This document shows, piece after piece, positions 1-64,000 of a stretch of 64,000 nucleotides of DNA (within the stretch, counting starts at the first letter, position 1; the number at the start of each line of letters is the position of its first letter). The stretch is from positions 682,001-746,000 of the forward strand of contig JAHBVX010000002.1 of assembly GCA_019637295.1 (NCBI GenBank), read 5' to 3'. Below the pieces are notes generated by a model. The model did no database searches, was not told the DNA's origin, and worked only from the letters and a program-made list of their open reading frames with translations. Origin of the DNA: Polyangiaceae bacterium. GTDB lineage: Bacteria; Myxococcota_A; Polyangia; Polyangiales; Polyangiaceae. The position numbers were made by a program, and so were the translations under genes.

Positions 1-60
1 CCCGAGATAGGTCAGGTTGGCGGCCTCAGGGTGGCCAAAGATGCCGAAGACTCCGCACAT
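1..60 (-). CDS. purF: Amidophosphoribosyltransferase, N-terminal fragment
   Basis: Only the first 20 codons lie in the window; the gene runs off the left edge. Reading the minus strand from the ATG at 60 gives MCGVFGIFGH followed by PEAANLTYLG, which is the start of the PurF class-II glutamine amidotransferase domain. Cys2 becomes the N-terminal nucleophile after Met removal. PurF transfers glutamine nitrogen to PRPP in the first committed step of purine synthesis, in the cytoplasm. The gene is divergent from the TPR gene starting at 200, so the 139 bases between them must hold both promoters. The fragment is short, but the CGVFGI motif with the following GH and TYLG positions is characteristic. 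Confidence 0.85.
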   Translation of the reverse strand, partial: MCGVFGIFGHPEAANLTYLG

Positions 61-152
61 GGGAGCCGGGACTCTGCCCCGCCGGCGACTCGGGTGCCAG
101 CCCGGCGCCGGGGAAACCCCCCTGCCGCGGCACGCTTGGCGATGCCTTGGTG

Positions 153-169
153 GAAAACATTCAGTTTTC
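153..169. promoter_or_regulatory. Inverted repeat between purF and the TPR gene
   Basis: GAAAAC, five bases, then GTTTTC form a perfect 6-base inverted repeat inside an AT-rich patch of the divergent intergenic region. It lies about 30 bases upstream of the TPR gene ATG at 200 and about 90 bases upstream of purF. The position suits an operator or a promoter-proximal factor site. No regulator is identified and the arms are short, so chance is possible. Confidence 0.3.
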
Positions 170-199
170 GAGCGTTGCGTGACTATTCTCTCCCCCCGA

Positions 200-3097
200 A
201 TGAGCGCCTTCGAGCAGCTCCTGGACTCCTGGCGATCCAACCCGACCGCAGACGCGACCCTCGCGCTGTGCGGGGAGCTCTCGCGCTCCCCCAACGAGGA
301 GCTGGCGCGCGAGCTGGGCGTGCGCGCCGAGCAGTGGCATTCGGCGGACGCCGCCGTGATGCTTGCCGTGGGCCGGATGTACTTGGACTCGGGACTACTG
401 GCTGAGTCGCAGGCGTCGCTGGTCGCCGCAGGTAAGGGCGATCCACGGGACCCCAGACCATTTCGCTATCTCGGGGAAGTGCTGCTCCGGCGGGGCGACG
501 CGATGCGTAGCGAAAAGGTGCTCGCGCGTGCGGTGCAGCTCGGCTCGACGGATCCCGAGACGACGCTGTGGTACGACCGCGCGCAGGTCTACGTTGCGCT
601 GCAGAAGCGCGTGGGCGCGCCCGCCGTGGCCGCCGAGGTCGCCCGCACCTTGCCGCAGCGCCCTGCCCCGGTACCCCGTCGCTCGGTGTCCAAGGTGACC
701 GCGGGGTGGACCGGAGAGGAGCCAGCGACCCTGCCCAAGGCGATGCCTGGCGGCCTCGCTCCCGGCGCGCGCCCGCCGGTCGCGGCGCCCAAAGCTCGCT
801 CGGTTCCTCCGCCGTTGCCGCCATCCGTCGCGCCGCCACCGCCACGCGCACCCGCCGCGCCTCCGGCCTTTCAACCGCAACCCGCCTTCCAGCCGCCTCC
901 GCCACCCGGTTTTCAACCGGTTTCTCCCCAGCCAGTCGTGCCGGCGCCGTACTACGACGACGCCGACGAGACGACGGTCCAGCACCGGGCCAGCCAGCAG
1001 GTGCTGGGCGCTCGAGATGCCGCCGTCGCTCGCGCGCCTGCAGCCACCAGCCCCTCGGCCGCCTCGAATCCCTACGCCGCCGCGGCCGCGTCAGCGCCGT
1101 CCAACCCGCGCGCTGCCGCTCCGAGCGCCCAGGCCAATCCCCTGTTCGCCCCGGCAGCGCCGGGCGCGCCCGGCGCCACGAACGCCGCTGGGCGCCGCGT
1201 GACCTTGGCGGACGCGGCGGCGCCACCTGCGGAGCTGGTGCTCGAGCACCTGGCGCGGGTGGGTGTGTACGAGCCCGGCGGCGGGGCACCTCCCGCGTGG
1301 GAGAGCGCCGAGCGCACGAAGTCGCGGGGGAGCTGGGTGCTCGTGTTGGCAACGGTGCTGCTGGTTGGCGCAGGAGTGGGCGCGTACGTCTACGCCGACC
1401 ACGTCAAGAACGAGCGCATCGCGCTGGCTGCCAGCCTCGGTGACGAGGTGGACGGTCTGTTGCACAGCGCGAACGTGGAGGAGATCCGCAGCACCGACGA
1501 GAAGCTCGCGCGCATCTTCGAGCTCGACTCCCGAAGCCAGCGTGCGTCCAAGCTCTGGCTCCGAAACCGCGTGCTCAGTGCGCTGATGCTGCCTGAGGAG
1601 TCGAGCGGTATCGACTCTGCCGTACATCGCGCCCGTAGCCTCGAGGTGCCTGAGGAAGAGACCGCGTTCGGCAAGGTTGCGTCGTTCTTGGTCGAGAGCG
1701 ACCTGGCCGGCGCGGCCTCTCTGCTGCCCCGCTGGGACGCGAAGGCCGGCAAGGACGCCTACTATCAGCTGGTGGCGGGCTCTGCCCTGGAGCGCGCGGG
1801 CGATCTGCGGGCGATCGAACGCTACCAACTCGCGCGCACTCTCGACGACAAGCTAGTCATCGCTCACATCTTGCACGCCCAATTGGTGCTGCTCGAGGTC
1901 GGGGCCGTCAAAGGGCGTCCGCTCGTCGAGGAGGCCCGCACGAAGCTAGGTGATTCCTCGGCCAGCGCCAAGGCGCTCACCGCGCTCTTGTGGGTGGTGG
2001 ATCCGCAGCGCGACAAGGAGCCGCCGAAGGAGGCGGATCTGTCCGAGGCGGACAAGCTCGAGCTGCCTGTCGCGCTGCGCCCAGTCCCACACGTCGTCGA
2101 GGCGCTCAGCGCCATCCGGGCCGAGCAGGGAGCGAAGGCCGAGGCGGCGATCAACGCGGCCATCGGGTTGACCGTCAGTCCCGCGATGGCGGCGCAGCTC
2201 GGCTTCCTCGCGATCGCGGCGGGAGACGAGAAGCTCGCGCGCAAGGCGGCGCTGCGCGCACTGCAGTTCTCTGCCCTGTACCCGCGCGCCCGCGTGCTCG
2301 CCTCGCGCGTGGCGTTGCTCGGCGGTCGGCTGGACGAAGCGAAGAAGGCCATCGAAGAGCTCGACCCAAGCTCCGCGGAGGTGGCGGTGGTTCGGGCCGT
2401 GCTGGCCTACGAGACTTACGACGCCGGCGAGATGGCATCGGTCGTCGAAGCGCTCGGCGACTCTCCCGAGTTCGAAGCGCTGCGCGCGGGACCAAAGGTG
2501 CTGGCTGGCACCGAGTACCCCGACGTGGAGGCGCTCGAGCGGCTTGGCTCGCCTCAGGTGCCCTGGGGTGAGCTCGTGGCCGTCGATGCTGCCATGGACC
2601 GCGGCGAGCTCGAGCTGGCGGAGAAGCTGTCCGGCGCCTGGGGAGCCGGCGCCGAGCGACCGGTGTATTCACTGCGCCTCGCTCGTCTCCGGCGCTACCA
2701 GAGCAAGCCCGACGAAGCGTTGAAGTACGCCGTCGAGGCGCTGCAGAAGGGCACCACGACCGTGCCCGTGCTCATCGAGCTCGTTCACTGCTCCCTGGCC
2801 AAGGAGGACGCCAAGGGTGCGCGCGAGCTGATCGCGAAGTACCCGAGCCTGCTCGGGCCGCTCGCGGACTGGCTGCGGGTGCTCGTCGATGGCTCGAGCG
2901 GCAAGCTGGCCGAGTCCAAGATCAAGGCGGGTCAGCTCGAGCTCCCTCCGGAAGGCGCGCCGCTGCCTATTCGCGCTCTCGCCGCGCGCGCCCTTGCTGT
3001 CGCGAAGGACAAGCGAGCCAAGCCCTACGCGGCTGCCCTGTATCGGGTCCACCCGAAGCACGGGGACGTGCTCGCTGCCGTCCGGGACGCCAAGTAG
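200..3097 (+). CDS. Single-pass membrane TPR protein
   Basis: The protein has 965 residues if it starts at the ATG at 200 (MSAFEQLLDS). An in-frame start at 17 would add a basic leader with no family character and would overlap the purF promoter region. Residues 1-150 are helical TPR-like repeats. Residues 150-330 are a long Pro/Ala-rich linker. One hydrophobic segment at about 378-398 is followed by a large region of degenerate TPR-like helices up to the end. The likely layout is a cytoplasmic N-terminal repeat domain and a periplasmic repeat domain, in line with large scaffold proteins of myxobacteria. No catalytic motif is visible. It converges on the porin gene, with 16 bases between the stops. 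Confidence 0.75.
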   Translation: MSAFEQLLDSWRSNPTADATLALCGELSRSPNEELARELGVRAEQWHSADAAVMLAVGRMYLDSGLLAESQASLVAAGKGDPRDPRPFRYLGEVLLRRGDAMRSEKVLARAVQLGSTDPETTLWYDRAQVYVALQKRVGAPAVAAEVARTLPQRPAPVPRRSVSKVTAGWTGEEPATLPKAMPGGLAPGARPPVAAPKARSVPPPLPPSVAPPPPRAPAAPPAFQPQPAFQPPPPPGFQPVSPQPVVPAPYYDDADETTVQHRASQQVLGARDAAVARAPAATSPSAASNPYAAAAASAPSNPRAAAPSAQANPLFAPAAPGAPGATNAAGRRVTLADAAAPPAELVLEHLARVGVYEPGGGAPPAWESAERTKSRGSWVLVLATVLLVGAGVGAYVYADHVKNERIALAASLGDEVDGLLHSANVEEIRSTDEKLARIFELDSRSQRASKLWLRNRVLSALMLPEESSGIDSAVHRARSLEVPEEETAFGKVASFLVESDLAGAASLLPRWDAKAGKDAYYQLVAGSALERAGDLRAIERYQLARTLDDKLVIAHILHAQLVLLEVGAVKGRPLVEEARTKLGDSSASAKALTALLWVVDPQRDKEPPKEADLSEADKLELPVALRPVPHVVEALSAIRAEQGAKAEAAINAAIGLTVSPAMAAQLGFLAIAAGDEKLARKAALRALQFSALYPRARVLASRVALLGGRLDEAKKAIEELDPSSAEVAVVRAVLAYETYDAGEMASVVEALGDSPEFEALRAGPKVLAGTEYPDVEALERLGSPQVPWGELVAVDAAMDRGELELAEKLSGAWGAGAERPVYSLRLARLRRYQSKPDEALKYAVEALQKGTTTVPVLIELVHCSLAKEDAKGARELIAKYPSLLGPLADWLRVLVDGSSGKLAESKIKAGQLELPPEGAPLPIRALAARALAVAKDKRAKPYAAALYRVHPKHGDVLAAVRDAK

Positions 3098-3113
3098 TCG
3101 CGCTGCGGTGAGC

Positions 3114-4397
3114 TCAGTCGGTGGTGAGTACGACGCCGAGAGTGGTGGTCAGCAACATGTCGCTGCTCTCCCGCTCTCCCCGGGTGTACACCTCGGTACC
3201 GGGCTTGCCCTCGAGCACGAAGTCGGCGCGGTTCTCGAGACGAAGGATGAGATTCCGCGTGGGTCTAGCCTGCAGAGTGAGCGTGGCGGTCGCCACGGAG
3301 AGGTCGGAGACGAGCTCGCCGGCGGGGGTGACCATGCCGAGGGCGTTGCCGGACTCGTCGACCACGTACTCGCCGCGCGCAGCGAGCGCCCACACCTCGG
3401 ACAGGTGGTAGCGCGCTGCGAGGGCGGCGCCGTACCACCTCTGCTGCGTGACCTCCGTCTCGAACGCCGCGTTCTGTGAGCGCGCGCCAGTCGTGCCGTA
3501 GCTCGCGTTCAAGAGGAGGTCGAAGGGGGGCGCGAGGTTGGCAGTGACGACCAAGTCGAACAGGTGAGTCCAGGCTTCGAACTCGTTGGCGCCGCCACGG
3601 TCCACGGTGTAGCTCCGCGCGGGTGCGCCTGCGCTGGGCGCGCAGCCCTGGGCCGAAGGCTCGTAGGCCGTGTCCTCTGCGCACGCCACCCGAACGAAGT
3701 CATCCTGCTCCGGGCCGCCGAGCCAGCCGACGCCAACGTCGAGCCACTCCAGTAGAGCGAGCTCTGCCTTCAGGCCGAAGGTCTTGCCGACGTTGTTGTC
3801 GACGGAGCGATTGATGCCATTGGCCACCAGTCCGACCAGCGACAGCTCGGCTGCCAGATCGTAGCGAGCGCGGAGCCCCGTGTGGAACAGGGGCTGCGCC
3901 GCCCACAGCACGCCGTGCGTGTAGTTGAAGTTCTCCTGGCTCTCGGCGGCCTCCGCACCGAACGGCGTGTCGAACTTGCCGAAGTCGAGCGTGAGCGCGC
4001 CCTCCGGTCCGCCCGGGCGGAAGGACGCGAAGGCCTGCTTCACGTAGCGTAGCGAGTCGGGCTCCGCTGGACCGGCGACGAGCGGCGCGGTGGGCCCGAA
4101 ACGCAGGCTCACGGTGCCACCCACGGGCTCCGGCGCGTAGCTCATGTTCAACCCCACCCAGGACAGCGCGAAGCCGTTGGAGCTGTGGTGGTAACGCGTG
4201 GGGGCGCCATCGGTCGTCTGAGGCTTGGGGAAGCCCCAGTCCACGCTGCCGTAGGCGTCGACGAATGCGTCGAGGTCCACTGCGTCGTACCAGGGTAGAA
4301 CTGGCGGAGGGGGGGCCGGAGCCCGTCCGTCTGCGAGCGCGGCGGACGAAAGGAAACTCAAGAGCAGGAACGTGGAGCAGGTCGAGCGGCGTACCAT
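3114..4397 (-). CDS. Outer-membrane beta-barrel porin, Bbp2/OmpL-like
   Basis: This 427-residue protein has an N-terminal signal peptide (hydrophobic LLLSFLSSAALA, probable cleavage near residue 22) and a short proline-rich stretch. A barrel-like body with alternating polar and hydrophobic strands follows. The segments DAYGSVDWGF, LDFGKFDTPFGAE, NYTHGVLWAAQPLFHTG and GLVANGIN match the putative beta-barrel porin-2 family, which places its function as a passive outer-membrane pore. The C-terminus ends in strand-like residues (LTTTLGVVLTTD) but lacks the classic terminal Phe. It lies downstream of pilT on the same strand with a 90-base gap, so it may be transcribed separately. The substrate is unknown. 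Confidence 0.75.
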   Translation of the reverse strand: MVRRSTCSTFLLLSFLSSAALADGRAPAPPPPVLPWYDAVDLDAFVDAYGSVDWGFPKPQTTDGAPTRYHHSSNGFALSWVGLNMSYAPEPVGGTVSLRFGPTAPLVAGPAEPDSLRYVKQAFASFRPGGPEGALTLDFGKFDTPFGAEAAESQENFNYTHGVLWAAQPLFHTGLRARYDLAAELSLVGLVANGINRSVDNNVGKTFGLKAELALLEWLDVGVGWLGGPEQDDFVRVACAEDTAYEPSAQGCAPSAGAPARSYTVDRGGANEFEAWTHLFDLVVTANLAPPFDLLLNASYGTTGARSQNAAFETEVTQQRWYGAALAARYHLSEVWALAARGEYVVDESGNALGMVTPAGELVSDLSVATATLTLQARPTRNLILRLENRADFVLEGKPGTEVYTRGERESSDMLLTTTLGVVLTTD

Positions 4398-4487
4398 CGC
4401 CGCCTTCCTAGCAGCTCTTCGGGTCGGACAGAAGCCCGCCGCCCGCGCTCGCCATGCCGAGGGTCACGGGCCGGGACGGGCGCCGAG

Positions 4488-5612
4488 CTAGCGCGGCCGA
4501 GCCCCGCCCTGGTTCGGGTGAATCGGGGCGCGCCCATCGATCATGTTCGTCAGCTCGTCCGGGTCGTTCGAGCGTGCCATCGCTTCGTCTTGGGTGATCA
4601 AGCGTCGGGAGAAGAGCGCGTACAGGGACTGATTGAGCGTCTGCATTCCATGCTTGAGCTGCCCGACCTGCATCTGGGAGTAGATCTGGTGGACCTTGTC
4701 CTCTCGGATCAGGTTGCGAATGGCCGCGTTGGGGACCATCACCTCGAGCGCCAGCACGCGACCCGGCCCGCCGGCTCGCGGCAAGAGCAGCTGAGAGAGC
4801 ACTCCCTCTAGCACGAACGACAGCTGAGCTCGAACCTGTGACTGCTGGTGCGGCGGAAACACGTCGATGATGCGGTTGATGCTCTGCAGCGCGGAGTTGG
4901 TGTGCAGGGTCGCGAACACTAGGTGGCCCGTCTCGGCGATGGTCAGCGCGGCCTCGATGGTCTCGAGGTCGCGCATCTCGCCGACCAGGACGACGTCCGG
5001 GTCTTGGCGCAGAACGTACTTGAGCGCGTCCTTGAACTTGAAGGTGTCCGTGCCCACTTCGCGCTGGTTCACGATCGAGCGCTTGTGAGGGTGCAGGTAC
5101 TCGATCGGGTCCTCGATGGTGATGATGTGCTGGCGAGTCTCGCCGTTGATCTTGTCGATGATGGACGCCAGCGTCGTGCTCTTGCCCGAGCCCGTGGGAC
5201 CGGTCACCAGGATCAGCCCGCGGGGCTTGCTGGCCAGGTCGCTGACCACCTGAGGCAGCCCCAGCTCCTCGAACGAGAGGATCTTGAAGGGAATGGAGCG
5301 AAATGCGCCGGAAACGGCCCCACGCTGCATGAAGATGTTGGCGCGGAACCGCGACAAGTTCTTCACGCCGAAGGAGAGGTCGAGTTCCTTGGTCTTCTCG
5401 AACTGGATCTTCTGATCTTCCGTGAGCACGGAGTAGCAGAGCTGCTTGGTCTCGACGGGGGAGAGGGGTGGCAGCTTGAGGGGAACGATGGCGCCGTCGA
5501 TGCGCAGCAGGGGCGGGGACCCCGTGGTGACATGCATGTCGCTCGCGCCCTTTTCGATCATGGCGCGCAGCAGTTGATGCAGGTTTACTCTGGGGCCTTC
5601 GTCCACGCTCAT
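4488..5612 (-). CDS. pilT: Type IV pilus retraction ATPase PilT
   Basis: This 374-residue hexameric ATPase powers pilus retraction at the inner membrane. It contains the PilT N-terminal PAS-like domain (about 8-115), Walker A GPTGSGKS at 138-145, the Asp box IITIEDPIEY at 163-172, Walker B around 204-215 with VGEMRD, and the His box HLVFATLHTN at 230-239. AIRNLIRE near residue 293 is the PilT C-terminal motif needed for retraction, which separates it from PilB. It lies 8 bases after pilB, so the two are co-transcribed. The motor supports twitching or social motility. No pilC follows, unlike many pilB-pilT-pilC operons. Confidence 0.95.
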   Translation of the reverse strand: MSVDEGPRVNLHQLLRAMIEKGASDMHVTTGSPPLLRIDGAIVPLKLPPLSPVETKQLCYSVLTEDQKIQFEKTKELDLSFGVKNLSRFRANIFMQRGAVSGAFRSIPFKILSFEELGLPQVVSDLASKPRGLILVTGPTGSGKSTTLASIIDKINGETRQHIITIEDPIEYLHPHKRSIVNQREVGTDTFKFKDALKYVLRQDPDVVLVGEMRDLETIEAALTIAETGHLVFATLHTNSALQSINRIIDVFPPHQQSQVRAQLSFVLEGVLSQLLLPRAGGPGRVLALEVMVPNAAIRNLIREDKVHQIYSQMQVGQLKHGMQTLNQSLYALFSRRLITQDEAMARSNDPDELTNMIDGRAPIHPNQGGARPR

Positions 5613-5620
5613 GGGTCTCC

Positions 5621-7327
5621 TCAGTCCGCCATCGTGACGCGCAAGATCTCTTCGGGAGTGGTTACTCCCTCGAGCACCTTGGTGATGCCGCTCATGCGCA
5701 AGCTGAGCATCCCGCGTTTGATGGCGGCGGTCTTGAGCTCGGCGGTGGAGGCGCCCTGGAGCACCATCTCTTTCAGGTCATCGTGGAAGCGCATGACCTC
5801 GTACAGCGCGACACGTCCCTTGTAGCCGCTGCTGTTACAGTTGCCGCAGCCTTGCCCCTTGGTGATCTTTCCCACGGCAGCTTGCTCGGGCGTGCAGCCG
5901 AGATCGAGCAGGACCTGCGGATCGACGGGGACGTCTCGTTTGCAGTCCATGCACACGCGGCGTGCGAGACGTTGCGCGAGAACTAGGTTCACGCTGGCCG
6001 TGATCAAGAAGGGCTCCACGCCCATGTTGAGGAGGCGCGAAATGGTGGCGGGGGCGTCGTTGGTGTGGAGCGTGGAGAGCACCAAGTGGCCGGTGAGTGC
6101 CGCCTTGACGCTGATCTCCGCCGTCTCGAAGTCGCGGATCTCGCCCACCATGATGATGTCCGGGTCCTGCCGCAGGAACGCGCGCAGCGCCATGGCGAAG
6201 TTGAATCCGATGTCGTCGTGCGTCTGCACCTGGTTGATGCCGTGCAGATTGTACTCGACGGGATCCTCGGCTGTGCTGATGTTCACGCCCGGCTGGTTCA
6301 AGTCCGAGAGCGCCGAGTACAGCGTCGTCGTCTTGCCCGAACCCGTGGGTCCCGTGACCAGCACCATGCCCCAGGGTTGGTTGATGGCCCACGCGAAGTC
6401 CTCGAGCGGCCCCTTGTCGAAGCCGAGCTTCGTCATGTCGAGCTGAAGGTTGCCCTTGTCGAGCAGGCGCATGACGACCTTCTCGCCCCACATCGTGGGC
6501 AGGACCGAGACGCGGAAGTCCATCTCACGGCCCTTCCCCAGCTTCAGCTTGATGCGTCCGTCTTGAGGTAGTCGGCGCTCGGCGATGTCCAGCGCACTCA
6601 TGATCTTGATGCGGCTGACCAGCGCGTTCTTGAGCTTGATGGGCGGGCTCATCTCTTCGCTCAGCACGCCGTCCACCCGATAGCGGACGCGCAAGCGCTT
6701 CTCGTAGGGTTCGATGTGAATGTCGCTGGCCCCTTTGCGGATGGCATTGAGCAACAGCACATTGACCAAGCGGACGACCGGCGCGTCCTCGCTCGCCCGC
6801 TCGAGCTCCATGACGTTCACGTCGTCGCTGTCGGAGCCGAAGTCGATGTCCTCGTCACCGATGTCGAAGTCCTCGAGCACCTCGTCGTAGCTGGGGCCCA
6901 CGTTGTAGTAGCGCTCGATGGCCCCCAGGATCGCTGTCTCGCTGGCGACGACCGGCTCCACGTTGAACCCGGTCAGGAACTTGATGTCGTCGATGGCGTG
7001 CAGGTTCGTCGGGTCTGCCATGCCCACGATCAAGGACGAGCCCGAGCGGGAGACGGGGATGATCTTGTGCTTCTCGCACACCTCGCGACCGACGAGCTTG
7101 ATGATCTCCGCTTCGATTTCGTACTCGTCCAGGTTGATCGCCGGAAGGCGATACTGGGACGACAGGAAGTTCGTGATCTCCCCGTCGGAGATGTAGCCGA
7201 GCTTCGCCAAGGCGTAGCCGAGGTTCTTTCCCGAGCGCTTCTGCTCGTCCTGAGCTTGGCGTAGTTGCTGCAGGCTGATGAGCTTCTCTCGAACGAGGAG
7301 CTCACCGAGGCGGTTGGTGGTACTCAT
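5621..7327 (-). CDS. pilB: Type IV pilus assembly ATPase PilB
   Basis: This 568-residue protein is of normal PilB length. An N-terminal MshEN-type domain (about 1-140), which in related proteins binds cyclic-di-GMP or contacts PilM, is followed by an acidic linker rich in Asp and Glu (150-175) and the GspE ATPase core. Walker A GPTGSGKT is at 326-333, the Asp box STAEDPVEY at 351-359, Walker B with VGEIRD near 394-399, and the His box HLVLSTLHTN at 414-423. Cys459, Cys462, Cys494 and Cys497 form the zinc-binding tetracysteine motif. It polymerises pilin at the inner membrane and heads the pilB-pilT operon, divergent from the FHA gene. Confidence 0.95.
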   Translation of the reverse strand: MSTTNRLGELLVREKLISLQQLRQAQDEQKRSGKNLGYALAKLGYISDGEITNFLSSQYRLPAINLDEYEIEAEIIKLVGREVCEKHKIIPVSRSGSSLIVGMADPTNLHAIDDIKFLTGFNVEPVVASETAILGAIERYYNVGPSYDEVLEDFDIGDEDIDFGSDSDDVNVMELERASEDAPVVRLVNVLLLNAIRKGASDIHIEPYEKRLRVRYRVDGVLSEEMSPPIKLKNALVSRIKIMSALDIAERRLPQDGRIKLKLGKGREMDFRVSVLPTMWGEKVVMRLLDKGNLQLDMTKLGFDKGPLEDFAWAINQPWGMVLVTGPTGSGKTTTLYSALSDLNQPGVNISTAEDPVEYNLHGINQVQTHDDIGFNFAMALRAFLRQDPDIIMVGEIRDFETAEISVKAALTGHLVLSTLHTNDAPATISRLLNMGVEPFLITASVNLVLAQRLARRVCMDCKRDVPVDPQVLLDLGCTPEQAAVGKITKGQGCGNCNSSGYKGRVALYEVMRFHDDLKEMVLQGASTAELKTAAIKRGMLSLRMSGITKVLEGVTTPEEILRVTMAD

Positions 7328-7489
7328 GCGCGGGTCTCTCTCGAGGCGGGGGCGAGCCCGAGAGTCTAAATCAACGCTGGCGATTCGGCGACCACCGGTT
7401 GCCGGCGGCTCGGGCGGGAGGAAATCGGCTGGGAAGGGTCGGCGGGTTCCATCCCGCTTCGAGTTGCCCTACACCGCAAACCACGGCTC

Positions 7490-8641
7490 ATGGGGGTCTT
7501 CTCCAAGGCGCTATCGGTCTTTCGCGGCGGCATGAGCCGGCAGCTGAGCCGCGCGCGCCGCGAGGAGGCGGCGGGGCGCCTCGAGGACGCCGTGGCGAGC
7601 TATCTGGAAGCCGGCGCCCGCGACGAGGCCGCCCGCGTGTACCTCGTGCGCGCTGAGCTGGCCCCACAGCCCCTCGAGCGCTACCAGCTGCTCGGCCAGG
7701 CGCGCGCGCTGGCAGCTCCGCCGCTGCTCGAGCAGGTCGCCGCGCGGCGCGGCGAGCTGGTGCTCGAGCTGGTGCGCCAGGGCACGTTGGTGTTGACCAG
7801 AACTGAGCTTCGCGCGGTGGGCGAGGAGACCCAGGCGGCCGGTTGCGCAGCGCTGGCTGCGGAACTGTTCGCCCTGGCTGGCGACGTGGAGGCGCAGACC
7901 GCGATGCTGATCGAGGCTGGGGCCATCGAACAGCTCGAGCAGGTGCTCGGCGCGGAGCAGGAGCGCGAGCGCGCGCTGCGCCGGGCGGTCACGGAGGTCC
8001 AACGCGTGCTCGACTTCGACCGCTGTGGGCGTCGGCGCGACGCGCTCGCCGCGGCTGCCGAGCTCGACACCAACGACGAGCGCGTGCTCGCGCTCGTCCG
8101 GCGGATCGAAGAGCGACGGGTCTCCGGTCCGCGCGCGGTGCTCGCGCTCGAGGGGCGGTCGAGCGAGGTCGTGTTCGGGCAGTCGGTCGTGATCGGCCGG
8201 GCCGACTGCGAGGTGGTCATCGCCTCTCCCGCGCTCAGTCGTCGCCACGCCGAGCTGCGACGAGCCGCCTCGGGCATCGAGGTGCTGGATCTCGGCTCTC
8301 GCAACGGCACCACCCTGCGCGGGATCCCGCTGGGTGCGCCGTTGGATGTTGGCGGCGGCGTGGAGCTCGTGCTCGGCGGGCAGGTGAAGCTGACGATAGA
8401 GCCCGCGGCGGGTGCCGGCCTGCGGCTGCTGCTCGGCGACCGCAGCATCCTCGTGCCCCTCGGGCCGCTCGCGGTGGATCGCTTCCGGCTCATGCCCGCC
8501 AGCGATGGCTGGCTCGAACTGACGGCGGCCGAGCCGCCCTTCCTGGGCGGCCTGCGCGCGGACCCGGTGGTGCAGCTCTGCCGCGGCGACGCCGTCTCGC
8601 TCGCGCCGTCCGGCCCAACGCTGCTCGAGGTGCTCGAGTGA
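7490..8641 (+). CDS. FHA-domain protein coupled to a Ser/Thr kinase
   Basis: The protein has 383 residues. Residues 1-205 are helical and rich in Ala, Arg and Glu, resembling degenerate TPR repeats. An FHA phosphothreonine-binding domain spans about 215-300, with the conserved GR at 236-237, SRRH at 250-253 and SRNGT at 270-274, so the phosphopeptide-binding residues are intact. A C-terminal region (305-383) looks like a second, weaker beta-sandwich. The stop overlaps the GTG start of the following kinase (GTGA), so the two are translated together and probably form a signalling pair in which FHA docks phosphorylated kinase or substrate. There is no membrane segment or signal peptide. Confidence 0.85.
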   Translation: MGVFSKALSVFRGGMSRQLSRARREEAAGRLEDAVASYLEAGARDEAARVYLVRAELAPQPLERYQLLGQARALAAPPLLEQVAARRGELVLELVRQGTLVLTRTELRAVGEETQAAGCAALAAELFALAGDVEAQTAMLIEAGAIEQLEQVLGAEQERERALRRAVTEVQRVLDFDRCGRRRDALAAAAELDTNDERVLALVRRIEERRVSGPRAVLALEGRSSEVVFGQSVVIGRADCEVVIASPALSRRHAELRRAASGIEVLDLGSRNGTTLRGIPLGAPLDVGGGVELVLGGQVKLTIEPAAGAGLRLLLGDRSILVPLGPLAVDRFRLMPASDGWLELTAAEPPFLGGLRADPVVQLCRGDAVSLAPSGPTLLEVLE

Positions 8642-9861
8642 GCTGGCTCCGGCGACTGCGCGGACAGCCCAGCTCGGGACCGCTTGAGGCTCCCCCGGTC
8701 GAGCAGCCGCCGGAGCCCCCTGGGTCGTCCGACCCCGGCCAGCTCGACGCATTGCTGCGCCCGGAGCTGGATCCGGACCGGGCGCTCCGCACCTTGAGCA
8801 GCGCGCGCTCCACGGGCGCCGAGCGCGAGGCGCTCGGGCTGCTGCGTCGCGCCAAGGCGGAGTCTCGAGCGCCCGAGGCTTTGTGCCTGCTCGGCGCGGA
8901 CATTCATGTCGAGCGCGGCGAACGCGAGCAAGCGGAGGCGTTGCTCGATGGACTCACGTCGACCGAGGCGCTGCTGTTCGCTGCCGATCTTGCCGCTGAG
9001 CGCGAGGAGTTCGCCCGCGCTCTCACGCTGGTGGAGCGGGTTTTGGCCCGGGACATCGACACGCCTGGCGCGCGCGAGCGACACGCGCGCTGGCAGGTCC
9101 GCATCGGGGCAGTGCCGCGAGGTGGGCGGGACGCGGCGGCCTATGAGACGATCATCACCGCCGAGCCGCCCGACACGTCGCTTCGCATCGTGGGAGAGGC
9201 CGGCCGAGGCGGCGCCGGGACGGTGTTCGAGGCGGTCGATGAGGTGCTCGGTCGTCGCGTTGCGCTCAAGGTCTATCACCGCCCAGAAGGCGAGCAGGAC
9301 AAGCTCGAGCGGGAGGCACGCTACGCGGTCGAGTTGGCAGGACGCGGCGTGGTTCGCGTCTTCGACGTCGACCCGGCGCGCGGGGTCATCGTGATGGAGT
9401 GGCTGGCGCTCGGCGCCCTGAAGCGCTGGCTCACGCTACGCGATCGGGACTTGCTCTTGCCCATCGAGCGCTGGTTCTTGCCGCTGGTGCGCGCCACGGC
9501 GCGCGTTCATGCGCGGGGTCTGGTTCACGCGGACATCAAGCCCGCCAACGTGCTGTTCCGCTCACCCGACGAGCCCGTGCTCAGTGACTTCGGCCTCACG
9601 CGTGCGGAGGGGTTGATGGTCGAGGGCGGTAGCCGGGGCTACCTCAGCCCGGAGCGACTGGCCGGGCAGCCCATCGCCCCGCGCGATGACGTGTATGCGC
9701 TCGGCCGGTTGGTCGAGGACGCGGTGCAAGCGCTTGCGCCGAGCGAACACTCCGGGCAGCTCCTGCGAGGCGGTCGGATCGCCGCGCTCTGCATCGGCGA
9801 AGGGCGCCCAGCGAGCGCTGCTGCCCTGCTGGAGGTCCTCCGAGCAGAGCATGCGGCTTGA
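8638..9861 (+). CDS. Ser/Thr protein kinase
   Basis: The GTG start at 8638 overlaps the TGA of the FHA gene and gives 407 residues. Residues 1-165 are a Pro-rich leader followed by helical TPR-like repeats. The kinase domain covers about 182-400: a glycine loop at 187-196 (GEAGRGGAGT), Lys211 in VALKVY, a catalytic loop HADIKPAN at 297-304 with the catalytic Asp, DFG at 317-319, and SPE at 337-339 for the APE motif. All key residues are present, so it should be active. It is cytoplasmic, with no membrane segment after the kinase domain. The FHA protein is its likely partner. The N-terminal repeats, rather than a C-terminal sensor, are an uncommon arrangement. Confidence 0.88.
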   Translation: MSWLRRLRGQPSSGPLEAPPVEQPPEPPGSSDPGQLDALLRPELDPDRALRTLSSARSTGAEREALGLLRRAKAESRAPEALCLLGADIHVERGEREQAEALLDGLTSTEALLFAADLAAEREEFARALTLVERVLARDIDTPGARERHARWQVRIGAVPRGGRDAAAYETIITAEPPDTSLRIVGEAGRGGAGTVFEAVDEVLGRRVALKVYHRPEGEQDKLEREARYAVELAGRGVVRVFDVDPARGVIVMEWLALGALKRWLTLRDRDLLLPIERWFLPLVRATARVHARGLVHADIKPANVLFRSPDEPVLSDFGLTRAEGLMVEGGSRGYLSPERLAGQPIAPRDDVYALGRLVEDAVQALAPSEHSGQLLRGGRIAALCIGEGRPASAAALLEVLRAEHAA

Positions 9862-9924
9862 CGGCGACGCGACGCGGCTGAAGATTCTCGCCGCTGCCCG
9901 AGGGGGCAAGCGCGCCTCAATACC

Positions 9925-11100
9925 ATGTCCAAGACCTACACCGATCTCTTCTCCGAGGTGAGGAGCGCCATCACCGTGGTGCCGCTCGAACAGCTCAAGG
10001 CTCGCCTCGACGGCGGCGATCCGCCGGTGCTCGTCGACGTTCGAGAGAAAGACGAGGTGCGCCAGGGCTACATCCCCGGCGCGCTGCACGTCCCGCGCGG
10101 ATTCTTGGAGATGCAGGCCGAACAGAAGCTGCCGGACCGTGGCGCGGAGATCTTCGTCTACTGCGCCGGCGGGACCCGCGCGGCCTTTGCGGCCAAGACG
10201 CTGACGGACCTCGGGTACTCGCGCGTGCACGCCGTCAACCCCGGGTTCGTGCGCTGGAAGGATCTGCGTTATCCGGTCGAGATGCCGCCGGACCTCAGCC
10301 CCGAGCAGCTCAGCCGCTACTCGCGACATCTGCTGTTGCCCGAGGTGGGCGAGAAAGGCCAGCACAAGCTGCTCCAGGGTCGTGTGCTCCTGCTCGGTGC
10401 CGGAGGCCTTGGCTCACCGGCCGCGCTGTACCTGGCGGCGGCGGGGGTCGGTACCCTCGGGCTCGTGGACGCCGACGAAGTGGACGCGTCCAACCTGCAG
10501 CGCCAGATCTTGCACAGTACTTCGCGCGTAGGTACGCCCAAGGTCGACAGCGCGGAGCAGGCGCTGGTGGATCTGAACCCCGACGTCGACGTCAAGAAGT
10601 ATCGCGAGCGCCTGGACAGCTCGAACGTGGATCGCATCTTCGGCGAGGGTTGGGACGTGATCGTGGACGGTTGCGACAACTTTCCGACACGCTACCTGGT
10701 CAATGACGCGTCGCTCTTCCACGGTATCCCGGTCGTGCACGGCTCCATCTTCCGCTTCGACGGACAGGTGACCACGTTCATGCCCGGCGTGGGCCCGTGC
10801 TACCGCTGCCTCTATCCCGAGCCGCCGCCGCCCGAGCTGGCGCCGTCCTGCGCGGAAGCGGGCGTGCTCGGCATCCTACCCGGGGTGATCGGCACCCTCC
10901 AGGCCACCGAGGCGATCAAGTTGATACTCGGACAGGGCGAGTTGCTCGTCGGCCGTCTGCTCACCTACGACTCGCTGCGCATGACCTTTCGGACGCTCAA
11001 GCTGCGGCGGGACAAGCACTGCCCCGTGTGCGGGGAGTCGCCGACGATCCGCGAGTACATCGACTACGAAGGCTTCTGCGCCGGCGGGGCACCCGCCTAG
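9925..11100 (+). CDS. moeB: Rhodanese-MoeB/ThiF fusion, sulfur-carrier adenylyltransferase
   Basis: The protein has 391 residues. The N-terminal rhodanese domain (about 18-118) carries the active-site loop YCAGGTRA with Cys80. The E1-like adenylyltransferase follows, beginning with the canonical MoeB start RYSRHLLLPEVG at 131. It has the nucleotide loop GAGGLGS at 158-164, the NLQRQ arginine region at 190-194, DGCDN, and two CxxC pairs (CYRC and CPVC) that bind zinc. It adenylates the C-terminus of a ubiquitin-like sulfur carrier (MoaD, ThiS or similar), and the rhodanese domain can supply sulfur for thiocarboxylate formation. The rhodanese is N-terminal here, whereas MOCS3/MoeZ proteins have it C-terminal. 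No carrier gene is adjacent. Confidence 0.9.
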   Translation: MSKTYTDLFSEVRSAITVVPLEQLKARLDGGDPPVLVDVREKDEVRQGYIPGALHVPRGFLEMQAEQKLPDRGAEIFVYCAGGTRAAFAAKTLTDLGYSRVHAVNPGFVRWKDLRYPVEMPPDLSPEQLSRYSRHLLLPEVGEKGQHKLLQGRVLLLGAGGLGSPAALYLAAAGVGTLGLVDADEVDASNLQRQILHSTSRVGTPKVDSAEQALVDLNPDVDVKKYRERLDSSNVDRIFGEGWDVIVDGCDNFPTRYLVNDASLFHGIPVVHGSIFRFDGQVTTFMPGVGPCYRCLYPEPPPPELAPSCAEAGVLGILPGVIGTLQATEAIKLILGQGELLVGRLLTYDSLRMTFRTLKLRRDKHCPVCGESPTIREYIDYEGFCAGGAPA

Positions 11101-11151
11101 GCCCAAACCGACGTGACCGCGTCGGACCGGCAAGTCTTCGGACGGGGCGTG

Positions 11152-12159
11152 TCAGTCCGCGACTCTGCCGGTGTGCCCGAACATCGGCCAGCTGTCGGTC
11201 CGCAGCTGCGCGCGCCGGCTCGACTCGGAGCTCGTGAACACCACACCGCTGAGGAAGGCGAGGGACGCGAGCAGCAGGCCCGCGATGACGTCGATGAGGT
11301 AGTGCCAGCGCAAGAACATGGTGGCGATGATGATGTTGACGGCGAATAGCGCCACCACCACCCAACTGTATCGGAACGGCATCCGGTCCCGGTAGCGGTA
11401 CGAGAAGAGCGCGATGAAGGTGGGCGCTGCGGTGTGCAATGACGGAAAGATGTCCATCTGAGCGCCGCCGCTGGCGACGGTGGCCATCACTAGATCGAGC
11501 CACATGCCGCTCGGGAGCGGGTTGCTGAACGAGTCGGCCATGGCCTTGTAGGGACCGAACCCTGGCACCAGCATGTAGACCAAGTGACCCACGCAGAACA
11601 CCAGGATCAGCCCGAGCGCGAACTCGCTCAAGAAGCGGCGGCTGCGGGAGCCCATGAGGATGGGGATGACGTGCAGCGCCAGCAGGAAGAAGTAGCTGAA
11701 GTAGAAGAAGGCGAACCACTCCGTGGTCACCGGCGTCACGATTGAGTCCATCATCATGGCCGGCTCGAAGCCGAACAGCGCCATGTCGAGCTCGTAGAGC
11801 TCGTGATCCAGGGTGGTGGTGTTCACGAGCGGCAGCACGCCGCTCAAGAAGAAGTAGGAGAGCTGCACACCGCCGTAGATGGCGAGTCGGTACAGCAGCG
11901 GTGCCCAGAACTTGTGCGTCAGCACGCCACTTCGCACGACCGAGAGCGTGGCAACCAAGAACACGAGCAGCGCGCCCATGTTGCGCAGGGCGCCGTCCCG
12001 TCCGGGGCTGGCGTCGCAAGACCACGCGATCAGCACCAATAGGGACAGGTACACGAACACGATCCAGTCTTGCGGCGCGAGCTCACGCAGCGTCGTGCGC
12101 ACGAGTCCGGCCCGGCTCTGGGGCGGCGAGTGGGTCAAGTACAGCTCTCGCTGGTTCAT
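11152..12159 (-). CDS. PAP2-superfamily membrane enzyme, Aur1/Ipt1-like
   Basis: This 335-residue integral membrane protein has about seven hydrophobic segments. It holds the two conserved halves of the PAP2_3 family: FPSLHTAAP at 238-246 and RWHYLID at 284-290, where the His and Asp complete the phosphotransfer site. Relatives include inositolphosphotransferases and lipid phosphatases, so it probably moves or removes a phospho-headgroup on a lipid at the membrane surface. Its exact substrate cannot be read from sequence. A sigma54-like promoter lies about 50 bases upstream. It converges on the moeB fusion. The divergence from ordinary PAP2 phosphatases is real, as the first motif KxxxxxxRP is missing, which is typical of this subgroup. 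Confidence 0.8.
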   Translation of the reverse strand: MNQRELYLTHSPPQSRAGLVRTTLRELAPQDWIVFVYLSLLVLIAWSCDASPGRDGALRNMGALLVFLVATLSVVRSGVLTHKFWAPLLYRLAIYGGVQLSYFFLSGVLPLVNTTTLDHELYELDMALFGFEPAMMMDSIVTPVTTEWFAFFYFSYFFLLALHVIPILMGSRSRRFLSEFALGLILVFCVGHLVYMLVPGFGPYKAMADSFSNPLPSGMWLDLVMATVASGGAQMDIFPSLHTAAPTFIALFSYRYRDRMPFRYSWVVVALFAVNIIIATMFLRWHYLIDVIAGLLLASLAFLSGVVFTSSESSRRAQLRTDSWPMFGHTGRVAD

Positions 12160-12209
12160 GTCGGTGGCGGGCTGCTGAGTAGTCGCTCGGAGGTCCGGCG
12201 AATAGAGCG

Positions 12210-12225
12210 TGCGAGTCTCGTGCCA
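12210..12225 (-). promoter_or_regulatory. Candidate sigma54 (-24/-12) promoter
   Basis: On the minus strand the 16 bases read TGGCACGAGACTCGCA. This matches the sigma54 consensus TGGCACG-N4-TTGCA at all seven -24 positions and four of five -12 positions, with the required ten bases between the GG and GC dinucleotides. It sits 51 bases upstream of the ATG of the PAP2-like gene, which would leave a leader of about 40 bases. Myxobacteria use many sigma54 promoters driven by enhancer-binding proteins. No enhancer site was recognised. Confidence 0.45.
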
Positions 12226-12327
12226 GGCTCCAAGTCCGCAAACCGGGCCGGATCCGCCGCTCGCGCACTGTACTGGTCAAACCAGGGCGAGAACGCCGAT
12301 TCGCAGTGCGAAGTGGCCTTCGCACAC

Positions 12328-13119
12328 TCAGGAGCGCTCGGTGCGCTTCGGGGCGGGGGCGGGCTCGTCGAGCTGCGCTTCGAGCACGGCTCGGTGCTCT
12401 CGTTCTTCGTCGCTGAGGGCGAGTTCGTCGGCCGGCTCGAGCCGGGCGCGCGAGGGGGGTGAGTCGGCGACCCGGGCGCGCACGAAGGTGTCCACGGAGA
12501 CCTGCGCGAGCAGCAGCTCGGCGTCTGCCTCCTCGATGTCGAGCAGCTTCGCGAGCTCGGTCGCGGTCATCTCTTCGTCCCGCTGGCCAACGAGCTCTCG
12601 AGTCACGGCTGCGTAGGCGCTCTCGACCGCGTCCAGCGTCTCGCGTCGCGCTCGCTTGGCCCGGGCCCAGGCCAGGAAGGCCACCGCGGCCGGCGCGATG
12701 GCAAAGAGCAGCACGAGCAGCGTGGGAACGAGGCCTGGCGAGGCGACGCTCAGCACCGCCGTGGAGACGAGCAGCGACAAGACGGAAGCGCCCGCGAGTA
12801 CGCCCGCGCCCATCGTCCAAGCGGTGCTCTTGGCATGGGCAGCGCGCGCTCGAGTCAGGCTCTTGCGCTCGGCGCCGCTGCGCTCGATGGTGGTGTCGCT
12901 CACCAGGACGCGCGGACCCCCGCAGACTCGACAGCGGAACCGCAGCACCTCCGAGCGCTCGACGTCGGCAATGGTGCCGCAATGTGGGCAGCGGTGCGAC
13001 TCGCCGTAGACGGCGCGGCAGTCGGGGCAGCGGCCATCCGGCCCGATCGTCCCGCCGCAGGTCGTGCACACGCCGTCGGTTGGAAGGGCTCCGAGCTTTT
13101 TCGCGACCGACGCAGACAC
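12328..13119 (-). CDS. Zinc-ribbon membrane protein of unknown function
   Basis: The start is GTG at 13119, preceded by a GAGG element; the protein has 263 residues. The first 75 residues contain three zinc-ribbon-like pairs (CTTC with CPDC, CPHC, and CRVC). Two adjacent hydrophobic segments follow at about 100-150, forming a hairpin. The C-terminal half is charged and helical, with many Ala and Glu. This is a cytoplasmic zinc-binding domain anchored in the inner membrane, a layout common among unassigned myxobacterial proteins. It does not resemble a known enzyme. It precedes the PAP2-like gene on the same strand, but a 168-base gap with its own promoter candidate separates them. Confidence 0.65.
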   Translation of the reverse strand: MSASVAKKLGALPTDGVCTTCGGTIGPDGRCPDCRAVYGESHRCPHCGTIADVERSEVLRFRCRVCGGPRVLVSDTTIERSGAERKSLTRARAAHAKSTAWTMGAGVLAGASVLSLLVSTAVLSVASPGLVPTLLVLLFAIAPAAVAFLAWARAKRARRETLDAVESAYAAVTRELVGQRDEEMTATELAKLLDIEEADAELLLAQVSVDTFVRARVADSPPSRARLEPADELALSDEEREHRAVLEAQLDEPAPAPKRTERS

Positions 13120-13258
13120 AGTTCGCCTCTACCCCGGTGGGCGCAGGTCGTCACCTGGGGTGCTCTCCCGGGGTGGGTCGACCGCGCCGGGACAGCCCCT
13201 GCGGGCGCGACAAGCGTTGGTTTGACCCGCCAGCGTCCGCGACGTATCCTACCGAGCA

Positions 13259-14737
13259 GTGATCGCGCGTCGGTGCCTCGCGCTGGTTTTCGCCGTTCTC
13301 ACGATCGCGGCCGCGTGGTCGTGCGCGACCGACGCGGGCATCGAGGGCACCGGCGGCAAGGGCGGGGCGGACGCAGGCCAGGACTCGTCCAGCGGTGGAG
13401 TCGGCAACACCACCAGCGGGGACGGCAGCTGGCCGATCGGCAAGTTTGGCGCGGCCTGCAACTTCAACGAGCAGTGCGAGTCGAAGCTTTGTGTCGACGT
13501 CGGGCAGTCCACGCCGAACTTCATCTGCACCACGCCCTGCGTCGAGGGGCAGAACTGCCCGAGCAGCGGTCACTGCGCGTTTCACCCGGAGCACGGTTAC
13601 CTGTGCGTTCCGGACAAGGGCTCGCAGTGCAAGCCGTGCATCACCAGTGCGGACTGCGCCACCGTCTCCGATCGCTGCACGCCGTCTCCCAACATCGACC
13701 GCTTCTGCGCGCGAGACTGCTCGTTCGACGGACAGTGTCCGGCCGGCACCACCTGCGTGCTCGTCTCGGGCTATCCGGGAGGCAGCTTGGGTGGCGGGGA
13801 TCCGGGCGACGCGAGCGTCGGTGAGGGTGGTGCCAGCAAGCCGCCGCGTTTCTGCGTGCCCACGAACGACGAGTCGTGTCCGTGCGGACCGGACAGGGAC
13901 GGCGTCAAGCGCAAGTGCTCGCAGACCTCCGGCGGGCTCACCTGCGAAGGCACAGAAACCTGCAGCGGGGGCAGCGGTCAGTGGCAGGGCTGCACCGCGG
14001 GCGCCCCTTCCCCCGAGATCTGCGACGGCGTCGACAATGACTGCAACGGCACCGCGGACGACGGCACCGCGCAGGCGCTGTGCTCCCACCTGGGCAATCC
14101 GGTCAACGCGACCTGGGCCTGCAACCAGGGCCAGTGCGAGATCGACAGCTGTTCGGCGGGCTATGTGAACTACCCGCCCACTCTGCCCCCGAGCGCGGGC
14201 TGTCCCTGCAAGCTGGACGCCGCCGAGCCCAACGAGACCTGCGCCACGGCCACCGATCTGGGCTTCATCACGGACGCGAACACCAACGCCATCACCATGA
14301 AGGGAACCCTCAGCTCCGCGGCGGACGTGGACTGGTACACCTTCGAGGCGCGCGATCACAACGAGGGTACCACCAACTCCTACCACGTGCGCCTGCAGTT
14401 CACGATCCCCGCGAACAACAGCGAGTTTCAGTTTGACGTGGTTCGGTCGGATACTTGCAAGGTCCCCGACGCCAAGCACTCGAGCTTGACCAGCTATAAC
14501 TGGTGCGTGGACGGCAACGGTGGGCTGCTCAACGGCAAGCCGCTGGGCCAGAGCGTGTGCGGTCCGACCGCCGCCGCGCACTGCGGCCCGCACACCAAGC
14601 GCTACTACGTGCGGGTCAAGCGCACGCAAGGCGCCCCGGGTACGTGCGCGGAGTACACACTGACCGCCACGGCCAAGGGCGGAGGGACGTGCGACTTCAC
14701 CCAGGCGTGCGATCCACAGGTCAGCGAGAACCTCTGA
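13259..14737 (+). CDS. Cysteine-rich surface lipoprotein with MopE-type motif
   Basis: The protein has 492 residues from a GTG start. A lipoprotein signal peptide ends in AAWSC with Cys22 as the lipid attachment site. A Gly/Ser/Asp-rich linker (25-55) leads to the segment WPIGKFGAAC and a region with densely spaced cysteines to about 290. CDGVDNDCNG near residue 260 is the putative metal-binding repeat found in MopE-like and other myxobacterial surface proteins. The C-terminal third has fewer cysteines and looks like a beta-sandwich (DVDWYTFEARDH), similar to pre-peptidase C-terminal domains. The protein is exposed on the envelope; function unknown. Confidence 0.75.
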   Translation: MIARRCLALVFAVLTIAAAWSCATDAGIEGTGGKGGADAGQDSSSGGVGNTTSGDGSWPIGKFGAACNFNEQCESKLCVDVGQSTPNFICTTPCVEGQNCPSSGHCAFHPEHGYLCVPDKGSQCKPCITSADCATVSDRCTPSPNIDRFCARDCSFDGQCPAGTTCVLVSGYPGGSLGGGDPGDASVGEGGASKPPRFCVPTNDESCPCGPDRDGVKRKCSQTSGGLTCEGTETCSGGSGQWQGCTAGAPSPEICDGVDNDCNGTADDGTAQALCSHLGNPVNATWACNQGQCEIDSCSAGYVNYPPTLPPSAGCPCKLDAAEPNETCATATDLGFITDANTNAITMKGTLSSAADVDWYTFEARDHNEGTTNSYHVRLQFTIPANNSEFQFDVVRSDTCKVPDAKHSSLTSYNWCVDGNGGLLNGKPLGQSVCGPTAAAHCGPHTKRYYVRVKRTQGAPGTCAEYTLTATAKGGGTCDFTQACDPQVSENL

Positions 14738-14754
14738 GCACGGCGGCCAGCGCC

Positions 14755-15357
14755 TCAGCGGCGCGCTGGAGGTTGCTGCAGTCGCTCGATCAGCGTGCTC
14801 AACATGCGGTGGGTCAGGCCCCAGACGATGCGCCCGCTCACGTCCCAAGCCGGGAGTCGCAAGGCTTGGCCGAACATCTCGTAGGGCATCACGGTCTGCC
14901 ACTGACCGGCGACGAGCGGCGACAGCGGGACCCACAGCGTCTCCTGTACCTCGTGGTTCCGCTGCAGGGCGCCGGCGCCGGTGAGCTCGAACACGAAGGG
15001 GGCCACGATCAGACCCGCCGGCCCCCCACGAGTCATCGCCGGCTGATCGTCCAGCCGCGCAATCAGGCGCGCCTCTCGCTCGAGATCGAGACCCACCTCT
15101 TCCTGCGCCTCGCGCACGGCCGTGCTGAGCAGCGTGGGATCCGAGGGGTCGTGGCGGCCGCCGGGCAGCGCCATCTGACCCGACCAGGGGTCGCCCGCGC
15201 GCTCGGCGCGGCGGATCAGCAGCACCTCCGCGCCGCCGGCGCCCTCCCGCAGGACCGCGGCGACTGCCGCGTGACGTCCCTCGCTTCGGGGCGTCGGATC
15301 CACCGGCCCGCCCGGCTCGAGAGCGCGTCGGACCAGCTCGATGCCGATGAAGCTCAC
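14755..15357 (-). CDS. Nudix hydrolase, CoA-pyrophosphatase-like
   Basis: The GTG at 15357 overlaps the stop of the acyl-CoA dehydrogenase (GTGA), giving 200 residues. The Nudix fold is marked by ALPGGR at 63-68 and REAQEEVGL at 82-90, which supply the metal-binding glutamates. WSGQMALPGG resembles the GQVxFPGG signature of CoA-diphosphatases (NUDT7/8 type), which cleave CoA or acyl-CoA into phosphopantetheine and 3',5'-ADP. Coupling to an acyl-CoA dehydrogenase supports a CoA-derived substrate. An in-frame ATG far upstream lies inside the dehydrogenase gene and gives an Arg/His-rich leader, so it was rejected. Confidence 0.82.
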   Translation of the reverse strand: MSFIGIELVRRALEPGGPVDPTPRSEGRHAAVAAVLREGAGGAEVLLIRRAERAGDPWSGQMALPGGRHDPSDPTLLSTAVREAQEEVGLDLEREARLIARLDDQPAMTRGGPAGLIVAPFVFELTGAGALQRNHEVQETLWVPLSPLVAGQWQTVMPYEMFGQALRLPAWDVSGRIVWGLTHRMLSTLIERLQQPPARR

Positions 15358-16496
15358 GAGGTCTTGAGCAGGTCTCGCGCGATCACCAGCCGCTGGATCT
15401 CGCTCGTACCTTCGTAGATGGTGGTGACGCGCACGTCGCGCAGGTGACGCTCCACGGCGAACTCGCGGGTGTAGCCGTAACCGCCGTGGATCTGCATGCA
15501 GCGGTTGGCGACGCGGTTGGCTGCTTCGCTCGCCATCAACTTGGCCATGGCCGCCTCGCGCGTGAACGGCTTGCCCTCGTCCTTGAGCCAGGCAGCGCGT
15601 AGCATCATGAGATCGGCGGCGTCGAGCTCGGTGCGACTGTCCGCCAGCATCCATTGGATGGCCTGAAACTCCCCGATCGACTTGCCGAACGCCTGGCGGT
15701 CGCGGGCGTACGTGAGCGCTTCGTCGAGCGCCGCGCTGCCGATGCCGATGGATTGCGCGGCGATGCCGATGCGCCCGCCATCGAGTGCCATCATCGCGAT
15801 GCGAAAGCCCATGCCCTCTTCACCGAGCAGCGCCGAGGCTGGCACACGGCACTCCTCGAACGTCAGTGGTACTGTGTTCGACGCCCTGAGGCCGAGCTTG
15901 TCCTCAGCCTTGCCCACGATGAGGCCCGAGCTGCCTTGCTCGACCAAGAAGCACGAGATCCCCTTGGCGCCCGCTGCTCCGGTTCGCGCCCACACCACCA
16001 TCACACCGGCGTGGGCGCCGTTGGTGATCCACTGCTTCTGACCGTCCAGCACCCAGCCGTCGGGCACGCGCTTCGCGGTCGTGGCTAGAGCGCTCGGATC
16101 GCTGCCCACCTGGGGCTCGCTCAGGGCGAACGCGCCGGTCACGTATCGGCCCGAGGTGATGGCCGGCAGATGCCGCTCTCGCTGCTCGTCCGAACCGAAG
16201 CGCTGAATGACCTCGGCGACCATGTTCGTGACGGCCATCGTCACCGCGGTGGACGCGCAGGCCTTGGCGACCTCCTTCATCGCCAACGCGTAGGCGATCG
16301 CACCGGCATCCGCGCCGCCCCAGGCGGACTTCACGTTGACCCCCAACAGCCCGAGCTCGGCCAACCCCTGCACCAGCTCCAGCGGGAACCGCTCTTGGCG
16401 GTCGAGTTCGCCCGCGATGGGTGCGATCCGGCGCGTCGCGAACTCGCGAGCCGTCTGCGCGATCAGGGCCTGGGTCTCGGTCGGGGCGAAGTCCAT
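15354..16496 (-). CDS. Acyl-CoA dehydrogenase, short/medium-chain type
   Basis: This 380-residue flavoprotein of normal family length oxidises acyl-CoA to 2-enoyl-CoA in the cytoplasm and passes electrons to ETF. The signature FALSEPQVGSD is at about 122-132 (flavin and substrate binding), QWITNG follows, and the catalytic Glu lies in IYEGTSEIQRL near the C-terminus, the position used by short-chain and butyryl-CoA dehydrogenases. The gene is translationally coupled to the Nudix hydrolase downstream. Fatty-acid or branched-chain amino-acid degradation is the likely pathway. An enoyl-CoA hydratase is present far away at 63 kb, but no other beta-oxidation genes are nearby. Confidence 0.93.
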   Translation of the reverse strand: MDFAPTETQALIAQTAREFATRRIAPIAGELDRQERFPLELVQGLAELGLLGVNVKSAWGGADAGAIAYALAMKEVAKACASTAVTMAVTNMVAEVIQRFGSDEQRERHLPAITSGRYVTGAFALSEPQVGSDPSALATTAKRVPDGWVLDGQKQWITNGAHAGVMVVWARTGAAGAKGISCFLVEQGSSGLIVGKAEDKLGLRASNTVPLTFEECRVPASALLGEEGMGFRIAMMALDGGRIGIAAQSIGIGSAALDEALTYARDRQAFGKSIGEFQAIQWMLADSRTELDAADLMMLRAAWLKDEGKPFTREAAMAKLMASEAANRVANRCMQIHGGYGYTREFAVERHLRDVRVTTIYEGTSEIQRLVIARDLLKTS

Positions 16497-16540
16497 GACG
16501 GGCGCAGGCTACTCCCGCCCCAAGCGTCACGCAAAGCCGG

Positions 16541-17809
16541 TCACAGCGGCAGCATCAGCAGCACCCGCGCCCCCCAGAGCAGGTCCCAGTTGGCGACCGG
16601 GACCGACTGTTCGCTCTCCTCGGCGAAGGCCCGGAAGTAGTAGAAGGTGGCTCCGCCGATGGAGGCGGTGACGCCGATGAGCGGCGTGGGGCGGGTGATC
16701 AGCAGCGGGTGGATGTAGCCAACGGTCAGCTCGCCCTGGGCGTAGCCGATCCACCAGTCCTTGGGCAACGACTCGTTGAGAGTGAGCGAGTCCGTCAGTC
16801 GAAGCTCGCCAAGGCCGACCTGCCCGGAGAAATCGAGGAAGAACGACTTGGGCTTCTGGGGCGTCTCCAGCCCCAACGCCAGGCCCGCGCCCCGCAGCTG
16901 GGCATCGAAGAGCAAGTCGTCGAGCACCAGATCGCCTACCCGCACCATGTAGGGCTTCTGGTAGCTCACCAGTCCGACTCCGAGATACACCGGCGGCAGG
17001 CTGCCGCCCTGGGTCTGGATGAGGCCACTGGGATCGTTGCCGTGGTGGTACTGCAGGCCGACCACCAGGGTCTCGATGGCGCTCGACATGCGCAGCGTGC
17101 TCGTCACGGTAGGGAGCGTAGAGAGATCGTCGCTGGCGCGGGCGGAGCGAGGGACCAGGCGCACGGGCTCCCGCGGCGTGATGTCGCTCTCGAATGCGCG
17201 GGCCTCGTAGCGGACGATGGGCTTGAACACCCAGCGGACGGGGATCCCGACTTGCCCCAGGAACCAAGCGGCGGCGGGCGCGGCCCTGCCCGCCTGCTGC
17301 GCGACGCCAACTCCCGAGCGTCGCGGTGACGACAGGGCGCTGGACTCGTAGTGGGCACGCTCGATGACCAGCACCTGAAACAGCTTCAGCCGCATGCCGA
17401 GCGCGAAGGTGAGCGCCAGCTCCGTCTCGACATCGATGGTGGGGTAGTCCTGCGGTCGCCAGCCCCGGTACGCCAGTGACACATAGGGATCGAGCTGCAG
17501 CTCTTGGGCTAGCACACGGGCCGGCAGCTCGGGCTCCCTGGCGGACGGCGCCGGGTCGGCGGTTGGGTGGGGCGCCGGAGCGCGCGCAGGACCCTGCGTG
17601 GTGCCGGCAGGACGCGGCTTTCTCTTCTTCGTCTTGCGGGGCGAGGACTTGGGCTTGCGGTCGAGCCCCTGGTCGACGTGCTGGTCGACCCGGTCCCCGA
17701 GCGTCTGCGCGGCTAGCGCGGGGGTCCAGAGCAGCGGCGCCACGCAGCAGGTGAGCGCGCCCCCGAGCCGGCCGAGCGTCGACCGCACGCGTCGCCTGCC
17801 TCCGCACAT
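16541..17809 (-). CDS. Outer-membrane barrel-like protein of unknown function
   Basis: The protein has 422 residues. A signal peptide (hydrophobic to about residue 34, ending ALAAQ) is followed by a Lys/Arg/Pro-rich stretch (50-85) and a body of amphipathic beta strands with many aromatic residues (DPYVSLAYRGW, FFLDFSGQVGLGEL, GYAQGELTVGYIHP). The strand pattern and final residues LLMLPL suggest a beta-barrel, though the terminal Phe is missing. An overlapping frame of similar length on the same strand is Arg/Pro-rich and was rejected. It is divergent from the DUF4230 gene. No family name was recognised. Confidence 0.65.
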   Translation of the reverse strand: MCGGRRRVRSTLGRLGGALTCCVAPLLWTPALAAQTLGDRVDQHVDQGLDRKPKSSPRKTKKRKPRPAGTTQGPARAPAPHPTADPAPSAREPELPARVLAQELQLDPYVSLAYRGWRPQDYPTIDVETELALTFALGMRLKLFQVLVIERAHYESSALSSPRRSGVGVAQQAGRAAPAAAWFLGQVGIPVRWVFKPIVRYEARAFESDITPREPVRLVPRSARASDDLSTLPTVTSTLRMSSAIETLVVGLQYHHGNDPSGLIQTQGGSLPPVYLGVGLVSYQKPYMVRVGDLVLDDLLFDAQLRGAGLALGLETPQKPKSFFLDFSGQVGLGELRLTDSLTLNESLPKDWWIGYAQGELTVGYIHPLLITRPTPLIGVTASIGGATFYYFRAFAEESEQSVPVANWDLLWGARVLLMLPL

Positions 17810-17915
17810 CGAGCGATCATACTACCGATGCGGCCCGAGCGGTTGTCGTCGACCACAGTGGGTGTCACGCTCACGTCCCGTGTCGCGACCCGCACCCTCG
17901 CTCAGTCCGCTCCAC

Positions 17916-18521
17916 ATGGGCCTGGCGCTCGGGCTCGTGCTGCTGGCGGCGCTCGGGGGCTACGTGAGCGGGCGGAGCAGCGCGCCGCTGCTCCCGCCCG
18001 CGTCGAGCTCGGTGGTCGTCGTCCGGCAGACGCCGGCCGTGGTGATGGCGCTCCGGGATCTCGCGCGTCTCGAGAGCGCCGAGGCGCACATCGAGCGTGT
18101 CGTGGACCTGAAAGACCGTCAGTCGAGGCTGTTCGGCTTGGTGCAGGCCGAAGACGCCATTCTGTTGGTGGCCGCCGGCACGGTGGTCGCGGGCGTGGAT
18201 CTGTCGAAGCTCGCCCCGGACGCGGTCGTCGTCGACCCCCAGTCCCGGCACGCTACAGTCACCCTGCCTCCCGCGGAGATCCTGTCGGCGAGTCTGGATG
18301 GGGACCGCACCTTCGTCCACACGCGCTCGACGGACGTGCTCGCGAAGCGCAAGGAGGGCCTGGAGACGGAGGCGAGGCGGGAGGCCGAGAAGAGCCTGCG
18401 CGAAGCGGCGCTCGAGAGCGGCCTGCTCGGCCGCGCGGAACGCAACGCCCGGGCGACGGTGGAGAGCCTGGTGCGCTCCCTTGGGTTCGACTCGGTGACG
18501 GTGCAGACCGGGGCGCGCTGA
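17916..18521 (+). CDS. DUF4230 membrane-anchored protein
   Basis: From the ATG at 17916 the protein has 201 residues; an alternative GTG at 17862 would add 18 basic residues. A single N-terminal hydrophobic anchor (2-18, GLALGLVLLAALGGY) precedes a domain containing LARLESAEAHIERVVDLKD and LVAAGTVVAGVDLSKL. This is the DUF4230 pattern of an exported, membrane-tethered domain of unknown role. A C-terminal helix rich in Glu, Arg and Ala covers about 140-185. It is 41 bases upstream of the DUF2330 gene on the same strand, so the two may be co-expressed. Confidence 0.75.
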   Translation: MGLALGLVLLAALGGYVSGRSSAPLLPPASSSVVVVRQTPAVVMALRDLARLESAEAHIERVVDLKDRQSRLFGLVQAEDAILLVAAGTVVAGVDLSKLAPDAVVVDPQSRHATVTLPPAEILSASLDGDRTFVHTRSTDVLAKRKEGLETEARREAEKSLREAALESGLLGRAERNARATVESLVRSLGFDSVTVQTGAR

Positions 18522-18562
18522 GCAGTTCCCCAATCGAGGGCGGTCATGTAGCCTTGCCGGCC

Positions 18563-20308
18563 ATGAAACGGACCTTCGCTGCGCTCGCGCTCATGGCCGG
18601 CCTCGGCTCTTCGACTGCTGCTTCGGCACTCCCGGGGTTCTACGCGGGCCAGGGGTCGGAGAAGCGCCTCGTGCGCTCGACCCAGATCGTCGTCGCGCAG
18701 AAGGGTGGCGCCAGCGTGATCACCGTCATGCCCGACTACGAGGGGCCGCTCACGCCCTTCGCGCTGGTGCTGGCGGTGCCCGGCGACGTGGTGCTGGATC
18801 GCGTCAAGAGCCTCAAGCGTGAGTACGTCGATCGACTCGACCAGATGACCGCGCCACGCTTCCACGAGTTCTGGGAGATGGATCCCTGTGAGCCCGGTCC
18901 GGCTGAGCAGATCTGGGAGCAGACCTTCAAGGCCAGTGGTGACACCGACTTCCTGGGGGGGCCGAAGATCGGGGATGACAGCAAGAAGGTCGCCAAAGAG
19001 CTGTTCATCCCGGTGGACGCCGACTTCAAGGAAGGTGAGTACGCGCTCACGCTGTTGGCGGACGCCGAGGCCCGTGACGTGGCCGGCTTTCTGGGCAAGA
19101 AGGGGCTCACGGCCCCGGCGGGCGCCAACGACGCGGTGCGACCCTACCTCGACGCTGGAATGAAGCTCTTGGTGGCCGAGGTCGACACCAAGCGCATCGA
19201 GCTCGCGGGCGGCAATGTCGCCATCCTGTCGCCCCTTCGCTACTGGTCGGAGCGTGAGCAGAGCTCGCTGCCCCTCAAGCTCGGGCTGCTCAGCACCGAA
19301 GGCAAGCAAGAGCTCCTGATCTACACGCTGCACCCTGACAGCCGGATGGAGGCGAAGAACTACGAGAACGTGTTCGCTCCCACCAACATCGCCGTGGACT
19401 TCGTGGTCAAAGAGCGGATGGGTGAGCTGTACGCAGGGTTGCACGACATCAGCCTCGCCAAGAACCCGAAGGCCATCTTGAACGAGTATGCCTGGAGCAG
19501 CGAGGGTTGCGGCAAGCCGTGCCCCAACGCGCCGATTCTGCCCCACGAGCTGATCAGTCTCGGCGGGGACGTGTTCGAGCAGAGCGTTCCCGAGGCCGAG
19601 CGCAATCCGGTGCCGGACGAGCTCAGCGAAGAAGAGAAGAAGGCGCACGAGGCGAAGCTCAAGGAGCTGACCGGCAAGGAGAGGCGCGAGTACGAGAAGT
19701 CGTTCGAGGAAGAACGCAAGGAGGTCGCTCGAAAGCGCGCCCTCATCGCGCGAAACAAGTACGTCATCTCGCGACTCCATCACCGCTACGACGCGTCCAA
19801 CCTGCCGCACGACATCGAGCTGCGCACCGCGGGCGCCGTGAGCGGGGGCGGGGGCACGCCCAAAGGCGCGACCCGGGAGGTGTCGACCGCCGTCGCCGAG
19901 GGCTCGAAGAACGAGCTGCAGACCCGCTTCAACCACTTCCACCCGTGGAAGGGCATGATGCAGTGCGAGACGCCGGAGCGGAATCGCTGGGGCAAGCCCC
20001 CCAAGACCTACCGTGGGCTGCGCAAGATCTGGATCGCGACGGACCTATCCCGCAAGAACCGCGCCCAGATCGAGCCGGCGAAGGTCGTCTTCACCCCGGT
20101 ACCGGCGCTCGGACTCACGGGCGTCGTGCCCGACGCCGACGCAGGTGCGGACGCGGGCGCCGCCGCGGCAGAGCCCAAGAAGTCGGCGTGTGGTTGCCGG
20201 GTCGTCGGAGCAGCAGGGACGTCGTCCGCGTTCGGGCTACTGCTGGGACTCGGACTTGCAGCTCTCGGGCTCCGGCGTCGGCGTGCACGCCTCCCCGCTC
20301 AGGGGTAG
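18563..20308 (+). CDS. DUF2330 surface protein with MYXO-CTERM-like tail
   Basis: This 581-residue protein starts at the ATG at 18563. A signal peptide ends near ASALP (about residue 22). The DUF2330 domain occupies most of the mature part, with FYAGQGSEKRLVRSTQIVVAQ at its start (split: FYAGQGSEKR, then LVRSTQIVVAQ), conserved Cys in MDPCEPG and a charged helical insert at about 350-400. The C-terminus has the tripartite sorting layout: a small Cys motif ACGC, a hydrophobic span and an Arg cluster (RRRRAR). In Myxococcota such tails are linked to rhombosortase-like or myxosortase processing and surface display. It overlaps the convergent AbgT gene by 10 bases. Confidence 0.82.
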   Translation: MKRTFAALALMAGLGSSTAASALPGFYAGQGSEKRLVRSTQIVVAQKGGASVITVMPDYEGPLTPFALVLAVPGDVVLDRVKSLKREYVDRLDQMTAPRFHEFWEMDPCEPGPAEQIWEQTFKASGDTDFLGGPKIGDDSKKVAKELFIPVDADFKEGEYALTLLADAEARDVAGFLGKKGLTAPAGANDAVRPYLDAGMKLLVAEVDTKRIELAGGNVAILSPLRYWSEREQSSLPLKLGLLSTEGKQELLIYTLHPDSRMEAKNYENVFAPTNIAVDFVVKERMGELYAGLHDISLAKNPKAILNEYAWSSEGCGKPCPNAPILPHELISLGGDVFEQSVPEAERNPVPDELSEEEKKAHEAKLKELTGKERREYEKSFEEERKEVARKRALIARNKYVISRLHHRYDASNLPHDIELRTAGAVSGGGGTPKGATREVSTAVAEGSKNELQTRFNHFHPWKGMMQCETPERNRWGKPPKTYRGLRKIWIATDLSRKNRAQIEPAKVVFTPVPALGLTGVVPDADAGADAGAAAAEPKKSACGCRVVGAAGTSSAFGLLLGLGLAALGLRRRRARLPAQG

Positions 20309-21855
20309 GTGTACACGCCGTGGATCCCGAGCGGAAGCCCCGAAGCCCAGAACCCGAGAAGGAACAGCGTCCAAGCCAGTAGGAACACCAGGGAGTAGGG
20401 GATCATCAGGCTCGTCAACGTGCCGATCCCGGTGTTCTTCACGTAGCGCTGGCAGAAGGCGACCACCAAGGGGAAGTAGGGCATCAGCGGCGTGATGATG
20501 TTGGTGGTGGAGTCGCCGACGCGATAGGCCGCCTGAGTCAGCTCTGGCGAGATTCCGAGCTGCATCAGCATGGGTACGAAGATGGGTGCAAGCAGCGCCC
20601 ACTTGGCGCTGGCGGAGCCCACCACCAGGTTCACCAAGGCGCACAAGAAGATGATGCCCACGACCGTGACCGAGCCGGGCAGCGCCATGGACTTCAGCAG
20701 GTCGGCGCCCTTGACCGCGAGCAGCGCGCCGATCTGGCTCTTGTTGAACGCGTAGATGAACAGCGCCGCGAAGAACGCCATCACGATGTAGTAGCCCATC
20801 GTGCTCATCGTCTTGGCCATCCCGTTGATGGCGTCTCGCGAGGTCTTGAAGGTGCCGGACACGTAACCGTGGACGAGCCCCGGCAGCAGGAACAGCAGGA
20901 AGATCAAGGGCACGATGGACTGCATCAGCGGCGCCGAGAAGGCGGTCAGGCTGCCGCTGGGCGCGCGCAGCGGTGACGCGGTCGGCACGCTGATCGCCAC
21001 GAGTACGCCGATGCCGACCAGCATGGCGGCGAGCCCTGCGTGCAGGCCGCGAGCCTCCTGCGGGGTGAGGGGATCCATCGTGGGCATCTCTGCCGGGTCG
21101 CCGTCCACCGGGGTCGCCTTCAAGCGCGGCTCGATCACCCGATCCGTGATGTACCAGCCGAGCAGCACGATCAGCACGCTCGAGACGCCGGTGAACAGCC
21201 AATTGCAGAGCGGGTTCACCTCGCGACTCGGGTCCAAGATCTGCGCCGCCTCTTGGGTCAGCCCCTGGAGCAAAGGGTCGAGACCCGAAGGCACGGGGTT
21301 GGCCGAGAAACCGCCGGACACACCCGCGAACGCCGCGGCGATGCCGGCGAGGGGGTGACGACCAGCGGCGTAGAAGATGACGCCACCGAGAGGGATCACG
21401 AGCACGTAGCCCGCGTCCGCGGCGGTGTGGCTGATGATGGCTACGAGGATCAGCATGGGCGTGAGCAACATCTTCGGCGTGAAGGCGAGCAAACGCTTGA
21501 GCGCGGCGTTGATGAAGCCGCTCGTCTCTGCGACACCGACGCCGAGGAGCGCGACCAGCACGACGCCGAGGGGATGGAAGCCCATGAACGTCTTGACCAT
21601 GTCAGCCAAGAACGTGGTGAGCGCCTTGCCGGTGAGCTGGCTCTCGACGGCTCGCTGCTGCACGCCGTCCTTCCCGGGTACCTCAAAGGCCGTGCCGGCG
21701 AGCAACGCGGAGAGCAGCCAGGTGATCCCCAGCGCGATGACGAACAGTACAGCAGGATCCGGCAGCTTGTTGCCAACGCGCTCGACGAAGCCGAGGAACT
21801 TGTCCGTGAGCGACTTGTGCTCGGTTTCTCCTGCTGACTCGCTTCCCGTACCCAT
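20299..21855 (-). CDS. AbgT-family transporter
   Basis: The ATG at 21855 gives 518 residues, the usual length for this family; the longer in-frame extension upstream is Arg/Ala-rich and unsupported. About eleven hydrophobic segments are visible. The family is indicated by LPDPAVLFVIAL near residue 30, FHPLGVVLVALLGVGVAE, FSANPVPSGLDPLLQG, and the C-terminal PLMPYFPLVVAFCQRY. AbgT was described as a p-aminobenzoyl-glutamate importer, and homologues such as MtrF and YdaH act as proton-coupled exporters of sulfonamide-like compounds. It is an inner-membrane protein. No linked aminoacylase is nearby, so the substrate stays open. Confidence 0.92.
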   Translation of the reverse strand: MGTGSESAGETEHKSLTDKFLGFVERVGNKLPDPAVLFVIALGITWLLSALLAGTAFEVPGKDGVQQRAVESQLTGKALTTFLADMVKTFMGFHPLGVVLVALLGVGVAETSGFINAALKRLLAFTPKMLLTPMLILVAIISHTAADAGYVLVIPLGGVIFYAAGRHPLAGIAAAFAGVSGGFSANPVPSGLDPLLQGLTQEAAQILDPSREVNPLCNWLFTGVSSVLIVLLGWYITDRVIEPRLKATPVDGDPAEMPTMDPLTPQEARGLHAGLAAMLVGIGVLVAISVPTASPLRAPSGSLTAFSAPLMQSIVPLIFLLFLLPGLVHGYVSGTFKTSRDAINGMAKTMSTMGYYIVMAFFAALFIYAFNKSQIGALLAVKGADLLKSMALPGSVTVVGIIFLCALVNLVVGSASAKWALLAPIFVPMLMQLGISPELTQAAYRVGDSTTNIITPLMPYFPLVVAFCQRYVKNTGIGTLTSLMIPYSLVFLLAWTLFLLGFWASGLPLGIHGVYTYP

Positions 21856-21914
21856 GGCGCGGGTTCTACCAGAACTTCCGGTTGTCGAGAAAAGCCGACG
21901 AGCGGCGGAGCGCC

Positions 21915-23135
21915 TCAGGGCGGCGTGGGCCGCGCCGCCTGCAGGGGCGGCGCCTCGGCGATAGCGGCGTCGAGCGGGTGGGAGACCCCCGAAACCCGCC
22001 GCTCCGCGAACCACGCGCGCATCAGATCGCGCCCCAGCTCATTGGCCTTCTGGCGCCAGACCGGACCGTTCGAGAGCATCACGCTCACGAGCAGCTCGGG
22101 CGCGTGGCTCGGCGCGAACCCGACGAACCAGGTGGTGGTGGTATCGGCCTTGGCGACCCGGAGGGTCCCGGTCTTGCCCGCGGCGCGGATGCGCCCGAGC
22201 TGGCTCTTGCCGTCCTTGGTGCCAAACGCCTCCAGAGACGTACCCGAGTGCACCGTCACCTCCATCATGCGTCGCAGCGTTGTGGCGACCGCGGGCTCGA
22301 GCACGCGCTCGCCGAGGACCGGTCCCTTGGGTGCGACGTAGCTTCCCGCCGCGTCCACGATGCGAAACTGCAGCCGCTGGCCGGATAGCGCGACGATCGA
22401 CGCGAGCTGCAGCGCTCCGAGCGGCGAGAGCACGGCATCCCCGAAGCCGGCAGCTGTGCGCGCGAACTCCAGATCGTTGTAGGGCACTGTCACGCGACCC
22501 GCCTCGAGGTCCGCGTCGAAGGGCACCTTCGCGTTCAGCCCCATGCGCTCGGCCATGTACACGAGATCGCTGCGCATGAGGTGACGGGTAGCGAGCTGGG
22601 CGTAGGCTGCGTTGCGGCTGTGGCCGAGCGCCGTCCCGAACGAGTTGCACTGGATCTCGCCGCCCCGGGGCGGTTCGAGGTGGCGTCGCTCGATACGTCG
22701 TTCTCCGCCCGCGATGCACACGCTCTGCTTTGGGTTCACCCCGCCGTGCGTGAGCAGCGCCGCGGTGGTCACGAGCTTGAACAGGCTGGCCGAGGGCTCC
22801 TTGGCGGCGAGCAGCACCGAGCCGGGCGCATCCGACGCGCGACGCCGCTCGCTCCAGACCAGGACCCGGCCGCTCCGTGCGTCTACGACGATGGCTGCTC
22901 CTTCCACGGGATTGGCCCGCGCGAGCAACCGGTCGGCGGTCCGCTGCAGCTTCGGGTCGATCGACAACCGCGCGGTGTGGCCATCACTGGTGGGCGCCGT
23001 CGCTCCCGATGGCTCGACGCGAATGCGCGTCAGATCCACCCGCGGCGGCGTTGCTTCTGCCTGTGCGCCGCGAGGCGCGGAGGCGACGAGGGAGAGCCCG
23101 ACGAGAAGCCAGAGCCTCGAGCGAAGCCGGAGCAT
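21915..23135 (-). CDS. Periplasmic penicillin-binding transpeptidase
   Basis: Starting at the ATG at 23135, the protein has 406 residues. Residues 1-26 form a cleavable signal peptide (WLLVGLSLVASAPRGAQA). The serine-transpeptidase fold carries SLFK at 117-120 (active-site Ser117), SRN at 173-175 and KTGT at 321-324, so all three catalytic motifs are intact. There is no transglycosylase domain, N-terminal dimerisation module, PASTA repeat or membrane anchor apart from the signal, and it is smaller than class A or B enzymes. DLEAGRVTVPYNDLEFARTAAGFG resembles the class B region when read in short parts (VPYNDLEF, TAAGFG). It probably cross-links or remodels peptidoglycan in the periplasm. Confidence 0.82.
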   Translation of the reverse strand: MLRLRSRLWLLVGLSLVASAPRGAQAEATPPRVDLTRIRVEPSGATAPTSDGHTARLSIDPKLQRTADRLLARANPVEGAAIVVDARSGRVLVWSERRRASDAPGSVLLAAKEPSASLFKLVTTAALLTHGGVNPKQSVCIAGGERRIERRHLEPPRGGEIQCNSFGTALGHSRNAAYAQLATRHLMRSDLVYMAERMGLNAKVPFDADLEAGRVTVPYNDLEFARTAAGFGDAVLSPLGALQLASIVALSGQRLQFRIVDAAGSYVAPKGPVLGERVLEPAVATTLRRMMEVTVHSGTSLEAFGTKDGKSQLGRIRAAGKTGTLRVAKADTTTTWFVGFAPSHAPELLVSVMLSNGPVWRQKANELGRDLMRAWFAERRVSGVSHPLDAAIAEAPPLQAARPTPP

Positions 23136-23207
23136 GACCCGGAATAACCCGGCATCCGCAACGCCGGCCAAGATCGGCGCGACCAATGGCGAGCGCTTCG
23201 ATACTCA

Positions 23208-23215
23208 CTTATACA
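23208..23215. promoter_or_regulatory. AT-rich -10-like patch between divergent genes
   Basis: CTTATACA lies in the 161-base region between the transpeptidase and PilZ genes. It reads TATACA (23210-23215) towards the PilZ gene and TATAAG (23208-23213) towards the transpeptidase gene. Both are close to TATAAT in otherwise GC-rich DNA, but no convincing -35 element accompanies either. It is the only clearly AT-rich site in the region. Confidence 0.25.
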
Positions 23216-23296
23216 AGCCGCCCTCGGCAGCACGACCGAACTTGGCCGTCGCGTGCATCGCCGCCGTACGATCCCAGCGTAGCCAGGAGAACCCAC

Positions 23297-23629
23297 ATGA
23301 GACGCCGCCAGGGTCTACGAGGACGTACGGATTTCAAGGTAATCGCCCGCGCCGGGAGCCGTGTCACGACGTGCCGGGGCATCGAGGTTTCCACCACGGG
23401 GATCATCGTGGATCGCGGGCGCCGCGTCGCCGAGCGCGACCACACGCTGCTCACGCGGCTCGAGCTCCGCCTCCCAGAGCGCTTGGCCGCCCTGGTGGCG
23501 CTGGCCCGGCCCGTGTGGTCGAGCGGGAGCCAGCAAGCGTTCCGCTTCGTTCAGATGAACGACGCCGATCGCCTCACCCTGGCTGAGCACCTAGACCTGC
23601 TGCGCCTGCGCGGCGTCGCGCTTTGCTGA
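23297..23629 (+). CDS. PilZ-domain-like protein
   Basis: This 110-residue protein starts at the ATG at 23297, with an AGGAGA ribosome site 7 bases before it. The N-terminus has an Arg cluster (MRRRQGLRGR), and the body has the pattern GIEVSTTGIIVDRGR. Both resemble the RxxxR and D/NxSxxG motifs that bind cyclic-di-GMP in PilZ domains, although the first Asp/Asn position here is Glu. It is a stand-alone domain and probably a small cytoplasmic adaptor. The coiled-coil lipoprotein follows after 13 bases and may be co-transcribed. The assignment rests on motif shape, so it remains moderate. Confidence 0.6.
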   Translation: MRRRQGLRGRTDFKVIARAGSRVTTCRGIEVSTTGIIVDRGRRVAERDHTLLTRLELRLPERLAALVALARPVWSSGSQQAFRFVQMNDADRLTLAEHLDLLRLRGVALC

Positions 23630-23642
23630 CCGAGGACCCACC

Positions 23643-24443
23643 ATGAAGCCGAAGAGAATGTCACTCCCCTCCTTGCGCCTAGCCCGCTTCGCCGTCGTCC
23701 TCCCGCTGCTCGCGGGCTGCGTGGTGCCCGAGCGGCACCTCGTCGAGGCGCGCGCGGCAACCGTGGCCGAGCAACAGGGGCACCGCCAGACGCTCGCCAT
23801 GCTGGCCAAGGTCTCCGACGATCTGGCTCGCGCACAGGCGCTGCTGCAGCAGCGAGAGCGAGAGCTCGAGGCGCGCGAGCAGCAGCTCGCGACCTCGAAC
23901 CACGCGGGTGACGTGGCCACCCACGAGGCCAACGAAGCGGGCCTGCTCGTCGAGCAGCTACGCGGAGAGCTCGGCAGGGTCGGTGATCACCTGCGCGCCT
24001 TCGCGGACGAGAAGGAGCGCTTGTCGCAGGCGCTGCTGGCCGCGGAGGCCAGGACCGAGCGCCTGACGGAGGCCGAACGCAAGATGACCGAGCGCGGCGG
24101 CGTCCTGCGGGACCTGAGCGTGGCGCTCGCGTCGGCGCTCTCGACCGGGGCGCTCGAGCTCGAGGTCGCCGACGGGCGCATCCTCTTGCTGGTGCCCAAG
24201 GACGAACTCGGCGAGCAGATTGGGCCCGTGGCCAAGACGGCGTTCAACGCCGTTGCCGGCATCGTGCGTGCCCGGCCGGCGGTCACCCTGGAGATACAGG
24301 GTGAGCAAGAGAGCGACGGCGCACAGGTCGCCCGGGTCAGCGCCGAGCTCGCGTCGCGCGGCATAGCGGGTGAGAAGATACGGATGAGCCCCAGCGCCCC
24401 CGTGGGGGCAGAGGGTATGATCGTCGTCGCGCTCTCCGTGTGA
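23643..24443 (+). CDS. Coiled-coil lipoprotein with OmpA-like C-terminus
   Basis: The protein has 266 residues. A lipoprotein signal ends in LLAGC with Cys26. Residues 35-165 form a long Glu/Arg/Ala/Gln-rich coiled coil. The last 95 residues (VADGRILLLVPKDELG, EIQGEQESDG, ISSVR-type helix and VGAEGMIVVALSV) resemble a shortened OmpA/MotB peptidoglycan-associating domain. The typical NxxLSxxRA region is degenerate (DGAQVARVSAELASRG), so peptidoglycan binding is an inference. The probable location is the periplasm, attached to a membrane by lipid. It is probably co-transcribed with the PilZ gene and ends convergently, 6 bases from the 89-residue gene. Confidence 0.7.
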   Translation: MKPKRMSLPSLRLARFAVVLPLLAGCVVPERHLVEARAATVAEQQGHRQTLAMLAKVSDDLARAQALLQQRERELEAREQQLATSNHAGDVATHEANEAGLLVEQLRGELGRVGDHLRAFADEKERLSQALLAAEARTERLTEAERKMTERGGVLRDLSVALASALSTGALELEVADGRILLLVPKDELGEQIGPVAKTAFNAVAGIVRARPAVTLEIQGEQESDGAQVARVSAELASRGIAGEKIRMSPSAPVGAEGMIVVALSV

Positions 24444-24449
24444 CGGCGG

Positions 24450-24719
24450 TCAGCCGTCGCGCGGAACGACCCGAACGGCGATGTCCAGAGCGTCGCCCGA
24501 GGGCCGACCCCGCGGTGCGGCGATGACCTCGTAGCCGGGTTGCGTGCGCAGCACGTCGAAGACCGCGCGCACCAACTGGGGCATCACGTCTCGTTCGAAG
24601 CGGGCGTGCCAGGCGTAGCCATCCTGCTCGCCGTCGTAGCTCGGGTCGAACTCTGCGCACAGGTGGAGGGTCAGTGAGAACTGACGTTCTTCGGTATGAA
24701 CCATGGGGCTCTCGAGCAT
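24450..24719 (-). CDS. Small conserved-looking protein of unknown function
   Basis: This 89-residue protein starts at the ATG at 24719; a second ATG at 24704 (MVHTEERQ) is also possible. It follows the SDR gene by 26 bases on the same strand. The sequence is of mixed charge with Trp and Tyr (DGYAWHARFERDV) and ends in a beta-like DALDIAVRVVPRDG. No signal peptide, membrane segment or cysteine cluster is present; a single Cys occurs at residue 21. I do not recognise the family. Its tight placement suggests a role linked to the SDR or the AgmX-like lipoprotein above it. Confidence 0.55.
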   Translation of the reverse strand: MLESPMVHTEERQFSLTLHLCAEFDPSYDGEQDGYAWHARFERDVMPQLVRAVFDVLRTQPGYEVIAAPRGRPSGDALDIAVRVVPRDG

Positions 24720-24745
24720 GAAGCGATAGCCTCGGTGTGCCAAGC

Positions 24746-25486
24746 TCAGTCGAAGCGCTCGACGCGTGCGACGGTGCGACCGCCATCGACGCGGAGTTCT
24801 TCGCCGGTGATGTAGTGTGCAGTGGCCAGGTACAGGACCGCCGCGGCCACGTCGTCTGCGGTGCCGGCGCGGGCCAGCGGCACGCTGGCCGCGAGTCGTG
24901 CCACGGCGCTCTGGGACATGTCCAGGGGCGGCAGGACCGTGCCGGGCGCGACGGAGTTGACTCGGACATCGGGGGCGAGCTCGAGCGCGAGCACCCGGGT
25001 CAGGTGGGACAGCGCGCCCTTGCTCACCACGTAGGGGAGGTGATTGCGAAACGGCGTCGTGGCGCTCGAGCATGTCACCAGCACGACGCTGCCCCGAGCG
25101 CGGGCCAGGGCAGCGCGGGCGCGCTGCACCAGGAAGAACGGGGCGACCAAGTTGAGCGCGAGCGCCCGCTGGAAGTGACCTGCGTCCACGGCGTCGAGTT
25201 CGACGCGCTCGAAGTTTGCTGCGCTCGCGACCAGCAGCTCCAAGCCACCGAACGCGTCGAGCGTAGCGTCGACTAGCTCCGCGGCCGCGTCGTCCTGCGA
25301 CAGGTCGGCGGCGAAGACGCGGCACTGGCGGCCCAGCGCGCGGATCTGGCTCGCGACCTCGTCCGCGGGTTGCCGGCTCGCGTGGCAGTGTACGGCGACG
25401 TCCCAGCCGGCGGAGGCGAGGTGAAGCGCGATGCTGCGGCCGACTCGGGTTGCGGCGCCGGTGACCAGTGCGCGCCGGGCGGTCAC
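24746..25486 (-). CDS. Short-chain dehydrogenase, pteridine-reductase-like
   Basis: The GTG at 25486 overlaps the stop of the preceding lipoprotein gene (GTGA), giving 246 residues; the extended form starting at 25561 would lie inside that gene. The nucleotide loop TGAATRVG at 9-16 has Arg where most SDRs have Gly (TGX3RXG), a mark of the PTR1/FolM pteridine reductases, which use NADPH to reduce dihydropterin or dihydrofolate. The catalytic Tyr152 and Lys156 (YVVSK) are in place, with Ser at 140-141. The Asn-Asn-Ala motif is altered to ASAANF. Other SDR substrates cannot be excluded. Confidence 0.82.
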   Translation of the reverse strand: MTARRALVTGAATRVGRSIALHLASAGWDVAVHCHASRQPADEVASQIRALGRQCRVFAADLSQDDAAAELVDATLDAFGGLELLVASAANFERVELDAVDAGHFQRALALNLVAPFFLVQRARAALARARGSVVLVTCSSATTPFRNHLPYVVSKGALSHLTRVLALELAPDVRVNSVAPGTVLPPLDMSQSAVARLAASVPLARAGTADDVAAAVLYLATAHYITGEELRVDGGRTVARVERFD

Positions 25487-26199
25487 AGGGTGAAGGACAC
25501 CTTTGCCGGCCAGCTCCCCGGCTTGGGGAAGGCTTGCTCGCGCAGCAGCTTGACCAGGCACTCGACCGCGTCCTGCCCGCGCTCGTCCGGCGGCGTGACC
25601 CCCACAGCGAGGACGCTGCCGCTGGTAGCGACGTAGAGGGTGGCCGAGAACGCTCCGGAAGCGTCCCCCTTGCAGCGCCGGATCTCGCTGGCCTTAGCGT
25701 CGAGCACGCCGCTGACGCGGTCCGCCTCCCAGGTCGTCGGCTCGCGCACGTCGTTGGGCGGATCGAAGTCGAACGACTTGCGAACGAGTCCAACTTTGCC
25801 GCCGACTGGCGCGGGCCAGGTCTTTGCGCGCAGCACCTCCACCATGCAGTGCTCGGTGTCGTGATCCCCCAGGGAGGATTGCTCTAGGTGGACGTGTGCG
25901 AGTCGGCCGCTGCCATCGACCTTGAGGAAGAAGGCCACCGAGCCGCCGAGGAACTCCACGCGCTTGGCGCCTCGGTCGAGGCAGCGCTGCAGCTCCCGCA
26001 AGCCGGTCTGAAACACGCGCGTGACGGCGCTCTCGTCCATCGCGCCGATCTCCGCGCTGACGTCGATCGGAGGAGGAGAGCGATCGGGCTCGTCCGTCTC
26101 CTCGACGGCCCGGCCATGATGCACCGGGCGGTCCGCGCCGCCACAGCCGAACCAGCAGAGCGTGAGCCCCACTGCCAACCACCGAATGGACGAAGTCAT
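25483..26199 (-). CDS. AgmX/PglI-like lipoprotein
   Basis: From the ATG at 26199 the protein has 238 residues. A lipoprotein signal ends with CWFGC (Cys19). Two repeats of a beta-rich module follow, at about 65-150 and 165-238. Each has the layout CLxxxxx, a strand with Gly, a conserved Cys and Trp or Phe-Pro segment (EHCMVEVLRAKTWPAP and VECLVKLLREQAFPKP). This resembles the AgmX/PglI C-terminal domain linked to gliding and TonB-like periplasmic complexes of myxobacteria. Four of its cysteines are placed as pairs. It heads a coupled operon with the SDR. Confidence 0.68.
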   Translation of the reverse strand: MTSSIRWLAVGLTLCWFGCGGADRPVHHGRAVEETDEPDRSPPPIDVSAEIGAMDESAVTRVFQTGLRELQRCLDRGAKRVEFLGGSVAFFLKVDGSGRLAHVHLEQSSLGDHDTEHCMVEVLRAKTWPAPVGGKVGLVRKSFDFDPPNDVREPTTWEADRVSGVLDAKASEIRRCKGDASGAFSATLYVATSGSVLAVGVTPPDERGQDAVECLVKLLREQAFPKPGSWPAKVSFTL

Positions 26200-26254
26200 G
26201 TCGTCCGGTGGACTATTGCAAATCCCGGGGCATCGCAAGAGGCGCGGTCCCGGC

Positions 26255-27025
26255 TCAGGGGACCAGGACGACCGGGTCCGGGTGCGCGGCCAAGAGTTCG
26301 AGCAGCCCCGGCTTGGGCGCGACGGCGACGGCGAGCTCGGCGGCCATGAGCAGCTCGTGGTCGAAGGGGCTGTCGCCGAAGCTGCCCAGCCAACGGCGCG
26401 GGCCGATTCGTTCGAGACCCAGACGGCGCTTGTCCGCACCGTAGGGCACGGCGCCGACCAGCCGCGGTTCGAGCACGCCGCTCTGCACCTCCGGCTCGGC
26501 GCCGGTCACCTCCTCGGCCACGAAGTCGAGTCGACGCGCGGCGACGCGCACGATGGGGCCCGGGGAGGCCGAGACCACGAGGGTGGCGACGCCCCGAGAG
26601 CGAGCGAACTCGAGCACGGGCATCAGCGACGGTCGGAGCCGACCTTCGAGGTCGACGCGACTGAGGACGTCGTCTGCCCAGGCCTCGAGGGCGGCCAGCT
26701 CCCAGCCCGCGAAGCACCAGGCCATCACCTCGCACACGTCACGCTCGGGGAACGCGCCCTCGAGGTACGCGGCGAACAGCCGCCCAGCGAGCGCGTTGGA
26801 GTCCCCTGCGTCGGAGAGCCCCGTGAGTCTTGCGCGCTGCGCGAGCTGCTCGCGAGCGGCGGGCAGCAGCATCCCGTCGCGCACGGCGACCCCGAATACG
26901 TCCTCGGCTACGTCTCCGCTCCACAGCGTCCCATCGGCATCGAACGCCAGCAGCGCGGGCCGCTCGTCCAGCGCGCGGTCGAGTCGCTCGACGAGCCGTG
27001 CGGCGGTTAGCGCGGGGACGGTCAT
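26255..27025 (-). CDS. HAD-family phosphatase, SerB-like
   Basis: The ATG at 27025 overlaps the stop of the nucleotidyltransferase gene (ATGA), giving 256 residues. HAD motif I is FDADGTLW at 28-35 (nucleophile Asp29), motif II is VVSASPG (Ser), motif III includes the Lys in GADKRRLG, and motif IV is FGDSPFDHELL. The helical cap between motifs I and II matches phosphoserine-phosphatase-like enzymes. It hydrolyses a small phosphate monoester in the cytoplasm. Coupling to a sugar- or choline-type nucleotidyltransferase suggests that it acts on an activated headgroup intermediate rather than on phosphoserine. Confidence 0.85.
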   Translation of the reverse strand: MTVPALTAARLVERLDRALDERPALLAFDADGTLWSGDVAEDVFGVAVRDGMLLPAAREQLAQRARLTGLSDAGDSNALAGRLFAAYLEGAFPERDVCEVMAWCFAGWELAALEAWADDVLSRVDLEGRLRPSLMPVLEFARSRGVATLVVSASPGPIVRVAARRLDFVAEEVTGAEPEVQSGVLEPRLVGAVPYGADKRRLGLERIGPRRWLGSFGDSPFDHELLMAAELAVAVAPKPGLLELLAAHPDPVVLVP

Positions 27026-27786
27026 GTGCGGCTCGACCACCACTGAGCGGCGTGGGCCAGGTCTTGGCGAGTGTCGATCTCCATGTAGCCGCCGGCCGTG
27101 TCTTCACGAAACATCGCCTCTCCGCGCTCCAGCAAGTGCTGCAGCAGGTCGATCAGGTACGCCTTCTCGAAGCTGCGACCTTCGCGCCATGGGCCCGCAG
27201 GCAGCGTCTCGGCCAAGGCGTCGAAGGCCTCGATGAAGCGCGCCGCACCTGCGGGGGATTGCTTCATGACGCCGATGAACTCTCCCTGCGCCTCGTCGCT
27301 CGCGATGGTCCGGCCGAGCTCGATCACGCGCTCACCCGCTGCACGCAACTTCTCCGCGTCGGTCTCGGGGTGCTCGCTGCGAACCGTGTAGCGGCGCCGC
27401 CACGCCGTGTCGCAGCCGAGCACGATGTCGTGCGGGCTCGCGACCAACTGACGCACGACGGCGCCCTCGTACACGATGTCGGCGTAGGTCGAGACGAAGC
27501 CTCCGGTAAGGTGCTCGCGCGCGCACAAGAGCGAGTGCAGGATGTTGTTACGTTCCCAGTTCTCGTTGCGCACGAACGTGAACTCCGGGTAGCGCTCGCG
27601 CACCACGGCCTCCGCGTAGCCGCTGATGAAGACCACGTCGCGCCTCGTGAACCCCGCTTCGCCGAGCGCGTCGAGGATCCAGTCGAGCATGGGCCGGCCC
27701 ATGACCGGGACGAGCGTCTTGGGGACTCGATCCGTCTCCGGCCCCAGGCGGCTGCCTCGACCGGCTCCGATGATGACAGGTCGCAT
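27022..27786 (-). CDS. Nucleotidyltransferase, LicC/sugar-1-phosphate type
   Basis: This 254-residue cytoplasmic enzyme has the NTP-transferase signature GAGRGSRLGP at 7-16 and PKTLVPVMGRPML at 23-35, and lacks the C-terminal hexapeptide repeats of GlmU. NWERNNILHSL resembles the NWxxNNIxS motif of phosphocholine and inositol-phosphate cytidylyltransferases. It couples a phosphorylated small molecule to a nucleotide (CTP is most likely). YMEIDTRQDL near the C-terminus is typical of this family. It is translationally coupled to the HAD phosphatase, and its ATG is divergent from the M20 peptidase gene. The substrate is inferred only. Confidence 0.82.
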   Translation of the reverse strand: MRPVIIGAGRGSRLGPETDRVPKTLVPVMGRPMLDWILDALGEAGFTRRDVVFISGYAEAVVRERYPEFTFVRNENWERNNILHSLLCAREHLTGGFVSTYADIVYEGAVVRQLVASPHDIVLGCDTAWRRRYTVRSEHPETDAEKLRAAGERVIELGRTIASDEAQGEFIGVMKQSPAGAARFIEAFDALAETLPAGPWREGRSFEKAYLIDLLQHLLERGEAMFREDTAGGYMEIDTRQDLAHAAQWWSSRT

Positions 27787-27871
27787 GACGCGGGGACAAT
27801 AGCGCCGAACGCCGAACGAGCCCTGCGACTTTTGTTTGACGACGGCCCCCCGGCGGGCTTGGTTTCACTCC

Positions 27872-29164
27872 GTGGCTGAGCTCTCCCTGGACGAAAAGCG
27901 GTTTCTCTCCCTCTTGTCCGAGCTGATCGCGCTCACGCCGAGCTTGCAGAACTCCCCCGACGTGGGCCTCGTGCCCGAGGAGCGATTGCCCGCCGAGGTC
28001 GTCCTGCGCGCGCTCGAGCCCCACATTGGGTCCGGGTTCATCCGCGCCGAGCGCATGAACGCCCCGGGCTTCGAGGCGCGGCCTAGCTTGGTGCTGACGG
28101 TGCAGGGCGCTGGCTCCGGCGCCATCGGCTTCGTGGGCGCTCACTTCGACGTGGTGCCCGCGGACCGCGAGAAGGAAGGCTGGGAGCGCGATCCGTTCAC
28201 GCTCTGGGTCGGGGAAGACGGGACCCTGTATGCCCGCGGCGTGACCGACTGCCTCGGGCACGTCGCGGTGCTGACGGACCTGCTGGCGCAGCTCGCGGAG
28301 CGAAATATCCGTCCGGCGCAGACGCTCACCGTCGTGCTCATCGCGAACGAGGAAGAGGCTCCACTGCCCGAGATCGGCCTCGACTACGTCGTGGCGCAAG
28401 GCAAGCTCGAAGCGCTGCGTGACGGGACCATCTATTGGCTCGACAGCGCGGACTTCGGTCCGACGGTCGGCACCGGCGGTGTCGCGATGTGGGAGCTCGA
28501 TGTCGACGGAGTGACGGGTCACTCGGGCATGACCCACAACTGTGTCAACGCGCTCGAGCTCGCGATGGCGACCAGCCGCGCCATGGTCGAGTGGTTCGAG
28601 CGCTCCTACCCGCCCCACCCACAGGAGGAGCGCTGGGGCTTCCTCTCGTCATCCACGCTGAAAGCCACTGTCATCGAGGTGGCCAACAACAAGATCACCA
28701 AGGTCCCCGGCAAGGCCACCGTGCAAGGCGACATCCGGCTCGTTCCCTTCTACGAGATGGACGCTGCGATCCAGGGGGCCGTGGACTTCGTGGCGAGTAT
28801 CGACGCGCTGCTCGAGCAGGACGAGGCTCCAGCCGGATTCCCGCGCACTCGCACGGTCGACGGGCGGCGGGGCCGAGTGAAGCTCAGTCGCAAGGGCCGC
28901 TTCATGGAGGGCATTGCCTGCGATCTCGACTCGCCGGGGCTCGCGCGGCTCGCGGCGGCGATCACCAACGCACGCGGCGAGCCGGCGCGCCCCTTCAGCA
29001 TGACCGGCTCGCTGCCGCTCGTGCGCGACTTGCAGCGCGCGGGCTACGACGTTCAGATCACCGGCTTTGGACGCAGCGGCTACTACCACGCCCCGAACGA
29101 GCAGGGTAGCCTCGACCACTTCCGCCAGGGCTTCAAGATCCTGTGCAGCCTGCTCGGGCTCTGA
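27872..29164 (+). CDS. M20-family metallopeptidase
   Basis: The GTG at 27872 gives 430 residues (an in-frame TTG at 27836 would add 12). The zinc site is visible as GAHFDVVPA (His91, Asp93 region), the bridging Asp126 in GVTDCLGH, the catalytic Glu in IANEEEAP (about 158-165) and a C-terminal His in YYHAPNE. The dimerisation domain lies between about 200 and 320. Relatives include ArgE (acetylornithine deacetylase) and succinyl-diaminopimelate desuccinylase, so it cleaves an N-acyl or dipeptide bond in the cytoplasm. The ArgE label is not certain. It is convergent with the acetyl-CoA synthetase gene. Confidence 0.86.
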   Translation: MAELSLDEKRFLSLLSELIALTPSLQNSPDVGLVPEERLPAEVVLRALEPHIGSGFIRAERMNAPGFEARPSLVLTVQGAGSGAIGFVGAHFDVVPADREKEGWERDPFTLWVGEDGTLYARGVTDCLGHVAVLTDLLAQLAERNIRPAQTLTVVLIANEEEAPLPEIGLDYVVAQGKLEALRDGTIYWLDSADFGPTVGTGGVAMWELDVDGVTGHSGMTHNCVNALELAMATSRAMVEWFERSYPPHPQEERWGFLSSSTLKATVIEVANNKITKVPGKATVQGDIRLVPFYEMDAAIQGAVDFVASIDALLEQDEAPAGFPRTRTVDGRRGRVKLSRKGRFMEGIACDLDSPGLARLAAAITNARGEPARPFSMTGSLPLVRDLQRAGYDVQITGFGRSGYYHAPNEQGSLDHFRQGFKILCSLLGL

Positions 29165-29173
29165 GCGCGCGCG

Positions 29174-31135
29174 TCACTCGTCGGCGCTGAGCTTCGCGAG
29201 CACGTTCAGATCTTCGAGCGTGGACACGTCTCCCTGCGCTTCGCGTCCCGCGGCGATGTCTTTGAGCAAGCGTCGCATGATCTTGCCGCTACGGGTCTTG
29301 GGTAGGGCTTCGGCGAAGCGGATGTCGTCGGGGGCTGCGAACTTTCCGATCTCTTTGCCGACGTGAGCACGAAGTTCGCTCACCAGCTCGCTCCCAGCCG
29401 TGTGCCCAGGCTTGAGGGTGACGAACACCACGAGCGCTTGCCCCTTCAGCTCGTCCGGGCGCCCGACCGCGGCGGCCTCGGCGACCGCCTTGTGACTCAC
29501 CAGCGCGCTCTCGATCTCGGCAGTTCCGATGCGGTGCCCGGAGACGTTGAGCACGTCGTCGATGCGACCTACGACGGTGAAGTAGCCCGATTCATCGCGG
29601 TGCGCCCCGTCCCCGGTGAAGTAGTTGCCCTCGATTTCGCTGTAGTACTGCTGAACGTAGCGGTCGTCGTCGCCGTACACGGTGCGCAGCTGGCTCGGCC
29701 AGCTGCGGCGCACGACGAGCAGCCCCGCTGCGCCCGGCCCCACCGCCCGGCCGTCGCTGGTGACTACCTCCGGCTCGACCCCGAAGAAGGGTAGTCCCGC
29801 CGAGCCCGGCTTCATCTCCGCGGCGCCGGGCAGTGTGGTGATCAGGATCGAGCCCGTCTCCGTCTGCCACCAGGTGTCCACGATCGGGCAGCGGCCGCCG
29901 CCGATGTGCTCGTGATACCACACCCACGCCTCCGGGTTGATGGGCTCGCCGACCGAGCCCAGCAGGCGCAGGCTCGACAGATCCTGGGCCGCTGGCCACT
30001 GGTTGCCCGCGCGGATGAAGGCGCGAATGGCGGTGGGAGCCGTGTACAGCACCGTGACGCGGTGCTTCTCGATGAGCTGCCAGAAGCGACCCCAGTCCGG
30101 AAAGTTCGGGGCGCCCTCGTACATCAGGCAGGTGGCGCCGTTGGAGAGCGGCCCGTACACGATGTAGCTGTGGCCGGTGACCCAGCCGACGTCTGCCGTG
30201 CACCAGTAGACGTCGTCGTCGCGCAGGTCGAACACGTACTTCGTGCTCAAGTAGGCGCCCGCCAGGTACCCGGCGGTCGTGTGCAGCACCCCCTTGGGCT
30301 TTCCGGTTGAACCCGAGGTGTACAGGATGAACAGCGGATGCTCCGCGTTCACGTGTTCCGGCGTTCCGGCGGCCGGCTCCGCGGCGGCGGCGGCCTCCGC
30401 CCAGTCCACGTCTCGGCCGGGCTTCAGGCTGATGGGCGCGCGCTCCTGCCCGAGGTGACGCAGCACGATGACCTTCTCGATCGACGGCGTGTGCTCGACG
30501 GCGCGGTCCACAGTCTCTTTGAGCGGGACCACGTGGCCGCGTCGCCAGGCGCCGTCTTGCGTGAGGACCACCTTGGCGCCGCAGTCGTTGATGCGGTCTC
30601 GCAAGCTCTCGGCGGCGAAGCCGCCGAACACCACGCTGTGCACGGCGCCAATCCGGGCGCAGGCGAGCATCCCGACGACGACCTCGGGCACCATGCCCAT
30701 GTAGATCGCGACGCGGTCGCCTCGACCTACCCCGAGCGAGCGCAGCGCGGCGGCAAAGCGGACGGTCTGCGCGGCGAGCTCGGCGTAGGTCAAGCGGCGC
30801 ACTTCGCCGGGCTCTGCCTCCCACTGGATCGCGACCTTGTCGCGAACGCTCGTGGTCAGGTGTCGGTCTAGGCAGCTCTCGGTGATGTTGAGCTCTGCGT
30901 CGGCGAACCACTTGACGAAGGGGACCTTGCCCTCCGCGAGCACTGTCCACGGCTTGGTGAAGACGAGCTCCTCGAGCTCGCGGCGCCAGAACGTCTCGGG
31001 TGAGTCCAGGCTCTCCCGGTACAGCGTCTGGTATTGCTCCAGGCTGCTGATCCGAGCCCGCGCTCGAAAATCGGCGCTGGGTTCGAAGCGGCGGGACTCT
31101 GCGGAGAAGGTTCCAATCGATTTGTGTTCGCTCAT
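29174..31135 (-). CDS. acsA: Acetyl-CoA synthetase, AMP-forming
   Basis: This 653-residue enzyme has the normal length. It converts acetate, ATP and CoA into acetyl-CoA, AMP and pyrophosphate. The core motif [11 protein letters not shown] lies near 271-281, WWQTETGS near 415-422, and the [19 protein letters not shown] region (in parts GYFTVVGR and VLNVSGHR) near 512-530. The acetylation-regulated Lys is in [11 protein letters not shown] near 610-620. The start MSEHKSIG is supported by an AGGGGA ribosome site at an 8-base distance. It supports growth on acetate and amino-acid products; no linked acetyltransferase or Sir2 gene is present. Confidence 0.96.
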
Positions 31136-31194
31136 CGCATCCCCTGATCACTGATCGAGAGAGTGGGCGGCTTAACACAGTTCGAGCCGGGACG

Positions 31195-32685
31195 TCAGCG
31201 GCGCTTGCCGCTCTGGGGCGTCCACTCGCTCCAGCCCGCGCGTAGCCCGAGGCCGGCCATCAGGATGCCGCCCGTCTCTTCGTAGGGGGCCCACGTGCTG
31301 CCATCGCTGAAGCGGCCACGCGTGTTGCTCGCGCCGTCGAGGAAGACCGAGACGTTCAGCTCGAGCAAGACGTGACCCCAGTTGTACTGTGCGCCGACCT
31401 CCAACATGAAATACGGATCCCAGCCGTTGGCTTCGCCTCCGGGTACCGCGACGGCGAGGATGTCCGCGTCGCCCTTGGGTGGGTCGAGGGTGAGCTGGTG
31501 GCGAACTGCGCCAGCGCCAAAGGTGGAGGTGAAGCGCAGGGTGTCGCCGCTGCTCAGGATGCGCAGCGCGGGGCCGAGGCGGAACGAGTCGAGGCGTAGG
31601 TTGCGGGTGAAGGCGCCATCGGTGCCGCAGTCCCGCGACGCCGACGCCTGGTCGACGCGCTTGTCGCACACGTTCTGCATCTCGTGACGGCCGGTCTCCA
31701 GGAGCGCCTCGATCGCGATGGGGGTCCACAGCCGGTACCCCGCGCGCACTCCGAAGGAGCCGCCGCTGGCGCGGGTCTCGTCCAGGTCCAGGTCCTTCGG
31801 ATCGTTGCGCAGTCCCAGGCCGGTCACCGCCACCAGGCCGTACCAACCCCGCACTTGGGGTGACGGTCCATCCGGCTGGGTGGGGCGCGTGTCGGCAACG
31901 AGCGGTGGCACGTCCACCACCACCGTCTCGCCCAGCTGCAGGTTGACCATCTGCTCGTAGGTCGCGTGATCGCTGCGGTACACCTGCAGCAGGTGCTCGC
32001 CGGGTGGGAAGGGGCCGCGGTAGTAGCCAAACTTGAGGGGCACGCGGTCGATGGCGATGGCGTCCTCCGGGCTGGACGCCCGCACCTCGATGAATCCCGC
32101 AGTGGCGTTCATCGGGAGCTCGACCGGGACGTCCCGCTGGCCACCGGCGATGCGAACGACCCGGCTGGCCCGCGCGTAGCCGGGGGCCTCGGCGGTCAAG
32201 GTGTGCTCGCCGACGTTCAGGCGCAGCGGTCGCCCGAGCTCCTCGGGCTCGAGCTGCCGGCCATTCACGCTCACCCGGGCACCCTTGACCGGGACGCGCA
32301 CCAGGATCGACCCGACCAACGCCCCAAGCTCGTCGATGGCGCTGCGAATGGCCGCGCGCTCGTCGGAGGTCAGCTCGGCGTCGTGGCGGCTCATCACCTG
32401 CTCGAGGGTGTCCGCCGCCTCGGCGTAGCGAAACAGCGCCTTCTGGCTGAGCGCGACGTTCTTGAGCGAGTTCGGCCCCGGCTTGTTGCGGTAGGCCGCC
32501 TCGAACTCGGCGAGGGCCCCGGCGAAATTGCCATCCTGGAACAGCTTCACCCCGCTGCTGAAGTGCCGCTTGGCGTCCGCCTCGGTCTTCGCCTCCGGCG
32601 TCGTGGCCCCGATGGAGGGGGCTGCCGACAGCACGGCCAGCGCCATGAGCAAGATACTCCCCCATGTGCAGTGACGATGACCCAC
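31195..32685 (-). CDS. PEGA-domain outer-membrane-like protein
   Basis: The protein has 496 residues and an N-terminal signal peptide (MALAVLSAAPSIGA). A helical TPR-like region spans about 33-105. Two PEGA-type beta modules follow (GSILVRVPVKGARVSVNG with LGRPLRLNVGEHTLTAEAPGY, and FIEVRASSPEDAIAIDRVPL with FPPGEHLLQVYR). A C-terminal barrel-like half from about 270 has aromatic-rich strands. The combination of TPR, PEGA and barrel is frequent in myxobacteria, usually without known function. It is probably attached to the outer membrane. It is 58 bases downstream of the kinase gene on the same strand. Confidence 0.75.
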   Translation of the reverse strand: MGHRHCTWGSILLMALAVLSAAPSIGATTPEAKTEADAKRHFSSGVKLFQDGNFAGALAEFEAAYRNKPGPNSLKNVALSQKALFRYAEAADTLEQVMSRHDAELTSDERAAIRSAIDELGALVGSILVRVPVKGARVSVNGRQLEPEELGRPLRLNVGEHTLTAEAPGYARASRVVRIAGGQRDVPVELPMNATAGFIEVRASSPEDAIAIDRVPLKFGYYRGPFPPGEHLLQVYRSDHATYEQMVNLQLGETVVVDVPPLVADTRPTQPDGPSPQVRGWYGLVAVTGLGLRNDPKDLDLDETRASGGSFGVRAGYRLWTPIAIEALLETGRHEMQNVCDKRVDQASASRDCGTDGAFTRNLRLDSFRLGPALRILSSGDTLRFTSTFGAGAVRHQLTLDPPKGDADILAVAVPGGEANGWDPYFMLEVGAQYNWGHVLLELNVSVFLDGASNTRGRFSDGSTWAPYEETGGILMAGLGLRAGWSEWTPQSGKRR

Positions 32686-32743
32686 GCGCGCCTCGGCAGA
32701 CAGTGCGGTCGGGTTATAGCCCGGATCGCGGCCTACGGGGTGG

Positions 32744-34102
32744 TCAGGGTCCGGAGGTCTCGAGCTGCAGGCCGCTCGCCACGCCGGTCGCCGGCTTCTG
32801 AGTCGGCACCGGAGCCGTCGCCGAGGGTGGCGGTGCCGCCCGCGTCCCGGTGAGCTTCGGGCGAGGGGCCGCGCTGCTGCTGGCGGGTGGCTCGGGCACG
32901 TCGGTCGCCGAGGCGGACGGGCTCGGCTGCGTCGCGACGGGCTCGAGTGTGGCGGTGCTGACCGGCGCGGCGGGCCGGCTGTCCGACGCAGCGGGGCGTA
33001 CCGGATCGGCCGCTGGCCTGCGCAGTAGCAGGACCGTGACCGCGAAGGCCCCGAGGGCGACCGTCACGATCAGCACGGCGGTGCGCAGCGTCTGGGCGCG
33101 TGCTGGCGCCGCTGGTCGCACGGCGGTTCCCTCGGCCGTGCGCTGGACTTCTGCGGCGTCGCTGCGGCTGTCCCGTTCCGGCAGGGTAGACAGCACGGGC
33201 CTGGGGCCGCTCGGTCCGCCGCTGTGCGGCAGCAGGTCGGGGGCGGCGAGCGCGAGCGCGTCGTGCAGGTCGGATGCCGACGGGTAGCGGGCGTCGCGGT
33301 CCCGCGCGAGCGCCTTGGCGATCACTTGCGCCACGGCCTCGGGCACGTCCGGGGCGAAGCGCCGGATGTCCGGCGCATCTTTGGTGCAGATGTCGATCAA
33401 GATGGGCTCGTAGGCGGGCCCCGTGTGCGGCGGTCTGCCCGCCAACATCTCGAACAAGATGGCGCCCAGACTGAACAAGTCCGTGCGACCGTCGATGTCC
33501 GCGAAGGCCTGCGCCTGCTCGGGTGACATGTATGAGGCGGTGCCCAGCACGGTGCCGCGTCGGGTGAGAGCGTTCTCGTCGTCGCGCTTCGCGACCTTCG
33601 AGATCCCGAAGTCCACCAGCTTGACGAACATGGGGTCGTCGTCGTGCCGGCACAGGAACACGTTGTCCGGCTTCAGGTCCCGATGGACGATGCCAGCCGC
33701 GTGCGCGCGGGCGAGTCCCCGGAGCACTTGAGAGGCGACGTGCAGCGCCTGGTCCAGCGGTAGCTTGCCCTGGCGCACGAGCAGGCTGCGGAGGTCCTCA
33801 CCCGTGAGCAGCTCCATCACCAAGAACGGCGCGCCGCTCGGGGCCTGCCCCGAGTCGAAGATGTGGACGATGTGTGCGCTCTCCACCGCGCTGGCGGCCT
33901 CGGCTTCCCGCTGAAAGCGCAGCACCGAGTCCCGATCCCGCGCGACGGCGACGTCGAGGAACTTGAGCGCGACTCGCTTGCCGATCCCGGTGTGGGTCGC
34001 GCGGTACACGGAGCCCATGCCGCCACGCCCCAACAACGCCTCGATGCGGTACTTGTCCGCTACCGTGGCTCCGATCAGCGCGTCAGGATTGTCTTCGCCC
34101 AT
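32744..34102 (-). CDS. Receptor-type Ser/Thr protein kinase
   Basis: The ATG at 34102 (MGEDNPD) has a GGGGACGGA ribosome site; an upstream ATG at 34138 would add 12 residues and has none. The protein has 452 residues. The kinase domain runs from about 15 to 280, with the glycine loop GRGGMGSVY, Lys in VALKFL, the catalytic loop HRDLKPDN, DFG, SPE and the GRTDLFSLG segment; all catalytic residues are present. After the kinase come a Pro/Ala-rich region, one membrane segment (AVLIVTVALGAFAVTVLLL, about 345-363) and a short Pro/Ser-rich periplasmic tail with no recognised sensor domain. The arrangement is typical of myxobacterial Pkn2-type kinases. Confidence 0.9.
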   Translation of the reverse strand: MGEDNPDALIGATVADKYRIEALLGRGGMGSVYRATHTGIGKRVALKFLDVAVARDRDSVLRFQREAEAASAVESAHIVHIFDSGQAPSGAPFLVMELLTGEDLRSLLVRQGKLPLDQALHVASQVLRGLARAHAAGIVHRDLKPDNVFLCRHDDDPMFVKLVDFGISKVAKRDDENALTRRGTVLGTASYMSPEQAQAFADIDGRTDLFSLGAILFEMLAGRPPHTGPAYEPILIDICTKDAPDIRRFAPDVPEAVAQVIAKALARDRDARYPSASDLHDALALAAPDLLPHSGGPSGPRPVLSTLPERDSRSDAAEVQRTAEGTAVRPAAPARAQTLRTAVLIVTVALGAFAVTVLLLRRPAADPVRPAASDSRPAAPVSTATLEPVATQPSPSASATDVPEPPASSSAAPRPKLTGTRAAPPPSATAPVPTQKPATGVASGLQLETSGP

Positions 34103-34197
34103 TCCGTCCCCGGAATCTTCGCGTCCCACACCATGCACGACGCCCGGGGCATCGTAGCACGCGGCGAGAGTGGCGGGACGCGGCGGGGCGGCCGCGC

Positions 34198-34461
34198 TCA
34201 GCCGAGCTTGGCGAGGGCCGTCTCGATGCGCGATGTGAGGCGCGCGGCGGCGTTCTTGTGAACGACGCCCTTGGCCGTCGCCCGAGCCAGCTTCTTCGAA
34301 GCGGCCTTGACCGCGGGCGTGGCGGCGGCCTTGTCGCCGGCGGCCACGGCGGAGCGGGCCTTCTTGACCGCGGTGCGCACCGCGCTCTTGACCGCGCGAT
34401 TGCGGTCGGCGCGCTTGGTGCGTTGACGGTTGCGTTTCTCTGCGGAGGGATGATTGGCCAT
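34198..34461 (-). CDS. rpsT: 30S ribosomal protein S20
   Basis: This 87-residue basic protein begins MANHPSAEKRNRQRTK, the conserved S20 N-terminus, and is rich in Ala, Lys and Arg with three predicted helices. It binds 16S rRNA in the body of the small subunit. It lies 19 bases downstream of a 53-residue basic protein on the same strand, and both probably use the promoter at 34698-34726. Length and composition are normal for the family. Confidence 0.96.
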   Translation of the reverse strand: MANHPSAEKRNRQRTKRADRNRAVKSAVRTAVKKARSAVAAGDKAAATPAVKAASKKLARATAKGVVHKNAAARLTSRIETALAKLG

Positions 34462-34480
34462 GATGGATCCAGCGTGCGGC

Positions 34481-34642
34481 TCAGCCCGCCTTCTTCGCGT
34501 CCGGTGCCTTGGGATCGTAGCCCGCGGGGTGGACGGGGAAAGCAGGGGTTCCTTGCTTCATGCGCGCGCGTTTCTGTGCGCGTCCGTTCTTGGACGCCTT
34601 GATCGAGCGGCGGCGCTCGGTCTGTCGGGTCGACGAAACCAT
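34481..34642 (-). CDS. Small basic protein upstream of S20
   Basis: This 53-residue protein reads MVSSTRQTERRRSIKASKNG, then GRAQKRARMKQGTP, and a tail with Pro, Tyr and Lys (YDPKAPDAKKAG). The ATG at 34642 has a strong GAGGAA ribosome site. Arg and Lys make up about a third of the sequence, which suggests RNA binding. Expression together with rpsT suggests a small ribosome-associated or rRNA-binding protein. I do not recognise a named family, and it does not match the bTHX sequence I know. A longer in-frame start at 34726 lies inside the promoter and was rejected. Confidence 0.75.
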   Translation of the reverse strand: MVSSTRQTERRRSIKASKNGRAQKRARMKQGTPAFPVHPAGYDPKAPDAKKAG

Positions 34643-34697
34643 GGTGCGATTCCTCGAAAAAATGCCGGGGTCAGGGTCGAACCCCGAAAGGGCGGGG

Positions 34698-34726
34698 ACT
34701 ATGAAAGCTTCCGCCCGGCTTGTCAA
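34698..34726 (-). promoter_or_regulatory. Sigma70-type promoter of the S20 operon
   Basis: On the minus strand TTGACA (34726-34721) is followed after 17 bases by CATAGT (34703-34698). The -35 matches the housekeeping consensus exactly and the -10 matches at four of six positions with ideal spacing. Transcription would start near 34690, leaving a leader of about 50 bases before the 53-residue gene. The leader includes a GC-rich inverted repeat (CCCCGCCCTTTCGGGG). It is the best-matching promoter in the window and suits a ribosomal protein operon. Confidence 0.6.
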
Positions 34727-34750
34727 CCGTCGTCCGGGGTCTCGGAGCCG

Positions 34751-35887
34751 CTAGGGTCGGACGGTGACTGACATCGTGAATGACGGGCTCGCGAAGCGCT
34801 CGACCCGCGCTTTGGACAAGGCGCTGCGGATGCAGCCCTCGGCGCCGGTGCCCGCGGCCGGGCCGGCGACGGCGACGGCGGTCACGCGACCGTCCGAGCC
34901 GAAGGTCAACGTGGCGCGTGAGGGCTCGCTGTGCCCGGCGACGCAGGCCCGGGCGCTGCCGAGGACGGCGCTGATGGCGGCGTTGGCAGCGCCGATGGAC
35001 GGCTTGTGCGGCACGTCCGTCGGCTGCGCCGCCGGCTTCAGGTTCTTCTCGTCTGGATCCGCCGTGACCTTGGGCGCGGGGGCGGGCGCCGTCGCTGGCG
35101 GCTCGGGCTCCGCGGTCGGCGCGGGTTCGGCGAGCGCGACCGACTGCGCCGGCGCGCCGGGCCGTGTCTTGCCGTGCGCCTGCGCTCGCGCTCCTGCGGC
35201 GCCGGCTGTCGGTCCGGCGCCGAGCTGCTCGGGGGTGAGGACCTCAGGATCACTTGGCGCGGGCGGGGGCTGCTCGGGTGCCGACGGGGGTGGCGCGTCG
35301 GCGGCGGCGATCGGAGACGCGGGCGCCTCGGCCACGGGCGCGGGCTGGCGCAGCTGGGCGCCGAGCACGATCGCAAGGGCGATCAGCAGACCGCCGAGCC
35401 CGAGCCCTGCGCCAACCCACGGCGCGACGCTCCGGCGACGCTCCGGCGCAGGCGCGACGTGGACGGTGGGCGACGATGCGACGGACGCGACCGGTGGAGG
35501 CGTCGACGCCTGCACGGCGATGCGCGCTGCGGCGTGGCGCACCGAGTCCGCGATGACCGGTTGGCTCGCGCGCTGAGTCGAGGCGACCGAGAGGGCATCG
35601 CGCGCCAGGTCCTCCTCGGGCTGCTCGGCCATGGCCCGCAGGCTCTCGCGTGCGAGCTCGGCCAGGCTCCGGGGCGGCGGCCGCGTCGACGCGTCGGCGC
35701 TCGGCTCGTCCCCGCTCGGGGGCAACGGGGCCGCGAGCAGCGCGAGGTCATCGCCGCCCTGCTGCGCCTCCGCGACGCGCGCCTCGATCCGCACGGCGAG
35801 CGCTTCCCACTCGTCCTCCGTCTTGGACGCGACGGGTAGCGCCTGCAGCAGCGCGGACAGCTCGGGATCCGAGTCCTTGCGGGTCAT
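34751..35887 (-). CDS. Probable anti-sigma factor with AgmX-like periplasmic domain
   Basis: This 378-residue protein starts at an ATG that overlaps the stop of the ECF sigma gene (ATGA). Residues 1-150 are charged and helical, which would place a sigma-binding part in the cytoplasm. One membrane segment lies at about 156-178. A Pro/Ala-rich periplasmic linker leads to a final domain of 80 residues with two cysteines (ARACVAG and GCIRSALSK) that resembles AgmX/PglI C-terminal domains. There is no zinc motif (HxxxCxxC). The genetic coupling to the sigma factor and single-pass topology support a membrane anti-sigma role; this is inference. Confidence 0.7.
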   Translation of the reverse strand: MTRKDSDPELSALLQALPVASKTEDEWEALAVRIEARVAEAQQGGDDLALLAAPLPPSGDEPSADASTRPPPRSLAELARESLRAMAEQPEEDLARDALSVASTQRASQPVIADSVRHAAARIAVQASTPPPVASVASSPTVHVAPAPERRRSVAPWVGAGLGLGGLLIALAIVLGAQLRQPAPVAEAPASPIAAADAPPPSAPEQPPPAPSDPEVLTPEQLGAGPTAGAAGARAQAHGKTRPGAPAQSVALAEPAPTAEPEPPATAPAPAPKVTADPDEKNLKPAAQPTDVPHKPSIGAANAAISAVLGSARACVAGHSEPSRATLTFGSDGRVTAVAVAGPAAGTGAEGCIRSALSKARVERFASPSFTMSVTVRP

Positions 35888-36477
35888 GGGTCGTTACCTC
35901 CCTCCGAGCCGTGACCGTGCTCGTTCAGGTGCAGGCGCAGCTTGCGCCGCGCCTCGTGCACACGCCAGGCGATGGTGCCCTCGGGGCAGCCGAGGATCTC
36001 CGCCGCCTGTCCGTGGGAGAGACCCTCGACAGCGACCAAGATCAACGTGGTGCGCAGCGTCTCGCTCAGCGAGTCGATGCCGTCGAGCAACGCTGCCGCG
36101 AGCTGTCGGTCCGACGCGGAACCGGCCGGGTCTCCGGAGGTCGCGTTGCGATCGACGAGCTGACCTTCGATCCGAGGGTCGTCGGCCGCTGGGCCTGCTC
36201 GTCGCGACTTGCGCGAGCGGATGGCGTTCAAGGAAAGATTCACGGCGATTCGGTAGATCCAAGTGAACGGCTCACTGCGACCGTCGAAGCGAGCCAGCGC
36301 GCCGTAGGCGCGCACGAAGGTGTCCTGAGTGACGTCTTCCGCCTCGGCGGGGTCTTTGAGCATGTGGACCGCAAGGCGAAAGATGCGCTTCTGGTGGCGT
36401 CGCACCAGTACACCGAAGGCCTCCGCGTCCCCCTGTCGGGCCGCTTCGAACAGCTCGCGATCGGTCTTTTGGGGCAT
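35884..36477 (-). CDS. ECF sigma factor, RpoE-like
   Basis: This 197-residue protein has sigma region 2 (about 15-85, with DVTQDTFVRAYGAL and WIYRIAVNLSLNAIR) and region 4 (about 130-185, with LSHGQAAEILGCPEGTIAWRVHEARRKL). A low-complexity linker of about 35 residues joins them. The sequence lacks regions 1 and 3, the defining feature of ECF sigmas, which direct polymerase to stress or envelope promoters. It is coupled to a membrane protein that probably holds it inactive. The 12-base palindrome at 36568 is 91 bases upstream. Confidence 0.93.
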   Translation of the reverse strand: MPQKTDRELFEAARQGDAEAFGVLVRRHQKRIFRLAVHMLKDPAEAEDVTQDTFVRAYGALARFDGRSEPFTWIYRIAVNLSLNAIRSRKSRRAGPAADDPRIEGQLVDRNATSGDPAGSASDRQLAAALLDGIDSLSETLRTTLILVAVEGLSHGQAAEILGCPEGTIAWRVHEARRKLRLHLNEHGHGSEGGNDP

Positions 36478-36567
36478 GCCCGAATCGCCGCGTGTCGGTC
36501 GACCCAGCGGTCTGCCGTCAGCGGCGCGTGGTCACGGTAGCTCAACACTGCCGTCTTGGACAATCGA

Positions 36568-36579
36568 GCGACCGGTCGC
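36568..36579. promoter_or_regulatory. Palindrome between ECF sigma and MacA-like genes
   Basis: GCGACCGGTCGC is a perfect 12-base palindrome about 91 bases upstream of the sigma gene and 98 bases upstream of the MacA-like gene, in their 199-base divergent region. It could be an operator for either transcript. Given high GC, a palindrome of this length is moderately likely by chance. No binding protein is proposed. Confidence 0.3.
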
Positions 36580-36676
36580 CTTGGATTTCCGTAAGGTCCC
36601 GATCCCACGCGACTTTGTGACGGCTGCTGGGCGGATCGACCAGGCCCCCCGGCCGCGGTAGGCTCTGCGGCTCCCC

Positions 36677-37969
36677 ATGGCTGAAATCACACCGACGGGC
36701 GCGTCTGGTCTGGCCGCCGACGCCGCTGCCGACCTGTCCCGCGAGCTCGCGCGCCACCAGGGCCGGCGCTGGCTGCGGCGGGTCGTCTGGCTGGGGCTGC
36801 TCGTCGGGGTGGTCGCGGCGCTCTGGTTCTGGCGCAGGAGCGCCGCACCTCCGCCGGAGCCGCGCTTCAGCGTCGAGAAGACCGAACGGCGGGACGTGCT
36901 CGAGCAGGTCCAGTCCACCGGGACGGTCAAGCCGCTGACCGAAGTCCAGGTAGGAGCGCAGGTCTCCGGTCGGGTCGTGAAGGTGGGTGTGGACTTCAAC
37001 TCCGTCGTCAAGAAGGGGGACCTGCTGGCCGAGATCGATCCCAGCCTGTTCGGGGCACAGGTGAGCCAGACCAGCGCTCAGCTCAAAGCGGCACGCGCGA
37101 GCGAACAACGCGCGCGCGCACGGCTCGCCACGTCCAAGACGGCACTGGATCGACTCGAGCGGTTGGCGAAGGAAGGAATCGCCTCGCCAGCGGACGTCGA
37201 TCAGGCTCGGGGTGAGCGCGACGTCGCCGAGGCGGACCTGCTCTCCGCGCAAGCTCAGATCGGGCAGTTCAACGCTCAGCTGAGCAGCGCGCGAACCACG
37301 CTCGCCTATGCGCGCATCTACTCACCCATCGATGGCGTGGTGATCGATCGTCAGATCGAGCCCGGGCAAACGGTGGCGGCCAGCTTCGCCGCGCCGGTGA
37401 TGTTCGTGATCGCCAAGGACCTGTCCGAGATGCAGGTCATGGCCGAGATCGACGAGGCGGACGTGGGCAAGCTCGCCGAAGCCATGAAGGCCGAGGTCGT
37501 GGTCGACGCCTTCCCGGGCGAGTCGTTTGGCGGCAAGGTGACGCAGATCCGCTACGCGCCGAACAACGTACAAGGCGTCGTCACCTACTCCGCCGTGATC
37601 GAGGTGAAGAATCCAGAGCTGAAGCTGCGGCCGGGGATGACGGCGACGGTGACGGTGACCACCCGGGAGGCCCGCGGCGTGCTGGCGGTCCGGAACGCCG
37701 CGCTGCGCTTCCGTCCCCTGCCGGAGCGGGACGACCAGGGCAAACCGAAGCCTTCGCCGCCGCCGCCGCCCGTCAAGCACGGCCAAGGTCGACTCTACGT
37801 CGTCACCGGCGGTGAGCGCGGGCAAGAGACCGCTGAGCCGCGGGTAGTCGCGGTGGGGTTCTCCGACGGCGTGTGGACCGTGCTCACCGGCAGCGACCTG
37901 AGTGAGGGCGCGGAGGTCGTGACGGAGCAGCGCGAATCCAAGACCACGAAGCGCTTCGGGCTGTTCTGA
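36677..37969 (+). CDS. macA: MacA-like periplasmic adaptor of a tripartite ABC exporter
   Basis: This 430-residue protein has an N-terminal membrane anchor (about 33-52), the lipoyl-like halves EVQVGAQVSGRVVKVGVDF and AYARIYSPIDGVVIDRQIEPG (read in parts), an intervening alpha-helical hairpin (about 120-205) and a beta-barrel domain. The region beyond 340 contains a Pro-rich insert (PKPSPPPPPVK). It bridges inner-membrane ABC permeases to an outer-membrane channel. The ATPase gene follows after 4 bases. The MacAB family exports macrolides, peptides or lipoproteins, but the substrate here is unknown. No TolC-like gene is present in the operon. Confidence 0.88.
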   Translation: MAEITPTGASGLAADAAADLSRELARHQGRRWLRRVVWLGLLVGVVAALWFWRRSAAPPPEPRFSVEKTERRDVLEQVQSTGTVKPLTEVQVGAQVSGRVVKVGVDFNSVVKKGDLLAEIDPSLFGAQVSQTSAQLKAARASEQRARARLATSKTALDRLERLAKEGIASPADVDQARGERDVAEADLLSAQAQIGQFNAQLSSARTTLAYARIYSPIDGVVIDRQIEPGQTVAASFAAPVMFVIAKDLSEMQVMAEIDEADVGKLAEAMKAEVVVDAFPGESFGGKVTQIRYAPNNVQGVVTYSAVIEVKNPELKLRPGMTATVTVTTREARGVLAVRNAALRFRPLPERDDQGKPKPSPPPPPVKHGQGRLYVVTGGERGQETAEPRVVAVGFSDGVWTVLTGSDLSEGAEVVTEQRESKTTKRFGLF

Positions 37970-37973
37970 CGTC

Positions 37974-38708
37974 ATGGCCGAGCTCATCCGCCTGCGCGAC
38001 GTCAGCAAGGACTACGCCAGTGGTCCCGAGATAGTACGCGCGCTCCGCAACGTGGATCTCGACGTCGGAGCGGGGGAGCTCGTAGCGGTGGTCGGCGCCA
38101 GCGGTTCGGGCAAGAGCACGCTGATGAACATCTTGGGCTGTCTGGATCGACCGACCTCGGGCAGCTACCACCTCGCGGAGGTGGACGTCACTCGCCGCGC
38201 TGCCGATGAGCGGGCGCTGGTTCGAAACCGGATGATCGGGTTCGTGTTCCAGGGCTTCAACCTGCTCGCTCGCACCACGGCGCTCGACAACGTGGAGCTG
38301 CCCCTCGTCTACCGCGGCGTGGGGCGGAGTGAGCGGAAGCGGCGCGCGGCGCGAGCCCTCGAGGCCGTGGGGCTCTCGGATCGCGTGCTCCATACGCCAG
38401 CGCAGCTCTCTGGCGGACAGCAGCAGCGCGTCGCCATCGCGAGAGCGCTGGTCACGAGCCCCCCGCTGCTGCTCGCGGACGAGCCGACCGGGAATCTCGA
38501 CACCAAGACCAGCTACGACGTTCTGGCGGTGCTGCAGTCCCTGGCGCGCGAGCACGGCATCACCGTGTTGATCGTGACCCATGAGCCCGAGATCGCTGCC
38601 TGCACCGAGCGCATCATCACCGTGCGCGACGGTCGCATCGAGCGGGACGAGCGGGTGGACAGTCCTCGGGACGCGCGGCAACTCGCGCTCGAGCTGGGGG
38701 CGTCATGA
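37974..38708 (+). CDS. ABC transporter ATPase, MacB/LolD type
   Basis: This 244-residue ATPase contains Walker [10 protein letters not shown] at 40-48, the Q-loop in FVFQGFNLL, the signature LSGGQQQR, Walker [13 protein letters not shown], and the switch His in VTHEPE. All catalytic motifs are complete. The protein belongs to the LolD/MacB ATPases that drive mechanotransmission exporters rather than transport through a pore. It is separate from its permease, whereas MacB usually has ATPase and permease fused. The stop overlaps the next start (ATGA). Confidence 0.94.
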
Positions 38709-39928
38709 GGCGGGCAGGCGCAACCGTCGTGATGGCCATGCGCTCGCTGCTGAGCGCAGGTGGCCGCAGCGCGCTGACGAGCTTGGGCATCCTGATCGGG
38801 ATCGCGGCGGTGGTGGTGGTCACCGCGCTCGGCACCGGCGCGCGCCAGAACGTGGCCGACCAGATCCAGAGCCTGGGACAGAACCTGATCTTCGTGTTCT
38901 ACCAGCCCGTTGCCAAGAGCGGCGCTCGCGGAGTGCGGGGCGGTGGTGGCGGGCTGAGCGACCGGGACGCGCGCGCCATCGCGCGGGAGGCTCCCGCCGT
39001 GGAGGAGTCCAGCGTGTACTCCGACGTTCGGACCCAGGTCGTGAGCGAGGTGGGCAACGCGCGCGTGCAGATCGTGGGCGCGGACGTGAACTACTTTCGG
39101 GTGCGCGGGTTTCGGGTCGCGCAGGGCCGGGAGTTCACCGAGAGCGAACAGCAGACAAAGGCCAAGGTCGCGCTGATCGGGCAGACCGCCATCGACAAGT
39201 TGTTCCCCGGCCTCGATCCGGTGGGCCGCTACCTGCGCATCGGCAAGCACCCGTATCGCGTGATCGGCACGCTCCAGCCGAAGGGGCAGTCGCCGTTCGA
39301 GGACCAGGACGACCGCATCATCATGCCCATCGGCTCCTGGCGCGCGCGAGTGGCGCCGACCCGCGGCGATCGGGTCCAACTCGTGCTGGTCACGGCCAAG
39401 AGCGCGCACCAGATCCCGGCTGCGACCCGTCAAATCGACGCGATACTGCGCCAGCGTCGCGGCTTCGTGGAGGGCGAGGAGCCCGACTTTCGCATCCGGA
39501 CGCAAGACGAGTTCCAGCGGAGTCAGGACGCGATCTTCGGGATACTGACCGCGCTGCTCATCGGCGTGGCGACGATCTCTCTGTTCGTCGGTGGCGTGGG
39601 CGTGATGAACATCATGCTCGTGAGCGTCACCGAGCGCACCCGCGAGATCGGCATTCGGATGGCCATCGGGGCGCGACCCGCGGACATCCAGCTGCAGTTC
39701 CTGGTGGAGGCCGTCACCATCACGCTGTTCGGCGGCGTGATGGGTACCGCGCTCGCGGTCGGCGTCATCGAGTTGCTCAAGGCCCAGCTTGGCTGGTCCA
39801 TGGCGCTCAGCCCCAGCGCGGTGGGCGTGGCGCTCGTGACCAGCCTCGTCGTGGGCGTGACCTTCGGCTTCTGGCCCGCGCGTCGCGCGGCGACCCTCGA
39901 CCCCATCGAGGCGCTGCGACATGAGTAG
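38705..39928 (+). CDS. MacB-type ABC permease, first copy
   Basis: This 407-residue FtsX/MacB permease has one N-terminal membrane segment (about 23-45) followed by a large periplasmic domain and three C-terminal segments beginning near 275. VGGVGVMNIMLVSVTERTREIGIRMAIGA (in parts VGGVGVMNIMLV and TREIGIRMAIGA) is the signature coupling helix. The end is DPIEALRHE, a typical FtsX C-terminus. Its start overlaps the ATPase stop (ATGA) and it overlaps the second permease by 8 bases. With one ATPase and two different permeases, a heterodimeric exporter is likely. Confidence 0.9.
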   Translation: MRRAGATVVMAMRSLLSAGGRSALTSLGILIGIAAVVVVTALGTGARQNVADQIQSLGQNLIFVFYQPVAKSGARGVRGGGGGLSDRDARAIAREAPAVEESSVYSDVRTQVVSEVGNARVQIVGADVNYFRVRGFRVAQGREFTESEQQTKAKVALIGQTAIDKLFPGLDPVGRYLRIGKHPYRVIGTLQPKGQSPFEDQDDRIIMPIGSWRARVAPTRGDRVQLVLVTAKSAHQIPAATRQIDAILRQRRGFVEGEEPDFRIRTQDEFQRSQDAIFGILTALLIGVATISLFVGGVGVMNIMLVSVTERTREIGIRMAIGARPADIQLQFLVEAVTITLFGGVMGTALAVGVIELLKAQLGWSMALSPSAVGVALVTSLVVGVTFGFWPARRAATLDPIEALRHE

Positions 39929-41192
39929 CGTGCTTCGCGAGCGGCTGGCGGAGTCCCTTCGCGGCCCCGCCCGGCTGCTCTGGACCCCGTTCTGGATAGC
40001 TCTCGGCGCCCTGCGCCGAAACTCGCTGCGTGCTGCGCTCACGGCGTTCGGTATCTTGATCGGGGTCGCAGCGGTCACCATCGTGGTCGCGCTCGGGGAG
40101 GGCGCCAGCGCCGCGGTTGCCGGACGGATCGACACTCTGGGTGACAACGCGCTCACGGTGATCCCGCAGGAGACCGCGCGCAGCGGGGTACGCGACGAGA
40201 CCAGCCTTCCGCTGCTCACGGAGCAGGACGCCGAGGCCCTGGTGCGCGACGCCGGCGGTGTCGTGCGCGCGGCCCCGCTGATCCAGGGGGCGACCCAGCT
40301 GGCGTGGCGCGAGCGCAACCGCCCGACCCCACTGCTCGGCTCGACCCGGGACTTCTTCACCATCGGCGCCTGGAAGCTCGAGTCCGGCGCGCTGTGGCCC
40401 GCCTCGGCGGAGACGCTGGGCGACAAGGTGTGCGTCATCGGGCAGACCGTGCGCCTCGAGCTGTTCGGTGGCGAAGACCCGGTGGGCCAGGTCGTGCGCA
40501 TCGGGCGCCACCCGTTTCGCGTCATCGGCGTGCTCGGGGGCAAGGGGCAGGGGCTGTTCGGCAACGACCAGGACGATCTGGTCGTGATGCCGCTCAGCAC
40601 CATGCGGGCGAAGGTGGCCCCGAGCCGCCCCGGCGCGGTGCATCGCATCATGCTGCAGGCGGCGCCGGGCTCCGCCATCGATGGCGTGCAGCGGGAGGTG
40701 ACGTCCATCCTGCGCCAGCGTCACCGCCTGGCCGAGGGTGTGGAGAACGACTTTCGCATTCGGACCCAGGACGAGTTCCGTCAGACCCAAGAACGCATCC
40801 TGGGAGTGCTGCGCGCGCTCTTGTTGTCCATCGCGGCCATCAGCTTGGTGGTCGGCGGCATCGGCGTGATGAACATCATGCTGGTGAGCGTCGCCGAGCG
40901 GACGCGTGAGATCGGCATCCGCATGGCCATCGGCGCGCGCGAGAGCGACATTCGCGTGCAGTTTCTGTTCGAGGCAGTCCTGCTCAGCGTGCTCGGCGGG
41001 ATCGGCGGTGCGCTGTTGGCCGTGGTTGCCGTGCGCGCTCTCGCTCGCGCGCTGCAGTGGCCCATGGGCGTGAGCCCAACCGCTCTCGGCATCGCCCTGC
41101 TCACGAGCAGCGTCGTCGGGGTGGTGTTCGGGCTCTTGCCCGCGCACCGCGCGGCGCGGCTCGACCCAATCTTCGCGCTGCGCCGCGAGTGA
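39921..41192 (+). CDS. MacB-type ABC permease, second copy
   Basis: This 423-residue permease is a paralogue of the preceding one: it has the same ordering of one N-terminal segment, a periplasmic domain and three C-terminal segments, and shares GRHPFRVIGVL, FRIRTQDEFRQ and VGGIGVMNIMLVSVAERTRE (read in parts). It starts with about 25 extra residues. Overlap of 8 bases with the first permease shows translational coupling. Together with the MacA-like adaptor and the ATPase it forms a four-gene export operon. The gene ends convergently, 9 bases from the S1-domain gene. Confidence 0.9.
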   Translation: MSSVLRERLAESLRGPARLLWTPFWIALGALRRNSLRAALTAFGILIGVAAVTIVVALGEGASAAVAGRIDTLGDNALTVIPQETARSGVRDETSLPLLTEQDAEALVRDAGGVVRAAPLIQGATQLAWRERNRPTPLLGSTRDFFTIGAWKLESGALWPASAETLGDKVCVIGQTVRLELFGGEDPVGQVVRIGRHPFRVIGVLGGKGQGLFGNDQDDLVVMPLSTMRAKVAPSRPGAVHRIMLQAAPGSAIDGVQREVTSILRQRHRLAEGVENDFRIRTQDEFRQTQERILGVLRALLLSIAAISLVVGGIGVMNIMLVSVAERTREIGIRMAIGARESDIRVQFLFEAVLLSVLGGIGGALLAVVAVRALARALQWPMGVSPTALGIALLTSSVVGVVFGLLPAHRAARLDPIFALRRE

Positions 41193-41201
41193 AGGGCTCC
41201 C

Positions 41202-42890
41202 TCAGCCGTCCTTCGAGCTCTGCAGCTTCTTCGCCAGCAGATCGCCGAGCGTGCCGAAGCCACCCTCTGCGGCCAGCTGCTTGCGATACTCGCGGTGCGC
41301 GCGCTTCTCCTCGTCGTCCTTGAGCGCCCGGATGCTGAGCTTGGGCTCGCCGCGGCGCGGATCCACGTCGAGCACCAGGGTGTCGAGCAGGGTGCCGACC
41401 TTGAAGGTCTTGCGTAGGTCCGTGCCGCGCTGGGTGCCCGTCTGTCCCGCCGGAATGAAGCCCCGCGCTCCGCGGCCGGTCACGCCCAGCACGCGGACGA
41501 CCAGCCCTGCCGGCTCGGCCTTGACGACCTCGACCTTCACGTTGGCGTTCCTCGCCACGCGCTGGGGTGCTTCGGCCTCGCGCTCAGGGGAGGGGGCGAG
41601 GTGCAGCGCGATACGCTTGGTGCGCGTGTCGAAGTGATGGACGACGACGTCCACGTCCTGACCCAGGGTCAGCACCTTGTCTGGATGCTCCACCCGGTTG
41701 AAGGCGAGGTCTGCTACATGCAGCAGGCCGTCGACGCCGTCCTCCAGAGTGATGAACGCGCCGAACTCCTCCAGCTTGGCCACCTTGCCTTGGTGGCGTG
41801 AGCCCGTCTTGTACTTCTCCTTGGCCTCACCCCAAGGGTCCTCGAGCAGCGCCTTGCGGCTCAGCCAGATCTTGCCCTTGTCGTCTATCTTGGTGATCTG
41901 GACTTCGACCTCGTCGCCGTGGGCGAGCAAGTCCGCGATGCGTGCGCGAGCGTCGTGGCTCACCTCCGAGGCGTGCACGAGGCCTTCGAGGTTCTCCGCC
42001 TCCGGCAGGGCGACGAACGCGCCCCACTCCACGACGGTGCGCACCACGCCCTTCATGACTTGCCCTTCGGTGAGCAGTGTCAGCGCGTGCTTGCGGCGTT
42101 CATGCGCCTCCGCTTCCAGCATCGGGCGGCGGGTGACGACCACGTCGCGGCCCTGGCCCTCGTACTGCACGACCTTGAAATCGAGCCGCTGGCCGAGCAG
42201 CGCCAGGAAGTTCGCCTGGGAAGGGTGCAGGTCCATCCCCGAGGCGGGCGCGAACGCGCGCAACCCCTCGATGTCCACCTCCACGCCGCCCTTGATCACG
42301 CCGGTGATCAAGCCGCTGACGAGCGCCCCGCTCTTGGCGGCCTCCTCCACCTTGGGCTTCGACTCTTCCTCGCGCAATGGCTTGCGGGTGAGCACCACCA
42401 GGCCCCCTCGCGCGCCGTCGTTGTGGACGCGGGCGACCAGCCGGTCCCCGACGCTCGGCACCAAGTCGTCCGCCTCCATCTCGGTCCGGTCGAAGATCGC
42501 CAGCGCCTTGCCGCCGAGGTCGATCATGATCGCGGTGTCGAGCACCGCGGTGACCTTGCCGAAGACCTCCTCGCCGACGTGGAAGGGGACCCGATCCGTT
42601 GCGGGGCGAGGTGCACCCGTCTCGCCGGGCTTCTTCTTACGTCGGCGCTTCTTCTTCTTGGCAGACCGGTCTGCTGCGCCGGCGCTCGCGCCCCGCGGGG
42701 CCGCGGTCTCCGCCTCGGCGTCGGCGGACTCCCCAGTCGCGTCGGCCGCCTCGGTCGTCGCGGGCAGACTGGCCTCGGCGGTCGGCTCTGCCGCGTCCGC
42801 TGAGGCGGTCTCGACGGGCGCGTCCGGCTGAGCTCCGGGGAGGGGCTCGGGTTGGTCGGGCGAATCGGATCCGTGTTGCTCGGAGGTCAT
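41202..42890 (-). CDS. Five-domain S1 RNA-binding protein
   Basis: The ATG at 42890 gives 562 residues; the longer in-frame extension is Arg-rich noise. The first 75 residues are acidic and rich in Ala, Glu and Thr. A basic stretch KKKKRRRKKKPG follows at about 76-87. Five S1/OB-type domains can be traced, starting near 105, 190, 280, 365 and 450 (GKVTAVLDTAIMIDLGGK, VSGLITGVIKGGVEV, GVVRTVVEWGAFVAL, GKVAKLEEFGAFITL, VKVEVVKAEPAGLVV). It resembles ribosomal protein S1, which has six domains in E. coli. It probably binds mRNA in translation, as a short S1 or an auxiliary protein. Confidence 0.85.
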   Translation of the reverse strand: MTSEQHGSDSPDQPEPLPGAQPDAPVETASADAAEPTAEASLPATTEAADATGESADAEAETAAPRGASAGAADRSAKKKKRRRKKKPGETGAPRPATDRVPFHVGEEVFGKVTAVLDTAIMIDLGGKALAIFDRTEMEADDLVPSVGDRLVARVHNDGARGGLVVLTRKPLREEESKPKVEEAAKSGALVSGLITGVIKGGVEVDIEGLRAFAPASGMDLHPSQANFLALLGQRLDFKVVQYEGQGRDVVVTRRPMLEAEAHERRKHALTLLTEGQVMKGVVRTVVEWGAFVALPEAENLEGLVHASEVSHDARARIADLLAHGDEVEVQITKIDDKGKIWLSRKALLEDPWGEAKEKYKTGSRHQGKVAKLEEFGAFITLEDGVDGLLHVADLAFNRVEHPDKVLTLGQDVDVVVHHFDTRTKRIALHLAPSPEREAEAPQRVARNANVKVEVVKAEPAGLVVRVLGVTGRGARGFIPAGQTGTQRGTDLRKTFKVGTLLDTLVLDVDPRRGEPKLSIRALKDDEEKRAHREYRKQLAAEGGFGTLGDLLAKKLQSSKDG

Positions 42891-42991
42891 GTCGGCGCCG
42901 GGGGTTCGGGGAAGCGGCCCTATAGAGCGTCTGGCGCTCGAATGGAACCGTAGGCGGCGGCCGCCGGAATCGGGGCTAGGCCGCGGGCGGG

Positions 42992-43879
42992 TCAGCGAGC
43001 TATCGGTAGGTGCTTGTTCACGCCGCCAGACCTGTCGATGACGAGGCCCTCGGAGGTCTCGGCGTTGTGGCGGTCTAGCTCGACGACGAGGCGCTCGGCG
43101 AGGTCCACGAACGCCTTGGCGCTGCCGGAGCCCGGCGAGGCCTGCACGACCGGGGTCCCCGCGTCGCCCCACTGGCGCACGTCCGGGTGCAGCGGGATCT
43201 GGGCGAGCAACGGCGCGCCGGCGAACTCGGCGACCTTCTGCCCGCCGCCGCTGCCGAACAGCTCGTGCCGCTTGTCGCAGCCGTCACACAGGAAGTAGCT
43301 CTCGTTCTCGACCACTCCGGTGATGGGGATCCCGACCTTCTGACACATGCTGACGGACTTGTAGACGTCCTGCAGCGCGACCTCCTGCGGTGTGGTCACG
43401 ATCAGCGATCCGTTCGCGCGGACGCGTTGCGACAGCGTGAGCGCGATGTCCCCGGTCCCGGGTGGCAGGTCCAGGATCAGGAAGTCGAGGCCGCCCCAGT
43501 CCACGTCTTTCAAGAACTGCACCAGCGCCCCGTGCAACATCGGACCGCGCCACACGATGGCGCTCTTGGGATCATCCAGCAAAAAGCCGATGCTCATCAG
43601 CCGCAGGCCGAAGCGCTCCAGCGGCCGGATGCGCTTGCCGTCCGAGAGGGGCTGACCGGTGATCCCCAGCAACGTGGGTACGCTCGGGCCGTACATGTCG
43701 GCGTCCAACAGCCCGACGCGATAGCCGGCGCGGACGAGCGCGAGCGAGAGATTCGCGGCCACGGTGCTCTTTCCCACACCGCCTTTGCCGCTCATGATCA
43801 GCACGACGTTCTTCACGTCCGGGACCGGATCGTCCTCCGCGATGGTCCGGCTACTGATCGGCGTTCGCTGCTCCACCAT
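42992..43879 (-). CDS. mrp: Mrp/NBP35-type Fe-S carrier ATPase
   Basis: From the ATG at 43879 the protein has 295 residues. It has the deviant Walker A GKGGVGKST at 31-39, the switch region LLDADMYGPSVPTLLG, Walker B LILDLPPGTGD and the C-terminal CxxC motif LCDGCDKRH (Cys198, Cys201) used to carry an Fe-S cluster. Mrp (ApbC) proteins load clusters onto apo-enzymes in the cytoplasm. It lacks the N-terminal DUF59 domain seen in many homologues. It is downstream of a pseudokinase (46-base gap) and upstream of the S1 gene. This pairing has no known meaning. Confidence 0.93.
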   Translation of the reverse strand: MVEQRTPISSRTIAEDDPVPDVKNVVLIMSGKGGVGKSTVAANLSLALVRAGYRVGLLDADMYGPSVPTLLGITGQPLSDGKRIRPLERFGLRLMSIGFLLDDPKSAIVWRGPMLHGALVQFLKDVDWGGLDFLILDLPPGTGDIALTLSQRVRANGSLIVTTPQEVALQDVYKSVSMCQKVGIPITGVVENESYFLCDGCDKRHELFGSGGGQKVAEFAGAPLLAQIPLHPDVRQWGDAGTPVVQASPGSGSAKAFVDLAERLVVELDRHNAETSEGLVIDRSGGVNKHLPIAR

Positions 43880-43925
43880 GGGGCAAGGCCTAGGGCCGGC
43901 GCGCGGCTGCGTCAAAGCAGAGGTG

Positions 43926-44990
43926 TCACAGCGCGCCCCCGAGCCACAGCACGGCGAGCCCGCCTGCGAACCCCGCCAGGGCGACCGACGCCAGGGCGAG
44001 GCGGTTCGACCGGGCGCTCGCGGGAGCGGATCGACCGGGAGGCAGGGTGAGTTCGCGCCGGGAGTGTCGCTCCTCCTCGACGGGCAGGGGTGTGCCGGGG
44101 TCCAGCCCCCAGGCCTCGGCGTCGAGGCGAAGCGCGGCCGGTGCCCTCGGGATCTCCGGGTCCTCCAGCTCGGACGCAGTGAACCGAACGAGCGGAGGTG
44201 GTTCGGAGCAGGGCTCCGCCGGCAGCTCCGGAAGCGGACTCTGGCCCGGCAGCGGCGCCTCGGGCTCGTCGCTCGTCGCCAGTTCCGCCAGCGCCTCCGC
44301 GAATCCCAAGAACGAGGGGCTCGGCGAGGCGCCTCCGCCCAGGGCGGCGTCGACCATGTCGGCCAGCTCCGACCCGATCGCGGGGGTGAGCTCCGCCAGC
44401 GGCGTGCCGTCCGGAGCCCGGCCCGAGAGCAGCTCGTAGAGGATCGCGGCCACACTCTCGAGGTCCCGGGTCGAGCTGACCGGCTCGGGTCGGGGGGTGT
44501 AGAAGTCGAGCAGCTTGATCTCTGGGTCATCGGCGCCGTGCCGCGTGACCAGGACGTTGCTCGGCTTGAGGTTGCCGTGCACCAGCCCGCGCGCATGCGC
44601 CGACTCGAGCCCGGCCAGGATTTGTAGGGTGACGCGACTTGCGTCGCGCGGTCCCAGCGGTCCCCGCAGCGCCAGGATGTCCGCCAAGGTCTCGCCGTGG
44701 AGAAGCTCCGAGACGACGTAGGCCCGCCCCTGCTCGTCGATCCCGAGCTCGATCCCCCGGGCCATGTTGGGGTGAGCGAACTGCCCCGGCCGCTTGGCAG
44801 CCTCGAGCAGCCGGTCCGGCGAGAGGCGCGCGGAGGTCGAGCGATCGAACACCTTCACCGCCACCGGCGTCCCGGTTGGGGACTCGGCCTCGAACACGGC
44901 GCTATGGGCGCCCAGTCCGAGACAGCGGATGAGGGAGTAACGGCCCGCGAGCCGCGGACTGCTGGTGGGCTGGGTCAACGCTAGTGCCAC
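43926..44990 (-). CDS. Membrane-anchored Ser/Thr pseudokinase
   Basis: This 354-residue protein has a recognisable protein-kinase N-lobe and C-lobe. The glycine loop (LGLGAHSAV, 24-32) and Lys46 in VAVKVF are present. The catalytic loop reads HGNLKPSN at 138-145, so Asn140 replaces the catalytic Asp, and the DFG motif reads DFY at 162-164. No APE motif follows. It should still bind nucleotide but is unlikely to be active. A Pro/Ser/Glu-rich stretch (about 230-320) leads to one membrane segment at the C-terminus (329-352). It probably acts as a scaffold or regulator. It lies just upstream of mrp. Confidence 0.8.
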   Translation of the reverse strand: MALALTQPTSSPRLAGRYSLIRCLGLGAHSAVFEAESPTGTPVAVKVFDRSTSARLSPDRLLEAAKRPGQFAHPNMARGIELGIDEQGRAYVVSELLHGETLADILALRGPLGPRDASRVTLQILAGLESAHARGLVHGNLKPSNVLVTRHGADDPEIKLLDFYTPRPEPVSSTRDLESVAAILYELLSGRAPDGTPLAELTPAIGSELADMVDAALGGGASPSPSFLGFAEALAELATSDEPEAPLPGQSPLPELPAEPCSEPPPLVRFTASELEDPEIPRAPAALRLDAEAWGLDPGTPLPVEEERHSRRELTLPPGRSAPASARSNRLALASVALAGFAGGLAVLWLGGAL

Positions 44991-45034
44991 GATGACCCTG
45001 AGGAACGGTCAGTCGCGGCAAAGCTTGAGGGCGA

Positions 45035-46561
45035 TCAATTCGATGGCCAGCAGGTGGCTACCGGCGCGCCCCCCGGTCCGGGCACCTGGGCGCCCACGCA
45101 CTTCTGATACAGCGGGCTCCCGCCGCTGGCGACCGCCGAGCCGCCATAGCAGACGCCGCTCAGGCCGCCGGGCGTCTGCGGGCAACCCCCGCCGATGCAG
45201 TACACCTGCTGCTGCACCGGCAGTCCGGTGCAGTCGCAGGAAGCGCTCAGGTCGACGCAGTACCGCTCCTTCGACAGGCTGCTCTCCAAGCACAGTCCCC
45301 CGGGGCAGTCCGCGTCGTCTCCGCACGGTTCGCAGCCCTTGCCCGTTCCCTTGCAGCTGCCGAAGCGGTGCGCGCAGGTGGCGACGCCCAGGGCCGTGTC
45401 CCACACGCCGCAAGCGCTCGCGTAGCCCCAAGGGCAGGCGTTGCTCACGTTCATGTTGCACAGGGAGGTGCACATCTTGACGCCGTCCTTGCCCTTGGCA
45501 CACACGCGGTTGGCGATGCCGAGGCAGTCCGCGTCCGTCTCGCACTCGCTGCAGTAGTCCCGCTTGCGGCACAGGTTACGCAGCAGGGTGATAGGACCGC
45601 AGGAGTACTCCTTGCCGGGTCCGATGTTGGCCGCGGGCACGCAGTTGCTGGTGCCCGTGGGTACGCCGGGGCAGGTGTCCGCGCAGGGCGGGCGGCTGGT
45701 TCGCACCGAGGCGCACGAGTAGCCCGTTGCACAGTCCGTGTCCGCCTGACAGTTCGTCTTGGTGCAGTAAGCGTCCACGTCTCCCGGGCCGGCGCCGAGG
45801 CACACGAAGCCGCTCGCGTCGTCGCAGGTGGTGCCCTCGTCCAGCACCCCGGAGCAGCCCGTGCCGTACTGGCCCTCGGGGTAGGTCGTGCCCTTGACGC
45901 ACGCCGTGGTAGCTCCGCCGCCGGCGAGCTGGCCGGGCTGGCACAAGCCGACGCTCGCGCAGTCGTCGTGGGTGCTGCAGCCCGCGAGGCGGCACTCCGC
46001 GTCCACGCAACGGTAGCCGCCTGCCTGATCGCACTCTTGGCTGGTGCTGCACGCGGTGTAGCGACCCGGAGGTGGGTCTTCGGACGGCACGCACCCGCCA
46101 TTGCCCGTCGAGCCGAGCTTGCAGTAGCCGATGCCGACGCACTCCGAGTGCTTCTTGCACGGCACCTGGCACGTCGAGTCGACGCACTCGAAGCCCCGCG
46201 CCTGGTCGCACTCTTCGTTGGTCGCACAGTCCTCGTACTGACCAATCCGGCCGTTCTTGGCGAATTCGGGCGTGTAGCAGTACTCACCCTGAGTGCCATC
46301 TTCGGCGATGAGGCCGTGGCAGTTCTGCCCCAGCGGACAGTCTCCCTGGGTCACGCACGGCGCGGCGCACTCGTTCTGAAAGCAGACACTGCCCGACACC
46401 AAGCAGGCCGACTTCTTGCAGATCGCCGTGCACTTGCCGTCCACGATCTTGCCCTCGCACTCCTCACTGGAGCAGCCCAGGGGCAGGCCCAGCACGAGGA
46501 GCGCGGTGAGGAGCAGGCCGCGCGCGCAGCGAGTGAGTGGAGCAAGGTGCAAGAGTTTCAT
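45035..46561 (-). CDS. Very cysteine-rich surface lipoprotein
   Basis: This 508-residue protein has a lipoprotein signal ending LPLGC (Cys30). By my count about 60 cysteines occur in the whole protein, mostly paired in modules of about 45-50 residues such as YEDCATNEECDQARGFEC, YTACSTSQECDQAGGYRC and YGTGCSGVLDEG. Segments YPEGQYG and related RIGQYED match the YPAGPYG motif at the N-termini of neighbouring redoxins. It should be a rigid, disulfide-bonded extracellular protein. No enzyme domain is seen. It is divergent from the redoxin gene at 46727, which has a shared promoter region of 165 bases. The function is unknown. Confidence 0.78.
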   Translation of the reverse strand: MKLLHLAPLTRCARGLLLTALLVLGLPLGCSSEECEGKIVDGKCTAICKKSACLVSGSVCFQNECAAPCVTQGDCPLGQNCHGLIAEDGTQGEYCYTPEFAKNGRIGQYEDCATNEECDQARGFECVDSTCQVPCKKHSECVGIGYCKLGSTGNGGCVPSEDPPPGRYTACSTSQECDQAGGYRCVDAECRLAGCSTHDDCASVGLCQPGQLAGGGATTACVKGTTYPEGQYGTGCSGVLDEGTTCDDASGFVCLGAGPGDVDAYCTKTNCQADTDCATGYSCASVRTSRPPCADTCPGVPTGTSNCVPAANIGPGKEYSCGPITLLRNLCRKRDYCSECETDADCLGIANRVCAKGKDGVKMCTSLCNMNVSNACPWGYASACGVWDTALGVATCAHRFGSCKGTGKGCEPCGDDADCPGGLCLESSLSKERYCVDLSASCDCTGLPVQQQVYCIGGGCPQTPGGLSGVCYGGSAVASGGSPLYQKCVGAQVPGPGGAPVATCWPSN

Positions 46562-46662
46562 GGTTTCCTCGAACGGTCCCGCGTCCAGCCGCCGGAGCGG
46601 TGCCTCATACCCGGGCTTTCGGGCCGAGGAAAGGGGCCCCGTTGCCCGGGGGTCGGGTTGCC

Positions 46663-46690
46663 TTGACCCCAGGGCGCGGACGACTAAGCT
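46663..46690 (+). promoter_or_regulatory. Candidate promoter of the redoxin gene
   Basis: TTGACC (46663-46668) is followed after 16 bases by TAAGCT (46685-46690). The -35 matches five of six consensus bases; the -10 matches three. The start of the redoxin ATG at 46727 is 36 bases further. The site lies in the divergent region facing the cysteine-rich lipoprotein. Evidence is weak in a GC-rich genome. Confidence 0.3.
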
Positions 46691-46726
46691 CTCCAGGGTC
46701 TAGCATCGCCCGGGAGACGTGCAGCC

Positions 46727-47413
46727 ATGCGAACCGCAATCGTTGGGATTTCTGCTCTGGTGTGTCTGGCCGCAACGGCGTGCGGGAGCGAACCCGCCCA
46801 GGAGCGACCGTACTTCAAGGGCGCCGAGCCGGCGGGCACCTCCACCGCGACGGATCCCGGTTACGAGCCGCCGTTCGAGGCCAGAGAGTACCCCGCAGGC
46901 CCCTACGGCACGCGTCCCGGCGCCGTGATCGAGAACCTCAAGTTCTCCGGTTGGAAGAAGCCCGCCGAGGTGGAGTGGGCCACCGAGGCCTTCGAGCCGA
47001 TTCAGCTCGCCGATTTCTATGATCCCGACGGCACCAAGGGCAACCGCTACATCATGCTCAACGCCTCGGCGGTGTGGTGCAGCGCGTGCCGATCCGAGTA
47101 CACGTCGTTCAAGAACGAAGGGACCTACGCTCAGTATCGCGCGCGCGGCGTCGAGTTCCTGTGCGTCATCCTCGAAGACAACTCGAACCCGCCCAAGCCG
47201 AGCAAACCCGCGGACCTGCAGACCTGGGGCAAGTGGTTCGACGTGGAGTTCCCGATGCTGCTCGATCCCGGCGCGAAGATGGGCGCGTACTACGGCGCCA
47301 ACGCATTCCCCATGAACATGCTCATCGACGCCAAGACGATGACCATCGTGGGCGAGTTCGGTGGCAACATGCCTGCCATGTTCATTCAGCTCGAGCAGCT
47401 GCTGAACCAGTGA
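46727..47413 (+). CDS. Redoxin-domain lipoprotein, CSAC type
   Basis: This 228-residue protein has a lipoprotein signal with Cys19 (LAATAC). YPAGPYG at 55-61 precedes a thioredoxin-fold domain (about 90-225) with WCSAC at 117-121 as the active site and the cis-Pro region NAFPMNMLI. The fold suggests an envelope-attached disulfide oxidoreductase with a substrate in the periplasm or on the cell surface. It is a paralogue of the CNPC protein at 49898: both have LADFYDP/LSDFYNP and LLLNA or IMLNA before the CxxC. TlpA follows after 7 bases. A divergent cysteine-rich lipoprotein is the most likely physiological context. Confidence 0.82.
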   Translation: MRTAIVGISALVCLAATACGSEPAQERPYFKGAEPAGTSTATDPGYEPPFEAREYPAGPYGTRPGAVIENLKFSGWKKPAEVEWATEAFEPIQLADFYDPDGTKGNRYIMLNASAVWCSACRSEYTSFKNEGTYAQYRARGVEFLCVILEDNSNPPKPSKPADLQTWGKWFDVEFPMLLDPGAKMGAYYGANAFPMNMLIDAKTMTIVGEFGGNMPAMFIQLEQLLNQ

Positions 47414-47420
47414 GCCACCG

Positions 47421-47981
47421 ATGATACCGGCTTCACTCGGCTGGCGTGCGGGCGCACTTTTGTCTTGTCTGCTGGCCGTCGGCTGCGGTGCAGCTCAGAG
47501 TACGGGAGCGGAGCCGAGCGCAGGGGGAGGGGGTCCGGCCGCTTCGTCCGGCGCCCGCCCCCCGGATTTCGAGCTGCCCACCCTGACTGGCGAGAACGTG
47601 CGCCTGAGTGATCATCTCGGCAAGGACGTCGTGCTCATCGACTTCTGGGCCACCTTCTGTGACCCGTGCCTGACGGCGATGCCGCACCTCGACGAGCTGT
47701 ACAAGAAGCACAAGTCGCAAGGGTTCCTGGTCCTCGGTGTGTCCATCGACGGACCGGACTCGATCGCCGAGGTCAAGACCACGGTGGCCAAGCTCGGCGT
47801 CTCCTTCCCGATCCTGCTCGATCAGGAGACGCGGGTCGTGAGCCTGTACAATCCGAAGACGAGCGCGCCCTACTCGGTGCTCATCGGCCGGGACGGCACG
47901 GTGCTCACCAAGAAGGAGGGCTACACGACGGGCGATGCGACCGCGGTCGATCGCGACGTGCTGGCCGCTCTCGCGAAGTGA
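47421..47981 (+). CDS. TlpA-like thioredoxin lipoprotein, CDPC type
   Basis: This 186-residue protein has a lipoprotein signal ending LAVGC (Cys22) and a Gly/Ala-rich linker. The TlpA/ResA-like thioredoxin domain starts near PPDFELPTL. The active site is CDPC at 80-83 in DFWATFCDPC, and the cis-Pro region is in SAPYSVLIG. Members reduce disulfides on cytochrome c, cupredoxins or other exported proteins. The gene is 7 bases downstream of the CSAC redoxin, so the two should be co-transcribed. It ends convergently 10 bases from the barrel gene. The paralogue at 60380 shares the CDPC site. Confidence 0.9.
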   Translation: MIPASLGWRAGALLSCLLAVGCGAAQSTGAEPSAGGGGPAASSGARPPDFELPTLTGENVRLSDHLGKDVVLIDFWATFCDPCLTAMPHLDELYKKHKSQGFLVLGVSIDGPDSIAEVKTTVAKLGVSFPILLDQETRVVSLYNPKTSAPYSVLIGRDGTVLTKKEGYTTGDATAVDRDVLAALAK

Positions 47982-47991
47982 GGCCGGGCGG

Positions 47992-49872
47992 CTAGAAGCG
48001 CACCGTCGCGTCGAGGCGCGCGCCCTCGAAGGGCGGGAAGATGCGGCAGACGCCGCCGACGCAGCGCAGCGAGCCTCGGCGTTGTCCGGCGAAGAGGCTC
48101 ACGCTGCTCGATTGAGTGACCTTGTACACGACTTGCCCGTTGAAGTAGGTGTCCGGGGTCAGCGGGCTCGTGTCGTACTCCACGCCGAAGGCGACCGACA
48201 GGTGGGGCGCCCAGTCGACCCCCGTGAGGTGTTGCCCCTCGAGCCAGGGGTCGTCCGCGCCGCCGAAGCTCTGCCGGCGGCGGCGGTGCCAGCCTTGCAT
48301 CTGGAGCGAGTAGGGTCCGCCCAGGGACCGGATGACGTCGTAGCGCGCATAGGCCTCCTGGTAGTACACGTTGGTCTCGCCGTAGGCGTCGGAGATCGTG
48401 CGCTCCGTCTCGTCCAGCCGCGCGCCTACGGTCACGTTCGCCCGACTCTTGCGGTCCCGAGTCGTCAGCTCGATGCCGCTGGCCACGTCCCACACGCGGT
48501 TGAGGTTGGCGTCGCTCGTGTCGCAGGCGTCGTTCGACACGGACTCGGCCCAGGTGTGGTAGCGCCCCACCCAGGCGAACACCACCTCCTGCTTGCCCAG
48601 CTCCACGTCGCCCTTGGCGCGGCCGCCGGTGACGCAGGTGTTGAAGCCCTCGAACTCGGTGTCGGTCCAGAACGCGGCCGCGGTCGGCGGCGCGCTGTAT
48701 TGCACGAGGGAGAACTCCCGCGCGCGGGAGAGGTCCACGTTCGCGCGCAGTGGAAAGAAGCGCCGGTAGTGCTTGCCTTCGACGCTGAGGGTGATCGGCT
48801 GGGCGATGATGGAGACGTTCGCGTACGCGGCGTGCCCCGGCTCGAGCAACTCCGCGTCGTCCTGCGGGCCGTCGAGCTTCTTGTTCTCCAGATCCTGAAC
48901 GGCGACCTCGAGGTAGCCGCTGCCCACTCCGCCGAAGTCGGGCACCTCGAGGGATTGGCTAGCGGTCAAGATCTGGTCGGCCTTGCGCACGAAGTCCAGG
49001 TTCAGCGGAGCTTGGCGCGAGAGGTAGGAGGCCTGGGTGCCGAACTTCAGTCCCTTGGGCGCGATCTCGATCTGCCCCGCCAGGATGCGGTCCGGAGCGT
49101 AGGTGGGGCGTGCCTGGACGAAGTCGGTCTCGACGGCTCGGGGCATGCCCGCCTCGGTGAGGCCGATCAGGCCCGGCGTGACCTCACTCGTGACCCCCAG
49201 GTAGCGGCCGCTAGTCTCGTCGATGCGTAGCGGGTTCATCACGCCGCCGAGGCCGGTCAGCCGGAGCCGCACCGAGCCCGCGTCGATGCGCCCAGTGACG
49301 CGCGCGCCGCGCACGGTGGTGTCGCTCGCGATCTCGTCCATCTTCCGGACGCTGAGCACGAAGCCGCGCCCGAGCTGCGCGTAGAAGTCGCCCACCACCG
49401 TCTCGACGACCCGGGTGTTGTAGCCGACGTAGTACTTCGCCGGGTACACCCAGTTGATGTAGCGGTTGGACAGCTCCTCGCCGGCAGACTGCACCTGCTG
49501 GCGGAAGTACAGTGGCGGGGGCAGCCCGCCGGCCGGTGAGCCGCGCTCGAGCGTCATGTCCAGCGCGATCTGCGTCGGGTCCGGCGAGTGATAAAACCAA
49601 GCGTTGTCCACCCGCACGCCCGCCACGAAGCCTCGCCAGCTGCCCTGCAGGTTGAGCCGATTGTACCACATGCCCCAGTGATCGTTGGCGCGACTGGTGA
49701 CGTCGTTGGAGCGGTTGTCACGGTTGTCCACGTTGTAGACGACGCTGCTCGCGTTGGTCACGTCCACGTGTACGGCCTCGCCATCGATGCTGAAGGGCTC
49801 CACCGCGTGGGCGGTGAGCGGCGCGCTCGAGAGAGCCGCGAGCGACAGGAGGCGGACGGAGAGTCGAGGCAC
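47992..49872 (-). CDS. Barrel-like outer-membrane protein between redoxin genes
   Basis: This 626-residue protein has a signal peptide ending AHAVEP (about residue 23). The remainder is rich in alternating polar and hydrophobic residues and aromatic strands (WYNRLNLQGSWRGFVAGVRV in parts, NRYINWVYPAKYYVGYN, GDFYAQLGRGFVLSVRK), as in large beta-barrels. The final residues LDATVRF end in Phe, the outer-membrane assembly signal. Short stretches (WYNRLNL, DFYAQLGRG) recall barrel proteins of unknown function in Bacteroidota, but no family is certain. It has four or so cysteines near the end (CVGGVCR). It lies downstream of the CNPC redoxin on the same strand (25-base gap) and faces TlpA. Confidence 0.72.
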   Translation of the reverse strand: MPRLSVRLLSLAALSSAPLTAHAVEPFSIDGEAVHVDVTNASSVVYNVDNRDNRSNDVTSRANDHWGMWYNRLNLQGSWRGFVAGVRVDNAWFYHSPDPTQIALDMTLERGSPAGGLPPPLYFRQQVQSAGEELSNRYINWVYPAKYYVGYNTRVVETVVGDFYAQLGRGFVLSVRKMDEIASDTTVRGARVTGRIDAGSVRLRLTGLGGVMNPLRIDETSGRYLGVTSEVTPGLIGLTEAGMPRAVETDFVQARPTYAPDRILAGQIEIAPKGLKFGTQASYLSRQAPLNLDFVRKADQILTASQSLEVPDFGGVGSGYLEVAVQDLENKKLDGPQDDAELLEPGHAAYANVSIIAQPITLSVEGKHYRRFFPLRANVDLSRAREFSLVQYSAPPTAAAFWTDTEFEGFNTCVTGGRAKGDVELGKQEVVFAWVGRYHTWAESVSNDACDTSDANLNRVWDVASGIELTTRDRKSRANVTVGARLDETERTISDAYGETNVYYQEAYARYDVIRSLGGPYSLQMQGWHRRRRQSFGGADDPWLEGQHLTGVDWAPHLSVAFGVEYDTSPLTPDTYFNGQVVYKVTQSSSVSLFAGQRRGSLRCVGGVCRIFPPFEGARLDATVRF

Positions 49873-49897
49873 GGCGGCGCGCGTGCCACGCTACTGA

Positions 49898-50554
49898 CTA
49901 CTGGGCGCGCGCGTCCAGCTCGGCCTTGACCGTGGGCCAGATCGCCGCCGGATCCCCGGTGACCCGCGCCAGGATCTTCATGCTGCGGAGGTCGATGAGC
50001 ACGTTGATGGGCAGGCCACCGATGGTGCCGTAGCGCTGCATCTGGAAGTCCGCGTCGAGCCCCATCGGGAAGCGCGTCTCGTAGGCTTGGGTCCAAGCTC
50101 CCAGATCCGCCGGGGTGGCCGTGTCCCCCTTGGCGTTCTCGATCAGCAGGGCCAGCAGCCGGAAGCCCTTGGGGGACAGCTCGTCGAAGTGATCGTTCAG
50201 GGATGGGCTCGAGGCGCTGCCGCCGTGCTCCGCCTTGCAGGGGTTGCACCACATGGCGCCAGCGTTGAGCAAGAGCAGCTCGCCGTCGGTGCCGCCAGTC
50301 GGATTGTAGAAATCCGACAGGCTCGCGGGCGCGAGCGCGGCGGCGTCGTGTCCCTGCGCGGTGGGGTTGGTCCACACCTGCGGAAACAGGAAGTTCTCCG
50401 CGACCTCGCCTTTGTCCTTGCCGTAGGGGCCGGCGGGATAGGTGCCGGAGCCACCGTTGCCGCCGGTGGCGAGCAGCTCCGGCGGGATCTCGGGGCGGTT
50501 GCTGCCGCAGGCCGTAGCCGCGACGAACAAGACCAAGGCGAGGGATCGGGTCAC
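49898..50554 (-). CDS. Redoxin-domain lipoprotein, CNPC type
   Basis: The GTG at 50554 overlaps the stop of the Gly-rich lipoprotein gene (GTGA), giving 218 residues. A lipoprotein signal ends ATAC (Cys16). YPAGPYG lies at 39-45 and the active site WCNPC at 102-106. The cis-Pro loop is in IGGLPINVLI. The layout matches the CSAC redoxin at 46727 almost segment by segment. It is an envelope thiol-disulfide protein whose substrate is unknown. It is coupled upstream to the Gly/Ser-rich lipoprotein and followed by the barrel gene, so the three may form one operon. Confidence 0.82.
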   Translation of the reverse strand: MTRSLALVLFVAATACGSNRPEIPPELLATGGNGGSGTYPAGPYGKDKGEVAENFLFPQVWTNPTAQGHDAAALAPASLSDFYNPTGGTDGELLLLNAGAMWCNPCKAEHGGSASSPSLNDHFDELSPKGFRLLALLIENAKGDTATPADLGAWTQAYETRFPMGLDADFQMQRYGTIGGLPINVLIDLRSMKILARVTGDPAAIWPTVKAELDARAQ

Positions 50555-51534
50555 GGCTTCAGTCGCACTCCGTAGGTGCCGAGCAGCGGGACGCCTTGAC
50601 CCGGGACCGTCTCGATGTTGCTCCCGTCGGCGCTCACTTTGGCGTCGCTCACCTTCGCCCAGCCACCATAGGGGGCCCACTCTTCTTCGACCTTGACGCC
50701 GTGCAGCCAGAGCTCGACGTCCGCGCCCGCAGCGAGGTTGCCGCTGTTGTCGAGCACGAGCGTTGCCTTGGGACAGAACGACGTGTCCGTCGGCGTGGTG
50801 GCTACCAGCCACGCGAACCCGAGGGATGCATCCACCGCGTCGGGAGCCTTGTCGCTGGGGATTTCCACGGCGCGGAACCGGCGCTCCTCGGCCGTGACGA
50901 ACTCGAACTCGAACTTCATGACCGTGCCCGGCTCGAGCTTGATGCGTGCGGGGCCGTTGGCCGCTTCGGCGCCGGCGACGAGGGGCTGCCCAGCGGAGAA
51001 GGGTGGGAACTTGGCGGTGGACTGCTCGCCCACGTCGTAGCTGGTCTGCCCCGGCGGCAGCAACAGCGCGAACTTCGCGACGCTCAGCCCGAGGCCATAC
51101 TTGAAGGCGGGCTTCTTCAGCGCGAAGCCCGGCGCGATGCCGGTCTTGCACACGCCCACCGGTCCAGACTCGCAGGTGACCACGTCCCCGGCGGCGTTGG
51201 TCGTGCCCAGCTCCGAGCAGATGTCGACGCCGCACACCGTGGTCTGCACGTCCGCGAGCGGGTTGCCGTCGAGATCGATCACCTTGCCGTCGAACAAGTC
51301 GACGTGAGCTGGCGGGGTATTGTCGTGGTAGCCCGGACCCTTGTCGCAGCTGGGTCCGCCGCCGGACCCGCCGGACCCGCCGGACGATCCGCCGGCGCCG
51401 CCGGAAGCGCCGCTGCCCGCGCCCCCACCCGCGCCGCCACTGCCGCCGGCGGCTGGATTGTCGTCCGAGCCGCAGGCCAGGGCTCCGGCCGACGAGACCA
51501 GCAAGAGCGCGCCCAGGGAAAGCATCCTCGTCAT
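50551..51534 (-). CDS. Gly/Ser-rich surface lipoprotein
   Basis: From the ATG at 51534 the protein has 327 residues, with a lipoprotein signal ending GALAC (Cys21). An upstream ATG at 51591 overlaps the stop of the Uma2 gene (ATGA) but would place 19 unsuitable residues before the signal. After the lipid site comes a long Gly/Ser/Ala repeat (about 25-60) and then a carboxypeptidase-regulatory-like beta module (GKVIDLDGNPLADVQTTVCG). A large beta-rich domain without a recognised family fills the rest. Cysteines are few and pair in the module (CGVDICSEL). Its GTGA coupling to the CNPC redoxin suggests shared function. Confidence 0.7.
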   Translation of the reverse strand: MTRMLSLGALLLVSSAGALACGSDDNPAAGGSGGAGGGAGSGASGGAGGSSGGSGGSGGGPSCDKGPGYHDNTPPAHVDLFDGKVIDLDGNPLADVQTTVCGVDICSELGTTNAAGDVVTCESGPVGVCKTGIAPGFALKKPAFKYGLGLSVAKFALLLPPGQTSYDVGEQSTAKFPPFSAGQPLVAGAEAANGPARIKLEPGTVMKFEFEFVTAEERRFRAVEIPSDKAPDAVDASLGFAWLVATTPTDTSFCPKATLVLDNSGNLAAGADVELWLHGVKVEEEWAPYGGWAKVSDAKVSADGSNIETVPGQGVPLLGTYGVRLKP

Positions 51535-51587
51535 GTAGGTGTCCAACATTTTCACGACGAACGGGGGAGCGCAACCGGACAGGTGTT

Positions 51588-52424
51588 TCATCGTCGATTG
51601 CTCTCGAGCTCGCTCAAGCGCCGCTCGAGCTCCGCCAGGCGAGCCTCGGCCGCTTGCCTGGCCGCGCGCTCGGCTTCCTTCTCGGCGCGCTCGGCTTCCT
51701 TTGCGGCGCGCTCGGCTTCCTTCTCGGCGCGCTCGGCCTCCTTCTCGGCGCGCTCGGCTTCCTTCTCGGCGCGCTCGGCTTCCTTCTCGGCGCGCTCGGC
51801 TTCCTCGTGGGTGAGCCAGACGTGCTCACCGGCGCGGTCGTCGGTGATGCGGATTGGGTCGGCCCAGAGCCAGGCGTCGATGGCCTCCGAGAAGAAGGGG
51901 CCGGCGCCGAAGTGCATCCGCTCGAGGGCGCCGTCACGCACGACCCACTGCTGGATCGCGACGGGCCCGCCCAGCGAGCGCGGACCAACGAGCTCCGGAT
52001 CGAGCACCCAGAGCTCGCCGATGCCCGAGGCGGCATACTTCTCGTGGATGTCCTTGTAGTCCTTGTACGGATGATTCTTGCTCACCACCTCGATGGCGAG
52101 GCGGGGCACGGTGTGGCCGGGCTTCCACGAGCACAAGCTCGAGAGCTGCGCCGCGTTCGGCGGGGCAGGCTCGACGAGCGCCACGTCGGGATCGATGCCC
52201 ACCCGAGGGTCGTCCTCGTACCAACGCACGGCGAGGTTGCGGGTGACGATGGCGTCGAGGCAGCTCCGTGCCGCCCAAGCCTCGAGCAAGAGCACCAGGT
52301 AGCGCAGCAGCAGATCGTGGGGGCGAGACTCGGGCACGTGGATCTCCGGCAAGACCCACGCTTCAGCCGCGGCCCGCACCTCGTAGCGCAGGGCTACGAC
52401 CGCTCGGGTGTCACTCATGGTCAT
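51588..52424 (-). CDS. Uma2-family (DUF820) protein with coiled-coil tail
   Basis: From the ATG at 52424 the protein has 278 residues. Residues 10-200 show the Uma2 restriction-endonuclease-like fold: Asp in IDPDVALVE and IEVVSKNHPYKD with a following Lys and KYAASGIGELWVLDPE, the usual metal and catalytic region. Its function is unproven in general. A tail of seven-residue repeats (AERAEKE, about seven copies) then forms a predicted coiled coil of nearly 50 residues, encoded by the 21-base tandem repeat. The extension is not part of the family core. It overlaps the reading start region of the next lipoprotein. Confidence 0.8.
   Translation of the reverse strand: MTMSDTRAVVALRYEVRAAAEAWVLPEIHVPESRPHDLLLRYLVLLLEAWAARSCLDAIVTRNLAVRWYEDDPRVGIDPDVALVEPAPPNAAQLSSLCSWKPGHTVPRLAIEVVSKNHPYKDYKDIHEKYAASGIGELWVLDPELVGPRSLGGPVAIQQWVVRDGALERMHFGAGPFFSEAIDAWLWADPIRITDDRAGEHVWLTHEEAERAEKEAERAEKEAERAEKEAERAEKEAERAAKEAERAEKEAERAARQAAEARLAELERRLSELESNRR
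51664..51810. repeat. 21-base tandem repeat coding heptads
   Basis: Seven tandem copies of a 21-base unit (GCGCGCTCGGCTTCCTTCTCG split here as GCGCGCTCGGC + TTCCTTCTCG on the plus strand) lie inside the Uma2 gene. Most copies are identical or differ by one or two bases; the last diverges at its end. Each unit codes one AERAEKE heptad, so copy-number change alters the coiled-coil length without a frameshift. Confidence 0.9.
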
Positions 52425-52557
52425 CAGTGTAGCTCGCGTAGGACGGGCGCGGCGCAGGCGTTGCCGCAGCGGCTCTGCGTTGCATGGCGTGTGCCTCTGG
52501 AGGAACCCTCGAATTCTCGGCAATTCCCGCCGATCGGGGGCCGGCGGCCGGCGGCGG

Positions 52558-52575
52558 CTGGCGGCCAGTCGCCAG
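52558..52575 (-). terminator. GC hairpin after the aldolase/dehydrogenase gene
   Basis: CTGGCG, six bases and CGCCAG form a 6-base-pair stem starting two bases beyond the stop codon at 52578-52580 of the gene on the minus strand. It stands in a CGG-rich stretch with no T-run, so it is a weak terminator or RNA stability hairpin at best. Confidence 0.25.
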
Positions 52576-52577
52576 GG

Positions 52578-54653
52578 CTAGCGCACGAACGCGGCGGCGT
52601 TACCGCCGTCGACGGTGATGACCGCGCCGGTGGTGGCCTCGGCGGTCGCCAGGAACAACAGCGCGTCGGCGACGTCCTTTGCGGTCGTCTCGCGTCCGAG
52701 CAGGTTCTGCGCGAAGTACTCGTCCGGGGAGACTCCGCGCGCTCTGGCGCGCGCCTCGAGCACGCCCCCGCCGAACAGCTCGGTGCGGATGCGATCCGCG
52801 TTGATGGCGCTCGAGCGGATCCCGTACTTTCCGAGATCGACCGCGTACTGGCGCATGAGCGCGACGAGGGCAGCCTTGGGCACGGCGTAGGGGCCGAAGT
52901 CGGGCCCCGGGTTGAACGCGCTCTTCGACGCGTTGAACAAGAGGCAACCACCGAGACCCTGAGCGATCAGCGTACGGCTCGCCAACGACGCCACGCGTTG
53001 GTGCGAGAGCAGGTTGATGTCGAGGGACTGCCGCAGCGCAAGGTCTCCCGCTGGCTCGTGGAGCTGGCCCGAGGGCGCCGTGCCTGCGTTCGACACGACG
53101 AGATCGAGACCACCGAAGTGACGCGTCGTCTCGCGGAGCAGACGCTCGACTTCGGCGTCGCTGGTCACGTCCGCCGTCACCGTGTGCACGGCCGGCCCGA
53201 AACGCGCCAGCGTGGAGCCGCACTCGGCGAGCCGCACCCCGTCGCGATCCGAGAGCGTGACGTGGGCGCCCGCGGCCAGGAGCGCCTCGGCGGCGGCGCG
53301 ACCGATGCCACTGGCTGCGCCCGTGACCAGCGCGATGCGCCCCGCGAGGGCGCCGCCCCGGGCCTTGCCCACGGCGAGCTTGGCCTGCTCGAGGCTCCAG
53401 TACTCCACCTCGAACAGCTGCAGCGCGTCCACCGGCTCGAAGCGCCCGAGGCTCTCGGCGTCGTGGAACACGCGGGCCGAGTGGAGCACCAGATCCGACG
53501 CGACGCGGGCGTCACGCAGGGTCGAGCCCAGACACGCCGCGCCGAGCCCGGGGACGTGCACCACCCGGGGCAGGCGATCGAGCCGTGTCAGGTCGCGACC
53601 GAGGGCCGCGCGCCCCCGCTCGAAGTACTGTTCGTAGCGCGCGGCGAAGGCGCGCAGTCCCTCGTCGATGGCGCTGCGGGCTCGCGCTGGCTCGGGCAGC
53701 AGCTCGCCGTCGCGCAGCGCGGCGAGGAAGAGAGGGAACGGCTTGATCCGGATCACGTGATCCGGCGTCACCGTGCCGCGCGCCGTCAGGTGCTCGGCGT
53801 CGTCGCGCTCGAGCAGCGCGAGCACGTCCGGCTCGTCGCGCCACTCGATGCAGAGCCGCTTGCCGTCGGCAGCAGTCCCCAGCGCGCCGCGCAGCAGCGG
53901 CGACAGCTCGGCCTGGCGCCTGCGGCGCTCGTCGTCGCTGAGCCGCCCGGCAACGACGACGGCGCGAGTGCCGCGCCTCACCGCCTGCTCGGCCCGATCC
54001 ACGGCGGCGATCATGCGCTCGTAGCTCTCCTCGGCGGACGACCCCCAGGTGAAGATCCCGTGCTTGTCGAGGATCATGAGCCCGGCGAGACCGAAGTCGG
54101 CGCCGAGCTCCACGATCGCGCGCGCCAGCGCGAAGCCCGGCATGACGTAGGGCACGAAGAGCGCGCCGCCCTCGTACAGCTCCTCGACGCGAGCGCGGCT
54201 GTCGGGTTGATCCACGAGCGTGAGTACAGCGTCGGCGTGCGTGTGATCGACGAACTTGGCGGGCACGAAGGCGTGCAAGAGGGCCTCTACGCTCGGCGTG
54301 GGGCTCTTGGGGTCGAGCATTTGGCTCTGCAGCGCCCGAACCATGTCCTCGTCGGAGAGTTTCTCGAGCCGACACAGCGCCTCCAGAGGCCCGAGGCGAC
54401 AGGCCGGGAAGCCGGCGGGCTCGATGGTCGCCAGATCCCAGCCGCTGCCCTTGACGTAGAGCACCCGTGCCCGCTCGCCGGTCAGCTCCGAAGCCTGGGA
54501 TTTCACGCTGGTATTGCCGCCGCCGTGCAGCACCAGGCTGGGCTCGGACCCGAGCAGGCGCGAGGAGTAGACCCTCAGCGCGAGGTCCTCGCCGAGCTGG
54601 CCGTGGCGCTCGAGCGCGGCGCGGGCCTCCGTTGGGTTCCAGGACGATTTCAC
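52578..54653 (-). CDS. Bifunctional class II aldolase/short-chain dehydrogenase
   Basis: The GTG at 54653 has a GAGGA ribosome site 6 bases before it and gives 691 residues; an ATG at 54701 would add an Arg-rich leader. Residues 1-400 form a class II aldolase domain (LHGGGNTSVKS near 40-50, HTHADAVL with zinc-binding His and its partner DKHGIFTWG). Residues 425-691 form an SDR domain with VTGAASGIGRAA, NAGTAPSG, a Tyr-Lys pair in YAVPKAALV and a C-terminal GAVITVDGG. Such fusions (RhaD/RhaE type) cleave rhamnulose-1-phosphate and oxidise lactaldehyde to lactate in rhamnose use. The substrate is inferred; no rhamnose genes are nearby. Confidence 0.88.
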   Translation of the reverse strand: MKSSWNPTEARAALERHGQLGEDLALRVYSSRLLGSEPSLVLHGGGNTSVKSQASELTGERARVLYVKGSGWDLATIEPAGFPACRLGPLEALCRLEKLSDEDMVRALQSQMLDPKSPTPSVEALLHAFVPAKFVDHTHADAVLTLVDQPDSRARVEELYEGGALFVPYVMPGFALARAIVELGADFGLAGLMILDKHGIFTWGSSAEESYERMIAAVDRAEQAVRRGTRAVVVAGRLSDDERRRRQAELSPLLRGALGTAADGKRLCIEWRDEPDVLALLERDDAEHLTARGTVTPDHVIRIKPFPLFLAALRDGELLPEPARARSAIDEGLRAFAARYEQYFERGRAALGRDLTRLDRLPRVVHVPGLGAACLGSTLRDARVASDLVLHSARVFHDAESLGRFEPVDALQLFEVEYWSLEQAKLAVGKARGGALAGRIALVTGAASGIGRAAAEALLAAGAHVTLSDRDGVRLAECGSTLARFGPAVHTVTADVTSDAEVERLLRETTRHFGGLDLVVSNAGTAPSGQLHEPAGDLALRQSLDINLLSHQRVASLASRTLIAQGLGGCLLFNASKSAFNPGPDFGPYAVPKAALVALMRQYAVDLGKYGIRSSAINADRIRTELFGGGVLEARARARGVSPDEYFAQNLLGRETTAKDVADALLFLATAEATTGAVITVDGGNAAAFVR

Positions 54654-54672
54654 GCGGGGTCCTCGTTGAGGT

Positions 54673-54701
54673 TTGAGCCGACGACCTGCGGAGCGTACCA
54701 T
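54673..54701 (+). promoter_or_regulatory. Candidate promoter of the V4R-like gene
   Basis: TTGAGC (54673-54678) and TACCAT (54696-54701) are separated by 17 bases; each matches four of six consensus bases. Transcription would start near 54708, leaving about 14 bases to the ATG at 54722. The site overlaps the region just upstream of the divergent aldolase gene, so the two could be regulated together. Confidence 0.35.
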
Positions 54702-54721
54702 CGAACGGACGGGGCCTGGCG

Positions 54722-55294
54722 ATGCAGCGATCCGCCCGAGTTCAAGCCAAGACAGTTCGAGTGCGCGAGCACTTCGTGGCCGAGCGCTTCGGCGAAGACG
54801 CCCGCCAGCGGTACTTGACGAGCGTCACGCCCGGACTGCGCGCCCTGCTCGGCTCCAAGGACGAACCACCCGGCGGGTGGGTGGACTTCGCGCTGTTCGT
54901 CGAGGCCAACGAGGTCGCCGACAAGCTGTTTGGGCGCGGCGACATGGCCCTCGCCTGGGACGCCGGCCGCTTCGCCGCCACCCACAACGCTGGCGTCTGG
55001 CGCAGCCTGCTGCTCCGTCACATCCGGCCGAGCACGTTCCTCGGTATCGCGGCGGGGCTCTGGAGCTCGCACTACGAGGGCGGCAAGCTCATCACCCGCG
55101 CCCACGGCAGCGACGGCGTCGTGGCGACGCTGTCGGACTTCCCCACACCGCACCGCGCCCACTGTCTATCGATCGCGGGCTGGCTCGTCGGGTCCCTCGA
55201 GATCGGACCGCGCAAGGAGATCCGCGTGGAGGAGTCGACGTGTCGCGCCCTCGGCGGGCGCTCGTGCGAGTTTCGCGTGATGTGGCGGGACTGA
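54722..55294 (+). CDS. V4R-like myxobacterial paralogue-family protein
   Basis: This 190-residue protein has a helical N-terminus (VREHFVAERFGEDARQRYL in parts) and a C-terminal half with GLWSSHYEGG, DFPTPHRAHCLSIAGWLVG and CRALGGRSCEFRVMW. The pattern CxxxGxxxCEF resembles 4-vinyl-reductase (V4R) small-molecule-binding domains and the TIGR02265-type paralogue family of myxobacteria. Cys near residue 155 and the two of the final motif could bind a metal or ligand. It has no membrane segment or signal peptide. It probably senses a hydrophobic ligand in the cytoplasm. No partner gene is obvious. Confidence 0.6.
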   Translation: MQRSARVQAKTVRVREHFVAERFGEDARQRYLTSVTPGLRALLGSKDEPPGGWVDFALFVEANEVADKLFGRGDMALAWDAGRFAATHNAGVWRSLLLRHIRPSTFLGIAAGLWSSHYEGGKLITRAHGSDGVVATLSDFPTPHRAHCLSIAGWLVGSLEIGPRKEIRVEESTCRALGGRSCEFRVMWRD

Positions 55295-55323
55295 GCCGCT
55301 TCCGCGTCGCCCCGACAGGCCGA

Positions 55324-57441
55324 TCAGAAGAGCACGCCCATGTACCAGCGGAGGATCTGCGCGGTGGAGGTGTCTCCCGCGCCGCTGTCCCGCAGCGTCT
55401 CGACCAGGCGGTTCTGTTCTTGGGTCTGGTAGCCGAGCCCGCCGAGGGGGAACAACACGCCGTACTGCAGGCTGGTGAAGAAGCCGCCCATCTTGTCCGG
55501 GTCGTCGTTGAGGGCGCCGTCCTTGGCTTGATAGTAGAGCTGCAGGTTCAGCTCGATGCCCAGATCGCGCTTGTGGCCGGGGGTCTGTACGAACTGGCTG
55601 GCGCGGGTCCAGATGGCCGCGAAGCCGCCGCCGAAGCGTTGCCCCGATACGTTGCGCAGGAAGTCGTAGTCCACGCTGGGGCGGAAGTAGTAGCTGCCCT
55701 GAACGCGGGTGAGCAAGTTGCGGTTCAGGATCAGGTCCACCTTGTAGTTCGGGTGGAAGCGGAAGGTGGAGAAGGTGCGCTCGCCAGCGTTGGGCAGCAG
55801 CTCGTCTTGACCGGGCGCGGTGCGCGAGAAGTCGCCGTCCCCCGAGGCCCAACCGTGCATGAAGCCGAGCTTCAAGCGATCCTCCACCAGCTTCTGCTCG
55901 AGCTCGAGAGCGTAGCCGTACTGGCGCAGCTTCCAGCCGTTGTCCCCGGTGGGGTTGACGTAGTTGCTGCCATTCGACAGCGTGTTCTCGATCGAGCCCT
56001 GGATGGTCACCGCCTCGAGCTCGAAGCGGAACTTCTTGTACAGGAGCTGCACCCACAGATCCGGGATCCAGGCGACGGCGCCGCGCCGCACGTAGCCCGG
56101 GGAGGCCGCGCCGGGTCCGCAGTTCAGCGCGGGAGCCACGTTGCAGCCGCCGCTGGTGTCGTTGGCGAGGAGCTGGCGGCGGTGCACCACGTACAGGCCC
56201 GTGTTCAGCACGACGTTGCCCTGGGCCAGCGCCAGCTTCGTGCGCTCCGCGCTCTTGCGTCGCGAAATCGCCAGCACGTACTGATCGACGTCGTCCAGCT
56301 GGGCCACGTCGTAGGGCTGCGCCTGCGGCATGCTGCGCGTCTCGCTGGTGGTGCCCTCGTTGGCGAAGTCCCAGGCGCCCGCGATGTACAGATCGATCGA
56401 CTGCAGACCGGTCACGAACAGGATGCGGTCCGCGGTGGTCTGGTAGTCGTCGTCGTGGCCGTCACCCGCGTTGGCGAGCAGGCCCAGGCCCCAGTGGCTG
56501 GGCATGCGGCCGAAGCGGAGCTGACCGACGGGCGTGAGGTACTCGGCCCACACGCGCTTGACCCGCACGCTGTCCCTCAGGCTGTTGTTGCCGTCGCTCG
56601 GCGGCACCTGCGAGGAGTCGAACGCGCCCAGCGGATAGTAGCCGGCGCGCTTGTTCACCGCGTAGCCACCGTCGGCGTTGGGTGAGTTGCTGAAGCCCTC
56701 CGGCGTCGAGCCCAGCACCAGGTTGTCGAGCAGGTCGATTTGGCTCATCACCCGCAGGTTGTCGGAGATGTGCAGCTCGGGGTTGAGGCGAAAGCGGATG
56801 TTCGCGCCTGCCTGCGTCTTGTTCTTGCAGGGGAAGCGCGCTTGCCGCGGATCATCGCTGTCGCCGATGCCGCCCTCGTCGGGCGTACACAGCGCGGGGC
56901 CGAAGGTCTGATCCCGACCCGTGTAGTGGTTGTCCGCGGGCATCGGCCAGATGGCCTGGTTGGGCGTGTCGATGCGCCCGAGCGAGAAGTTGTGGAACAG
57001 CTCCGCGCGCATGCGGAAGTAGCCGTGGATCTCGAAGATGGGGCGCGCGTGCGACCACCACTGCTCGGAGTAGACCTGGTCGCCGTCGCGCGCCTTCTGC
57101 TGCGCTTTGGCGTCGGCGGCCTTGGCGCGCTGTTGTTCGAGTGCCTTGGTGTCCGCGCCGGGCTGCGGCCACATGGGCATGGGGCCGAGGCCCGGCCCGG
57201 TGGGCCCCGCGGGTCCGGGCTTCGGCGACGGCTCCGCGGGTGGAGTCTCCTCCTCCTCCGCTTCCTCGGCTTCCTCCTCCGCTTCCTCGTCCGGCGCCGC
57301 TACGGGCTTGGCGGGAGCAGCAGGCTTGCCCGGCGCGGGTTTGGCGGGCGCAGGATTGGCCGGCGCGGGCTGTGCCCACGCCGATGAGGAGGAGATCCAG
57401 AGCGCAGAGAGCGCCACCCATACGCGAGTCGTCTTGAGCAT
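55324..57441 (-). CDS. TIGR04551-type outer-membrane protein
   Basis: This 705-residue protein has a signal peptide ending SAWAQ (about residue 24), then a Pro/Ala/Lys-rich segment and a Glu-rich stretch (50-65). The mature part opens with IFEIHGYFRMRAELFHNFSLG (in parts IFEIHGYFRMRAEL and FHNFSLG), the hallmark of the Myxococcota family TIGR04551. Barrel-like strands (GQLRFGRMPSHWGLGLLAN, YYFRPSVDYDF) fill the rest, ending RWYMGVLF with a terminal Phe. It is an outer-membrane barrel of unknown transport role. It is separated from the kinase upstream by 96 bases holding a direct repeat. Confidence 0.85.
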   Translation of the reverse strand: MLKTTRVWVALSALWISSSSAWAQPAPANPAPAKPAPGKPAAPAKPVAAPDEEAEEEAEEAEEEETPPAEPSPKPGPAGPTGPGLGPMPMWPQPGADTKALEQQRAKAADAKAQQKARDGDQVYSEQWWSHARPIFEIHGYFRMRAELFHNFSLGRIDTPNQAIWPMPADNHYTGRDQTFGPALCTPDEGGIGDSDDPRQARFPCKNKTQAGANIRFRLNPELHISDNLRVMSQIDLLDNLVLGSTPEGFSNSPNADGGYAVNKRAGYYPLGAFDSSQVPPSDGNNSLRDSVRVKRVWAEYLTPVGQLRFGRMPSHWGLGLLANAGDGHDDDYQTTADRILFVTGLQSIDLYIAGAWDFANEGTTSETRSMPQAQPYDVAQLDDVDQYVLAISRRKSAERTKLALAQGNVVLNTGLYVVHRRQLLANDTSGGCNVAPALNCGPGAASPGYVRRGAVAWIPDLWVQLLYKKFRFELEAVTIQGSIENTLSNGSNYVNPTGDNGWKLRQYGYALELEQKLVEDRLKLGFMHGWASGDGDFSRTAPGQDELLPNAGERTFSTFRFHPNYKVDLILNRNLLTRVQGSYYFRPSVDYDFLRNVSGQRFGGGFAAIWTRASQFVQTPGHKRDLGIELNLQLYYQAKDGALNDDPDKMGGFFTSLQYGVLFPLGGLGYQTQEQNRLVETLRDSGAGDTSTAQILRWYMGVLF

Positions 57442-57483
57442 CGCCGCCCGAAAGTTGACGGCCTGTCTCGCATGGGGCGGTCA

Positions 57484-57515
57484 TTTCTGTCAACGCGGCC
57501 GGTGGTTTCTGCCAA
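57484..57515. promoter_or_regulatory. Direct repeat upstream of the TIGR04551 gene
   Basis: TTTCTGTCAA (57484-57493) and TTTCTGCCAA (57506-57515) are near-identical decamers spaced 22 bases apart, two turns of the helix. On the minus strand they read TTGRCAGAAA. They lie 40-75 bases upstream of the TIGR04551 start codon. Same-face spacing favours a protein binding site, but with only two copies chance cannot be excluded. Confidence 0.35.
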
Positions 57516-57537
57516 ATATGACGCCGATTCCAACGCC

Positions 57538-58692
57538 TCAGGCGCGGTACGCTTGCATCACCGCCGTGCGGAGCTTCTCGGCTTGGGCGGGCGCGACCGA
57601 GGCCGAGCCGACGGCCGCGGCCGCGGGCAGCCCCATTTGGCTGATGGCCCGCGCGTGCTCGGCCAGCCGCTGCTGGGCGCTCCAGCCGTCGGTCTCGGGC
57701 AGCCCCAGGGCGCTGCGGAACGCCTCGCCCAACTCGATGGCCGAGCCGTAGCGGTGCATCGGGTCCTTGGCCAGCGCCCGGGCAAAGAGCAGATCGAGCA
57801 CGCCGGGGGCTTGGGGCACCAGGCTGGTGAGCGGGGGTGGGCTCTCTTCCACCTGCGCGGTGCGCACCATGATCTCGTTGCGGGTGGGGGAGTCGAAGGG
57901 GGTGACGCCCGTGAGCATCTCGAACAAAACGATTGCTGCGGCGTACAGATCGGCGCGCGGGTCGATGTGCCGGCCGAGCACCTGCTCGGGAGACATGTAG
58001 GCGCCGGTGCCCGGCGCCATGCCGCCGGTGTTCCGCGCCTCGCCAGCCGGTAGCCGCGCGATGCCGAAGTCCGTCAGCTTGACCACACCGTCGTTGCGCA
58101 CCAGCAGATTGCTGGGCTTCACGTCGCGGTGGATGATGCCCAAGGTGTGAATGGCCGCTAGCGCGCCCAGCAGCTGAGAGAAGTAGTGCCACGCGCGCAT
58201 GAAGGGCATGCAGGGCAGCCCGCCGGGCACGGCGCGCGCCACCTGGCGCTCGATGACGTCGTCGAGCGCTCGCCCTTCCACCAGTTCGATGACGATCGCG
58301 AGCTGGCCGTCCTGCTGGTAGAGCGCGAAGAAGTGCACGATGTTGGGATGGCTCAGGCGACCGAGCGCCTGCGCCTCCCCCAAGAACAGCTTGCGCGCCC
58401 GCTCCCGACTCTTGAGCATGGGGTGGAGCACCTTGACCGCGACCGGATGCTCGGGCGTCGCGCCGCGGGGGCCCTCGGGATTGTAGTAGAGCCACGCTCG
58501 GTACACGATCCCCATACCCCCTTCGCCGAGTTGGTCCCCGAGGACCGCGCGCCCCCACCCCAGATCCAGCTCGGCTCCTGGGCCCACGCGACCTTGGACC
58601 GGAGCGACTCGTTGGCCGCAGAGCGGACAAAACCGCGCGGTGTCCTCGATGACGTTGCGACAGCCGGCGCAGATGGCCACGAGCGCCAGCAT
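57538..58692 (-). CDS. Ser/Thr kinase with N-terminal zinc ribbon
   Basis: This 384-residue protein starts with a zinc ribbon (Cys8, Cys11, Cys22, Cys25, read in CAGC and CPLC). A kinase domain at about 45-320 has the glycine loop GEGGMGIVY, Lys in VAVKVLHP, the catalytic loop HRDVKPSN, DFG and MSPEQ; all catalytic residues are intact. The C-terminal 60 residues are Ala-rich and helical. There is no membrane segment, so it is a soluble kinase. The ribbon could be a protein-binding or metal-sensing module. An N-terminal ribbon on a bacterial kinase is found elsewhere in Myxococcota but is not typical of Pkn-type receptors. Confidence 0.87.
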   Translation of the reverse strand: MLALVAICAGCRNVIEDTARFCPLCGQRVAPVQGRVGPGAELDLGWGRAVLGDQLGEGGMGIVYRAWLYYNPEGPRGATPEHPVAVKVLHPMLKSRERARKLFLGEAQALGRLSHPNIVHFFALYQQDGQLAIVIELVEGRALDDVIERQVARAVPGGLPCMPFMRAWHYFSQLLGALAAIHTLGIIHRDVKPSNLLVRNDGVVKLTDFGIARLPAGEARNTGGMAPGTGAYMSPEQVLGRHIDPRADLYAAAIVLFEMLTGVTPFDSPTRNEIMVRTAQVEESPPPLTSLVPQAPGVLDLLFARALAKDPMHRYGSAIELGEAFRSALGLPETDGWSAQQRLAEHARAISQMGLPAAAAVGSASVAPAQAEKLRTAVMQAYRA

Positions 58693-58882
58693 AGGCCACG
58701 CCCGGGTTGCCGCAAAACGCGCGGGCGACGGGTCGTCCCCCCGCGGCCGCCGCCCGACAAAGGCTCGCCGTGATCGGCGATGTCCGTTGCGTTGCGCTGG
58801 CGGGCTGGCCTAGCCTTCGGTTGGCTCGAATCCACCTGGCCTCGGGGTCCCTAGCGAGCCCGAGCCCTCACTCTCGACTCCC

Positions 58883-60376
58883 ATGCGAAACACCTCCCGG
58901 CTCTCGTGTCTTGCTCTGAGCTCCCTGTTGGCGTCGGTGCTCGTCGTGCTCGCCGCCGGCGGGTCGGCGCATGCTCAGAGCGCGACGGAGAAGGAGTTCA
59001 GCGTACAGCGATTCAACCCAGCCCCGGGCCCGCGAAACTTCTTCACCACCCGCGGCGCGCGAACCGACGGTGAGATGGCGTGGAGTGCGGGGCTGTTCGC
59101 CAACTACTCGTACAAGCCGTTCGTGATCCGCAGCTGCCGCTCCGAAACCGACTGCGATGATCCGAACGCGTCGCGTCCGACCGACATCCCCGTGATCGAG
59201 AACATGGTGACGGCGGATCTGATGGGCACCCTCACCCCCATCCCCCGGCTGCAGCTCGGGCTGCGCGCCCCGATCACCTTCGCCAAGGGACAGGGCCTGA
59301 CGGATCGCGGCACCGCCGATCCGGATGGACTAGAGGCGTTCGGCCTGGGAGACGCCGAGCTCGAGGCCAAGGCGCGCCTGCATGGCGAGGTACGAGACAC
59401 CGTGGTGGCTGGCGCGGCGCTGTTCGTGACTGGACCCCTCGGCCGCGCGACCTCCAAGGGCAACTACATCGGCGACGCGGGGCCCACGGTGGGGATCCGC
59501 GGGATCTTCGACGGCGCCGAGGGCCCGTTCTCGTTCGGCGCCAACCTGGCGGCCGTCTATCGCAGTGAAGGTCGAGTCGGCTCCACCGCGCTGGGGCCCG
59601 AGTTCCGCTACGGGGTCGCCGGCGGCTTCGCCGCGAGCCCGACGCTGCGCCTGGTGGTCGATGGCTTCGGCGGCACCAAGTTCTCGGCCAAGAACGGCAC
59701 CAACTCGCTCGAGGCCAACGCTGGCGTGCAGATCCTGCCGCTCGACTCGCCGTTCGTGATCAGCGTCGGTGCCGGCACCGGCCTGGTACAGGGCGTCGGC
59801 GTGCCCGCGGTGCGTGGCTTCTTGGGTCTCACGTTCGTTCAAGAGATGAAGGACAGCGACGGCGATGGCATCCCGGATCACTCGGACAAGTGCCCGACCG
59901 AGCCCGAGGACAAAGACGGCTACCAAGACGCCGACGGCTGCCCGGACTACGACAACGACGGCGACACCATCAAGGACGAGCAGGACAAGTGCCCGAACGA
60001 GCCGGAGGACTTCGACGGCTTCCAGGACTCGGATGGCTGCCCCGACAAGGACAACGACAAGGATGGCATCCCCGATGATCGGGACCAGTGCCCGGACAAG
60101 CCGGAGACCTTCAATGGCTTCCAGGACGCGGACGGCTGCCCGGACGAGCCCGATCGGGACGGCGACGGTGTCCCGGACTCCCGTGACAAGTGCCCGGACG
60201 AGCCCGAGGACACCGATGGCTTCCAGGATGAGGATGGCTGCCCGGATCCGGACAACGACGGCGACGGCATCCCGGACAATCAGGACGAGTGCATCGACGA
60301 GCCCGAGACCAAGAACGGCTACCAAGACGAGGATGGATGTCCCGACGAGGTCCCTGGTAAACCCAAGAAGAAGTGA
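58883..60376 (+). CDS. Thrombospondin type-3 repeat outer-membrane protein
   Basis: This 497-residue protein has a signal peptide ending AHAQS (about residue 31). Residues 40-315 form a beta-barrel-like region (LMGTLTPIPRLQLGLRAPITF in parts). From about 322 to 490 come TSP3-type calcium-binding repeats: DSDGDGIPD, CPTEPEDKDGYQ, DNDGDTIKDEQDKCP and similar units, with about ten cysteines in the regular spacing of KCP and DGCPD. A C-terminal OmpA domain, which normally follows such repeats, is missing: the protein ends in PGKPKKK. It sits 3 bases before a TlpA-like gene, so the two share a transcript. Confidence 0.85.
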   Translation: MRNTSRLSCLALSSLLASVLVVLAAGGSAHAQSATEKEFSVQRFNPAPGPRNFFTTRGARTDGEMAWSAGLFANYSYKPFVIRSCRSETDCDDPNASRPTDIPVIENMVTADLMGTLTPIPRLQLGLRAPITFAKGQGLTDRGTADPDGLEAFGLGDAELEAKARLHGEVRDTVVAGAALFVTGPLGRATSKGNYIGDAGPTVGIRGIFDGAEGPFSFGANLAAVYRSEGRVGSTALGPEFRYGVAGGFAASPTLRLVVDGFGGTKFSAKNGTNSLEANAGVQILPLDSPFVISVGAGTGLVQGVGVPAVRGFLGLTFVQEMKDSDGDGIPDHSDKCPTEPEDKDGYQDADGCPDYDNDGDTIKDEQDKCPNEPEDFDGFQDSDGCPDKDNDKDGIPDDRDQCPDKPETFNGFQDADGCPDEPDRDGDGVPDSRDKCPDEPEDTDGFQDEDGCPDPDNDGDGIPDNQDECIDEPETKNGYQDEDGCPDEVPGKPKKK

Positions 60377-60379
60377 CCC

Positions 60380-60913
60380 ATGACGCAGATGGCCGTGTGT
60401 GCAGTGCTCTCGCTCGCCCTCCTGGCGGGCTGCAGCGGTGGCGGGCTGGGATCCGGCGGCGCTTCGCTGGGCGACAGCGACCACCCGCTCGCGGGAGCCA
60501 AGGCGCCCGAGTTCGATCTGGCCGCTCAGTCCGGCGGCGCTCGCGCGTCACTCGCGGCGCACGCGGGCAAGATCGTGATCGTGGACTTCTGGGCGACCTG
60601 GTGCGATCCGTGCCGAGACTCCTTTCCGCACTACCAGCGGATGGTGGAGCAGCATGGGGGCAAGCTCGTGGTGCTGGGGCTGAGCACGGACGACGACCCG
60701 GACGGGATACCGGCGTTCGCCAAGGAAACCGGCGCCAAGTTTCCGCTCGCGTGGGATGACGGCCAGACGGTTGCCCGGCAGTACTCGCCGCCCACCATGC
60801 CCACGAGCTACGTCGTGGACGGCAACGGCATCGTCCGCTTCGTCCACGTTGGATTCCGCTCCGGCGACGAGACCGTGCTCGCACAGCAGGTGTCGTCCCT
60901 GCTCGCGGACTAG
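60380..60913 (+). CDS. TlpA-like thioredoxin lipoprotein beside TSP3 protein
   Basis: This 177-residue protein has a lipoprotein signal ending LLAGC (Cys18) and a Gly/Ser-rich linker. The thioredoxin-like domain starts at APEFDLAAQ, with WCDPC at 74-78 as the active site and the cis-Pro region PPTMPTSYVV. It should act on disulfides outside the cytoplasm. It follows the TSP3 gene by 3 bases, so the natural client could be the cysteine pairs of the repeats. It resembles the CDPC protein at 47421. Confidence 0.9.
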   Translation: MTQMAVCAVLSLALLAGCSGGGLGSGGASLGDSDHPLAGAKAPEFDLAAQSGGARASLAAHAGKIVIVDFWATWCDPCRDSFPHYQRMVEQHGGKLVVLGLSTDDDPDGIPAFAKETGAKFPLAWDDGQTVARQYSPPTMPTSYVVDGNGIVRFVHVGFRSGDETVLAQQVSSLLAD

Positions 60914-61025
60914 TGACGACACCACCGCACACACGGGCCTGATGTAGGCAATGCTCCTCCCGTTCGTCGCGGGGTTGGTGTCTCGCCCTGCCCCGCAGGT
61001 CCGTTCAGTGTATCCTTGCTGACAG

Positions 61026-61853
61026 GTGCATCGGCTCGGACTCGATCGCATTCGGCGCGCGCTGGTCTTGCTCGGCGTGCTGCTGCTGCTCGCGGACTCT
61101 TCCCCCGCCGACGCGCAGAGCAGCGTCGTCAGTCGCCTCATCGATCGCCTCGAGCAGGGTGAAGACTTTCGCGTGCGGGTGCAGGCAGCCCTCGAGCTCG
61201 GCAAGTCCAAGGACGACGCTGCTCGCCTGCCACTCGAGCGCGCGCTCGCCGACGGCAACGCCGCGGTGCGCGCCGCGTGTGCGGCGGCGCTCAAGGTGCT
61301 TGGCGACAAACGCAGCATCGCCGCCCTGCAGAAGCGTGAGAAGGACCCGTCGGCGGCCGTTCGCGCACAGGTCAAGGCGAGCATCGAAGCGCTGCGGGCA
61401 GCAGGCGAGTCCGAGGACAAACCTCGGGTGCTGCTGCGCATCGGCAAGATGAAGGACGCCAAGGGTGTCCGCTCGGGGGATCTGCTCGAAGAAGTGGAGC
61501 AGACCGCGCGCAAGCGCTTCCAGCAGATCCCCGGCGTCCGGGTGCTCGATGGCAACACGACCGACTCGACGGCGCGCCTTCCGCTGGTGATGGTCACCGG
61601 GCAGGTCCGCCGCCTGCTGCAGGCGGAGGAGGGCTCCTCAGTCACGTTCTCGGCCAGCGTGGAGTACCTCGTGCAGCGCATGCCGGATCAGGCCATCGCA
61701 GGCACGGTGTCTGGCTCGGCGAGCACCACCGCAACCAAGGACGAAGCCAAGGACCGGCGTCGCAACGCCGAGCTGCGACGTGCCGTCCTCTCCGCCGCCG
61801 TCGAGAGCGCGGTGCGGCGATCCCCCGACGCGTTGTTCGCGGCGGCGAAGTGA
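61026..61853 (+). CDS. Exported HEAT-repeat protein
   Basis: The GTG start at 61026 gives 275 residues with a signal peptide (LVLLGVLLLLADSSPADAQ). Residues 35-130 contain HEAT-like helical repeats (FRVRVQAALELGKSKD, NAAVRAACAAALKVLGDK, SAAVRAQVKASIEAL). The second half (PRVLLRIGKMKD, RARKRFQQIPGV and LVMVTGQVRRL) looks like a compact alpha/beta domain of unknown family. It is periplasmic. It follows the TlpA gene at a 112-base distance, with no obvious link. No catalytic motif is seen. Confidence 0.72.
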   Translation: MHRLGLDRIRRALVLLGVLLLLADSSPADAQSSVVSRLIDRLEQGEDFRVRVQAALELGKSKDDAARLPLERALADGNAAVRAACAAALKVLGDKRSIAALQKREKDPSAAVRAQVKASIEALRAAGESEDKPRVLLRIGKMKDAKGVRSGDLLEEVEQTARKRFQQIPGVRVLDGNTTDSTARLPLVMVTGQVRRLLQAEEGSSVTFSASVEYLVQRMPDQAIAGTVSGSASTTATKDEAKDRRRNAELRRAVLSAAVESAVRRSPDALFAAAK

Positions 61854-61916
61854 AGCGGCCGTTTCGAAGAGGTTGAGCGACCGAGCAGAGGGCGGTAAGA
61901 GCGGGGGGCTTTGCCC

Positions 61917-63038
61917 TTGCCGCGCGTGCTCTTCGTCTCGAAGCCCATCGTTGCCCCGTTTCACGATGGCACGAAGTGCTTCGTGCGAGACGTGGCTACG
62001 CGGCTCGAGCGAGTGGAGCCCATCGTCATGGCTCACCCGGGCGCGCCGCCGCTGCCCGGGCGCGAGGACATCCGTCGGGTGAACGTGTATCCCGATCGGG
62101 GCAGCTTCACGCCTCGTCTGCAGGACAACGCGCGGGCCGCGATCTGGTTGCTCCTGGCCAGCCGTGCGGACGTGTGGCACTTCGTGTTCGCGCCGAACGA
62201 GCGCACGAGTCGCATCGCGCGCGTGCTCTCCCGCTCCCGGCGGGTCCCGACGCTGCAGACGGTCGCCTCGCCGCCCCGGGACTTCTCCCGCGCCGAGCGC
62301 TTGCTGTTCGGCGACTGTGTCGTGGCGCAGAGCCGGTGGACCGCCGAGCAGCTCACGCGCGCGCTCGGTCCCCGCGGCCGGCGGCGACCCATCGAGGTGA
62401 TCCCGCCGCCCGTCGCCGAGATCGAGCCCCGCTCGCCCGAGGCCTGCGCTGCGCTGCGCGCCCAGCTGGGCATCGACCCGAGGGCGACGGTGTTCGTGTA
62501 CCCGGGTGATCTGGAGTTCAGCTCGGGTGCCCAGCTGGTCGCCGACGCGGTTCGCGGCCTGGTCGAGCGCAACCCAGCAGCCGTCGTGGTGTTCGCCTAT
62601 CGCGCCAAGACGCCGGCTGCGGCGGAGGTTGCCGCCCGGCTCGAGGCGGAGCTCGCCGGGCTGCCGGTGCGCTTCGCCGCCTCCCTCGCGGACGTGCTCG
62701 TGCTGATCAGCACGGCCGAGGCCGTGTTGTTCCCGGTCGACGATCTGTACGGCAAGGTGGACCACCCCATCGTCCTGCTCGAAGCGATGCAGCTCGGTGT
62801 GCCGGTGATCACCCTGGACAGCGGACCGCTGATGGACCTGGGCGGTGTCGAGAAGATCCCGCTCGCCGACGCCGGGCTCTTGGTCGAGGCGGCGTGCGGG
62901 GTCGCAGCCAACCCTGACCGGCGCGCACGCATCGTCGCGGCGCAGCGCGCCGCCATCGCGGAGCGTCACCACGCCGACATCGTTGCGGCCCGCTACGAGG
63001 CGCTGTACCTCGAGCTTCTCGGAGGCAGGCGAGCATGA
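61917..63038 (+). CDS. Glycosyltransferase, GT4-like
   Basis: The TTG at 61917 (MPRVLFVSKP) gives 373 residues, with a GGGGGG ribosome site 10 bases upstream; a TTG at 61911 is less well placed. The N-lobe starts with VLFVSKPIVAP, and the C-lobe contains VFVYPGDLEF, a loop with VVVFAYRAK, and the segment PIVLLEAMQLGVPVI (in parts), the E-x7-E-like donor-binding region of GT4 glycosyltransferases. It transfers a sugar from a nucleotide donor to a glycan or lipid in the cytoplasm. Its stop overlaps the start of the enoyl-CoA hydratase (ATGA). Confidence 0.78.
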   Translation: MPRVLFVSKPIVAPFHDGTKCFVRDVATRLERVEPIVMAHPGAPPLPGREDIRRVNVYPDRGSFTPRLQDNARAAIWLLLASRADVWHFVFAPNERTSRIARVLSRSRRVPTLQTVASPPRDFSRAERLLFGDCVVAQSRWTAEQLTRALGPRGRRRPIEVIPPPVAEIEPRSPEACAALRAQLGIDPRATVFVYPGDLEFSSGAQLVADAVRGLVERNPAAVVVFAYRAKTPAAAEVAARLEAELAGLPVRFAASLADVLVLISTAEAVLFPVDDLYGKVDHPIVLLEAMQLGVPVITLDSGPLMDLGGVEKIPLADAGLLVEAACGVAANPDRRARIVAAQRAAIAERHHADIVAARYEALYLELLGGRRA

Positions 63039-63781
63039 GCGTGTCATTTCAGACCGACGGACCCGTGGCGATCCTCACGCTCGACCGGCCCGAGCGGCGC
63101 AATGCGGTCGATCGCGCGACCGCCAGCGCGCTGCGCGACGGCTACCACCACTTCGCTGGGGACGACGCGCTGCGGGTCTTGGTGCTCGCCACCGGCGATC
63201 CGCGGGCGTTTTCGGCGGGCGCCGACCTGGTGGCGCTCGACAACGACGTGGATCACCCGGACGGCCCCATGGGCTTCACGCGCGTCCGGCCGTCGAAGCC
63301 GACCATCGCGGCCATCGAGGGCTACTGCGTGGCGGGTGGGCTCGAGATCGCGCTGTGGTGCGATCTGCGGGTCGCGGGTCGCTCGGCGAGCTTCGGCTGT
63401 CTCGAGCGGCGCTTCGGCGTTCCGTTGATCGACGGGGGCACCCAGCGGCTCGCGCCCATCGTCGGCCTCGGCCGCGCGCTCGACCTGGTGCTCACCGGCC
63501 GATTGATCGACGTCGTCGAGGCCGAACGCATGGGTCTCGTGAGCCGAATCGTGGACGACGGCAGCGCGCGGGATGCGGCCGTCGCCTTGGCCCGAGAGAT
63601 CGCAGGCTTTCCCTGGAGCTGCGTGCTCGCGGATCGCGAGAGCCTGCTCGACAGCACCGAGCTGGACTTGGGCGAGGGTCTGCGTCGCGAGGCCGCGCGC
63701 GGTCGAGCACTGCTCACCGAAGCCGCTGTCGGCGCGGCGCGGTTCGCGTCCGGGCGCGGCCGCCACGGAGAGGGCACGTGA
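63035..63781 (+). CDS. Enoyl-CoA hydratase/isomerase
   Basis: This 248-residue crotonase-fold protein has ILTLDRPERRNAVDRA near the N-terminus, the oxyanion-hole AFSAGADLVAL at 64-74 and AAIEGYCVAGGLEIALWCDLR (in parts), where Glu in GGLEIAL occupies the catalytic region. It hydrates or isomerises enoyl-CoA in fatty-acid or amino-acid metabolism. The ATG overlaps the glycosyltransferase stop and its stop overlaps the GTG of udk, so all three are coupled. This grouping has no evident pathway logic. Confidence 0.9.
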   Translation: MSVSFQTDGPVAILTLDRPERRNAVDRATASALRDGYHHFAGDDALRVLVLATGDPRAFSAGADLVALDNDVDHPDGPMGFTRVRPSKPTIAAIEGYCVAGGLEIALWCDLRVAGRSASFGCLERRFGVPLIDGGTQRLAPIVGLGRALDLVLTGRLIDVVEAERMGLVSRIVDDGSARDAAVALAREIAGFPWSCVLADRESLLDSTELDLGEGLRREAARGRALLTEAAVGAARFASGRGRHGEGT

Positions 63782-64000
63782 GCGTGTACGTCGTGGGCGT
63801 GGCCGGTGGCACCGGTTCGGGCAAGTCCACCGTCGCGCGCGCCATCGCCGAGCAGTTGCCCTCCGGCAGCGCCACGCTGATCGAGCACGACTCGTACTAT
63901 CGAGATCAGCCGGAGCTCGACTACGACGCGCGGGCCGCGCTCAACTTCGATCACCCCAGCGCTCTCGAGACCGAGCTCTTGGTTGCCCACCTCGAGGCCC
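63778..64000 (+). CDS. udk: Uridine kinase, N-terminal fragment
   Basis: The GTG at 63778 overlaps the stop of the enoyl-CoA hydratase gene (GTGA). The first 74 codons are in the window; the gene continues to the right. The Walker A GGTGSGKST is at about 10-18, HDSYYRD follows, and NFDHPSALETELL is the typical uridine-binding segment. Udk phosphorylates uridine and cytidine in pyrimidine salvage. The motifs are diagnostic even though the fragment is short. Confidence 0.92.
   Translation, partial: MSVYVVGVAGGTGSGKSTVARAIAEQLPSGSATLIEHDSYYRDQPELDYDARAALNFDHPSALETELLVAHLEA

Follow-up and report, generated by a model that had tools for sequence, protein, structure and literature searches.

In the window (the whole stretch of DNA analyzed here, 64,000 nucleotides), six genes that encode five lipoproteins and an outer-membrane beta-barrel lie within the following features:

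45035..46561, minus strand: Cys-rich lipoprotein, 508 amino acids (aa), with lipobox PLGC30; divergent from the CSAC redoxin gene
46727..47413, plus strand: redoxin lipoprotein 1 (CSAC), 228 aa, with a YPAGPYG segment and cis-Pro position P195
47421..47981, plus strand: ResA/TlpA-like lipoprotein (CDPC), 186 aa, with WATFCDPC
47992..49872, minus strand: DUF6029 outer-membrane beta-barrel, 626 aa, with a GTG start and 24 predicted strands
48046..48063, minus strand: C-x-x-G-x-C of the barrel (C604 and C609), in the hairpin that joins strands 23 and 24 in the AlphaFold2 model
49898..50554, minus strand: redoxin lipoprotein 2 (CNPC), 218 aa, with a YPAGPYG segment; directly upstream of the barrel
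50551..51534, minus strand: Gly/Ser-rich lipoprotein with C-x4-C (C120 and C125 of protein P0006), GTGA-joined to redoxin 2

The components listed in the initial annotation are all present. The three redoxin lipoproteins (CSAC, CDPC and CNPC), placed there within 4 kb, are encoded inside 3.8 kb. The lipoprotein described as holding about 60 cysteines has 62, comprising one in the signal peptide, the lipobox cysteine C30 and 60 beyond it. The Gly/Ser-rich lipoprotein gene is coupled to the CNPC redoxin gene by the reported GTGA overlap (50551–50554), and the 626-residue barrel belongs to Pfam family DUF6029 (PF19494), with a score of 50.6 bits against a curated cut-off of 27.

Based on the curated cut-off of the Pfam AhpC-TSA family (PF00578; 26 bits), the CDPC protein (83 bits) and the CSAC redoxin (38 bits) are members, and the CNPC redoxin falls slightly below at 24.1 bits; scores against the NCBIfam ResA model (NF002854) were 96.4, 37.8 and 31.1 bits, all under its threshold of 170 bits. 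In the CSAC redoxin, W117, C118, C121, E124 and P195 are invariant (alignment A6, 17 rows), as are C80, P82, C83 and P150 in the CDPC protein (alignment A7, 22 rows). The CSAC and CNPC redoxins align with 29% aa identity and have the YPAGPYG segment in common, and by these sequence features they are paralogues; the CDPC protein, of ResA/TlpA-like type, stands apart from this pair. Using a profile of the YPxGPYG redoxins against the window's own genome (E ≤ 1e-10; 26 of 146 candidates scored), we identified the CSAC and CNPC redoxins as the sole matches, and for both of them the best PDB sequence match is a ResA chain. ResA and CcmG serve cytochrome c assembly. The redoxins described here share with ResA, TlpA and CcmG (Pfam AhpC-TSA/Redoxin) a CxxC motif after a tryptophan and the cis-Pro position; however, they are lipoproteins encoded with an outer-membrane barrel, their CxxC is highly variable, and many of them, albeit not all, carry an N-terminal YPxGPYG segment.

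According to a quick tree built from 104 redoxins, the CNPC redoxin belongs to a nine-row clade (SH-aLRT 98) in which eight of the nine are preceded by a Gly/Ser lipoprotein gene. The CSAC redoxin branches close to this clade, among redoxins that are mostly linked to Cys-rich lipoproteins and that form no strongly supported set. We infer that an ancestral operon was duplicated in the lineage of the window and then split, leaving the two converging halves found there.

A C-x-x-G-x-C motif occurs close to the C-terminus in 93 of the 94 barrels checked, the exception (L052) being truncated by a contig end; in several barrels, its cysteines are the only ones. Of 54 barrels from the window's order, 37 have a further pair, C413 and C450. 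AlphaFold2 predicted the barrel with a pLDDT of 79.5 and a pTM of 0.80. The model has 24 strands, counted by hand from the strand list, which span residues 35 to 625 of 626 with the longest inter-strand gaps below 50 residues. Based on this count, both termini would be periplasmic, and the hairpin between strands 23 and 24 that carries the motif would face outside; this extracellular placement is deduced from strand order, and the hairpin itself is modelled at low confidence (pLDDT < 50 at residues 605–608). In a PDB sequence search with the barrel, we found no relative, the single row (E 1.3) being a ribosomal protein.

Using the Pfam model, we identified DUF6029 in 96 of 235 genomes sampled over the phylum and in 54 of 115 genomes of the window's order; in the latter set, a profile built here detected it in 66. 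The family is common in Bacteroidota; it was absent from all 14 control genomes, including Bacteroides ihuae. A wider scan returned 39 stretches that matched one narrow pattern, of which 31 were confirmed, and the titles of the matches refer to Myxococcota, Myxococcales, Polyangiaceae, Deltaproteobacteria, proteobacteria or just “bacterium”; because it relied on this one pattern, the scan hardly probed the spread of DUF6029 beyond the phylum.

For the comparison of gene neighborhoods, we drew on 53 other genomes of the order, which contributed 54 regions around matches, and on 40 further genomes (out of 75 new matching genomes), which contributed 40 regions. The 31 scan loci were added from named genomes, and the 13 that duplicated earlier loci were dropped. 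Neighbors were counted by domain position, leaving out L042, in which the barrel fragment is too short. In 104 of the 112 non-redundant barrel loci, a redoxin gene on the same strand lies no more than 500 bp upstream of the barrel, as counted with redoxin profiles derived from those same loci. Among the other eight, the redoxin is downstream in one and within 5 kb in two, the barrel is at a contig end in one (L130), and no redoxin was detected in four (L046, L055, L122 and L128, of which L055 is near a contig end). At least two redoxin genes occur within 5 kb in 82 of the 112 loci, with overlapping hits merged. Given that AhpC-TSA matches number 25 in the 7.65 Mb of the window's own genome and that the linkage is repeated in 104 of 112 loci, the clustering of redoxin and barrel is more than chance. 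The question raised in the initial annotation, whether the redoxins travel with the barrel, is answered positively by neighborhoods across the phylum.

Within the window's family, the usual order is a Cys-rich lipoprotein gene divergent from redoxin, TlpA and barrel genes; outside this family, the TlpA gene may come after the barrel, or a Gly/Ser lipoprotein gene before the redoxin. We scanned representatives of ten of the 30 neighbor clusters. Families other than those of the redoxins were matched above cut-off by five of the ten: a protein kinase, an Mrp-type ParA, a sigma-54 regulator, an F5/8 type C protein and Ig-like domains fused to a redoxin.

Co-occurrence in the window's order was assessed over 115 genomes of unequal completeness (e.g., 64% for G070) by profile searches in which part of the candidates per genome was scored. 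At E ≤ 1e-10, the YPxGPYG redoxin was detected in 83 genomes, comprising 65 of the 66 barrel-positive genomes (the one miss was G036) and 18 of the 49 barrel-negative ones. At E ≤ 1e-25, it was retained in 62 of 66 barrel-positive and two of 49 barrel-negative genomes (G008 and G070), with counts at this threshold and at 1e-50 taken by eye from the match tables. The TlpA profile at E ≤ 1e-25 matched in 104 of the 115 genomes, whereas at E ≤ 1e-50 it matched in 59 of 66 barrel-positive and two of 49 barrel-negative genomes (G055 and G070), so the linkage to the barrel is confined to the strong TlpA form. This strong match was kept in G015, G021, G056 and G064 even though it lies on a contig other than that of the barrel. 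Fisher p-values for these co-occurrences disregard relatedness and serve as a guide only.

The Cys-rich lipoprotein family (E ≤ 1e-15) was detected in 31 of the 66 barrel-positive genomes and in none of the 49 barrel-negative genomes; within the window's family, the corresponding counts are 30 of 33 and none of seven. In at least three genomes (G022, G060 and G109), the Cys-rich/redoxin pair is on a different contig from the barrel. The earlier suggestion that the redoxins travel with the Cys-rich lipoprotein therefore holds within the window's family; however, since a homologue was found in just 31 of the order's 66 barrel-positive genomes, this lipoprotein is not an obligatory partner. Redoxins without the Cys-rich protein, the case named beforehand as counting against the suggestion, were indeed found, as 35 of the 66 barrel-positive genomes are without this family.

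The Cys-rich lipoprotein matched no Pfam or NCBIfam family above cut-off. In its complete homologues, the number of cysteines past the lipid cysteine is even in 32 of 32 (range 34 to 68), as predicted by full disulfide pairing, although many of these sequences are close relatives and not 32 independent cases. By script only, 34 of 36 rows had a lipobox, giving 31 even and three odd counts; the count of 32 was reached after the lipobox was re-set by eye in L048, L049, L096, L155 and L159 and assigned by eye in L094, the duplicates L153 and L162 were removed, and the rows L088 and L090, truncated at contig ends, were excluded (the count of L090, 39, is odd). For L094 and L096, parity hinges on which lipobox is chosen, as the second candidate in each gives an odd count. 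In related families, another cluster of Cys-rich lipoproteins, whose genes lie upstream of the redoxin gene, has an even count in seven of seven sequences; a third cluster (16 loci) is of mixed parity with no clean even count, and its lipobox placement is often unsure.

Pfam and NCBIfam searches up to E 1 gave no family for the Gly/Ser-rich lipoprotein. Its C120 and C125 are invariant in alignment A8 (10 rows) and conserved in at least 90% of rows in alignment A10 (12 rows). The predicted structure of this protein is poor (pLDDT 47.8, pTM 0.40).

The gene module itself is well established, and the conserved redoxin–barrel cluster suggests the dedicated making or repair of disulfide bonds at the outer membrane. 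We favor, with a probability of roughly one in two, a conserved outer-membrane thiol-disulfide module in which the redoxins reduce or isomerize disulfides of the barrel and of neighboring lipoproteins. Beside the DUF6029 barrel, a ResA/TlpA-like lipoprotein would sit on the outer membrane together with one or two YPxGPYG redoxin lipoproteins; they would reduce or isomerize disulfides in the surface hairpin of the barrel (C-x-x-G-x-C) and act likewise on the disulfide-rich lipoproteins encoded alongside. The observations that support this module are the gene linkage, the co-occurrence, the intact CxxC and cis-Pro of the redoxins, the near-invariant cysteine pair of the barrel and the even cysteine counts. 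A role in the disulfide handling of envelope proteins is likely, and it is plausible that the barrel is a redox partner. Of what the initial annotation had proposed, partnership of the barrel has the best support, since the barrel carries its own near-invariant cysteine pair. The barrel and the Cys-rich proteins would then be clients of the redoxins, the direction would be reduction or isomerization rather than oxidation, and the thiol chemistry would take place at the outer membrane, where the system may build or maintain disulfides in surface proteins. Both reducing and oxidizing supplies are plausible, as searches of the window's own genome gave a single DsbD_TM match, a single VKOR match and 17 DSBA match segments. 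In keeping with the initial remark that no system of such composition was known, we found no description of the module in searches of an open-access collection, from which most subscription papers are absent.

An unlikely but serious alternative is that the barrel is a secretion pore through which the Cys-rich and Gly/Ser-rich lipoproteins reach the surface, with the redoxins keeping this cargo reduced before export or finishing its folding afterwards. The chaperone-usher pores FimD and PapC have plug, N-terminal and C-terminal domains. The barrel would resemble them in its predicted size of 24 strands (by hand count), and they are among its top VIA-align matches (FimD pore: Z 18.4, rmsd 5.7, 380 aligned); however, the barrel model has neither the N- and C-terminal domains of an usher nor a plug-sized insert. 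OprD-like porins tie with the ushers (OccK3: Z 17.5, rmsd 5.9, 316 aligned), such that the model appears to resemble both about equally, and Foldseek placed TonB-type receptors and FimD on top, with the TonB-type receptor Cir first. The modelled size and fold would allow a pore, without telling its cargo. Neighbors of surface type that could be such cargo recur in some lineages (Cys-rich and Gly/Ser lipoproteins, F5/8 type C, a redoxin–Ig-like fusion), but the candidate cargo changes between lineages, whereas the redoxins are constant. In a report on Wzi-barrel homologues, many of 28 are similar to DUF6029 by HHpred, and a potential role in polysaccharide secretion is raised (PMC9603273). The near-universal neighbors of DUF6029 here are redoxins, and no polysaccharide export protein was found among the ten neighbor representatives scanned (of 30 clusters in total).

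Somewhat less probable again is the explanation that the redoxins are maturation factors for the barrel's own disulfide only, as Dsb proteins are for LptD, with the Cys-rich lipoproteins as bystanders. DsbA and DsbC mature LptD, and the likeness lies in redoxins serving an outer-membrane barrel with important disulfides; here, by contrast, lipoprotein redoxins are encoded next to the barrel, whose cysteine pair is in the last hairpin. The sole near-universal part of the module is the redoxin–barrel pair, and the C-x-x-G-x-C cysteines, near-invariant and in several barrels the only ones, would suit such a role. LptD offers a precedent as an outer-membrane barrel whose disulfides matter and can control it (PMC10567701). 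This explanation nevertheless accounts neither for the presence of two or more redoxin genes in most loci nor for the finding that, in the window's family, Cys-rich lipoproteins occur together with the barrel.

A thiol relay, in which reducing equivalents would pass from a periplasmic TlpA to the barrel, on to its surface C-x-x-G-x-C and from there to surface redoxins and Cys-rich proteins, is a doubtful proposal to which we give still less weight. Such a relay would be the disulfide counterpart of porin-cytochrome conduits (MtrB-like), which have multihaem cytochrome partners (CxxCH); no CxxCH was found in the six proteins of the cluster. Metal handling, in which TlpA/Sco-like chemistry and the cysteine pairs would pass a thiophilic metal such as copper through the barrel, is very improbable: TlpA-type proteins can serve copper centres, and the Foldseek matches include OprC, a copper transporter, but many unrelated barrels appear there at similar E-values, the even cysteine counts point to disulfides, and the ten neighbor representatives scanned (of 30 clusters) gave no match to a metal-efflux or copper-enzyme family.

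In Gram-negative bacteria, disulfide chemistry is usually assigned to the periplasm. A thiol-disulfide module of the kind favored here, with a redoxin–barrel cluster that extends across the phylum, would move such chemistry to the outer membrane and would give the DUF6029 family a role. It would also open to testing the ways in which Myxococcota make and keep up lipoproteins so rich in cysteine.

The window encodes a TlpA-like lipoprotein in addition to the copy beside the DUF6029 outer-membrane beta-barrel gene, and its gene follows, nearly without a gap, one for a repeat-rich protein:

58883-60376, + strand: protein rich in DxDGDGxxD repeats
60380-60913, + strand: second TlpA-like lipoprotein, 177 aa, with WATWCDPC

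When genomes of the order were searched with a TlpA profile, an additional match besides the operon copy was found 2 to 8 kb from the barrel in G038, G057, G076 and G113. Near the barrel of another genome, G048, about 1.4 kb away, lies a cysteine-rich protein:

L066 3770-7081, - strand: lipoprotein-like protein of 1104 residues with 189 cysteines

Two further proteins are encoded in the window:

51588-52523, - strand: Uma2-family protein
55324-57441, - strand: 705-residue protein, barrel-like by eye

The C-terminus of the former is a long repeat of EAERAEKEAERAEKEA type; the latter had no Pfam match at E <= 0.001.

Among the relatives of the redoxins, 11 of 15 fetched stretches would encode UxxC if the in-frame TGA at the active site is translated as Sec:

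L164-L166: own genome
L167, L168, L171-L175, L177: relatives' genomes

With TGA taken as Sec, the active site of L166 reads WUGPC. Some TGA-containing relatives carry the YPxGPYG segment, and the own genome has a tRNA-Sec. The redoxin relatives likely include selenoprotein members.
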